Shown here piece by piece: positions 1 through 35,338 of a stretch of 35,338 bases of DNA. Where the stretch lies: contig CAJXKB010000030.1 in the NCBI GenBank assembly GCA_913055825.1, forward strand, positions 1 to 35,338, in the 5' to 3' direction. Source of the stretch: an uncultured Bacteroidota bacterium. Lineage in GTDB: Bacteria > Bacteroidota > Bacteroidia > Bacteroidales > F082. Below the pieces are notes generated by a model that did not search any database, was not told the origin of the DNA, and saw only the letters and a program-made list of their open reading frames with translations. A program made the translations under genes and the position numbers. Position 1 is the stretch's first letter. Every line of letters starts with the position of its first letter.

Positions 1-117
1 CATTTCGATTATGATCTGTCGTTCAACCACAGCAGCCTGAAAGACCGGGTTAAACGAATCATCAGGAAAACCACAGGATTTGAACTTATCAGGAAAAATT
101 ATAAGCTGATAGATTGA
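1..117 (+). CDS. C-terminal fragment of an unidentified protein
   Basis: Frame 1 is open from the first base of the window and stops at TGA 115-117, giving the last 38 residues of a protein whose body lies outside the window. The fragment is basic (RVKRIIRKTTG, IRKNYKLID) and has no motif that I can assign. Basic tails of this kind occur in glycosyltransferases and other cell-envelope enzymes, but that is only a guess. The codon composition is ordinary compared with the AT-rich block that follows it. Confidence 0.6.
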   Translation, partial: HFDYDLSFNHSSLKDRVKRIIRKTTGFELIRKNYKLID

Positions 118-179
118 TTTGATTTGTTCAGACTTATCTTAAAAAGTTTAAACGATGTTTGTATAACGTACCTTGGTTT

Positions 180-310
180 CGTCAACGATTTGAATATGTG
201 GCGTTTGGCATTTTGGAACACGTCATTTCCAACTTATTACAAATATTATTTATTGCTAATAACCTCATTTTTAGTACTATTTGCCAAATGCGGTGTATTT
301 GTTGTTGGCA
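180..310 (-). repeat. attC-like folded repeat, copy 1
   Basis: Read on the minus strand this ~130-bp stretch aligns over its whole length with 14535-14662 (plus), by eye at roughly three quarters identity. Both contain CTAAAAATGA, TATTAGCAATAAA, CAAAATGCCAAACGCC and CATATTCAAA. Its ends are inverted arms, 194-210 (ATATGTGGCGTTTGGCA) and 282-298 (TGCCAAATGCGGTGTAT): 12 of 17 positions pair canonically and four of the other five are G-T wobbles on the plus strand. Outside the arms lie GTTGGCA (304-310) and CGTCAAC (180-186), which on the minus strand read TGCCAAC and GTTGACG, a largely complementary pair. This R''-L''-loop-L'-R' order resembles integron attC sites. It starts 14 bases after the stop of the minus-strand gene at 324-914. 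Confidence 0.75.
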
Positions 311-323
311 TTGCTTGGTTTTT

Positions 324-914
324 TTAATATTCTTTGTAATACATCTTTAATAATTTAATTGGCATTTCAATGTCTGCAAATGTTAATTTTTCATCTTTCT
401 TAATATCTTTCCAGTTGGTAATATACTGTCTGTGAAAGTTATAAAAATTCCCTTTTACAATATTCCAATAAACATTCAATGGTATATTAAATTCAGATAT
501 TTTCTTTTTTTGAACTTCTGTTTCTAATTCGAGTATTAATTGAAGATTATTATTTCTAATGTGAGCAAACTTTATAAAATTTTCTTGTGTCCAAAATTCT
601 GACTTTAAACCACAAAACTTAAGATATTTATTAATAAATGATTTAGAAAAATTCAGTTTCAATTTTGAGTTTTTGTCTATATTAAAATAAAAATCAATCT
701 CTTTCTCAATAGAGTTTAATTTTATTAAATTGATTCCATTTTCAGTAAGGTTTTTATCAATGAAAGAAAACCAACTAAATATCTTACTGCAAATTTTCTT
801 TTCCTTACTACTTTTCTTAGTAATCCATTTGTAAAATTTATAGACATATTCTCCAAATGCAACATATGTAATAATGATGCTTAAAATTATTCCTATGCTA
901 ATAATATATGCCAA
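324..914 (-). CDS. orphan membrane-anchored protein in an AT-rich block
   Basis: 196 residues with one hydrophobic segment at the N terminus (about residues 2-23, AYIISIGIILSIIITYVAFG), then a basic, Lys/Asn/Ile-rich cytoplasmic-type region with no motif I recognise. The frame has an in-frame TAA two codons upstream, so the only plausible start is the TTG at 914-912; there is no ATG before the C-terminal end. The protein may therefore be 5'-truncated, or it may really use TTG. Its base composition is visibly more AT-rich than the TonB receptor next to it, which suggests transfer. Just 3' of it lies the folded repeat 180-310, so gene plus repeat resemble a mobile gene cassette. The product is unknown. 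Confidence 0.55.
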   Translation of the reverse strand: MAYIISIGIILSIIITYVAFGEYVYKFYKWITKKSSKEKKICSKIFSWFSFIDKNLTENGINLIKLNSIEKEIDFYFNIDKNSKLKLNFSKSFINKYLKFCGLKSEFWTQENFIKFAHIRNNNLQLILELETEVQKKKISEFNIPLNVYWNIVKGNFYNFHRQYITNWKDIKKDEKLTFADIEMPIKLLKMYYKEY

Positions 915-1094
915 ATGTTATTTAATTTTCCAAGTTATGCCTAATTTCTTATATCATCACAAGCATCATTATTATCCGCCTATAATGCTGTAAATCCATT
1001 AGAAGCGTGGCGCTTTACAATAATTCTTCATGGAGTCATCTTTACATGGTTTTGGGTTTTCGTCTTCAGATAGGCAAAGTTAAGAAAATATTTT

Positions 1095-3524
1095 CTATAA
1101 ATTCAGGCTGTACTGAAGCATGATGTTTCGCATGGGCTCTGCTTTTAGAGGACGTAACGAATACATTTTATTGAAAATATTAGTTCCCAGAATGGCTACT
1201 TTGCTTGCTTTGGAAAGATGGTATCCGAACCGTATATCCCAAATCATGTTGCCTTTGTTGTGTTTATAAAAATAATTACGGTATAAAATTGCCTGAAGTG
1301 TTCCGCCGGTGGCTCTCGTAGCATCTTCAAAATCGAAGATGGCCTTGTCAAGGTTGACTATTTTACTGAAATATTTCATACTGGTGCCCATGGTAAAATG
1401 GTGGATATCTAATTGCAGGTCAAGCTTGGCTGTGTGCAAAAAGCGATATTTTAAAATCCGGCTTTCCGGGTTTACACTGGAGGTGTTGTATGAAAAGTCA
1501 TTTTGTCCGCCGGGGTTTTTGTCGTGGGCAAATACATAATCAGGATCGATGGCGACGGGTTTTACATAGGTATAACCGCATAAAACATAAAGTGTGGTTT
1601 TCGGGCTGAAATCGGCTTTGCCCTGAAATGAAAAGTCAATTCCGGTAATTCTTGATTTACCTGAATTCACAAATTTAAAACCGGCAAAAGCAAAACTCGG
1701 GTCCCAAAAGCCAAAAAGGTATTCAACCGTATTTTTATAATTTTGATAAAAGAATGCCAAATCGAGATAACCTATTAGCTTATTCATTTTCAGCCCTTGT
1801 TTGATTCCTGCTTCTGCGTTCCAACTTTCTTCAGGCTTTAAATCGGGATTGTCGAAAACGCCAAAGGTTCCTACTTTGGTACGTACATAACGTTCGGCAA
1901 TAGTTGGAAAACGATATCCTTGTCCGAATGATGCCCGTAAAAAAGTGCCCTGTGACACTTTAAATGAAGTGCCAAATCGAAATATGGGTTTAAAGGCATT
2001 CAGGTTGTTGAGTTTATAATATTCGGTACGTATACCTATAGAGAAATTAAATATCTTTCCGTAATTTTTCTCCATCTGAAGGTACCACGAAAGATTCCAT
2101 ATGTGGTTATCAGAGGTTCCGGATGATTGAAACATATTGGCATGTGAAATGCCGTAATTACTTACGGCCCCGGTGATGAAGTCGAGGTTGCCCAATTTTT
2201 TAAATTGGCGCCTCAGCTCATATTTGTTGTAAATCATCATCCATTGGTCCGACTGGTCAAGATTGGCGTTTGATTTACTATACATTATCCGGTTCAGAAA
2301 TTCATGCCGGGCACCGTTTTTAGAGTAATAATTTAAAAAGGGGTCAGCATAAAAGGTAAATCCCGAATTCATCAATATAGCGCCGGGATAACCACGGTAA
2401 AATCCGGTGGTGTCATCAAGCCATGCCATGGCCGTTGCACTTTTGTCCCACATAAAATTGGTGTTTAGGCCAAAGTTGAGTCCTTCTACTTTTTTCGATC
2501 TCCTTCGGATGTTCAGGTTTACACGCCCCATGCGGTTTTGCATATCATGATTAGTCAGGTCACTACTGTCAACGACAGGTGGTTTAATGACTGGTGGGCC
2601 TTGATATCCGTGGTCGTAATTAAACATTCCGCCAATAACAAAATCGGTATTGCCATCGCCTAACCGTCGTGAATGGCTAAAACTTATTCCGGTTTGTGGT
2701 GCAGGCCCGCTCCACCATTTCCCGGCTGGTGCTTTGGGTGCCGAATATGAGGCTAAATACGTGTTTACATAAGTATGGGGTTTTAAACCGGGATATTTTA
2801 ACCTGACATAAATGGCTCCACTCAGGGCAGAAGCCCCTGCGAGTACCGAAGAAGCTCCTTTTATCACTTCAATTTGGTTGATGTTTTCGATGGGAATAAA
2901 CGACCAGTCAATTTTGCCGGCAGTGGCCGACATGATGGGGATATCATCTACAAATACAGCCACTTTACTTCCTACTCCATAAGTATATCCGCTGCCACCC
3001 CTGATTTGCGGTTCCTGGTCAAGGATGGTTACCCCGGGGTTCATATCGAGAATGGTGGAAATGTTGGTGGTATTTTTGGCATTGATAATGCGTGGTTTCA
3101 TCACATCTACCGACACGGTTTGTCTTTCGATATCTTTGCTGAATTTTCCGGCACGGATAACAATTTCGTTAAAATTATAAGTAACAGGTTGCATTTCCAC
3201 TTTAATCCACAGAATTGAATCTTTCACAATGTGAACTAACCGTTGTTGTTTTTTCATGCCGGTATAGGAAATATAGATGAGTTGTTTTCCCACCGGAAGT
3301 TCCAACGAGAAATAGCCGTTAAAATCGGAAACAGCTCCCAAAGTAGTATTGCTTTTCAAATAGATATTTACACCAACGAGTGATTTTCCGGTAGATTTTT
3401 CAAGCACGCGCCCCGATAAAGTACCTGTTTGTCCGTAAGTTGAATGACTTGCAAGGATAAAAACAATAATAAAAATGAAGGATGTAAGTAATTTATTGAT
3501 GCAGGATATCTTAATATTTTTCAT
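1095..3524 (-). CDS. TonB-dependent outer-membrane receptor with carboxypeptidase-regulatory-like domain
   Basis: 809 residues. A signal peptide (about 1-31, cut before Q32) is followed by a CarboxypepD_reg-like beta-sandwich (about 35-110, GTLSGRVLEKSTGKSLVGVN), a plug domain (about 125-245, with QIRGGSGYTYG, VFVDDIPIM and EVIKGASSVLAGASALSGA) and a long beta-barrel. The last strand ends in YSLNL, so the terminal residue is Leu rather than the more usual Phe. Such receptors import a substrate through the outer membrane with energy from TonB-ExbBD. No SusD-like partner lies next to it, so a polysaccharide-utilisation role is not supported; siderophore, metal or cofactor uptake is equally possible. 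It has its own promoter (3589-3618), separate from the upstream surface-protein gene. The family call is firm, the substrate unknown. Confidence 0.93.
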   Translation of the reverse strand: MKNIKISCINKLLTSFIFIIVFILASHSTYGQTGTLSGRVLEKSTGKSLVGVNIYLKSNTTLGAVSDFNGYFSLELPVGKQLIYISYTGMKKQQRLVHIVKDSILWIKVEMQPVTYNFNEIVIRAGKFSKDIERQTVSVDVMKPRIINAKNTTNISTILDMNPGVTILDQEPQIRGGSGYTYGVGSKVAVFVDDIPIMSATAGKIDWSFIPIENINQIEVIKGASSVLAGASALSGAIYVRLKYPGLKPHTYVNTYLASYSAPKAPAGKWWSGPAPQTGISFSHSRRLGDGNTDFVIGGMFNYDHGYQGPPVIKPPVVDSSDLTNHDMQNRMGRVNLNIRRRSKKVEGLNFGLNTNFMWDKSATAMAWLDDTTGFYRGYPGAILMNSGFTFYADPFLNYYSKNGARHEFLNRIMYSKSNANLDQSDQWMMIYNKYELRRQFKKLGNLDFITGAVSNYGISHANMFQSSGTSDNHIWNLSWYLQMEKNYGKIFNFSIGIRTEYYKLNNLNAFKPIFRFGTSFKVSQGTFLRASFGQGYRFPTIAERYVRTKVGTFGVFDNPDLKPEESWNAEAGIKQGLKMNKLIGYLDLAFFYQNYKNTVEYLFGFWDPSFAFAGFKFVNSGKSRITGIDFSFQGKADFSPKTTLYVLCGYTYVKPVAIDPDYVFAHDKNPGGQNDFSYNTSSVNPESRILKYRFLHTAKLDLQLDIHHFTMGTSMKYFSKIVNLDKAIFDFEDATRATGGTLQAILYRNYFYKHNKGNMIWDIRFGYHLSKASKVAILGTNIFNKMYSLRPLKAEPMRNIMLQYSLNL

Positions 3525-3588
3525 CTTGAGGTATTTATAAAAATGACGTCTTCCCTCTAAACTTTATGCTGACGGTTAGTTTCCCACA

Positions 3589-3618
3589 CAAATATAATCC
3601 GAGAATTAATGCAGCCAA
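3589..3618 (-). promoter_or_regulatory. promoter of the TonB receptor
   Basis: On the minus strand TTG (3618-3616) is followed after 19 bases by TATATTTG (3596-3589), a full match to the Bacteroidota housekeeping pattern TTG-(19-21)-TAnnTTTG. The -33 element lies inside the last codons of the upstream gene, so the receptor can be transcribed independently. The expected start is near 3584, about 60 bases before the ATG at 3524. Confidence 0.6.
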
Positions 3619-4556
3619 ACTTTTTTTGTAATTATTTCTCCCTTATGTTCGGCTTGTACAAAATAAATTCCTGTCGGCAGGTTCATCCTGAGGTTGGTCG
3701 ATTCACCACCTTGCATTGTTGTTGTTGCCGTCGAACGGCCCATCATATCTAAAACTCTGATTTGGTATTTCCCGGCCCCGGCATTGGGCAAAGCAATATG
3801 TAACTGATTATTATTGGCAAAAACCTTCAGCTGTTCCGGTTTAAAGGATTGAATGCCCGTAGGTTTAAAAACTACATGTAAATCATCAATCCACAGCTTG
3901 CTGCCGGCTTTAGCCTGAGCTCCGTTTCCTGAAGTAATCACAATTAAAATATATTCCGGATTGTTACCATTGTAATAATTAAATGGGACGGAAAAACGTT
4001 TCCACTCCATGTTTTTATCGGATGGAAAATCGAAAGTTGCTGACCCTACCCAGGTGGTGGAATCGCCATTCAAAACCGGCGTCCGGGCATAACCCGTATG
4101 CAAAATAGTTGTAATATTTCCATGATCTCCATCGGCAGGGTCGGATAAATACCATCCGGTAAGGCTGTCGGGCCGGTCGGTAAATTTTGTGTAATACAAT
4201 GAGTTAGCAGTGTCGGTATAAATAAATCCCTCGCTTGCCTCCATATTAGAAGGGGTATGCACTATACCGTTGGTCATGGTGCCGGTGGCCACCTGACCAA
4301 AAACGGCAACATCGATCAGCTTTAGCGAGTAATTGCCATCATAGGCTGTATCACTCTTGGCCCATACTACCGGAGCCAATGTGTTGATTTTAGGATTATC
4401 TGAATTTTTCAGAGAATTCCAATGATTAGGTAACTCCACTCCCGTAAATAAAGTGTGCCAGCTTTCAAAAGAAGCGTTATCGATTTGTGATTTTTGGGCT
4501 ATGAGAGAAGATAAACCGAAAATCACAAGACTGATGGTAAGTATAAATTTTCTCAT
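3606..4556 (-). CDS. secreted T9SS-sorted protein with PCMD-like carbohydrate-binding region
   Basis: 316 residues. It has a signal peptide (cut near Q21), then a jelly-roll-like region beginning IDNASFESWH and carrying GFIYTDTANSLYY, STTWVGSATFDFPSD and SKLWIDDLHVVF, which is the layout of the PCMD / putative carbohydrate-metabolism domain of Bacteroidota surface proteins. The last ~75 residues are a type-A T9SS sorting domain: KVFANNNQLHIALPNA, YQIRVLDMMGRS, LPTGIYFVQ, and a KKVWLH end. By analogy it is exported by the Sec system, crosses the outer membrane through the type IX secretion system and is attached to the surface. It lies 81 bases upstream of the TonB receptor on the same strand, so the two may work on the same substrate. 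The sorting tail is clear; the ligand is not known. Confidence 0.8.
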   Translation of the reverse strand: MRKFILTISLVIFGLSSLIAQKSQIDNASFESWHTLFTGVELPNHWNSLKNSDNPKINTLAPVVWAKSDTAYDGNYSLKLIDVAVFGQVATGTMTNGIVHTPSNMEASEGFIYTDTANSLYYTKFTDRPDSLTGWYLSDPADGDHGNITTILHTGYARTPVLNGDSTTWVGSATFDFPSDKNMEWKRFSVPFNYYNGNNPEYILIVITSGNGAQAKAGSKLWIDDLHVVFKPTGIQSFKPEQLKVFANNNQLHIALPNAGAGKYQIRVLDMMGRSTATTTMQGGESTNLRMNLPTGIYFVQAEHKGEIITKKVWLH

Positions 4557-4737
4557 AATCTTAATTTTGCGTTAAAGGTAGCAAAAATTTTAAAATTGTT
4601 TTCTCACAGATTGATTATTTATCATTTTAACTGATTATTTTATCTTTATCTGCCCACATATAACCTGCCCGACCTGACATTAAAATATTATGTCGAACCC
4701 AAATTGCTATAAGTCAGGCCCATAATCGGTTGTTTTT

Positions 4738-6207
4738 TTAATCAAGGTTAAACCAGTGTTTTATGGTTTGTTCCTTATTCGGTTCCTGATGATGATAAAA
4801 TTCGTTTGAAACAGGGTCGTAACGATAATCTTTGGCCCATTCATTGTGATTTTTTGCGATTTGATTTACCCCATCAATGATGGTATCCAATTCCTCACCG
4901 GTCATGGTGGGATGCAATGAAACACGCACAAAACCCGGCTTTTGGGAATGGTCGCCATGGCTGATCATTTCGGTAATACGATGTGATTCTTTAGGCCCTA
5001 TCCCCAGCAGGATATGTCCGTAAGTGCCGGCACAGGCACAGCCACCACGAACCTGGACACCAAACCGGTCGTTTAGCAATTTAACCACTAAATTGTAATG
5101 TACATCATCCATATAAAATGAAAAGATGCCCAATCGGTCTTTCACCCGGTCGGCCAGAATATGAACACCCCGAATTTGTGAAAACCCCACAAAAGCTTTT
5201 TCAATCAGCTCATCTTCACGTTGTTTCATCAGTTTTGTATCCATTTGTTCTTTCACTTCAATGGCCAGTGCTGCACGCATAGCTTGCAGAAATCCGGGGG
5301 TCCCGCCGTCTTCCCGCAATTCGATATCATCAAAATACATGTGTTCACCCCAGGGATTTGTCCATTCTACCGTGCCACCACCCGGCTGATCAGGTACCTT
5401 ACGATTATACATGGATTTATTGAAAATTACTACCCCTGAACTACCGGGGCCACCTAAAAATTTATGGGGTGAAAAGAAAATGGCGTCTAACCTTTCCATT
5501 TCATTTTCGGGATGCATGTCGATGTCAACGTAAGGGGCTGAACCGGCGAAATCAGCGAAAGCCAACCCTCCGTATTCGTGCATGATGGCTGCCAATTGGT
5601 GATATGGCGGCTGTATACCCGTTACATTGGAACAGGCCGAAAAGGAACCGATTTTCATTTTCCGGTTTTTGTATTTTTTGAGCTGCCTGCGTAGTTCGTC
5701 CGGATTGACGCGATTGTTTTCATCGGGTTGCAACAAAATCACTTCGGCAATGGTTTCTAGCCATGATGTTTGGTTGGAATGGTGTTCCATGTGGGTTACA
5801 AAGACTACCGGACGTTCTTCTTTAGGTGTACATTGGCCATCTTCCCAGATGGCACAATTTTTCAGGCGAAGTATCCGCTGAAGTTTATTGACAACTGATG
5901 TCATGCCAAAACCTGAGGTAACAATTACATCATCAGGACCGGCATTCACATGCTGTTTTATTTTGTTGCGTGCATAGTGATAGGCTTTGGTCATTAGTGT
6001 TCCGGTTTCTGAAGTTTCCGTATGTGTATTCCCCACAAACGGACCAATAATTTTGGCCATTTTATCTTCAATGGGAGCGTATAAACGGCCGCTGGCCACC
6101 CAGTCGGCATAAATTAATTTCTGACGGCCGTAAGGAGTATTAAAATACAATTCATTGCCAATGGTGTTTTTCCTGAATTTTTCAAAATGTTTTTCCAAGT
6201 CTGTCAT
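4738..6207 (-). CDS. class-V PLP aminotransferase, cysteine-desulfurase-like
   Basis: 489 residues, fold type I PLP enzyme. The PLP lysine is K249 in FFSPHKFLGGPGSSG, and the aspartate that contacts the pyridine nitrogen is D219 in AFADFAGSAPYVDID. A Cys-rich active-loop-like segment, RGGCACAGTYGH, stands near residue 390. These features match the NifS/SufS/isopenicillin-N-epimerase superfamily, but the protein is longer than the usual ~405-residue SufS and the Cys motif differs, so it may be a cysteine desulfurase, a cysteine lyase or another enzyme of that group. Upstream lies a 21-residue leader ORF with eight cysteines, followed by an intrinsic terminator (6246-6381), which supports cysteine as substrate or signal. 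It stands alone with no suf/isc genes nearby. Confidence 0.85.
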   Translation of the reverse strand: MTDLEKHFEKFRKNTIGNELYFNTPYGRQKLIYADWVASGRLYAPIEDKMAKIIGPFVGNTHTETSETGTLMTKAYHYARNKIKQHVNAGPDDVIVTSGFGMTSVVNKLQRILRLKNCAIWEDGQCTPKEERPVVFVTHMEHHSNQTSWLETIAEVILLQPDENNRVNPDELRRQLKKYKNRKMKIGSFSACSNVTGIQPPYHQLAAIMHEYGGLAFADFAGSAPYVDIDMHPENEMERLDAIFFSPHKFLGGPGSSGVVIFNKSMYNRKVPDQPGGGTVEWTNPWGEHMYFDDIELREDGGTPGFLQAMRAALAIEVKEQMDTKLMKQREDELIEKAFVGFSQIRGVHILADRVKDRLGIFSFYMDDVHYNLVVKLLNDRFGVQVRGGCACAGTYGHILLGIGPKESHRITEMISHGDHSQKPGFVRVSLHPTMTGEELDTIIDGVNQIAKNHNEWAKDYRYDPVSNEFYHHQEPNKEQTIKHWFNLD

Positions 6208-6245
6208 AACTCAATTTTTTATACGTCAAAACCGGTTCCTGTTAT

Positions 6246-6280
6246 AAAAAAAGCCTTACAAATCTATAACTGCAAGGCTT
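6246..6280 (-). terminator. intrinsic terminator / attenuator in the leader of the class-V aminotransferase
   Basis: On the minus strand AAGCCTTGCA (6280-6271) pairs with TGTAAGGCTT (6260-6251), ten pairs including one G-U, around a ten-base loop. Seven consecutive T follow (the last two stem bases plus 6250-6246). This is a standard Rho-independent terminator placed 38 bases before the aminotransferase ATG and nine bases after the stop of the Cys-rich leader ORF. A terminator between promoter and gene makes sense as an attenuator. I could not find a strong antiterminator by eye: the leader's TGCAA can pair with TTGCA of the 5' arm over five bases only. Confidence 0.8.
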
Positions 6281-6289
6281 AATAATATG

Positions 6290-6355
6290 TTAGTGGTGGG
6301 CAAAACAAATTGCACAACAACAATTTAAACAATTACAACAACAAAAACCGTTCAT
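6290..6355 (-). CDS. cysteine-rich leader peptide (21 aa)
   Basis: ATG at 6355-6353, stop TAA at 6292-6290. The peptide has Cys at positions 5, 6, 7, 9, 12, 13, 14 and 17 out of 21 residues, in the pattern CCCNCLNCCCAIC, and all eight codons are TGT. It ends in two His codons. A -7 box (TACATTTG, 6381-6374) lies about 20 bases upstream and an intrinsic terminator nine bases downstream, then the class-V aminotransferase. This is the arrangement of amino-acid attenuator leader peptides (compare trp and his leaders, and the polycysteine ORFs described in mycobacteria). That the ORF is translated and senses charged tRNA-Cys is inferred. A competing two-codon ORF (ATG AAA TGA) starts five bases earlier and overlaps its start. 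Alternatively it could be a tiny metal-binding protein. Confidence 0.7.
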   Translation of the reverse strand: MNGFCCCNCLNCCCAICFAHH

Positions 6356-6373
6356 TTCATTTATTTAAAAAAG

Positions 6374-6381
6374 CAAATGTA
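6374..6381 (-). promoter_or_regulatory. -7 promoter box of the Cys-leader/aminotransferase transcript
   Basis: TACATTTG on the minus strand fits TAnnTTTG exactly. No TTG is found at the usual 19-21 base distance, so the -33 element is weak or absent. The expected start, near 6367, would give a transcript that begins just before the leader ORF. Confidence 0.5.
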
Positions 6382-6450
6382 GGGTTTTAATGAGATTGTT
6401 GGTTAATTTTCAATAATTTGGAATGTGTCAAAAGATGGTTTACAGTCCAA

Positions 6451-6489
6451 TACCACCAAAAAGCCATTTATAACAGCTTTTTGGTGGTA
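6451..6489 (-). terminator. strong hairpin downstream of the Asp-box protein
   Basis: TACCACCAAAAAGC (6451-6464) and GCTTTTTGGTGGTA (6476-6489) are a perfect 14-base inverted repeat with an 11-base loop. It sits about 40 bases past the stop of the minus-strand gene 6527-9739 and upstream of the aminotransferase leader promoter. There is no T-run outside the stem, so it is either a terminator of atypical form or an RNA 3'-end stabiliser. Confidence 0.6.
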
Positions 6490-6526
6490 GGGGTTTAGTG
6501 GTACGTGTTTAAATGGGATACCCGGC

Positions 6527-9500
6527 TTATTTTTCAAGTGTAACAGCCGGAATCTCCAACGATTTAAACATCTGATTAAAGGCATTGAGCCGTTTGTGCA
6601 ACAATGGTTTAAGTTGCTCCATTTGTCGATCAACCTGCCCGGATAACATTTTGAAAACTTCATAATCCTGTTTGTTGGGGCGGTTGTAGGATGAACGAAC
6701 TGTTGAAGCCAGTGCAGTTAGTTTGTTATTCAACCTGATGGGATAATTGAGTGGGTCTTCGCCGGCATGCGAGCGTGTCTGCATAAGTTTGTTTTCAATA
6801 TCAGTCAGGTCCTTTTCAATTTTGTTGGCCATTTTGTTCAATGTATCAGCTTTAGGATTAGTTTTCAGCGGCTTCATCCGGTTTTGTATCTGACTTTTTA
6901 CTTTTCTGATTTGATTAATAGCCCGGTCGGTGGCATCCAGCTTTTTGTAAATCTTCATTAAAAGTGCAAATTGTGCTTCCAAATCTTTCTGCGAGGCTTT
7001 AATACGCGGGTCTTTTTTTACTGTAAATTCCTGTGTGTAAAGTTGATTACCTATTTTCAAAAGTGCTTGATATTTTCCGGGGACGACTTGTGGCCCTGCC
7101 ATGTTGCCACCCCATAACACGGCACCCGGAACAGCTGTGGCGTTGGGATAGCGTAAATTCCAGACAAATGAATTCATTCCCGCTTTCCCGGTTAGCACGT
7201 CTCCGCGGTGACGGTTGTTATCAGGATAAAACTTTTTGGAAGTTTTAACAGGACGACCGCGCGAATCTTTTTTATTGGAAAAAACGGCTATGGTATCGCC
7301 TTTCATTGTTTTGAAGAATAGGCTAATTTGTTGATTATCACTAATTTTATTTTTCAGATAATAAAAAATCTCCAAGCCGTTGGCCGGATTTTCACCCACA
7401 GCCACTCCCGGACGGTGAAAGCTGTAGCCATGCATCAAATATGCCGGCTCCGGTTGAAAAAGAAAAGCATTTCTATCCGGTAGTTTATCCGAAAACTGAC
7501 GCAGGACCTTTAGATGATCGAAAATCCAAAATGCCCGGCCATGTGTAGCCAGCACAAGGTCGTTTTCCCTGTTTTGAATGGCGATATCGCGAACAGGGAC
7601 GTGTGGAAGGTTCAACTGAAAGGATTGCCAGTACCGGCCACCGTTAAACGAGACATAAACACCCCGCAGTGTTCCCACAAAAAGCAAATTAGCATCTTTT
7701 GTGTCCTGACGGATGACAAAAACTGATTCGTCAGCAGGCAAATTGTTTGAAATGGATTCCCAATGTTTTCCGTAATCAGTGGTTTTAAAAATATAGGGTT
7801 TAAAATCATCCTGACGATATTTACGGGCTGCTACAAAAGCTGTGCCCGCATAAAAATGAGAGGCCTCAATGTTGCTTATTGTTGTCCATTGGGGCATTTG
7901 TTTGGGGGTAACATTTTGCCAGCTTTTTCCACCGTCGGTGGTTAGGTGTACCAGGCCGTCATCGGAGCCTGCCCATATAACTCCTTCTTCCAGGGGTGAT
8001 TCGGTAAGTGAAAAAATAGTATTGTAATATTCCACTGCTGTATTATCTTTTGTAATGGGGCCGCCTGATGCAATTTGTTTGCTGCTGTCGTTTCGTGTTA
8101 AATCGGGGCTGATCCTTGTCCAGCTTGCCCCTTGGTCGGTGCTTTTGTACACATATTGCGAAGCTACGTACAAAGCGTGATCAGAATGCGTTGAGAGAAG
8201 TATGGGATAAGTCCACTGAAAACGATCACGCAGATTTTTTGCGCCGTGCCCCATTGGGTTGTCGGGCCAAACGGCAATGCTCCTGCGTTGACCGTTAAGC
8301 CGGTTGTACTGTGTCAATGCCCCATCGTAGCCTCCGCCATAAGTAGTCCCGGGATGTTGTAAATCGGGAATCACAAAGCCGCTTTCTCCTCCGGCTGCAG
8401 GCCACCAGTCTTTTTCGGTAATACCAAAACCGTTGGTACGGCTCATAATCTCAACCGTTGAATTGTCCTGCTGAGCACCGTAAACATGATAAGGAAACTG
8501 ATTGTCAACCGAAACATGGTAAAACTGTGCCGTAGGTTGATTGTTCTCTGACGACCAGCTCTTTCCGCCGTCAAAGCTGATGCCCGCACCGCCGTCGTTG
8601 CCAACAATCATTGTTTTTGGATTTTCCGGATTAATCCAAAGTACGTGATTATCTCCGTGTGGGGTGCGCAAAGCATGAAAAGTGTTGCCACCGTCAACTG
8701 ATTTAAAAAGCCCGGAAACCTGTGGGGCATATACTACATTTTCATTTTTCGGGTCGGCATAAAGCATACCGAAATACCATGCACGTTGGGTTAACTGTGA
8801 CTGATGATAACGTCGTGTCCATGTTTTTCCACCGTCATCAGAACGAAAAACCCCACCATTTTTAGCCTCTACAAATGCATAAACCCGGTCGGAATTCGCA
8901 GCGGAAATTGAAATGCTGATTTTTCCCAAAGTACCTTTTGGCAATCCGGGGTGGTGCGAAATATTTTTCCAGGTGGTTCCGCCGTCGGTGGATTGATATA
9001 GGCCGCTCCCCGGGCCGCCGCTGGAAAATATCCAGGGTTTACGATACGCTTCCCACATACCTGCAAACAAAATCCTAGGATTGTTCGGATCCATCACAAT
9101 GTCGGAAGCCCCGGTTTTTTCATTCACGTAGAGAACTTTCTCCCATGTAGTTCCACCATCGGTGCTCCGGTAAATTCCCCTTTCGGGATTATCGGCAAAA
9201 ACATGGCCCATAGCTGCTACGAAAATGCGATTGGGATTTGTGGGGTCAACGACAATATTGCTGATAACGTGTGTATTGTTCAGACCAATAGCTTTCCATG
9301 TTTTGCCTCCATCTACTGATTTGTAAAGGCCGTCGCCGGTAGCCATGTTTCCCCGAATAAAGGATTCGCCCATGCCGGCATAAATTACATTCGGGTCAGA
9401 TGGAGCTACACAAAGCGCTCCCACATTTCCGGTTTTAAAAATGGAGTCGGAAATATTAATCCAACTAATTCCCCCGTTAACGGTTTTCCATACTCCGCCG

Positions 9501-9739
9501 CCGGCACCTCCAAAATAAAAAGTCCCGGGTTGCTGCGCACTGCCGGCTACAGCCACCGAGCGTCCGCCGCGAAATGGGCCGATGTTCCTGTAGCGTAATG
9601 CCTGAAACATGTTTTTGGGATAGGCTTTTTGGTTGGCCAACTCTTTTTTGACGTGTTTGCGTTGCCCGAAAACAACACCTGAGACCAGCATAATGACGGC
9701 CATTAGCACGGCTTTTGACAATAGGTTTTGATTTTTCAT
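6527..9739 (-). CDS. secreted Asp-box (BNR/VPS10-type) beta-propeller protein
   Basis: 1070 residues. A signal peptide (cut near Q26) is followed by a long beta-propeller region with about ten Asp-box motifs (S/T-x-D-x-G-x-x-W), for example SVDGGKTWKA, STDGGTTWEK, STDGGTTWKN, SDDGGKTWTR, SFDGGKSWSS, STDQGASWTR and TTDGGKSWQN. This is typical of the WD40/YVTN/BNR-repeat 'glycosyl hydrolase' family of Bacteroidota. A beta-sandwich-like part follows (about 800-920), then a helical, probably coiled-coil C-terminal region (about 930-1060). No T9SS sorting tail is seen, so it is probably periplasmic. Asp-boxes fold as propeller blades and occur in sialidases, sortilin and photosynthesis assembly factors, so the catalytic label often attached to this family is not supported by any residue I can point to. 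Confidence 0.85.
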   Translation of the reverse strand: MKNQNLLSKAVLMAVIMLVSGVVFGQRKHVKKELANQKAYPKNMFQALRYRNIGPFRGGRSVAVAGSAQQPGTFYFGGAGGGVWKTVNGGISWINISDSIFKTGNVGALCVAPSDPNVIYAGMGESFIRGNMATGDGLYKSVDGGKTWKAIGLNNTHVISNIVVDPTNPNRIFVAAMGHVFADNPERGIYRSTDGGTTWEKVLYVNEKTGASDIVMDPNNPRILFAGMWEAYRKPWIFSSGGPGSGLYQSTDGGTTWKNISHHPGLPKGTLGKISISISAANSDRVYAFVEAKNGGVFRSDDGGKTWTRRYHQSQLTQRAWYFGMLYADPKNENVVYAPQVSGLFKSVDGGNTFHALRTPHGDNHVLWINPENPKTMIVGNDGGAGISFDGGKSWSSENNQPTAQFYHVSVDNQFPYHVYGAQQDNSTVEIMSRTNGFGITEKDWWPAAGGESGFVIPDLQHPGTTYGGGYDGALTQYNRLNGQRRSIAVWPDNPMGHGAKNLRDRFQWTYPILLSTHSDHALYVASQYVYKSTDQGASWTRISPDLTRNDSSKQIASGGPITKDNTAVEYYNTIFSLTESPLEEGVIWAGSDDGLVHLTTDGGKSWQNVTPKQMPQWTTISNIEASHFYAGTAFVAARKYRQDDFKPYIFKTTDYGKHWESISNNLPADESVFVIRQDTKDANLLFVGTLRGVYVSFNGGRYWQSFQLNLPHVPVRDIAIQNRENDLVLATHGRAFWIFDHLKVLRQFSDKLPDRNAFLFQPEPAYLMHGYSFHRPGVAVGENPANGLEIFYYLKNKISDNQQISLFFKTMKGDTIAVFSNKKDSRGRPVKTSKKFYPDNNRHRGDVLTGKAGMNSFVWNLRYPNATAVPGAVLWGGNMAGPQVVPGKYQALLKIGNQLYTQEFTVKKDPRIKASQKDLEAQFALLMKIYKKLDATDRAINQIRKVKSQIQNRMKPLKTNPKADTLNKMANKIEKDLTDIENKLMQTRSHAGEDPLNYPIRLNNKLTALASTVRSSYNRPNKQDYEVFKMLSGQVDRQMEQLKPLLHKRLNAFNQMFKSLEIPAVTLEK

Positions 9740-9811
9740 GATTTGTGTTTTGGTTGATTATACATTGAGGTTAATTGGTAAATCTGTTGATTGATTTTCA
9801 CAATTACTTTT

Positions 9812-9819
9812 CAAATCTA
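9812..9819 (-). promoter_or_regulatory. possible -7 box for the Asp-box protein
   Basis: TAGATTTG on the minus strand fits TAnnTTTG and would start transcription near 9807, about 70 bases before the ATG at 9739. No TTG is found at -33. Confidence 0.35.
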
Positions 9820-9860
9820 CATTATTTTTTGAATCTGATATTTTTCCGGGCAGAAAATCT

Positions 9861-9891
9861 TTGGCTGATCCAAAAAGCCTGCGTATTTTTG
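9861..9891 (+). promoter_or_regulatory. promoter of the HD-domain gene
   Basis: TTG (9861-9863), 20 bases, TATTTTTG (9884-9891): a full match to the Bacteroidota promoter pattern. The predicted start near 9898 precedes the ATG at 9936 and speaks against a longer N terminus. Confidence 0.6.
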
Positions 9892-9935
9892 TTTGAGATA
9901 AATTAAGTTTGAAATCAAATATTAAAGGTATAGAT

Positions 9936-10496
9936 ATGACACGGGAAATAATTGAACTTTGGCCGGAGCTGAAATGGATTAATGACACAACGCTGCGCGA
10001 ACAAACTGCCAAAACATGGGAGCTGGCACTTGAGCGTAGTGTCTTGAGTGTGGATGATTTAAACAGGATTCCTTTCACCTTGCTGGTCGGCCCCGATTTA
10101 AAAGTAACTTTTATGGAACACAAACGTTCGGTTGTTCATATTGCCCGTGATGCAGGACAAAAGATCAATGAGATGTATCATGGGGAGCTGTCCGTTGATA
10201 TGGATGTGCTTGTTGCCGGTGCCATTTTATGCGATGTGGGGAAACTGCTTGAGTATGTGTTGGATGAAAATGGAGATGCGGTTCAGGGGGCTTATGGAAA
10301 ATTTTTGCGACATCCGTTTTCGGGAGTAAGCCTGGCCGAAGAAGCCGGTGTGCCGGCAGAAGTTTGTCATATTATTGCAACACACGCCGGTGAAGGCGAT
10401 ATGGTAAAGCGGACTACCGAGGCCACTTTGGTTCACCATGCTGATTTTATGACGTTTTTACCATTTAAAGAACGGCTGAAATTAAAACATTTGTAG
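9936..10496 (+). CDS. HD-domain phosphohydrolase-like protein with Cys in the HD motif
   Basis: I chose ATG 9936 (186 residues) over an in-frame TTG at 9909. The HD-fold layout is visible: H68 (KRSVVHIARDAG), the metal motif at C99-D100 (GAILCDVGKLLEY), H126 (FLRHPFSG), H150 (IIATHAGEGD) and H167-H168-A-D170. HD proteins are metal-dependent phosphohydrolases acting on nucleotides or signalling phosphodiesters. Here the first residue of the His-Asp doublet is Cys, which changes a metal ligand, so activity may be altered. The full-length domain makes decay unlikely. It is a single gene with its own promoter, and the GC-rich repeat follows it. The substrate is unknown. Confidence 0.8.
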   Translation: MTREIIELWPELKWINDTTLREQTAKTWELALERSVLSVDDLNRIPFTLLVGPDLKVTFMEHKRSVVHIARDAGQKINEMYHGELSVDMDVLVAGAILCDVGKLLEYVLDENGDAVQGAYGKFLRHPFSGVSLAEEAGVPAEVCHIIATHAGEGDMVKRTTEATLVHHADFMTFLPFKERLKLKHL

Positions 10497-10512
10497 TATA
10501 TTAGCCTGAAAA

Positions 10513-10658
10513 GCGGCAGCAATTGAAGTGGCAGCGCCCGGTAACAAAAACGGATGTGGAGCAGGCGGGCAGGGGCGACCGGAGGAAGCCCCCTGAAAGC
10601 CGTTGCATAACACCGTTTTTGTTGCCGGGACTAAAACGGAAAGTGCGCCCGGCCGCCC
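10513..10658 (-). repeat. GC-rich structured repeat, copy A
   Basis: A GC-rich island between the HD and lactonase genes. It is the reverse-complement relative of 17951-18099; shared blocks on the plus strand are GCGGCAG, GCAGCGCC, GGAAGC, TGCCGGGACTAAA and CGGCCGCCC. It folds as nested stems. The outer arms are 10537-10553 and 10613-10629 (CCCGGTAACAAAAACGG against CCGTTTTTGTTGCCGGG, 16 of 17 pairs). The inner stem is CAGGGG (10570-10575) with CCCCTG (10590-10595), and it encloses the loop CGACCGGAGGAAGC that copy B nearly shares. It ends just before the lactonase -7 box. No protein is credible here. This is a dispersed repeat family of unknown function. Confidence 0.75.
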
Positions 10659-10664
10659 AAATTG

Positions 10665-10672
10665 TATTTTTG
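10665..10672 (+). promoter_or_regulatory. -7 box of the lactonase-family gene
   Basis: TATTTTTG fits TAnnTTTG and lies 14 bases before the first ATG. The -33 position falls inside the GC-rich repeat and holds no TTG. Confidence 0.45.
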
Positions 10673-10685
10673 TTTTTAAACAACC

Positions 10686-11840
10686 ATGACCATGTATAAT
10701 AAAATCCGGAAAACATCATTTTTTGCAATATCCATGTTGGGTTTATTTTTTGCTTCTTTACTTGTCAGTTGCCATCCGGCAAACGGCAGGAAAAAGGAGA
10801 AAGTGGACGAAAGTTACTTTTATGTGGGTACCTATACCGGAAATGGAAGCAATGGGATTTATTTGTATAAACAACGGGGAGATAGCCTGATACGGGTTGG
10901 GCTGGCTGCTAAAACAGTCAATCCGAGTTTTTTGGCCAGGAGTGATGACGGTCGTTTTTTACTGGCTGTGAATGAAACCCACGATCAGGGATCCGGAAGT
11001 GTTGAATCGTATGCGATACGTAATCACAGGCTGAAATTTCTCAATCGTCGTCCTTCGCATGGGGATGACCCTTGTTTTGTTTCTGCAAATGCTCAAGGCT
11101 ATGTGTTGGTGTCAAATTATAACGGTGGAAATGTGGGGTTGTTCAAGCTGAATAATGACGGGTATCTTTCCAAATTACTGGATATGCATCAGGACACGGG
11201 AACCGGCATGACAGCGAGGCAACAGCACCCACATGCGCATCAGTCGGTTTTTGAACCGGGGACGGATCGTGTTGTTACTGTTGACCTTGGTGCCGATGCT
11301 TTGTTTTTCTTTAAGCTGGATACTTTACAAAAGAAGCTGGTTGCTACTTTTCCTTTTGCGTTGAAAATGAGTCCGGGTGACGGGCCGCGGCATCTGGCTT
11401 TTCACCCCAACAAGAAATGGCTTTATGTGGTGAGCGAATTGAGTAGCACAGTGACGCAGTGGATTAAAAATGCTGATGGCAGCTACGCTAAGGGGGAGGT
11501 TGTGAGCACGCTTCCCCGGAACTATCACAAGACAAGTTATTGTGCCGAAATCAGCATCTCTCCCGATGGACGGTTTTTGTATGTTTCAAACCGCGGGCAC
11601 AATAGTATTGTGGTTTTTCAAATTAACCGGCAGACCGGTGCGCTTAACCGTATTGCCTTTCAAAATGTTCATGGGAACTGGCCACGGTTTTTTACGTTTT
11701 CCCCGGATGGAAACTATCTTGTGGTGGCCAACAAAAAAACAAATAATCTGGTACTATTTAAAAGAAATAAACAAACGGGACAGCTGTTTTATGTTTCTGA
11801 AATTAGTGCTCCCAATCCGGTTTGTATTTTGTTTCTTTAA
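10686..11840 (+). CDS. lactonase-family (6-phosphogluconolactonase-type) beta-propeller lipoprotein
   Basis: 384 residues. It has a lipoprotein signal with a lipobox ending LLVSC (Cys 29), so it is an anchored envelope protein. The remainder is a seven-bladed propeller of the PF10282 lactonase type: YFYVGTYTGNGSNGIYLY, NPSFLARSDDGRFLLAVNE, DGPRHLAFHPNKKWLYVV, EISISPDGRFLYVSNRGHNSI and RFFTFSPDGNYLVVANK. Family members such as E. coli Pgl hydrolyse 6-phosphogluconolactone, but exported Bacteroidota members probably act on other lactones or sugars. ATGs at 10686 and 10692 are both possible starts. It converges with the zinc-ribbon gene, and their stops overlap by four bases. A pentose-phosphate role is unlikely because the protein is exported. 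Confidence 0.85.
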   Translation: MTMYNKIRKTSFFAISMLGLFFASLLVSCHPANGRKKEKVDESYFYVGTYTGNGSNGIYLYKQRGDSLIRVGLAAKTVNPSFLARSDDGRFLLAVNETHDQGSGSVESYAIRNHRLKFLNRRPSHGDDPCFVSANAQGYVLVSNYNGGNVGLFKLNNDGYLSKLLDMHQDTGTGMTARQQHPHAHQSVFEPGTDRVVTVDLGADALFFFKLDTLQKKLVATFPFALKMSPGDGPRHLAFHPNKKWLYVVSELSSTVTQWIKNADGSYAKGEVVSTLPRNYHKTSYCAEISISPDGRFLYVSNRGHNSIVVFQINRQTGALNRIAFQNVHGNWPRFFTFSPDGNYLVVANKKTNNLVLFKRNKQTGQLFYVSEISAPNPVCILFL

Positions 11841-12190
11841 ATGTTTTTATTCACTACCAAAGCAAAGTAATCATGGTCTAAGGGCAGATAACCCTGCTCA
11901 TAACAGAAGTAATACACCCGGCCTTCCTTGTTTTTAAATACATGTGTAAAGTATTTAAATTCAAAACCTTTGGCAAGCAGTGTTTGCTTTCGGGCCTTGG
12001 CTTTTCCATTGGGGTTGAGCTCTTTTAGGATACGCCGGTTTTTGCGTAAAATACGGTTGATGTTCCGCATATAGGCGGTTTCATCTTTATTTAGCCGGTT
12101 ATTGTATGTGTTGCGACATTGGTCGGAGCAAAATTTCTGATCGGTACGTCCATGTAGTTTTGCTCCGCATTCAAGGCAATAGCGTTCCAT
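11837..12190 (-). CDS. small zinc-ribbon protein (DUF2116-like N terminus)
   Basis: 117 residues. The N terminus holds a compact zinc ribbon, CLECGAKLHGRTDQKFCSDQC: two Cys pairs (C-x2-C and C-x3-C) as in the DUF2116/YacG-like treble-clef proteins. A basic helical part follows (NRILRKNRRILKEL, GKAKARKQTLLAKG), then a C-terminal part with HVFKNKEGRVYYFCYEQGYLPL. Small proteins of this type are common in Bacteroidota and are uncharacterised; the basic charge fits nucleic-acid binding. It starts 47 bases after the stop of the propeller gene at 12238, so co-transcription is possible. No experimental function is known to me. Confidence 0.75.
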   Translation of the reverse strand: MERYCLECGAKLHGRTDQKFCSDQCRNTYNNRLNKDETAYMRNINRILRKNRRILKELNPNGKAKARKQTLLAKGFEFKYFTHVFKNKEGRVYYFCYEQGYLPLDHDYFALVVNKNI

Positions 12191-12237
12191 GATTGAAGAT
12201 TTTTATCAAAGATAGAAAATATTTCAAAAAATATTGG

Positions 12238-13074
12238 TTAGTAACCGATTAGTTTTCTTGCAACGACACGATTATCATAAAAAGTGGGAATCAGAATAAT
12301 ATTTTCATCGGGAATAAATCCCAAATCGGCAGCATTAATTTTTTGTGCTGTGGTATTACTCAAAATCACCGGTGCCTTATTTTTTGAAATAATTTGAATT
12401 TTTCCGGCCCAGTTGGATACAACATATTTGTTGTTGCCCAATGGAATCAGTCCGTCAATAATACCCGCATTGTTGATTAGGATTTTCAAGCTCATTTTTA
12501 GCGGGTCGATAAGCAGCAGGTGATTTTTGACGCCAACGAGAAGGTGTCCGTTTTCCGTTGACAGGCCGTTGGCATTTTGAAGCAGCGTGGTCTTTTTCCA
12601 AAGTTTAAGTTTATTCCCGTCCAATTTAAAAAGTGCGCCCAACTTCGAATCGCTTACATAAACATGTCCCTCATTATCTATTGCTACATCGTTCAGGAAG
12701 CGGGCATCATCTGCTTTAAACGAACGAATAACAATACCTCTTTTGATGTTGATTTCACGCAGGAAGTTAATGTCCGAAACAAAAAGATGATTTCCTTTAA
12801 CGGCCATCCCTTTGGGGGCATTTAGCCCTTTAACCCATTGTAGTTTAATGATATCCCCATTTTTATCCAGTTTGGAAATAAATCCGTTGTGATCTTTTGC
12901 TGATGGTTTACCATTGATATTGGACACATAAATTTCATGGGTTGCACGGTTGTAAAAAACCGATTCGGGCACTTGGAAGATATGTTGGGATGACCACACT
13001 GTTTTTAACGACTGGGCGTAGGCAGGGAAATACAAAATACCCAGTACCAATAGAAATAAGCTGCATTTTTTCAT
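12238..13074 (-). CDS. secreted NHL/SMP-30-like beta-propeller protein
   Basis: 278 residues with a signal peptide ending in AYA-Q (residues 1-20). The body is a six-bladed propeller of the SMP-30/gluconolactonase/NHL type: VPESVFYNRATHEIYVSN, GLNAPKGMAVKGNHLFVSD, FLNDVAIDNEGHVYVSDS, LQNANGLSTENGHLLVG and IDGLIPLGNNKYVVSNWAG. N and D residues at blade openings (FLND, NANG, DGLI) match the metal site of SMP-30-like enzymes, but a catalytic role cannot be shown from the sequence. It is exported, probably to the periplasm. Together with the lactonase-type lipoprotein opposite it and the Asp-box protein, three propeller proteins cluster within 7 kb. No clear promoter was found upstream. Confidence 0.82.
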   Translation of the reverse strand: MKKCSLFLLVLGILYFPAYAQSLKTVWSSQHIFQVPESVFYNRATHEIYVSNINGKPSAKDHNGFISKLDKNGDIIKLQWVKGLNAPKGMAVKGNHLFVSDINFLREINIKRGIVIRSFKADDARFLNDVAIDNEGHVYVSDSKLGALFKLDGNKLKLWKKTTLLQNANGLSTENGHLLVGVKNHLLLIDPLKMSLKILINNAGIIDGLIPLGNNKYVVSNWAGKIQIISKNKAPVILSNTTAQKINAADLGFIPDENIILIPTFYDNRVVARKLIGY

Positions 13075-13283
13075 GTTAGGTTTTTTTGGGAATATACTGC
13101 TAAATTATAAAATTTTTCAGGGCAAGGCAAGTCCATATATTTTATCTGAGGTTACGTAGAGATACCTTTGGCAGGTTTCTACGTAGGAGCTAAGCGCTAA
13201 CTAAAGTTTGAAACTCTTGGAATTACTTGTCATGCAATCAGCTATCGGGTCATCCATTTGCCACCACTGTTAATTAATAACGA

Positions 13284-13292
13284 GTTGGGTGC
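13284..13292 (+). other. possible cassette boundary (attC core-site-like heptamer)
   Basis: GTTGGGT fits the integron core site GTTRRRY. With the next two bases it is the exact reverse complement of GCACCCAAC at 14535-14543, which opens the folded repeat after the ATPase. In integron cassettes the 5' end (TTRRRY) and the attC R'' box are complementary in just this way. A nine-base match can also arise by chance. Confidence 0.4.
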
Positions 13293-13312
13293 AAGCTTGC
13301 GTAGAGAAAAAA

Positions 13313-13381
13313 TTCACAAATATTCACAAGTTTCAGTGAATAAATTCACATAATAGCATAACTATTAGTGAATAGTTTCAC
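13313..13381 (+). promoter_or_regulatory. cluster of TTCAC/GTGAA motifs upstream of the ATPase
   Basis: TTCAC occurs at 13313, 13323, 13345 and 13377 and its complement GTGAA at 13336 and 13368. GTGAAT-AA-ATTCAC (13336-13349) and AACTATT-AGTG-AATAGTT (13360-13377) are inverted repeats. The run ends ten bases before the -7 box, so a bound protein would cover the promoter. It is most simply an operator for a repressor, perhaps the product itself, but no DNA-binding regulator is encoded beside it. Confidence 0.55.
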
Positions 13382-13390
13382 GAAAAGTAT

Positions 13391-13398
13391 TATCTTTG
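13391..13398 (+). promoter_or_regulatory. -7 box of the ATPase gene
   Basis: TATCTTTG fits TAnnTTTG and ends ten bases before the ATG at 13409, so the mRNA leader would be only a few bases long. Confidence 0.5.
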
Positions 13399-13408
13399 CA
13401 AGAAAAAA

Positions 13409-14527
13409 ATGTATTTAAGATATTTAGAAAAAGAAATAAAAAAGAGAATTGGGTCAGGAAAAGCAATTGTTCTAACTGGACCAAGACAGGTTGGTAAAAC
13501 GACTTTAATAGAAACAATTCTTAAAAACAAAGATTATTTATTACTTGATGGTGATGATCCCAGAACAAGAACACTATTAACAGAACCAAATACTGAGGAG
13601 ATTCGCTCAATTCTTGGGAAATATAAATATGTTTTCATTGATGAAGCACAAAGAATAAAAGGTATTGGACTTACAATGAAAATAATTACGGACAGATTTA
13701 AAGATATTCAATTATTTACAAGTGGTTCTTCCTCATTTGATTTGTCAAACCAAATAAATGAACCGTTAACAGGGAGAAAATGGGAGTATCAATTATTTCC
13801 AATTTCGTGGGAAGAATATGAAGAACATCACGGATATTTATTTTCTGAACAACAACTTGAAAACAGATTGTTATATGGACTTTACCCTGATGTTTTAAAC
13901 AATCCTGAAGATGAAATAAGTATTCTTAGGAATTTAGTTAATAGTTATTTATACAAGGACATTCTTTCATTTGTCAATATACAAAAACCTGAAATCCTGG
14001 AAAAATTAGTTCAAGCATTAGCATTGCAAATTGGTAATGAAGTAAATTATTCCGAATTGGCGCAGATGGTAAATGCTGATAAAAATACAGTAAGCAAATA
14101 TATTGACATACTTCAAAAAGGATATATCATATTTAAGTTAGGAAGTTTTAGCCGTAATCTTAGAAACGAAATAAAAAAGAATAAAAAAATCTATTTTTAT
14201 GATAATGGAATTCGCAATATGGTTATAGGTAATTTTAATCCTCTCGACTTAAGGACAGATAAAAGTGCATTATGGGAGAACTTCTTGATTTCGGAAAGAG
14301 TAAAACAAATTGAATATAAACAAAGTCTTGCACATACGTATTTTTGGAGAACCAAACAACAGCAAGAAGTAGATTTTGTAGAAGAAAATAGTGGTAAAAT
14401 TTACGGGTATGAGTTTAAATGGAATAATAGACGAAAAATAAAATTACCTAAGACATTTATTGAAGCATATAACGCTGAAAGTAAAGTTATTGACAGGAAA
14501 AACTTTAGGGAATTTGTGGTAATATAA
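13409..14527 (+). CDS. AAA_14/DUF4143 ATPase with nuclease-like C-terminal domain
   Basis: 372 residues. The N-terminal P-loop domain has Walker A GPRQVGKT (24-31), Walker B YVFIDEAQ (74-81) and a sensor-like TSGSSSF (104-110). The middle carries a winged-helix-like segment, NYSELAQMVNADKNTVSKYIDIL (about 208-230). The C-terminal DUF4143 domain ends with EVDFV (D322) and YGYEFKW (E335, K337), the spacing of a PD-(D/E)XK nuclease-like core. Length and order are normal for this large, poorly understood family, which is often multicopy in Bacteroidota and archaea. The gene is visibly AT-rich, stands alone and opposes its downstream neighbour. It is bracketed by GTTGGGT and an attC-like repeat, so transfer as a cassette is likely. 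Its role is unknown; proposals for the family include defence and DNA repair. Confidence 0.88.
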   Translation: MYLRYLEKEIKKRIGSGKAIVLTGPRQVGKTTLIETILKNKDYLLLDGDDPRTRTLLTEPNTEEIRSILGKYKYVFIDEAQRIKGIGLTMKIITDRFKDIQLFTSGSSSFDLSNQINEPLTGRKWEYQLFPISWEEYEEHHGYLFSEQQLENRLLYGLYPDVLNNPEDEISILRNLVNSYLYKDILSFVNIQKPEILEKLVQALALQIGNEVNYSELAQMVNADKNTVSKYIDILQKGYIIFKLGSFSRNLRNEIKKNKKIYFYDNGIRNMVIGNFNPLDLRTDKSALWENFLISERVKQIEYKQSLAHTYFWRTKQQQEVDFVEENSGKIYGYEFKWNNRRKIKLPKTFIEAYNAESKVIDRKNFREFVVI

Positions 14528-14534
14528 TAAGCCA

Positions 14535-14662
14535 GCACCCAACAAAAAATATGCAGCATTTGGCAGATGGTGCTAAAAATGAAGATATTAGCAATAAACA
14601 ACATTAGTTGTAAGTTGAAAATAAAACGTTTCAAAATGCCAAACGCCGCATATTCAAAACGG
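14535..14662 (+). repeat. attC-like folded repeat, copy 2
   Basis: It begins seven bases after the ATPase stop and aligns with 180-310 read on the minus strand. The arms are 14549-14565 (ATATGCAGCATTTGGCA) and 14637-14653 (TGCCAAACGCCGCATAT): 15 of 17 positions pair, and the two exceptions are A-C here, hence G-T on the other strand. The entry box ACCCAAC (14537-14543) fits RYYYAAC. The matching exit box GTTRRRY is absent: after the 3' arm the sequence runs directly into the end of the metallophosphoesterase gene, whose stop lies at 14665. The repeat therefore looks cut or inserted at a non-standard site. Confidence 0.75.
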
Positions 14663-14664
14663 TA

Positions 14665-15996
14665 TCAACTTCTTAACTCGATTAAAGTAATTTCGGGCAA
14701 AATTCCAATACGTCCCGGATAGCCAATGGAACCCAGCCCGCGGTTCACATAAATTTGTTTTCCGGAATCTTTATCGGTATAAAGGCCAGCCCACTCTTTG
14801 TACATGTATTGTGCCGGGCTCCATTTAAAATCTTTTGTTTCGATACCAAATTGAAAACCGTGTGTATGGCCGGATAAGGTCAGGTCCATGTCAAAATTTT
14901 CAGGAAGTACTACTTTATCCCAGTGCGACGGGTCGTGCGACATAAGCAATTTGAAAATATCAGGATCAAGTCCGGAAGTGGCTTTTTTTAAATCGCCTCT
15001 TTTGGGAAAGCGTGGATGAGCCCCCCAATTTTCAACGCCTATTAAAGCAATTTGAGCGCCATTGTTTTCAAATTTCACATGACGGTTGTTGAGTAAATTC
15101 CAGCCAAGGCGATCATAAAGATCAAACAACTCTGTCATGTTCTTTTGCTTCGCTGCTTTGCTTGGCCAGTTTACGTAATTGCCGTAATCGTGATTGCCCA
15201 GAGTAACATAGACGCCCAGCGGTGCTTTTATTTTTTTCAGGTTTTCTTCAAACCTGAAAGCCTCACGCGTGGAATAATTGACCAAATCGCCGGTAAACAA
15301 AACCACATCGGCTTTTAAATCGTTGATGTGTCTAATGGCTTCTTCAAGAGGTCGATCCGATGTCCAGGTGCCAAGGTGTAAATCTGAGATCTGTGCAATT
15401 TTAAAGCCGTCAAAAGCTTCAGGTAACCGACTGAAATGAATTCTTTTTTTTACAATATTAAAATCATACGCCCATTTAAACATGCCTGCCAGCATGCCGC
15501 TAAACACTAACCCACCGGTCAGATAACCCATGTATTGCAAAAATTTACTCCGGCTGATGCCTTCGCCTTGCATTGCTAACTTATGACGTTTTTCTTTATA
15601 AAAAAGATGAGATAATTTTTGAAATACTCTGATTAAATCGGCAATTAGTAAAAAAAACAAAGGAAATAACTTGGCCGCATAAAAAACAAGAATAGCACCA
15701 ACCCAGTATGTTCTAAAAACATCGTTCCAATCTATAATCGGTTTGATGGCCGTGCCTATGACAAAAAACAGGCTCATCATCAGCGGAAGCCAGAAAATAA
15801 ATGCAATAGCATATTTATGCCAGAATTTATAGCTGAAAATCTTCTTCCGTAAAGCCGACCATAAATATAAATCGCCAAAAAGCAACATTACCATTAATAC
15901 ATAAATACCTGTATAATGTGGCATTTCGTGATGGAAGATAAAAAAACCGGCTATAATAGTCAGAAAAGCAGTAAGATAAGTGATAAATAGTTTCAT
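14665..15996 (-). CDS. membrane-anchored metallophosphoesterase (YkuE/YaeI-like)
   Basis: 443 residues. The first ~175 residues hold about five membrane segments (for example 3-22, 30-48, 62-82, 96-120 and 153-172). The rest is a calcineurin-like phosphoesterase domain with all motifs in order: ISDLHLG (D205, H207), FTGDLVN (D237), LGNHDYG (N268, H269, D270), LMSHDPSHW and LSGHTHGFQ. These residues bind two metal ions. Relatives cleave UDP-diacylglucosamine or other envelope phosphodiesters at the membrane face. The ATG lies 22 bases after the stop of the aconitase-like gene, so the two probably form an operon, though no shared pathway is obvious. Beyond its 3' end lies the attC-like repeat. 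Confidence 0.88.
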   Translation of the reverse strand: MKLFITYLTAFLTIIAGFFIFHHEMPHYTGIYVLMVMLLFGDLYLWSALRKKIFSYKFWHKYAIAFIFWLPLMMSLFFVIGTAIKPIIDWNDVFRTYWVGAILVFYAAKLFPLFFLLIADLIRVFQKLSHLFYKEKRHKLAMQGEGISRSKFLQYMGYLTGGLVFSGMLAGMFKWAYDFNIVKKRIHFSRLPEAFDGFKIAQISDLHLGTWTSDRPLEEAIRHINDLKADVVLFTGDLVNYSTREAFRFEENLKKIKAPLGVYVTLGNHDYGNYVNWPSKAAKQKNMTELFDLYDRLGWNLLNNRHVKFENNGAQIALIGVENWGAHPRFPKRGDLKKATSGLDPDIFKLLMSHDPSHWDKVVLPENFDMDLTLSGHTHGFQFGIETKDFKWSPAQYMYKEWAGLYTDKDSGKQIYVNRGLGSIGYPGRIGILPEITLIELRS

Positions 15997-16018
15997 TAGT
16001 AAGATTGAAGTAAGAAAG

Positions 16019-17863
16019 TTATTTGTTTTGAGTACGGATGTAATTTACCAGTCCGTGTGCCTTGAAAATACCAAGTAACTTTTCAGGCAACGGTGAAAAC
16101 CTGAAACTTCTACCGGCAATTTCAACAACACCCCGGTTAAAATCAATGGATACTGAATCGCCAGGTTTGTAAGCATCAACAGCCTTCGGTAGCAAAATGA
16201 TCGGCAGCCCCTGATTTACCGACGAACGGTAAAAAATCCGGTTTACCGATTTACAAATCACTGCTTTTACGCCGGCATGTGCAAGGCCCACAGCCGGATG
16301 TTCGCGCGAACTCCCGCAACCGAAATTAGAACCTGCCACCAAAATATCCCCCGCTTTTACACGGTCGGTAAAATTAGTATCGAATCCCTTAAATAAATAG
16401 GGCATAATTTTTTCGGGTTCAGAACTTAAAACACTGTAAGTTAAGTTTCCGGCAAACATCTGATCAGTATTTAAATCATCAACATCCTTATAATTCCAAA
16501 CACCGTTAATCCGGCGGTTATCGTCTTCGTCAATGGTAATAGTATTGGCTTGTTCAACCGAATAGGGAAATTTCTCATCGGTTTCGATGCCGCGTGGGTC
16601 CACGATTTCACCGGCCAGTGCTGAATGAGCTACCGTTGCCGGAGAGGCCAGATAAATGGAGGCTTCTTTGTTTCCCATTCGCCCCTTGAAATTCCGGTTG
16701 GCAGTGGAAATTACATTATATCCGTCAGCCGGAATCCCTTGGCCTGTCCCCAGGCAAGGGCCACACGAAGCAGATAAAACATTAGCTCCCGCATTCAGGA
16801 AAATTTCAATCAAACCTTCTTTCATGGCCTGCAAATAAATTTTCTGCGAAGCAGGGACAATAACCATTTGAAAATCTTCAGGTAATTTCTTTCCTTTCAG
16901 CACCTGAGCGGCTTCACGCAAATCTTCCAGCCGGCCGTTTGTACAGGTTCCCACCATGGCTTCCTGTAACTTTGTACCGCGTACTTCGGCTACAGCTTTC
17001 ACATTGTCAACCTGATGCGGGGCTGCCACCACAGGAAAAATCTCCGAAAGGTTTATATCAATCTCTTTGGCATAAACAGCGCCGGTATCGGCCCAAACCC
17101 CGTCGCCTGTGTAAGTGCCACCAAGATATTTTTTTAATACATCATCCAATGGAAAAACCGCATTTTTTGCGCCCATTTCCGAAGCCAGGTTGGCCAGCGT
17201 CATGCGCTGCGAAACTGTAAGTGTCCTTACCCCTTCGCCATGATATTCAATTGACATGTAATCGGCACCGCGAGCGCCAATCATGCCAATAATCCAAAGC
17301 GAAATATCTTTGGCATACACGCCGGGTTTCAGTTTGCCGTGCAGCGTAATTTTTAACGATTCGGGCACACGAAACCATGTTTCGCCCTGCCGCCACAATC
17401 CTGCTGCTTCCGTACGGTCAATGCCCGCGGCAAATGCATTAAAAGCCCCGGCCGTACAGGTGTGGCTGTCGCTGCCTACAATCACCATGCCCGGCTTGGC
17501 ATAGCCTGCCATAATTTGGTGGCAAATTCCTTTTCCTGCATCATGAAACTTAGTAATACCCTGTGCATGAACAATATCCCTGATTTTCTGGTATTGGTTT
17601 GCCAACTTAGCTGTGGTAGGCGGCGCGTTATGGTCAAGGACAATTAACAACTGCTCCGGATATTTCACCTTTTCACCATCCATTTTCCTAAAAGTATTAA
17701 AAATGGATGCAGTGTTATCGTGCGACAGGATAATGTCAGGTTTTTTAAAAACGATGCTGCCTTTTTCGGCGTCAAATATTTTTTCAACGAAAGTTTTACC
17801 TTTCATAGGTCGTGGTTTTGAGTATTTCTTCGTGAGATGATAATTTAAACAACTATTTCCCAA
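16019..17863 (-). CDS. aconitase / 3-isopropylmalate dehydratase-family enzyme, large and small subunits fused
   Basis: 614 residues from ATG 17863, or 595 from ATG 17806. The second start gives MKGKTFVEKIF, the usual family beginning; the extra N terminus looks non-conserved but lies 12 bases after a -7 box, so both remain possible. The [4Fe-4S] ligands are C307 (VGTCTNGR) and C367/C370 (SCGPCLG). The LeuC-like part runs to about residue 425, and the swivel (LeuD-like) part carries GSNFGCGSSREHP and RIFYRSSVNQGLP. A single fused chain of this length is shorter than typical AcnA (~890) and resembles the fused aconitase / homoaconitase / IPMI lineage. It dehydrates and rehydrates a hydroxy-acid in the citrate cycle or in leucine or lysine synthesis. 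No leu genes are adjacent, so the substrate is undecided. Confidence 0.87.
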   Translation of the reverse strand: MGNSCLNYHLTKKYSKPRPMKGKTFVEKIFDAEKGSIVFKKPDIILSHDNTASIFNTFRKMDGEKVKYPEQLLIVLDHNAPPTTAKLANQYQKIRDIVHAQGITKFHDAGKGICHQIMAGYAKPGMVIVGSDSHTCTAGAFNAFAAGIDRTEAAGLWRQGETWFRVPESLKITLHGKLKPGVYAKDISLWIIGMIGARGADYMSIEYHGEGVRTLTVSQRMTLANLASEMGAKNAVFPLDDVLKKYLGGTYTGDGVWADTGAVYAKEIDINLSEIFPVVAAPHQVDNVKAVAEVRGTKLQEAMVGTCTNGRLEDLREAAQVLKGKKLPEDFQMVIVPASQKIYLQAMKEGLIEIFLNAGANVLSASCGPCLGTGQGIPADGYNVISTANRNFKGRMGNKEASIYLASPATVAHSALAGEIVDPRGIETDEKFPYSVEQANTITIDEDDNRRINGVWNYKDVDDLNTDQMFAGNLTYSVLSSEPEKIMPYLFKGFDTNFTDRVKAGDILVAGSNFGCGSSREHPAVGLAHAGVKAVICKSVNRIFYRSSVNQGLPIILLPKAVDAYKPGDSVSIDFNRGVVEIAGRSFRFSPLPEKLLGIFKAHGLVNYIRTQNK

Positions 17864-17880
17864 TGATTTTATTTTGGCGG

Positions 17881-17888
17881 CAAAGATA
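17881..17888 (-). promoter_or_regulatory. -7 box of the aconitase-like operon
   Basis: TATCTTTG on the minus strand fits TAnnTTTG. No TTG at -33. The start would be near 17875. Confidence 0.45.
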
Positions 17889-17950
17889 CTGGTAATTAAT
17901 TTACCTGATTCGTTCAGTTTAAATTATTTAGTTAATTTTTGTTATTTTCA

Positions 17951-18099
17951 GGGCGGCCGGAGACGGGCTGTCCGCTTTAGTCCCGGCACCAAAAGCAGGG
18001 TTTCGCTACGGCTGCACACGAGCTTCCTTCGGTCGCTGTGTGCAAGCCTGCTGTACCTCTGCTTTTGGCGTCAGGCGCTGCCGCTGCCATCCCTGCCGC
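17951..18099 (+). repeat. GC-rich structured repeat, copy B
   Basis: It is the relative of 10513-10658 in the opposite orientation and lies between the lipoprotein stop and the aconitase promoter. Outer arms include CCAAAAGCAG (17989-17998) with CTGCTTTTGG (18059-18068), a perfect ten-base pair. The inner stem is TGCACAC (18013-18019) with GTGTGCA (18038-18044), and the loop GCTTCCTTCGGTCG matches copy A except for one base. Copy A pairs ACAAAAACGG with CCGTTTTTGT at the same place, so both sides changed together. A 163-codon open frame across it (17874-18365) is judged spurious. Confidence 0.75.
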
Positions 18100-18158
18100 A
18101 TAAGCCCAACATGGTTCGGTCGTCCGCTCGGAAAACTCATAAAACGTCAAAAACACTT

Positions 18159-19238
18159 TTACCGGACATAAATCTTAGCATTGGAAGTAAAATCATGCTC
18201 CGTAGAGGTGGTATCATCAAAAAACTCAATTCTGATTTTTTTATCCGTTATCATTTGGACAATCAGCAGCCCTTGGCGTACGCCCGTATTCGGATCAAAG
18301 TCACCCGCGTTAAAAAGTTTATAGGTTACTTTTCCACTGGCAGGTGTTACATTTTCAAATTTTGAGGCATTATCCTGTACATAAAATACATTGTAGCCTG
18401 AACTATTTCCGTTTACAGAAGTGAAAAAGCTGTCATTTCCAATGGAAATAACCATCTTTGAGGGGTCATAATTTCCATAAACAAAAGCAACAAAATAACT
18501 ACCATAGTTGTCCGTGTTCAAAGGATCAAAATTTTTTGCATCTTCTGCTATCCAATTTCCGCTAAGTTTTCCTGAAATGTCATAACAGATTTTTCCATCT
18601 TTGTCTGAACCGAGGCGCCGGACTTTAGCATACAATGCCGCCTGTATATCTTTTGGAAAATGTTTGATGGGAGAATCGCAATGCAAGCTCGATAAGCCAT
18701 AAAGTTGAGGGTCAAGAAACGGCTGGTCGATAGTTTTAACCATGGCACCCATGTCAAAACCGTCGCCGTCGAACATTGATACTAGGCCAAGTCGTTGTCC
18801 TGCTTTCACGGTCACCCCGATTTTTATGTCGGCATCAAGGACAACATGCATGAAGTAATAGCTGGCAGTATTAGTAACACCAATGGTTACTCGGCTATCT
18901 TGGTAGTTGCTTCCCTCGTCAAAAGTAAAGGTATCCAGCACTTTTCCCGATGCAGGTGCATAAAGAATAGTCCCAGCAGGAATATCATTAAAATACATAT
19001 GATCGGTCGGGATGGTATGTTCCGGAGGATTTAAATGTCCTAGAGGTATGATGTATCCAATATCTGTCGTGTCAACAGGCAATTGAGAAAAGATCATTTG
19101 CCCTGAGGGGAGCGAAGCATCGAAGTTTCTGTTTTCATTTGAAATGTCGTTATCCTTTGAAATGTCGTTATCCTTTTTACAAGATGAGATAACCAGTATC
19201 AGGCCGAATATCAGAAAAATGGAATAAAACTTTTTCAT
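18159..19238 (-). CDS. lipoprotein with M23-like beta domain
   Basis: 359 residues with a lipobox at VISSC (C20), so lipid-anchored. After a short Asp/Asn/Ser linker comes a region resembling the LytM/M23 fold: PTDHMYFNDIPAGTILYAPASGKV, SYYFMHVVLDADIKIGVTVKAGQRLG. HMYF and the following pattern recall M23 peptidases, but the complete zinc set (HxxxD plus HxH) is not evident, so it is probably a non-catalytic or divergent member. The C-terminal 150 residues form a beta-rich domain with no name I know. Near the N terminus DNDISKDNDIS is encoded by an exact 18-base tandem repeat (19138-19173). It has its own promoter at 19280-19310, and the GC-rich repeat B lies beyond its 3' end. Confidence 0.72.
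   Translation of the reverse strand: MKKFYSIFLIFGLILVISSCKKDNDISKDNDISNENRNFDASLPSGQMIFSQLPVDTTDIGYIIPLGHLNPPEHTIPTDHMYFNDIPAGTILYAPASGKVLDTFTFDEGSNYQDSRVTIGVTNTASYYFMHVVLDADIKIGVTVKAGQRLGLVSMFDGDGFDMGAMVKTIDQPFLDPQLYGLSSLHCDSPIKHFPKDIQAALYAKVRRLGSDKDGKICYDISGKLSGNWIAEDAKNFDPLNTDNYGSYFVAFVYGNYDPSKMVISIGNDSFFTSVNGNSSGYNVFYVQDNASKFENVTPASGKVTYKLFNAGDFDPNTGVRQGLLIVQMITDKKIRIEFFDDTTSTEHDFTSNAKIYVR
19138..19173. repeat. two exact 18-base tandem units inside the lipoprotein gene
   Basis: TTTGAAATGTCGTTATCC occurs twice in a row and keeps the frame, adding six residues to the linker after the lipid anchor. Slippage could change linker length without breaking the gene. Confidence 0.9.
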
Positions 19239-19279
19239 TTTATAATGATTTAATATTTCCCTTGGTTATACAGAACATC

Positions 19280-19310
19280 CAAAATTACAAAATAATAAAG
19301 TAATTATCAA
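19280..19310 (-). promoter_or_regulatory. promoter of the lipoprotein gene
   Basis: On the minus strand TTG (19310-19308), 20 bases, TAATTTTG (19287-19280), matching the Bacteroidota pattern. The start is expected near 19274, about 36 bases before the ATG. Confidence 0.55.
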
Positions 19311-19318
19311 ACTTTTTT

Positions 19319-19344
19319 CTCGTATGCGTTGCAACGCACACGAG
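19319..19344 (-). terminator. hairpin downstream of the aldo/keto reductase
   Basis: CTCGT-A-TGCGTTGCAACGCA-C-ACGAG; the core TGCGTTGCAACGCA is a perfect palindrome. It starts about 15 bases past the reductase stop. No T-run follows on the minus strand, so termination is likely but not certain. Confidence 0.5.
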
Positions 19345-19358
19345 GTACCTGAGAAAAC

Positions 19359-20351
19359 TTAACCCAGCTGCTCCATCAACTCCACCAGCTTATATAGTTT
19401 TTCATGATAGAAATTTTCAAGAAAATCGAGGTCGCTTTTTGAAAGTTTTGAAATACCGGTTGTGTTTAGTTTGGCCTGTTTCGGCGTTTTAATTCCCGGA
19501 ATAATCGTAGAAACTTCTTGAAAACTAAGGATAAAGCTCAGCGCATAAGCGGTTTTTGAATAGTGGCTTTTTTCAGCCCTTTTCCAAATCTCTTCAAGGT
19601 CATCCGCCGCTGTTTCCAAAACAGGTGGCGGCAGTCGAAACGCACGATGATCGTTTTTCGCAAAACGGGTATGTTTATCAAATTTTCCGGTTAACAAACC
19701 GAATTGTAAAGGCATGCGTGCAATAAGGCCATAACCGGCAGCGTGTGCTTTTTTTATCACAGAAAGCCCCCTTTGATTAATGAGGTTAAAAACAATCTGA
19801 AAGCCCTGACCAAGATTTCGCTCCATGAGAAAATTTGCCTCCGTCTCCGGAGAAAACGTATTCAAAGACAACCCCCAATATCTTATTTTTCCCTCTTTCT
19901 GCAACTGCTCCATGGCTTCAATGCATTCGCCCTGCTCCAAATGTTCCATACGTGCCGAATGAAGTTGATAATAGTCAATGGTTTCTCTTTTCAACCGTTT
20001 CAGACTTTTATCACAGGCATTGAGTATGTGCGATTTGGAATAATCAAGAAAAATTTTACCATCCTTGCCCAGCCGGTGCCCTACTTTTGTTGCGATGATC
20101 ACATCTTGCTTGTTACCAAAAGTTTTTCCGATCAGTTCTTCGGAATGTCCCAGCCCGTAAAAGTCGGCTGTATCGTAAAAATTTACTCCCATGTCTAAAG
20201 CAGTGTTCAACGCTTTCACCGACTGTCGGTCGTCCACTTTTCCCCAACCTATGGGAACATCGCCGGCCATGGCAGGGCCGCCGATCCCCCAGGCGCCAAA
20301 ACCAACCTCGCTGACCATTAAATCTGTTTTGCCGAATTTTCTGTATTCCAT
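19359..20351 (-). CDS. aldo/keto reductase
   Basis: 330 residues, full-length (beta/alpha)8 barrel. The catalytic tetrad is present: D60 (FYDTADFYG), Y65, K89 (IIATKVGH) and H131 (YYQLHSARM). The C-terminal NADPH-binding part carries IIPGIKTPKQAKLN. The N terminus MEYRKFGKTDLMVSEVGFGAW is typical of the AKR11/12-like 'YghZ/IolS' group. These reduce aldehydes or ketones with NAD(P)H in the cytoplasm; the substrate cannot be told. It is a single-gene unit flanked on both sides by hairpins that share the motif GCGTT(T)GCAACGC. Confidence 0.92.
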   Translation of the reverse strand: MEYRKFGKTDLMVSEVGFGAWGIGGPAMAGDVPIGWGKVDDRQSVKALNTALDMGVNFYDTADFYGLGHSEELIGKTFGNKQDVIIATKVGHRLGKDGKIFLDYSKSHILNACDKSLKRLKRETIDYYQLHSARMEHLEQGECIEAMEQLQKEGKIRYWGLSLNTFSPETEANFLMERNLGQGFQIVFNLINQRGLSVIKKAHAAGYGLIARMPLQFGLLTGKFDKHTRFAKNDHRAFRLPPPVLETAADDLEEIWKRAEKSHYSKTAYALSFILSFQEVSTIIPGIKTPKQAKLNTTGISKLSKSDLDFLENFYHEKLYKLVELMEQLG

Positions 20352-20462
20352 TGTTTTTCAAATTAAAAATTGTTTCTACGAAAATATTCATTTTTGTTGT
20401 CTTTTTTCCCGGAATCTCAATAAAAAATAAATTTTTCAGGCAGAAACAAACATCTCTCATCT

Positions 20463-20485
20463 CATCCGCGTTTGCAACGCGGATG
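20463..20485. terminator. hairpin between ClpB and the aldo/keto reductase
   Basis: CATCCGCGTT and AACGCGGATG pair over ten bases around TGC. There is no T-run, and it lies about 75 bases beyond the T-tailed ClpB terminator. It may be a second stop for ClpB read-through or a repeat of the kind seen at 19319. Confidence 0.4.
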
Positions 20486-20560
20486 TCTTTATCTCAAACA
20501 TTTGTAATGTTTTCCCCCACCCGCATTAAAAATACTCAAATAAATACGTACGAGTGGATG

Positions 20561-20594
20561 AAAAAACAGGACATCCCACGAAAGGAATGTCCTG
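20561..20594 (-). terminator. Rho-independent terminator of clpB
   Basis: On the minus strand CAGGACAT (20594-20587) pairs with ATGTCCTG (20574-20567), with CC/GG pairs possible inside, and is followed directly by six T (20566-20561). It starts about 30 bases past the clpB stop. Confidence 0.8.
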
Positions 20595-20623
20595 CAAAAA
20601 TTATGAATAAAGCCGTGTTGAGA

Positions 20624-23212
20624 TTAATTGACAAATACAAACCGGTCGTCCTGCACATCAATTTGGATGGGTTTCTCCGTATTGACTTTTCCGGCTAAAA
20701 TCATCTTCGACAATTCGTTCAGCACTTCGCGCTGGATGACCCGTTTCAACGGACGGGCGCCAAACTGTGGATCATAACCCATTTCGGCAAGTTTATTAAC
20801 AGCGGCATTAGAAATTTCCAGTGTGATGTTGTTTTTTGCTAACATTTGTTGTGTCCGTTCAAATTGTAGTTTCACAATGCCGTGAATTTCATCACGCGAA
20901 AGCGGTTTGAACATGATTATTTCATCAATCCGGTTTAGGAACTCGGGCCGGATGGTTTTCTTCAGCAGCTCGAACACTTCGTTTTGCGTGCTATCAACAA
21001 CCTGATCTTCGTTGGTATCCGTCATTTTACTAAAGTTTTCCTGAATCAGATGTGAACCGATATTTGAAGTCATAATGATGATGGTATTTTTAAAGTCTAC
21101 CACACGGCCTTTATTATCGGTTAATCGGCCATCGTCAAGTACTTGCAGTAATATGTTGAACACATCCGGGTGTGCTTTTTCAATTTCATCCAGCAACACT
21201 ACCGAATAGGGTTTCCGTCGAACGGCTTCTGTAAGCTGGCCGCTTTCTTCGTAACCCACATATCCGGGAGGTGCTCCCACCAATCGCGATACAGCATGCC
21301 TTTCCTGGTATTCCGACATGTCAATACGTACCATGGAATTCTCGTTGTTGAACAGGAATTCAGCCAGCGCTTTGGCCAACTCTGTTTTACCTACACCGGT
21401 GGTGCCGAGAAAGATAAACGAACCAACTGGCCGTTTTTCATCCTGCAAACCTGCACGACTGCGGCGGATAGCATCGGCAATAGCCTGTATGGCATCATCC
21501 TGCCCCACCACACGTTTGTGTAGCTCATCTTCGAGATGCAGCAGCTTTTCGCGTTCGCTTTGCAGCATCCGGCTCACAGGAATACCGGTCCATTTAGAAA
21601 CTACTTCGGCTACCTCTTCGGCAGTTACTTCCTCATTAATCATGGGTTTGTCGCCCTGTTGCCCTTTGAGTTTATCTTTTAAAACTTCCACTTTTGCTTC
21701 GGCTTTTTGAATTTTACCGTAGCGAATCTCGGCCACTTTGCCGAAATCACCATCGCGTTCCGCCTGATCAGCAGCTAGTTTTAAATCTTCAATTTCCTTT
21801 TTTATTTGCTGGATTTGATCCACCAGTTCTTTTTCGGCCTGCCATTTGGCCCTCAGGTCATTACGTTTCTCATTAAGGTTGGCCAGCTCTTCGTTGATGT
21901 TGTTCAGCTTTATTTTGTCCTTTTCGCGTTTGATCGCTTCTTTTTCAATTTCGAGCTGACGTACGCGCCGTTCAACCACTTCAAGTTCTTCTGGTAGTGA
22001 ATTTATTTCCAGACGAAGTTTTGCTGCCGATTCATCAACAAGGTCAATGGCTTTGTCAGGTAAAAACCGGTCAGTGATGTAGCGCTGCGAAAGCTCAACT
22101 GCCGCGATGATAGCTTCATCTAGTATCCTGACCTTATGATGTGTTTCGTATCGTTCTTTCAGCCCGCGCAAAATGGAAATAGCCGAATCGGTATCGGGCT
22201 CATCCACCATCACCAGTTGAAAACGGCGTTCCAGCGCCTTATCTTTTTCAAAATATTTCTGATACTCTTTCAGTGTGGTAGCGCCAATAGCACGCAATTC
22301 GCCACGTGCCAGTGCCGGTTTCAAAATGTTGGCTGCATCCATGGCGCCTTCCGATTTTCCGGCACCCACCAAAGTATGGATTTCGTCGATGAAAAGGATG
22401 ATTTCACCCTCTGCATCAACCACCTCTTTTACTACGGCTTTTAAACGTTCTTCAAACTCTCCTTTGTATTTTGCACCGGCAACCAGTGCCCCCATATCTA
22501 GCGAGAATAGTCGTTTTGTTTTCAGATTGTCCGGAACATCACCGTTCACAATCCTGTGGGCGATACCTTCGGCAATTGCTGTTTTCCCCACACCCGGCTC
22601 TCCAATTAATATTGGGTTGTTTTTGGTACGACGCGACAAAATCTGTAACACCCGGCGGATTTCGTCATCGCGGCCAATAACCGGATCAAGTTTGCCGCTG
22701 GCTGCCATCTCGTTGAGGTTCAGTGCATAGCGGTTCAGCGCGTTGATCTGGTCTTCGGCTGTTTGACTGTTTACACTGGAGCCTTTCCGCAAATCTTTAA
22801 TAGCAGCAATCAATCCTTTCTTGGTGATGCCGTTATCCTTTATTAAATCGGATGCCGTACTTTTCACCTCTAACAAAGCCAACAGAAGATGCTCAACGGA
22901 CACGAATTCATCTTTGAATTCGGCGAGGTAAGTTGGGGCTTTTTGTAAAACCTGATTTGCATCCCTCGACAGATACACTTCGCCACCGCTTACTTTAGGG
23001 AGCGACTGAATGATTCGGTCCACAGCCTGCGAAAATACAGGAAAATCAACATTTAGTTTTTTAAGCAAAAATGGTGTGGCATTTTCATCCACTAACAAAA
23101 TCCCTTTTAATAAATGGATGCTCTCGATGGCTTGCTGTCCGTTTTGAACAGTCAGCTCCTGAGCCTTTTGAATGGCTTCTTGTGATTTTATCGTAAATTG
23201 ATTAAAATTCAT
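20624..23212 (-). CDS. clpB: ATP-dependent disaggregase ClpB
   Basis: 862 residues, full length for ClpB. In order: N-terminal Clp-N repeats (1-145), NBD1 with Walker A GEPGVGKT (204-211) and Walker B FIDE (274-277), the coiled-coil M domain (about 400-520) that separates ClpB from ClpA/ClpC, and NBD2 with Walker A GTTGVGKT (603-610) and the tract [20 protein letters not shown]. The ClpP-docking IGF/IGL loop of ClpA/X is not seen, as expected. It works with DnaK to pull apart aggregated proteins. The gene is alone with its own terminator. A short palindrome at 23279-23297 lies about 70 bases upstream; CIRCE is absent. Confidence 0.97.
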
Positions 23213-23278
23213 TTTAGTTTCCTCCTTTTTTCTGCTGCTTATTGCAAAGGGTTTACCAAATCATAAAGTTAATTAAAA

Positions 23279-23297
23279 AACTGTAAATCTGACAGTT
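23279..23297. promoter_or_regulatory. palindrome upstream of clpB
   Basis: AACTGT-AAATCTG-ACAGTT is a perfect six-base inverted repeat in the divergent region between clpB and the CoA-binding protein. It may be an operator for either. It is not CIRCE (TTAGCACTC-N9-GAGTGCTAA), and no convincing -7 box for clpB was found. Confidence 0.35.
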
Positions 23298-23402
23298 AAA
23301 ATCAAATTACAATGTCAATATGGCTGAATGTTACAAACCGGGCTGCAATAATTTCCGAATTATATCGTTTATGGCTTAACAGCAAATGAATTTTACATTT
23401 TT

Positions 23403-23759
23403 ATGAGAACATTAGTTATCGGTGCCAGCGAAAAGAAGGAGCGCTATAGCAACAAAGCCATCCGCAAATTATTGCGATACGGCCATGAGGTGGTGCCTTT
23501 GGCATTACGGGCGGGAGAAGTGAAAAGCCTGCATTTTGAAACTGGTTTTCCTGATTTGAGCGATATCCATACCATCACTTTATACATAGGGCCGCAGCGA
23601 CAAAAGCCCTATTACGACTACATCATCGGGTTACATCCTAAACGAATAATCTTTAATCCGGGAACTGAAAACAGGGAACTCATGGAGTTGGTTTCTGAAA
23701 AAGGAATTGAAACTATCAGCAATTGTACATTGGTGATGCTTGACACTGGATTGTTTTGA
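23403..23759 (+). CDS. CoA-binding Rossmann-fold protein
   Basis: 118 residues with the CoA_binding_2 layout: the N-terminal nucleotide motif LVIGASEKKERYSNKA, the core VVPLALRAGEV, ITLYIGPQRQKPYYDYI and IIFNPGTEN, and a C-terminal NCTLVMLDTGLF. The conserved NPG-E segment and size match the YccU-like family, cytoplasmic proteins that resemble the CoA-binding domain of succinyl-CoA synthetase. They bind CoA or nucleotides; no reaction is known. Divergent from clpB and single. Start ATG 23403 gives the expected MRTLVIGAS beginning. Confidence 0.85.
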   Translation: MRTLVIGASEKKERYSNKAIRKLLRYGHEVVPLALRAGEVKSLHFETGFPDLSDIHTITLYIGPQRQKPYYDYIIGLHPKRIIFNPGTENRELMELVSEKGIETISNCTLVMLDTGLF

Positions 23760-23813
23760 GGCAAGACAAAGTTTTACCATAGAACCCCAACGAGTTTCCG
23801 ATTGATTTTTTTA

Positions 23814-23821
23814 TAAATTTG
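23814..23821 (+). promoter_or_regulatory. possible -7 box of the CHU_C protein gene
   Basis: TAAATTTG fits TAnnTTTG, 41 bases before the ATG at 23863. No TTG is at -33. Confidence 0.35.
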
Positions 23822-23862
23822 TCCTTTTGTTTGATAAGGTATATTATTTTGAATAGTGCTTC

Positions 23863-25056
23863 ATGATCAAGAATGTTAATTTTTACTTTGCATTTTTGCC
23901 GCTTCTCATTGGGATGATCTTAGGATTAGACACTGCAAGTATTGCGCAACTCCCATGTACAATTTCTATTAATCGTGCACAGCCGGTATGTTATGGCGAG
24001 GAATTTGTATTGAGTGTACCACAACAAAACGGTTTAAAATATTTGTGGAACCCAACCGGTGATACTACGGCATCTATTCGTGTAAAAATAACAAAACCCA
24101 CTGATTTTCAGGTAACAGTAACTGATCCGTCATCCGGTAATAGTTGTACCAGCAGCCTTTTCCATGTGAATGTATCGGCAAAGATTAATGTGGCTTTTCG
24201 GCAATTACAATTAACCTGTACGGATGCCGACCAGGACAACGGAAACACGGCCCAGGTAAAAGCCACTGCTTCAGGTGGCTTTTCAGCCAATGAATATCAT
24301 TATTTTTGGAATGTGAGCCCGATTCAAATTTCGCCCGGCGACCGCTCGGTGGCTGTGGGACTGGCTGCTCATCAATATTACAATATCAGTGTTGAGGATC
24401 CCAATGGCTGTTCAGTAAGAGACACCTTTTATACACAGGCTTTCCCTAATCCTTTGGTGAAGGTAATTGCTGATCCGGATACGGCTTACATTCAAAATCC
24501 GCACATAAAATTTTCATTTGAGAACCTGTCGTCCGATACGATTCAGATTTCCAATAATTTTTGGGAATTCGACAATGACCCGAATTCCTATTCGGACAAG
24601 GATGTAAACTATACCTTTACCCAAACAGGTACTTACAAGGCTTATTTAACAGTTACCAATAAGCAGGGTTGCGATACGCTTTATACCAAAACAGTACAGG
24701 TGTTTCCGGTACATTTGTTTATTCCAAATGTGTTTACCCCCAATGGCGATGGTATTAACGACTATTTTGTGATAACCGATGGTGGAGGGGCCTCCAAAAA
24801 TCAAAATAGCGGATTGAAAGCGGGTAGTGTAAATTCAGGATATAAACCGTTGAATGCTTATTACGAGAGTACCGATTTGTTGATTTTTAACCGGTTTGGC
24901 CGAATTGTTTTTGAATCGAAAAACTATCAAAATAATTGGGATGGCGGCAATCTTCCTGATGGAACTTACTTTTATGTATTAAAATGTAAAGGTTTTAAAG
25001 ATAAAAAAGTAGTTTATAAAGGTTCTGTAAGTATCTTTGCAAGTCATAAAAAATAA
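23863..25056 (+). CDS. secreted PKD/CHU_C-type protein (gliding-motility C-terminal domain)
   Basis: 397 residues. It has a signal peptide (about 1-28), then an Ig-like region (VCYGEEFVLSVPQQNGLKYLWNP), a second Ig/PKD region with the PKD-like end NNFWEFDNDPNSYSDKDVNYTFTQTGTYKAYLTVTNKQG, and a C-terminal gliding-motility-associated domain (about 282-395). The latter starts HLFIPNVFTPNGDGINDYF and ends LPDGTYFYVLKCKGFKDKK, which is the T9SS type-B (CHU_C) signature. Such proteins leave the cell by the type IX system; the sorting domain is either removed or used for attachment. No catalytic motif. Adhesin or surface-layer role is a family-based guess. The following lipoprotein promoter lies in its 3' end. 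Confidence 0.85.
   Translation: MIKNVNFYFAFLPLLIGMILGLDTASIAQLPCTISINRAQPVCYGEEFVLSVPQQNGLKYLWNPTGDTTASIRVKITKPTDFQVTVTDPSSGNSCTSSLFHVNVSAKINVAFRQLQLTCTDADQDNGNTAQVKATASGGFSANEYHYFWNVSPIQISPGDRSVAVGLAAHQYYNISVEDPNGCSVRDTFYTQAFPNPLVKVIADPDTAYIQNPHIKFSFENLSSDTIQISNNFWEFDNDPNSYSDKDVNYTFTQTGTYKAYLTVTNKQGCDTLYTKTVQVFPVHLFIPNVFTPNGDGINDYFVITDGGGASKNQNSGLKAGSVNSGYKPLNAYYESTDLLIFNRFGRIVFESKNYQNNWDGGNLPDGTYFYVLKCKGFKDKKVVYKGSVSIFASHKK
25032..25039 (+). promoter_or_regulatory. -7 box of the DUF1573 gene
   Basis: TATCTTTG fits TAnnTTTG and lies in the last codons of the CHU_C gene, 24 bases before the ATG at 25064. The -33 TTG is missing. Confidence 0.4.
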
Positions 25057-25063
25057 ATACCTT

Positions 25064-25522
25064 ATGAAATTGAAAATGTTTTTGATGTTGTTTGCCGGTA
25101 TGTTAAGCCTAACGGCATGTAATAATGGAACAAAATCAGTAAAAAATAGTACTCAGGCAAACAAACAAAAATCTTCTGTTACTAATAAAACCAATAAAAA
25201 GGTACCTGTTCTGGTTTTTGACCAAACCGTTCACGATTTTGGAAAAATGGCACAAGGCGAAATTGTAAAATATAGTTTTCATTTCAAAAATGTAGGCAAT
25301 GCCGATCTCAGAATTAACCGTATTAGTACCAGTTGTGGCTGTACTGTAGGCAGATATCCACACAAGCCTGTTAAACCGGGAGCTGAGGGTGATATTGATG
25401 TTACGTTTAACAGCACACATAAAATGGGTTATCAAAATAAAAGTATTATGATACTTTCCAATACTGACCCACAGCGAATTGTTTTACGCATTAAAGCTAT
25501 GGTGGAAATACCGAAAAATTAG
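25064..25522 (+). CDS. DUF1573 lipoprotein
   Basis: I chose ATG 25064 (152 residues), since the longer frame starts at a TTG inside the preceding gene. A lipobox at LTAC (C19) marks it as a lipoprotein. The domain after a Lys/Asn/Thr linker is DUF1573: VLVFDQTVHDFGKMAQGE, KYSFHFKNVGNADLRI, STSCGCTVGRYPHKPVKPG, VTFNSTHKMGYQNKSI. The CGC motif and beta-sandwich are characteristic; the fold is Ig-like (ASH/MSP-like). Members are very common in Bacteroidota and uncharacterised; a role in envelope assembly is a guess. It lies 49 bases before yajC, so the two could be co-transcribed. Confidence 0.88.
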   Translation: MKLKMFLMLFAGMLSLTACNNGTKSVKNSTQANKQKSSVTNKTNKKVPVLVFDQTVHDFGKMAQGEIVKYSFHFKNVGNADLRINRISTSCGCTVGRYPHKPVKPGAEGDIDVTFNSTHKMGYQNKSIMILSNTDPQRIVLRIKAMVEIPKN

Positions 25523-25571
25523 GAAATTAAATCAATTAAAATCAAGATAAGTTTAAATTAAACACTAGAAA

Positions 25572-25886
25572 ATGAACACGTTATTTATTTTATTACAAGC
25601 TGCAAAAGGAGAACAAAGTACATGGATGTCATTGTTGCCTCTATTTTTGATTTTGCTGGTATTTTACTTCTTTTTTATTATGCCTCAGACCAAAAAGGCA
25701 AAAAAGGAAAAAGAATTCCGCAAAAGTTTGGAAAAGGGCACCAAGATAGTTACTATTGGCGGTATCCATGGTAAGATTGTTGATTTGAAAGAATCTACCG
25801 TGGTGATCGAAGTGGGAAATGGTATGAAGATGACCGTGGAGCGTTCTGCCATTTCTATGAATAAAGAAATTATGGGCCAAAAGTAG
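25572..25886 (+). CDS. yajC: Sec translocase accessory subunit YajC
   Basis: 104 residues: one membrane segment (about 19-37, MSLLPLFLILLVFYFFFIM) preceded by a short outside segment, then PQTKKAKKEKEFRKSLEKGTKIVTIGGIHGKIVDL, the conserved cytoplasmic YajC domain. It associates with SecDF and YidC in Sec-dependent protein export. The gene is usually close to secDF, tgt or nusB, but here it follows a DUF1573 lipoprotein, an arrangement often seen in Bacteroidota. A strong terminator (25944-25976) ends the unit. Confidence 0.95.
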   Translation: MNTLFILLQAAKGEQSTWMSLLPLFLILLVFYFFFIMPQTKKAKKEKEFRKSLEKGTKIVTIGGIHGKIVDLKESTVVIEVGNGMKMTVERSAISMNKEIMGQK

Positions 25887-25943
25887 TTCTGATCTTTGAC
25901 TTGATCTGTCAGACTGCCCGTATTTACGGATTGAAATATTGAG

Positions 25944-25976
25944 AAAGGTTCAAGTTTACCGATTTGAACCTTTTTT
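25944..25976 (+). terminator. Rho-independent terminator after yajC
   Basis: AAAGGTTCAA (25944-25953) pairs with TTGAACCTTT (25964-25973) around ten bases and continues into a T-run to 25976. It lies in the convergent space to the C-S lyase gene and may serve both strands weakly. Confidence 0.85.
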
Positions 25977-26004
25977 ATGTTTTTTGATTTAAAATTGGGG
26001 CAGG

Positions 26005-27168
26005 TCAGAATACTTTCTTTAAACGATGACAGGCTTCCTCAACTACACTTAGCGGGGTCGCGAGATTAACACGCTGGAAACCCTGTCCGCCGTTACCGAA
26101 AATGGGTCCGTGGCTGAAACCCAGACCGGCTTCAAATATTAACTTATCTTTAATCGTTTTATCGCTGAGGCCGGTTTCCCGGAAATCGATCCATGCAAGA
26201 TAAGTCCCTTCTGCATGCGTAAGCTTTAGGTGCGGAAGCTCAGAAAGAAGAAATTCCGACAAGAAATCAAAATTTTGCTGAATATACTGCATGAGCTGGT
26301 CAACCCACAGCGCCCCATGCTGATAGCCGGCAGTGGAAGCCACATATCCGAATAAATTCCCCCTGAAAATATGTAGCTGGTGCAATGTTTTTTGAAATTT
26401 CTCCCGCAGGGCTTTGTTGGAAATAATCACTGAAGAGGTAGCAAGTCCGGCTATGTTGAAAGTTTTGCTTGGCGCGATGCAGGTAACGGTAATGTCGGCG
26501 ATTTTATCCGACACACTTGCCATGGGAATATGCTCATTTCCGGGAAGAATCAAGTCGTTGTGGATTTCATCCGATATGATAATCACATTGTTTCGTACAC
26601 AAATATCACCGATGGTTTGTAATTCAGCTCTTGTGAAACAGCGACCTGTTGGGTTGTGCGGATTTGAAAGTAGCAACATTTTGGCATCTTTTGCTTTTTT
26701 CTCCAAATCGCCAAAATCAATTTGATAGTGTTGTGAATCAATATGTAAAGAATTTTCTATTTGAATACGGCCATTGGCTTTAATGGCTTCAAAAAACGGA
26801 AAATAAACCGGAGGCTGTACAATAACGCCTTCCCCTTTTTCGGTAAAACTCAGGATGGCAAAATTAATGGCAGGGACAATCCCGGGCGTAAAGCTAATCC
26901 AATCTTTTTCAATTTGCCATTTGTGCCTTGTTTTCTGCCAGTTGACAATTGAATCATGATATGTTTTCGACATAATGGAATAACCGTAAATAGGATGTGC
27001 CGCCCTTTTACGAATCGCATCAACAATAAAATCAGGGGTTTCAAAATCCATATCTGCTACCCACATGGGCAACACATCGGCTTTCCCAAAATATTCCTCA
27101 CGGAAGTCGTACTTTACGCTATCCGTGTTTTCCCTTGAAATAATTTTATCAAAATTGTATTTTTTCAT
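26005..27168 (-). CDS. MalY/PatB-type PLP-dependent C-S lyase / aminotransferase
   Basis: 387 residues, fold type I aminotransferase of the MalY/PatB group. Landmarks are VLPMWVADMDF (N-terminal signature of the group), YGY (61-63), SNPHNPTGR (169-176), SDEIHNDL with D200, and the PLP lysine K235 in IAPSKTFNIAG. Enzymes of this group cleave cystathionine or other cysteine S-conjugates (cystathionine beta-lyase). It starts 30 bases after the stop of the glycosyltransferase, so they may share a transcript. With the class-V enzyme at 4738-6207 this is a second PLP enzyme linked to sulfur amino acids in the window, though 20 kb away. Whether it is a true cystathionine lyase cannot be settled from sequence. 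Confidence 0.88.
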   Translation of the reverse strand: MKKYNFDKIISRENTDSVKYDFREEYFGKADVLPMWVADMDFETPDFIVDAIRKRAAHPIYGYSIMSKTYHDSIVNWQKTRHKWQIEKDWISFTPGIVPAINFAILSFTEKGEGVIVQPPVYFPFFEAIKANGRIQIENSLHIDSQHYQIDFGDLEKKAKDAKMLLLSNPHNPTGRCFTRAELQTIGDICVRNNVIIISDEIHNDLILPGNEHIPMASVSDKIADITVTCIAPSKTFNIAGLATSSVIISNKALREKFQKTLHQLHIFRGNLFGYVASTAGYQHGALWVDQLMQYIQQNFDFLSEFLLSELPHLKLTHAEGTYLAWIDFRETGLSDKTIKDKLIFEAGLGFSHGPIFGNGGQGFQRVNLATPLSVVEEACHRLKKVF

Positions 27169-27198
27169 AGATAAACCTTATTCAGTAGTATAATTATT

Positions 27199-28086
27199 TT
27201 AGAATAACTGCTCCAGCAGCTTGATTTTATTTTTTAACTTTTCCGTCAGGGGAAGTTTAACCTCCGGTAAAGGTCCTGTAAAATCTTCTCCTCTTTTTAA
27301 ATAATATTTTAAAAAACTTCGTGCCGACATTCCGTATTTCTGCATAAAGCGTTGACGGCCTTTATTTTTACGAACACGCCATGTCGATTTTGAGCCAAAA
27401 TGATATACCCTGCTTTTGCTGACTCCTTTAAAATATCGCACGCCCGCATTCCATAACTTCATGGATAAATCTGGGTCGGAATACATCCCCGGAGAAAATT
27501 CAGGGCTCATTGCACCCACCATGTCCCATAAGTTCAGGGGTACTATCATGGGCGGCCAGGTGCTGCCGCTCCAGTCGTTTTTTTTCAGTTTGCGGAACTC
27601 ATTGAGCAGCTCCTTTTCCTGAAAGTTTTCAAGGCTGTCACCGAAATTTTTTACAATCACACATGGATTGCCGGTTTCAAAAGGTTCAATCATGGTGCTC
27701 GATAACATAAAATTCCCGTGTCCGATGGACTGAACTTCATCCCAAAGTGTTAGATCCCAGTCCGGAAGCACATACATATCATCGTTGATGTATACCACAT
27801 AGTCCGTTTCGATAAGCGAACGACAAACATTTAACCCATAGCATATGCCCAGGTTTTCTTCGGCAAATACATAATCGATGTCACTTTGCGAGGCTATCCA
27901 CGGCAGGCTTCCGTCTTTACCTTCATTAATCAAAACAATGATTTGATGCTTGAAATGAGAATGTTTTCTGATGCTGTCAATACAAAGTTTCAGATAGGGC
28001 AGGTTATTCCAGCTGGGAATAAGTAAAGAAAATAAAAGTTCCTCCTTTTTCGCACGGTAAATTTTTTGTATGCTTTGATGAATCAT
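27199..28086 (-). CDS. family 2 glycosyltransferase
   Basis: 295 residues of the GT-A fold. The N-terminal part has SLLIPSWNNLPYLKLCIDSI (substrate-binding start), then the donor-site motif VYINDDMYVLPDWD (D-D at about residues 98-99) and an acceptor region with MSPEFSPGMYSDPDLSMKLWNAG. The C-terminal part is basic (STWRVRKNKGRQRFMQKYG). No membrane segments, so a cytoplasmic or peripheral enzyme adding a sugar to a polysaccharide or lipid carrier. Gene order with the C-S lyase is probably coincidental. A -7 box at 28121-28128 supports its own promoter. Confidence 0.85.
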   Translation of the reverse strand: MIHQSIQKIYRAKKEELLFSLLIPSWNNLPYLKLCIDSIRKHSHFKHQIIVLINEGKDGSLPWIASQSDIDYVFAEENLGICYGLNVCRSLIETDYVVYINDDMYVLPDWDLTLWDEVQSIGHGNFMLSSTMIEPFETGNPCVIVKNFGDSLENFQEKELLNEFRKLKKNDWSGSTWPPMIVPLNLWDMVGAMSPEFSPGMYSDPDLSMKLWNAGVRYFKGVSKSRVYHFGSKSTWRVRKNKGRQRFMQKYGMSARSFLKYYLKRGEDFTGPLPEVKLPLTEKLKNKIKLLEQLF

Positions 28087-28120
28087 GAAACGAAGTGTAA
28101 TGTCTTTTGCGCATTTTGCT

Positions 28121-28128
28121 CAAAAATA
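28121..28128 (-). promoter_or_regulatory. -7 box of the glycosyltransferase gene
   Basis: TATTTTTG on the minus strand fits TAnnTTTG, 34 bases before the ATG at 28086. No TTG at -33. Confidence 0.4.
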
Positions 28129-28182
28129 CAAAAAGAATAGTACTACCTCATGTGGGAAGAATCAACTTTTTATTTGAAAAAT

Positions 28183-28213
28183 TTGCAATTTAACTAATAG
28201 TAATATATTTTTG
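28183..28213 (+). promoter_or_regulatory. promoter of the TetR/fatty-acid operon
   Basis: TTG (28183-28185), 20 bases, TATTTTTG (28206-28213): a full Bacteroidota promoter. The spacer carries one operator-like palindrome and the region just before the ATG carries another, so a bound repressor would block it. Confidence 0.65.
28190..28203 (+). promoter_or_regulatory. operator-like palindrome O1 between the -33 and -7 boxes
   Basis: TTAACTAATAGTAA; its reverse complement differs from O2 (28231-28244) at one base. Its place within the spacer fits a repressor site, most likely for the TetR protein encoded next. Confidence 0.5.
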
Positions 28214-28230
28214 CTAAAAGTTAAGTAATT

Positions 28231-28244
28231 TTACTAATAGTTAA
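28231..28244 (+). promoter_or_regulatory. operator-like palindrome O2 abutting the TetR start codon
   Basis: TTACTAATAGTTAA ends at the base before the ATG at 28245. It mirrors O1 at a 41-base centre-to-centre distance, close to four helical turns, so two dimers on the same face are possible. Confidence 0.5.
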
Positions 28245-28895
28245 ATGAATAAAAATAAAAGCATATCTGCTGCCAGGGTTGAAAGAGAAAAGGAATACAG
28301 GAGAGATTCCATATTGGAAGCAGCAAAAAAAATATTTTTTAAGGAAGGCTACGCGAAGGCTACCATGGATTCCATAGCAAAATGTGCCGAAATCACCAAG
28401 CCAACGGTTTATCAATACTTTAAAAGTAAAGATGAATTATTTTTTTCACTTATGCTGCCCATCCTTGATGCGGTAAAAGGCCGTTTGGATGATATAAAAA
28501 CGGAGGTTTCTATACAAAAAATTTCTTCAGTTGAGGAACTATTTGACAAAATATACGGCCATCTTTATGATATTTATTGTGCTGATCCGAGCTCCTTTGA
28601 AATCATCATCATTTTTCAGCAACAACTTCGCCTGGTTAAATCTTTAAGTGAAGAAAGAAGGCTGATTATTATTTCAAAGGTAAAATTATTCTATACTGAA
28701 TTCCGTGAATTGATTAGCGTATCCATTAAGAATCGGCTCATCAAACGAGTAGACGTTTATCATCTTACTGATTTGTTATGGATTAACTTTTCGGGGATTA
28801 TCCAAATGAAAGCTTACAAACCCAATGCTGACTTACACATAAAGGAGATGTTGGAGTTTTCAAAGCAAGCAATTGTTCATTATTTAAAAATATAA
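28245..28895 (+). CDS. TetR/AcrR-family regulator of the fatty-acid operon
   Basis: 216 residues. The N-terminal helix-turn-helix domain (about 18-66) reads [39 protein letters not shown], typical TetR. The C-terminal 150 residues are alpha-helical, the ligand-binding and dimer part. The stop is two bases before the thiolase start, so it is the first gene of the operon it is expected to control. By analogy with FadR-like TetR regulators (for example B. subtilis FadR) its ligand is probably a long-chain acyl-CoA that releases it from DNA. The two palindromes at 28190 and 28231 are the likely sites. The ligand is inferred. Confidence 0.88.
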
Positions 28896-28897
28896 TT

Positions 28898-30106
28898 ATG
28901 TCGCGAAAAGCAATTATCTATGATGCCATACGAACGCCGCGTGGTAAGGGAAAACGAACGGGTTCATTGTATGAGGTTACACCCGTCCGTTTGTTAAGCT
29001 CGGTTTTGCAGGAACTTGAGAAGCGAAATAAACTTGATACCGCCCAGATTGATGATGTTATTATGGGATGTGTTACCCCTATTGGAGAAGAAGGTGGTGA
29101 TATAGCACGAACAGCAGCACTTTATGCCAACTGGGATGTTGACGTCCCCGGTATGCAGTTGAACCGTTTTTGTGCATCAGGTCTTGAAGCTGTTAATATT
29201 GCAGCGGCAAAGGTTGCTTCCGGTTTCGATGATTTAATTGTTGGGGGCGGTGTGGAGGTGATGTCGCGTGTGCCCATGGCTTCTGACGGAGGGGCTTGGT
29301 TTTTAGACCCTGATGTAAGTATTCAAACGGGATTTGTGCCACAGGGGATTAGTGCAGATTTATTGGCAACTATGGAAGGTTTTTCCCGTCGTGATTTGGA
29401 TGAATTGGCCTTAATTTCTCAATCCCGGGCTGCTGAAGCTACACAAAAAGGGTTTTTTAAATCTGAAGTACCTGTTTACGACCAAAACGGTTTGCTTATT
29501 TTGGATCACGATGAGCATATGCGAATTGGAACAACCTTATCTGATTTGTCGTCATTGAAACCTGCTTTTGAGATGGCCGGTAGTATTGGCTTTGATGAGG
29601 TCGCTTTGCGAAAATATCCTATGGTTTCAAAAATTAACCATATTCATACTGCCGGAAACTCTTCGGGTATTGTTGACGGGGCAACTGCTGTTTTAGTCGG
29701 ATCCGAAGAAATAGGCAAACGCCTGGAATTGAAGCCCCGGGCACGAATTGTCTCAATGGGTCTGGTGGCTACAGAACCTACAATCATGTTGGTAGGCCCC
29801 GGACCGGCATCCTTAAAAGCCCTTAAAAAGGCAGGAATGACAGTGAATGATCTTGATTTAATCGAAATTAACGAAGCATTTGCCGGAGTGGTGCTACGCT
29901 TTTTAAAGGATCTTCAAATTAATAATCTCGATCATGTAAACGTAAACGGAGGTGCCATGGCCATGGGGCATCCCCTTGGGGCAACAGGTGCCATGTTGCT
30001 GGGAACAGCCCTCGACGAACTTGAAAGAAGAGACAAAGAAACCGCATTAATTTCACTTTGTGTTGGCGGAGGAATGGGTATTGCTACAATTATTGAAAGA
30101 ATTTAA
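28898..30106 (+). CDS. acetyl-CoA acyltransferase (thiolase), fatty-acid oxidation type
   Basis: 402 residues, complete thiolase. The catalytic cysteine is C92 in [11 protein letters not shown], the activating His is near 358 in [14 protein letters not shown] and the second Cys near 388 in [15 protein letters not shown], with the Asn, is present. It catalyses the last step of beta-oxidation, splitting 3-ketoacyl-CoA into acetyl-CoA and a shortened acyl-CoA. The start ATG is two bases after the TetR stop, and the next gene begins eleven bases after its stop, showing tight co-transcription. The operon neighbours make the degradative direction more likely than acetoacetyl-CoA synthesis. Confidence 0.94.
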
Positions 30107-30116
30107 ATCTAAAGAA

Positions 30117-32252
30117 ATGAATACCATCGAATATGAAGTTTTAGAAAACGGAATTGTGAACTTGGTTTTAAATGACAAAAGCCAATCTGTAAATAGTATT
30201 ACTATTCCGTTTATTAATGATCTTCAGGAGGCTGTAAAACAATTAGTTGCCGAGAAGGAATTGAAAGGCGTCATCCTCAGCTCAGCAAAAAAATCCTTTA
30301 TGAGCAAGATTGATTTTAAAATTTTAACCAACAGGCCTTCAGCTGGTGATTTGTTTGCCTTAACCGAGAAATTCAAGTCTTCATTGCGAAAGCTGGAAAC
30401 TATTGGAAAACCTGTTGTTTCTGTAATCAGTGGCAGTTGTCTTGGTGGTGGCTTCGAGATGACCCTGGCCACTCATTACCGTATCGCTTTAAACAACAAC
30501 AAAATTAAGATCGGTTTGCCGTATATTAAGCTGGGAATTTTACCCATAGGAGGTGCGGTTAGCAGGATTTCAAGAGCTATGGGATTACAAAAGGCTTTCG
30601 GTTACCTTACCGAAGGAAAGGTGCTCTCCCCGACAAAAGCATTGGAAGCGGGGTTGATTCATGCTGTCGTTGATAATGCTGAGGAGTTAATTCCCACTGC
30701 CATTAAATGGATAAATGCTCACCCAAAGACGGCACAAGCTTATGATGTGAAAGGGTTCAAACTTCCGGGCGGAAATATTATGAATCCCAAAATGGCTCAG
30801 ATCATCACAGCTGCTCCTGCCTTATTGATGAAAAAAACCAGAGGACACTATCCGGCCCCTGCTGCCATTCTCAGTGTGTTGGCCGAAGGCTCTGTTACTG
30901 ACTTTGATACGGCCCTGAGGATTGAATCACGTTATTTTGTCAAAATTGCCAGGGGAAATGTGGCTCAAAATATGATCAACACGCTTTGGTACCAATTTAA
31001 TGATCTGAAAAAAGGGAATAGTCGCCCAAAATTGTCGCCTTCAGTACCTGTTAAAAAAGTCGGAATACTTGGTGCCGGAATGATGGGGCACGGCATTGCT
31101 TATTCGGTAGCCCTGGCCGGATACCAGGTAGTTTTGAAAGATGTTTCCATGGAAAGGGCTGTAAAAGGTTTGGATAAAATCGAGGCAATCTTAAATAAAA
31201 GGCTTGACAGAGGCCAGATTACTGCTGAAAAGAAACAACAGCTTTTAAAACGGATTACCCCGGCTGATAATCCCCGACTTTTACAAGATAGCGATTTGAT
31301 TATTGAAGCTGTTTTTGAAAACAGGGAATTAAAAGCAAAGGTAACACAGGAAGCAGAACCGTTTTTAACAAAAACAGGCTTTTTTGCATCTAACACGTCC
31401 ACACTACCCATTTCGGGACTTGCCACTGCGTTTTCACATCAGGATAAATTTATAGGCCTTCATTTCTTTTCACCGGTTCATAAAATGCAACTGGTTGAGA
31501 TCATTAAAGGTAAAAATACTTCCACAGAGACACTGGCACAAGCGTTTGATTTTGTGTTAAGTATCAAAAAGATACCCATTGTTGTTAACGACAACCGCGG
31601 ATTTTATACTTCCCGTGTTTTCAGTACTTATGTTGAAGAAGGACTGGCACTTTTGGGTGAAGGTCAAAATCCGCAATGTGTCGAGTCGGCTGGCATTGCT
31701 GCCGGTATGCCTGTCGGGCCTCTTGCGCTAACTGATGAAATTACCCTTACTTTAGTGGAGCATATCAACAAACAAACTGAGGCTGATTTAAAAGCCGAAG
31801 GTAAAATCAGGCCGTCTCACCCTGCTGATGCTGTTGTGGAAAAGATGATTCATAAATTTAACCGGAAGGGCAGGGCTTCGGGTTCGGGATTTTACGATTA
31901 TCCTGCCGGAGAGCCTAAACATCTTTGGGGTGAATTGCCAAATATATTCCCATTAACAGGCACAGTGTTAGAACAAAATGAAATGATTGAAAGGCTGATG
32001 TTTATTCAGGCTATCGAAACGGTGAAGTGTTTGGAAGAAGGTGTTTTGACCAGTGTTGGAGATGCAAACATCGGAAGCATTTTCGGTTGGGGATTTCCCG
32101 CATTTAAAGGCGGTACACTGCAGTTCATCAATGATTACGGACTTACAGAATTTGTTGAAAAGGCAAAACATCTGGAAAACAAATTCGGGAAACGTTTTAC
32201 CGTGCCCGATTTATTGCTTGAAATGGCTGCAAGAAATCGGATATTCGAATAA
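30117..32252 (+). CDS. FadB/FadJ-like protein: 3-hydroxyacyl-CoA dehydrogenase with altered enoyl-CoA hydratase domain
   Basis: 711 residues from ATG 30117; the frame runs further upstream but inside the thiolase gene. The N-terminal crotonase-like domain (1-~190) has GSCLGGGFE with E114, the first catalytic Glu (E119 of E. coli FadB), but GLPYIKLGILP carries Y136 where FadB has E139 in GLPETKLGI. The dehydrogenase part (about 313-711) has the NAD site GAGMMG (319-324), SNTSTLPIS, and the His-Glu pair in HFFSPVHKMQLVE. It oxidises L-3-hydroxyacyl-CoA to 3-ketoacyl-CoA for the thiolase. The hydratase step may be weak or changed, so a separate hydratase elsewhere may be needed. No frame break is seen. 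Operon member, 25 bases before the acyl-CoA dehydrogenase. Confidence 0.92.
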   Translation: MNTIEYEVLENGIVNLVLNDKSQSVNSITIPFINDLQEAVKQLVAEKELKGVILSSAKKSFMSKIDFKILTNRPSAGDLFALTEKFKSSLRKLETIGKPVVSVISGSCLGGGFEMTLATHYRIALNNNKIKIGLPYIKLGILPIGGAVSRISRAMGLQKAFGYLTEGKVLSPTKALEAGLIHAVVDNAEELIPTAIKWINAHPKTAQAYDVKGFKLPGGNIMNPKMAQIITAAPALLMKKTRGHYPAPAAILSVLAEGSVTDFDTALRIESRYFVKIARGNVAQNMINTLWYQFNDLKKGNSRPKLSPSVPVKKVGILGAGMMGHGIAYSVALAGYQVVLKDVSMERAVKGLDKIEAILNKRLDRGQITAEKKQQLLKRITPADNPRLLQDSDLIIEAVFENRELKAKVTQEAEPFLTKTGFFASNTSTLPISGLATAFSHQDKFIGLHFFSPVHKMQLVEIIKGKNTSTETLAQAFDFVLSIKKIPIVVNDNRGFYTSRVFSTYVEEGLALLGEGQNPQCVESAGIAAGMPVGPLALTDEITLTLVEHINKQTEADLKAEGKIRPSHPADAVVEKMIHKFNRKGRASGSGFYDYPAGEPKHLWGELPNIFPLTGTVLEQNEMIERLMFIQAIETVKCLEEGVLTSVGDANIGSIFGWGFPAFKGGTLQFINDYGLTEFVEKAKHLENKFGKRFTVPDLLLEMAARNRIFE

Positions 32253-32277
32253 TACCCTGTTTATAAAATCTAAAAAA

Positions 32278-33426
32278 ATGAAAAGAAACCTGCCTTTTAC
32301 CGAAGAACATGAGCTATTTCGTCAATCACTTAAAGCGTTTATTGCTCGTGAAATAGCCCCCAATTATGCCCAATGGGAAGAAGACGGAATTGTTTCAAGG
32401 GAGATATGGAAAAAGTGTGGTGACCAAGGTTTTCTGTTGCCATGGGCTGATGAAAAATATGGCGGTTTTAACGCCGATTACCTATTCTCTGTCATCGTAA
32501 TGGAAGAGCTTTCTGCGTCCGGCTTTATCGGTTTGTTCCTGTCGCTGCACAACGATATTGCTGCGCCGTATATAACCCGTTTTGGTTCTGCCGAACAGAT
32601 CTGGAAATATATTCCGTCGTGTGTTACGGGCGATACAATTTTAGCCATTGCCATGACGGAGCCCGGAGCAGGATCCGACCTGGCAGGAATCAGGACAACT
32701 GCGGTAAGAGAAGGAAGCAGCTGGGTGATCAACGGGCAGAAAACTTTCATTTCTAATGGTCTATTATCTGATTTGGTGGTGGTAGCTGCAAGAACAGGTG
32801 ATAAAGACACACCGGCACATCAGGCGGTCAGCCTGTTTCTGGTGGAGAGCGATACCCCTGGTTTCAGTCGCGGTAAAACACTGAAAAAGATCGGATTAAA
32901 AGCACAGGATACGGCAGAGTTGTTTTTTGATAATTGCAAAATTCCTGCCGAAAATTTGTTGGGTGAAGAAGGGAAAGGGTTTTATTATCTGATGGAGAAA
33001 TTACCCGAAGAACGCCTTTCGGTAGCTATTGGATGCCAGGCAACTGCTGAGGCTGCCTTTCAACTGGCTTTACAATATATCAAGGAACGGAAGGCCTTTG
33101 GCAAAACCATTAGTCAGTTCCAACATATCCAATTCGAAATGGCCGATATGGCCAGCTTGTTAAATATGGGTAGAAGTTTTATCGATCACGCCATTTTTGC
33201 CCATCTGAACAATGAACCTGTTTTGATGGAGACAAGTATGGCCAAGTACAAAATCTGCGAACTAAATAAAGAAATAACTGATCGGTGTCTGCAACTATTC
33301 GGAGGATATGGTTACATGGCCGAATACCCCATTTCCCGATTTTATGTGGATGCAAGGGTACAAACCATTTATGCCGGAACATCCGAAATTATGAAAATGA
33401 TTATTGCTAAAAAGTTAGGACTTTAA
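32278..33426 (+). CDS. acyl-CoA dehydrogenase, long-chain (LCAD/IVD) type
   Basis: 382 residues from ATG 32278; the upstream extension of the frame overlaps the preceding gene. The FAD-binding tract IAMTEPGAGSDLAGIRTTA (about 124-142) and WVINGQKTFISN are typical. The usual catalytic Glu in the C-terminal YEGT motif is Ala here (IYAGTSEIMK), but the helix-G motif LPEERLSVA supplies E245 as in long-chain and isovaleryl-CoA dehydrogenases. The whole C-terminal half follows human LCAD closely (FGGYGYMAEYPISRFYVDARVQ). It introduces the 2,3 double bond in the first oxidation step and passes electrons to ETF. It lies directly before the racemase gene (one base gap). Branched acyl-CoA is a plausible substrate. 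Confidence 0.93.
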   Translation: MKRNLPFTEEHELFRQSLKAFIAREIAPNYAQWEEDGIVSREIWKKCGDQGFLLPWADEKYGGFNADYLFSVIVMEELSASGFIGLFLSLHNDIAAPYITRFGSAEQIWKYIPSCVTGDTILAIAMTEPGAGSDLAGIRTTAVREGSSWVINGQKTFISNGLLSDLVVVAARTGDKDTPAHQAVSLFLVESDTPGFSRGKTLKKIGLKAQDTAELFFDNCKIPAENLLGEEGKGFYYLMEKLPEERLSVAIGCQATAEAAFQLALQYIKERKAFGKTISQFQHIQFEMADMASLLNMGRSFIDHAIFAHLNNEPVLMETSMAKYKICELNKEITDRCLQLFGGYGYMAEYPISRFYVDARVQTIYAGTSEIMKMIIAKKLGL

Positions 33427-33427
33427 A

Positions 33428-34513
33428 ATGGGGACATTAACGGAATATAAAGTGGTTGAGATGGGTGGTGTCGGCCCCGGGCCTTTTGCAGGCATGCTCC
33501 TCGCCGACATGGGTGCCGAAGTAGTTCGTGTTGAGCGTAAAAACGCCGAACTTAGATTGGTTGCCGCAAAGTATGAAATCCTGAACCGGGGCAAGAAATC
33601 CACTTTTTTTGATCTAAAAGATGTGTCACAACGACAATTGGTTCGTCAATTAATTGATGAAGCCGACGTGTTGATTGACCCCTACCGACCGGGTGTTATG
33701 GAAAAGTTAGGTTTCGCACCTGAAATTGTCATGAAAAGCAACCCAAAGTTAATTTATGGCCGTATTACCGGTTACGGTCAGGAGGGCGATTTGACAAATT
33801 TTGCAGGACACGACATTAATTACCTCGCTGTTAGCGGGGCTTTGCATGCCATTGGGACCAAAGAAAAACCCTCCATACCGCTTAATTTGATTGCAGATTA
33901 CGGCGCGGGAGGTATGCTTTTGATGAATGGAATTCTCGCTGCACTTCTCGAAAGGGAACGGTCGGGCAAAGGCCAGATAGTGGATGCAGCCATGGTTGAT
34001 GGAGTTGCCCAACTGATGGCAATGTTTTACGGCTATATGCAAACAGATTTCTGGTCGCTTAAAAGGGAAAGCAATTTGATTGACGGAGGTACACCTTATT
34101 ATAACATCTATGAAACGAAGGATGAAAAATTTATGGCACTTGGTGCCCTTGAACCTCAGTTTTATAAAAAATTAATTGAATTATTGCCAATTGATAACAA
34201 AGTATTTGCCGACCAGTGGAAATCAGACAACTGGCCAACCCAAAAAGAACAACTGAAGAAAATATTCAAACTTAAAACCCGGGACGAGTGGTCTGCAATT
34301 TTGTTTAAGGAAAACACCTGTGCCGCTCCTGTTTTAAGCATGAAAGAAGCCATTGAGTTTGAGCCAAATAAATCCCGATCTGTTTTTATTGAACAACAGG
34401 GGATTATGCAACCTGCACCGGCTCCCAGATTTAGTCGGACACCCTCCAGGGCAGGACAACTACCAGAAGATTATGGTCAACATACAAATGAAATTATTCA
34501 TCAACTAAAATAA
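33428..34513 (+). CDS. alpha-methylacyl-CoA racemase (CaiB/BaiF family III)
   Basis: 361 residues. Catalytic residues fit alpha-methylacyl-CoA racemases: H128 (AGHDINYLAVSGAL), D157 (NLIADYGAGGML) and E242 (ALGALEPQFY), which correspond to H126, D156 and E241 of the M. tuberculosis racemase MCR. The CoA-site start VVEMGGVGPGPFAGMLLADMGAEVVRVE is also typical. It interconverts (2R)- and (2S)-2-methylacyl-CoA so that branched chains can enter beta-oxidation. Its place between acyl-CoA dehydrogenase and acyl-CoA ligase therefore points to methyl-branched fatty acids, isoprenoid acids or sterol side chains as fuel. One-base gap from the dehydrogenase. The alternative, a plain CoA-transferase, is less likely given the residues above. 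Confidence 0.9.
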   Translation: MGTLTEYKVVEMGGVGPGPFAGMLLADMGAEVVRVERKNAELRLVAAKYEILNRGKKSTFFDLKDVSQRQLVRQLIDEADVLIDPYRPGVMEKLGFAPEIVMKSNPKLIYGRITGYGQEGDLTNFAGHDINYLAVSGALHAIGTKEKPSIPLNLIADYGAGGMLLMNGILAALLERERSGKGQIVDAAMVDGVAQLMAMFYGYMQTDFWSLKRESNLIDGGTPYYNIYETKDEKFMALGALEPQFYKKLIELLPIDNKVFADQWKSDNWPTQKEQLKKIFKLKTRDEWSAILFKENTCAAPVLSMKEAIEFEPNKSRSVFIEQQGIMQPAPAPRFSRTPSRAGQLPEDYGQHTNEIIHQLK

Positions 34514-34520
34514 TGGAGCT

Positions 34521-35284
34521 ATGATTTTTGCAACACAAGAAAGTATAGTAAAATATACTAAACTGGGTGTTTGGAATGACACAACACTTATTGACTACTT
34601 TAAAGCACATGTAAAGGCAAACTCTGACAAAATGAAGGTACGGGAATTGTTTCCGGTATCGGCGAAGTCCCCGATGACAAGCTTCGCGTAAGCCATTTTC
34701 CTCAATATGGGAAACCCGGCTCACATTGGCATTCGGCCTGTGCCAATTTAATCGAAACCAAAATTATTGATCCGGCTGGTAATGAGTTGACCGAAATTAA
34801 TGATACCGGTGAGCTTGTTTACAAAGGCCCTGGAGTTATTGCCCATTATTATAAAAACCCGGAAGCCACAAAAAATAGCTTTACAAAGGATGGTTTTTTC
34901 CGCACCGGGGACCGGTTTATTGTGAAAGAAAACGATCTTATTTCATTTTACGATCGCCAAAAGGATATCATTATTCGTGGAGGAAACAACATCAGTGCCC
35001 AGGAAATTGAGAATTATATTTTTGCCCATCCAAAAGTAAAAGACGCTGCGGTAGTGGCTATGCCTGATGAACGCCTTGATGAAAAAGTTTGCGCATACAT
35101 TGTACCTGAGAAAGGAGATAAAATATCTATCAATGATTTGAGTTTATTCCTAAAAGAAAAAGGTGTAGCAAAATATAAATGGCCCGAACGGATTGAATTC
35201 ATTGAGGCTATACCCCGTAATCCGGTTGGAAAGATTTTAAAAAATGTTTTGCGGGAAGATATTCGAGAAAAAGTGCATGGCTGA
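34521..35284 (+). pseudogene. acyl-CoA synthetase (AMP-forming), internally deleted and frameshifted
   Basis: ATG 34521 opens with an N terminus of the family (GVWNDTTLIDYFKAHVKANSDK, residues 16-37). At about 34630 the sequence jumps to the C-terminal part, in another frame, starting NEGTGIVSGIGEVPDD. That part continues through GELVYKGPGV, DGFFRTGDRF, RQKDIIIRGGNNIS and NPVGKILKNVLRE to TGA 35282-35284. The adenylation core, including the P-loop-like TSGTTG motif and several hundred residues, is missing, and the two parts are out of register. By family length (about 530-550 residues) roughly 280-300 residues are gone. The remnant C-terminal frame (about 217 residues from 34628) retains the catalytic lysine region. 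A true deletion or an assembly gap could both explain it. Confidence 0.8.
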
Positions 35285-35338
35285 TTTTGAAAATATTTCA
35301 GACCTTTGTGCTCCCTCTCCAATAAGGAAGCGTATAAT
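35277..35338 (+). CDS. start of a further operon gene (partial)
   Basis: ATG 35277 overlaps the ligase stop by eight bases, typical of translationally coupled genes, and the frame is open to the window end. Twenty residues are visible (MADFENISDLCAPSPIRKR and on), too few to name a family. The overlap shows that the operon continues. Confidence 0.5.
   Translation, partial: MADFENISDLCAPSPIRKRI

Follow-up and report, generated by a model that had tools for sequence, protein, structure and literature searches.

Does a short, cysteine-rich open reading frame with a terminator behind it place the next gene under the control of cysteine supply, and in which direction would such a switch work? The question is raised by a 35,338-nucleotide contig of an uncultured Bacteroidota bacterium (the window, by which we mean that whole stretch), where such a leader precedes a class-V PLP enzyme gene on the minus strand. 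In the classical trp and his attenuators, the leader peptide contains many residues of the amino acid that is sensed, and an intrinsic terminator follows. From the comparison of sequences we conclude that positions 6381 to 6246 are probably a ribosome-mediated cysteine attenuator, a leader that would bring the gene under cysteine-sensing control whatever the sign of the response.

The leader locus and its enzyme

All parts of the locus lie on the minus strand. The leader begins with the box TACATTTG (TAnnTTTG, read from the sequence at 6381-6374), which we take to be a -7 promoter box of the Bacteroidota type. Behind it, ORF reading gives a 21-codon upstream ORF (uORF), MNGFCCCNCLNCCCAICFAHH, from the ATG at 6355 to the TAA at 6290, with eight Cys codons, all TGT. 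Its two Cys blocks, both TGTTGTTGT, lie at 6343-6335 (invariant in all eight leaders of the genus) and at 6322-6314 (partly conserved), and the position of a small hairpin past the second block, predicted from seven genus leaders, is 6316-6295. Nine bases separate the uORF stop from the hairpin of an intrinsic terminator (6280-6246; ten pairs, one of them G-U, and seven T; -14.4 kcal/mol), and the gene for the class-V PLP enzyme, SufS-like by HMM and PDB matches, runs from the ATG at 6207 to 4738 (489 aa). An earlier note on this DNA had named the -7 box, the 21-codon uORF with eight Cys codons, the terminator and the gene's ATG, and all of them lie, to the base, where it had placed them.

An ORF of this kind is rarely produced by base composition. 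When the 319-nt gap was shuffled 20,000 times with its dinucleotides kept, an ORF of at most 30 aa with at least eight Cys arose 0 times and a short ORF with CCC 97 times. Both alternative frames of the uORF region hold stops, and among the four ORFs of the window with at most 45 aa and at least five Cys, CCC occurs in the leader uORF alone. A scan of the window against Rfam at the gathering threshold matched no curated family, and an explanation of the leader as a structured RNA of the Rfam type was dropped for this reason. A mini-ORF, ATG-AAA-TGA (6360-6352), overlaps the start of the uORF. A second TAnnTTTG, TAGATTTG (6266-6259), sits in the loop of the terminator hairpin in the window only (1/8 leaders); judged by its letters, it is a possible second -7 box and could bypass the switch there. 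Farther upstream, between the leader and the gene at 6527-9739, a perfect 14-pair hairpin, TACCACCAAAAAGC...GCTTTTTGGTGGTA (6451-6489), is visible by eye and is perhaps the terminator of that gene.

The enzyme itself matches Aminotran_5 (E 2.6e-43), in line with its earlier reading as a class-V PLP enzyme. Its best NCBIfam match is SufS (TIGR01979), at 130.3 bits and far under the cut-off of 475.1, and its best sequence matches in the PDB are SufS proteins (E 6e-27). K249 and C392, invariant in nine proteins of the genus, align opposite a K and a C of SufS that are presumably the PLP lysine and the catalytic cysteine. We therefore call the enzyme SufS-like, with a putative role in cysteine metabolism and a score that does not reach the TIGR01979 cut-off for SufS. 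Its predicted structure is poor (mean pLDDT 52.2), and no recurrent sulfur gene was noticed in the neighbourhoods of 110 class-V loci, where clusters were judged by eye. If cysteine sensing is true, it would provide a functional clue for this desulfurase-like enzyme.

Two features of an attenuator are present, as predicted from sequence: a short Cys-rich ORF with its frame kept (8/10 in the genus) and a terminator (10/10). Transcription would start just past the TACATTTG box, and a ribosome would translate the 21-codon Cys-rich leader as far as charged tRNA-Cys allows, stalling at Cys codons when the charged form runs short. The position of the ribosome would then decide whether the terminator at 6280-6246 halts RNA polymerase before the SufS-like enzyme. 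We infer the transcription start, leader translation, stalling at Cys codons and read-through alike.

Conservation in the genus and beyond

Close orthologues of the enzyme (E <= 1e-60) are found in 70 of the 173 genomes of the family. In the window's genus, ten of 12 genomes have the gene (G148 and G153 are without an orthologue), and eight of these ten have a uORF with CCC and a terminator; in G144 and G152 the gene is present and the CCC leader absent. A second, truncated gene copy in G149 was left out of this survey. The eight peptides are MNGFCCCNCLNCCCAICFAHH, MNHCCCTGFCCCQACCLKAEPY, MNHCCCNGICCCQISSFDT, MNHCCCNGVRCCHICCLIRELYKKTAFLL, MNHCCCNGTCCCQISFFDT, MNLCCCNGTCCCQSFSLTPDI, MKHCCCHKMLNCTQSNCCN and MKFCCCSSCYKNI, and the leader at L033 (WGGC01000027.1, Bacteroidales bacterium isolate S147_9) is identical to that of L011.

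Conservation is concentrated on the coding features. Across seven aligned genus leaders, ATG-AA and the first Cys block are 100% identical, and mean pairwise identity is 79% in the second Cys block, 70% in the terminator, 53% between the second Cys block and the terminator, and 48% in the 5' UTR. A TAnnTTTG box stands 18-22 nt ahead of the uORF ATG in 8/8 genus leaders. In all eight, indels and a variable length between the Cys blocks leave the frame intact from the ATG to the end of the second block, and the alternative frames mostly bear stops.

The choice of codon admits another reading. TGT is used at 51/51 Cys codons of the eight leaders, against 31 TGT and 7 TGC in the downstream genes, and such uniformity could mean selection on the RNA. 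In that case, the UGU repeat would work as RNA, through protein binding or pairing, and the frame would be incidental. The maintained frame and the stop-bearing alternatives speak against this, and we consider it very unlikely.

The peptide could also be the product that matters, a metal- or redox-binding one, with the terminator just ending its own transcript. The spacing CCC-x-G-x-CCC in L004, L005, L007 and L008, and in L006 with one Cys replaced, would suit such a peptide, but spacing and flanks differ in L001, L010 and L011, and seven of the eight genus leaders have no TAnnTTTG between uORF and gene. A functional peptide is, in our judgement, very improbable.

Outside the genus the element becomes rare. 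A CCC uORF was found at nine of 110 class-V loci, every one of them in the window's genus, with one contig counted twice; L009, a class-V locus of the genus, has none. The earlier note had proposed checking the orthologues for a Cys-rich ORF with a terminator, and the outcome is divided: the pair is present in 8/10 orthologues of the genus and in 2/5 of family f63 of the same order (MHCCCNINYCCCKHSSVH or MNCCCNINYCCCKHSSIH, each with a terminator), and a CCC uORF is present at 0/100 loci of other genera (97 distinct, three of them with less than 150 nt upstream). None of 314 regions upstream of other long ORFs in 80 named loci had a CCC uORF. As orthologues outside the genus mostly lack it, the class-V leader element is lineage-specific. 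In a sister genus (L012, L013, L015, L020), a different short ORF, like MExDCS...HSIFSSGCQ, was seen by eye at the site of the Cys leader.

A covariance model was built from seven genus leaders, with L011 excluded from the model and from pair counts because its terminator was misaligned. Searched against 393 genomes of the order, it matched ten genomes at E <= 0.003. At three of the nine loci outside the window the match coincides with a Cys-rich uORF; in one case the next gene is an f63 class-V orthologue, and in two it is cysE-like, with a cysteine-synthase gene behind it. Among 30 loci scanned from the listed genus matches of model R1, the only Cys-rich uORFs at a match were the known leaders, that of L011 (locus L140) among them.

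Cysteine leaders before other genes

The class-V gene is not the only one with such a leader in the window's genome. On another contig (G000:C55; L225 on the minus strand, and L234), MKEANSSYRFIQPAISCCCCCCCCC and a stop, with nine Cys codons (six TGT and three TGC), precede the genome's best cysK/CBS-like match, a gene best scored as cystathionine beta-synthase (CBS; 458.7 bits, cut-off 510) and followed by one of the cystathionine gamma-synthase family (513.2 bits, cut-off 513). In a sister genome (G151, L235), MKKTTTYPLIFITTTSCCCCCCC, with seven Cys, stands before the CBS-like orthologue, and in G150 the contig breaks off inside the leader, so that three Cys codons and a stop are all that can be read. 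Neither of the two CBS leaders that are complete showed an intrinsic terminator behind it. Runs of five Cys codons were read at 30 loci of the genus; they gave CBS leaders in two genomes, and those at L250 and L273 lie in Cys-rich ORFs.

The wider phylum holds a larger set before cysE. A cysE match was obtained in 145 of 295 genomes, and 70 of the places listed were examined: the 50 with the highest scores and, from the 25 ranked next, 20. Among the top 50 (L155-L204; L158 has 130 nt upstream only), 13 combine a Cys-rich uORF with a terminator behind it (-15.8 to -27.6 kcal/mol) and five more have a Cys-rich uORF without a good terminator; in the 20 lower-ranking loci the uORF was found in 0. 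Two of the 13, L155 and L173, belong to the genomes that prompted the cysE survey. A cysteine-synthase gene lies behind cysE in both loci examined (L143/L155 and L150), and at L155 cysK scores above its cut-off and cysE is the top-scoring family, below its cut-off.

Across the phylum, 217 of 395 genomes contain a run of six Cys codons, and many of these matches are not leaders. We read 62 such loci and accepted 13 as poly-Cys uORFs that precede a gene, with target families tested at one locus each. The targets are the CBS-like gene of the window's genome, cysS (2), a cysM-like gene (2; L314, L315), a PhyH-type dioxygenase (5), and, one each, O-acetylhomoserine sulfhydrylase (L312), a TonB receptor (L316) and uroporphyrinogen-III methyltransferase (L332); terminators were found at L314, L315 and L332. 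The PhyH-type leaders (L300, L302, L304, L324, L330) are rich in Met and Cys, such as MSNKRNMFNFFKGRMQANMRMCCCCCC, and stand 51-53 nt before the gene in four of five, L302 reading differently. Six further candidates that the same mechanical rule picked out, with a CCCC ORF and a next ORF (L276, L294, L299, L309, L321, L325) were dropped, as they overlap other frames or are unlike leaders.

In one Bacteroidota family, the best 30 of 144 genomes with a cysS match (L337-L366) were surveyed, and a CCC uORF ending 52-80 nt ahead of the gene was found in 18, two of which had prompted the survey. The Cys run adjoins the stop codon in 17 of the 18, and the rest of the peptide is variable. The CBS and cysS leaders have the Cys run alone in common, a further point against a functional peptide, and the Cys leaders of other genes mix TGT with TGC, which tells against a UGU repeat acting as RNA. 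The claim that charged tRNA-Cys controls read-through gains from this company, since Cys-rich leaders, in the same genome and phylum, stand before genes for making cysteine and for charging tRNA-Cys; the trp-type antiterminator that would go with it was not found at the class-V gene.

Leaders of this type have been predicted elsewhere. Cys leader peptides were proposed in 2005 for cys operons of mycobacteria and P. acnes and for cbs of Bifidobacterium longum, and no obvious terminators are described for these actinobacterial cases (PMC1262725). uORFs precede cysA2, Rv0485 and nirA in mycobacteria (PMC4633059), the cysA2 uORF having support from ribosome profiling, so that the earlier statement on mycobacterial poly-Cys leader ORFs agrees with these two sources. 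Cysteine genes of M. smegmatis are cited as under translation attenuation in a 2026 paper that refers to Canestrari 2020 (PMC13236596). In Rhodobacterales, the uORFC-8-2 motif before cysS was predicted in 2021, with Cys codons and a terminator (PMC8632094). Leader-peptide attenuation in Bacteroidota is mentioned in PMC9723704 and PMC7366714, with no cysteine case in the passages concerned. Searches of the open full-text literature, to which most subscription papers and all preprints do not belong, gave no description of a cysteine leader in Bacteroidota; the earlier note, too, knew of no such attenuator in this phylum.

The actinobacterial leaders share with ours a short uORF with Cys codons before cysteine or sulfur genes, and the CBS leader of the window's genome (poly-Cys to the stop, no terminator found) matches what is described for the cbs leader of B. 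longum. The class-V leader differs in its terminator, its internal Cys blocks and its target, and it falls outside the actinobacterial poly-Cys description (Cys run near the stop, no terminator). uORFC-8-2 is similar in its tandem Cys codons within a uORF, the stem that contains them, its terminator and its predicted ribosome-mediated Cys attenuation; it differs in belonging to Alphaproteobacteria, in serving cysS only, in having two Cys codons with UGC dominant, and in its presumed starvation-ON sign.

Terminator geometry and the sign of the response

An antiterminator was sought by a shuffle test in ten class-V and 13 cysE leaders, and a geometry test added two cysM leaders; the terminator arms of L164 and L172, too long in the former, were redefined for the latter. 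The terminators of the class-V leaders follow or overlap the uORF in 10/10 (-11.0 to -21.9 kcal/mol), and in L006 the uORF itself enters the terminator. An antiterminator better than shuffles was found in none of the ten class-V leaders (p 0.17-0.80), as against seven of 13 cysE leaders at p <= 0.02 (the other six at 0.06-0.79). The earlier remark that no strong antiterminator was visible by eye is borne out by these figures, and classical trp-type wiring is not supported for the class-V gene.

At cysE, the 5' arm of the terminator has its pairing partner in a purine-rich strand that lies at the end of the Cys region or past it. A ribosome placed on the Cys run leaves 0.57-0.99 of that arm sequestered in 13/13 leaders; when it stands at the stop codon, sequestration falls under 0.4 in eight and is at least 0.66 in five. 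As modelled, the cysE leaders resemble classical starvation-ON wiring. The two cysM leaders, unlike cysE, reach merely 0.30-0.38, and the class-V leaders 0.11-0.69 (median 0.29).

The position of the stop codon sets the two groups apart. From stop codon to terminator core there are -17 to 15 nt in the ten class-V leaders and 23-35 nt in the 13 cysE and two cysM leaders (Mann-Whitney p 3e-5, 10 vs 15). If a ribosome reaches 14 nt from its A site, as we assumed, one at the last Cys codon touches the core in 0/10 class-V leaders, and one at the stop covers part of the core in four and falls 0-4 nt short of it in six. Since the stop abuts or overlaps the terminator and no classical antiterminator is found, the modelled geometry leans towards a gene that is ON when cysteine is plentiful: completion of the leader would favour read-through, and stalling would favour termination. 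This sign would suit a cysteine-consuming enzyme.

The same sensor might still work with the classical sign, stalling freeing an antiterminator that escaped detection (weak pairs, or one assisted by tertiary contacts or protein) and starvation turning the gene ON. Leader peptides as a rule follow the classical logic, the cysE leaders sequester the 5' arm as described, and in both f63 class-V leaders sequestration rises when the first Cys block is occupied by a ribosome (0.26 to 0.69 and 0.45 to 0.50). In the eight genus leaders, however, the same ribosome lowers the weak sequestration or leaves it unchanged, and none of the ten class-V leaders beats its shuffles. We regard the classical sign as a serious possibility, on the doubtful side.

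Compared with the trp and his attenuators, the class-V leader has no detected antiterminator and its stop codon adjoins the terminator. New here are the phylum, the gene under putative control and an architecture that lacks the antiterminator of many cysE relatives. We suggest, tentatively and with some reserve, a Cys-leader regulon across the phylum with opposite signs, an antiterminator at cysE-cysK turning synthesis ON when cysteine is short and, with no antiterminator, a stop codon directly beside the terminator turning the desulfurase-like gene ON when it is replete. Bacteroidota are abundant in guts and seas, and no regulator of their cysteine supply is, to our knowledge, established; if true, a regulon that takes in cysE, the CBS-like operon, cysS, cysM and siroheme synthesis would fill this gap. 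The inverted attenuator, if true, would let one codon sensor serve both synthesis and consumption through a shift of the stop codon relative to the terminator.

Control could also act on translation, with the segment behind the terminator pairing with the bases that separate the Cys blocks and hiding the gene start. One pairing register is common to L005 to L008, but shuffle p values range from 0.03 to 0.85 and fall below 0.1 in one of ten leaders, and we think this reading unlikely. The pairing of that segment with the Cys region that is visible by eye was rejected as not above shuffles.

The attenuator reading draws on the aligned hairpins as well. In the seven leaders, the terminator and the hairpin after the second Cys block have 84.8% of cells paired, a value that 1 of 500 shuffles equalled, and their covariation score was as high in 2 of 500; two of the five pair measures are unexceptional (39 and 218 of 500 shuffles as high). 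The second hairpin has some covariation support in these seven leaders, its structure coming from the same alignment, and the window forms three of its six aligned pairs.
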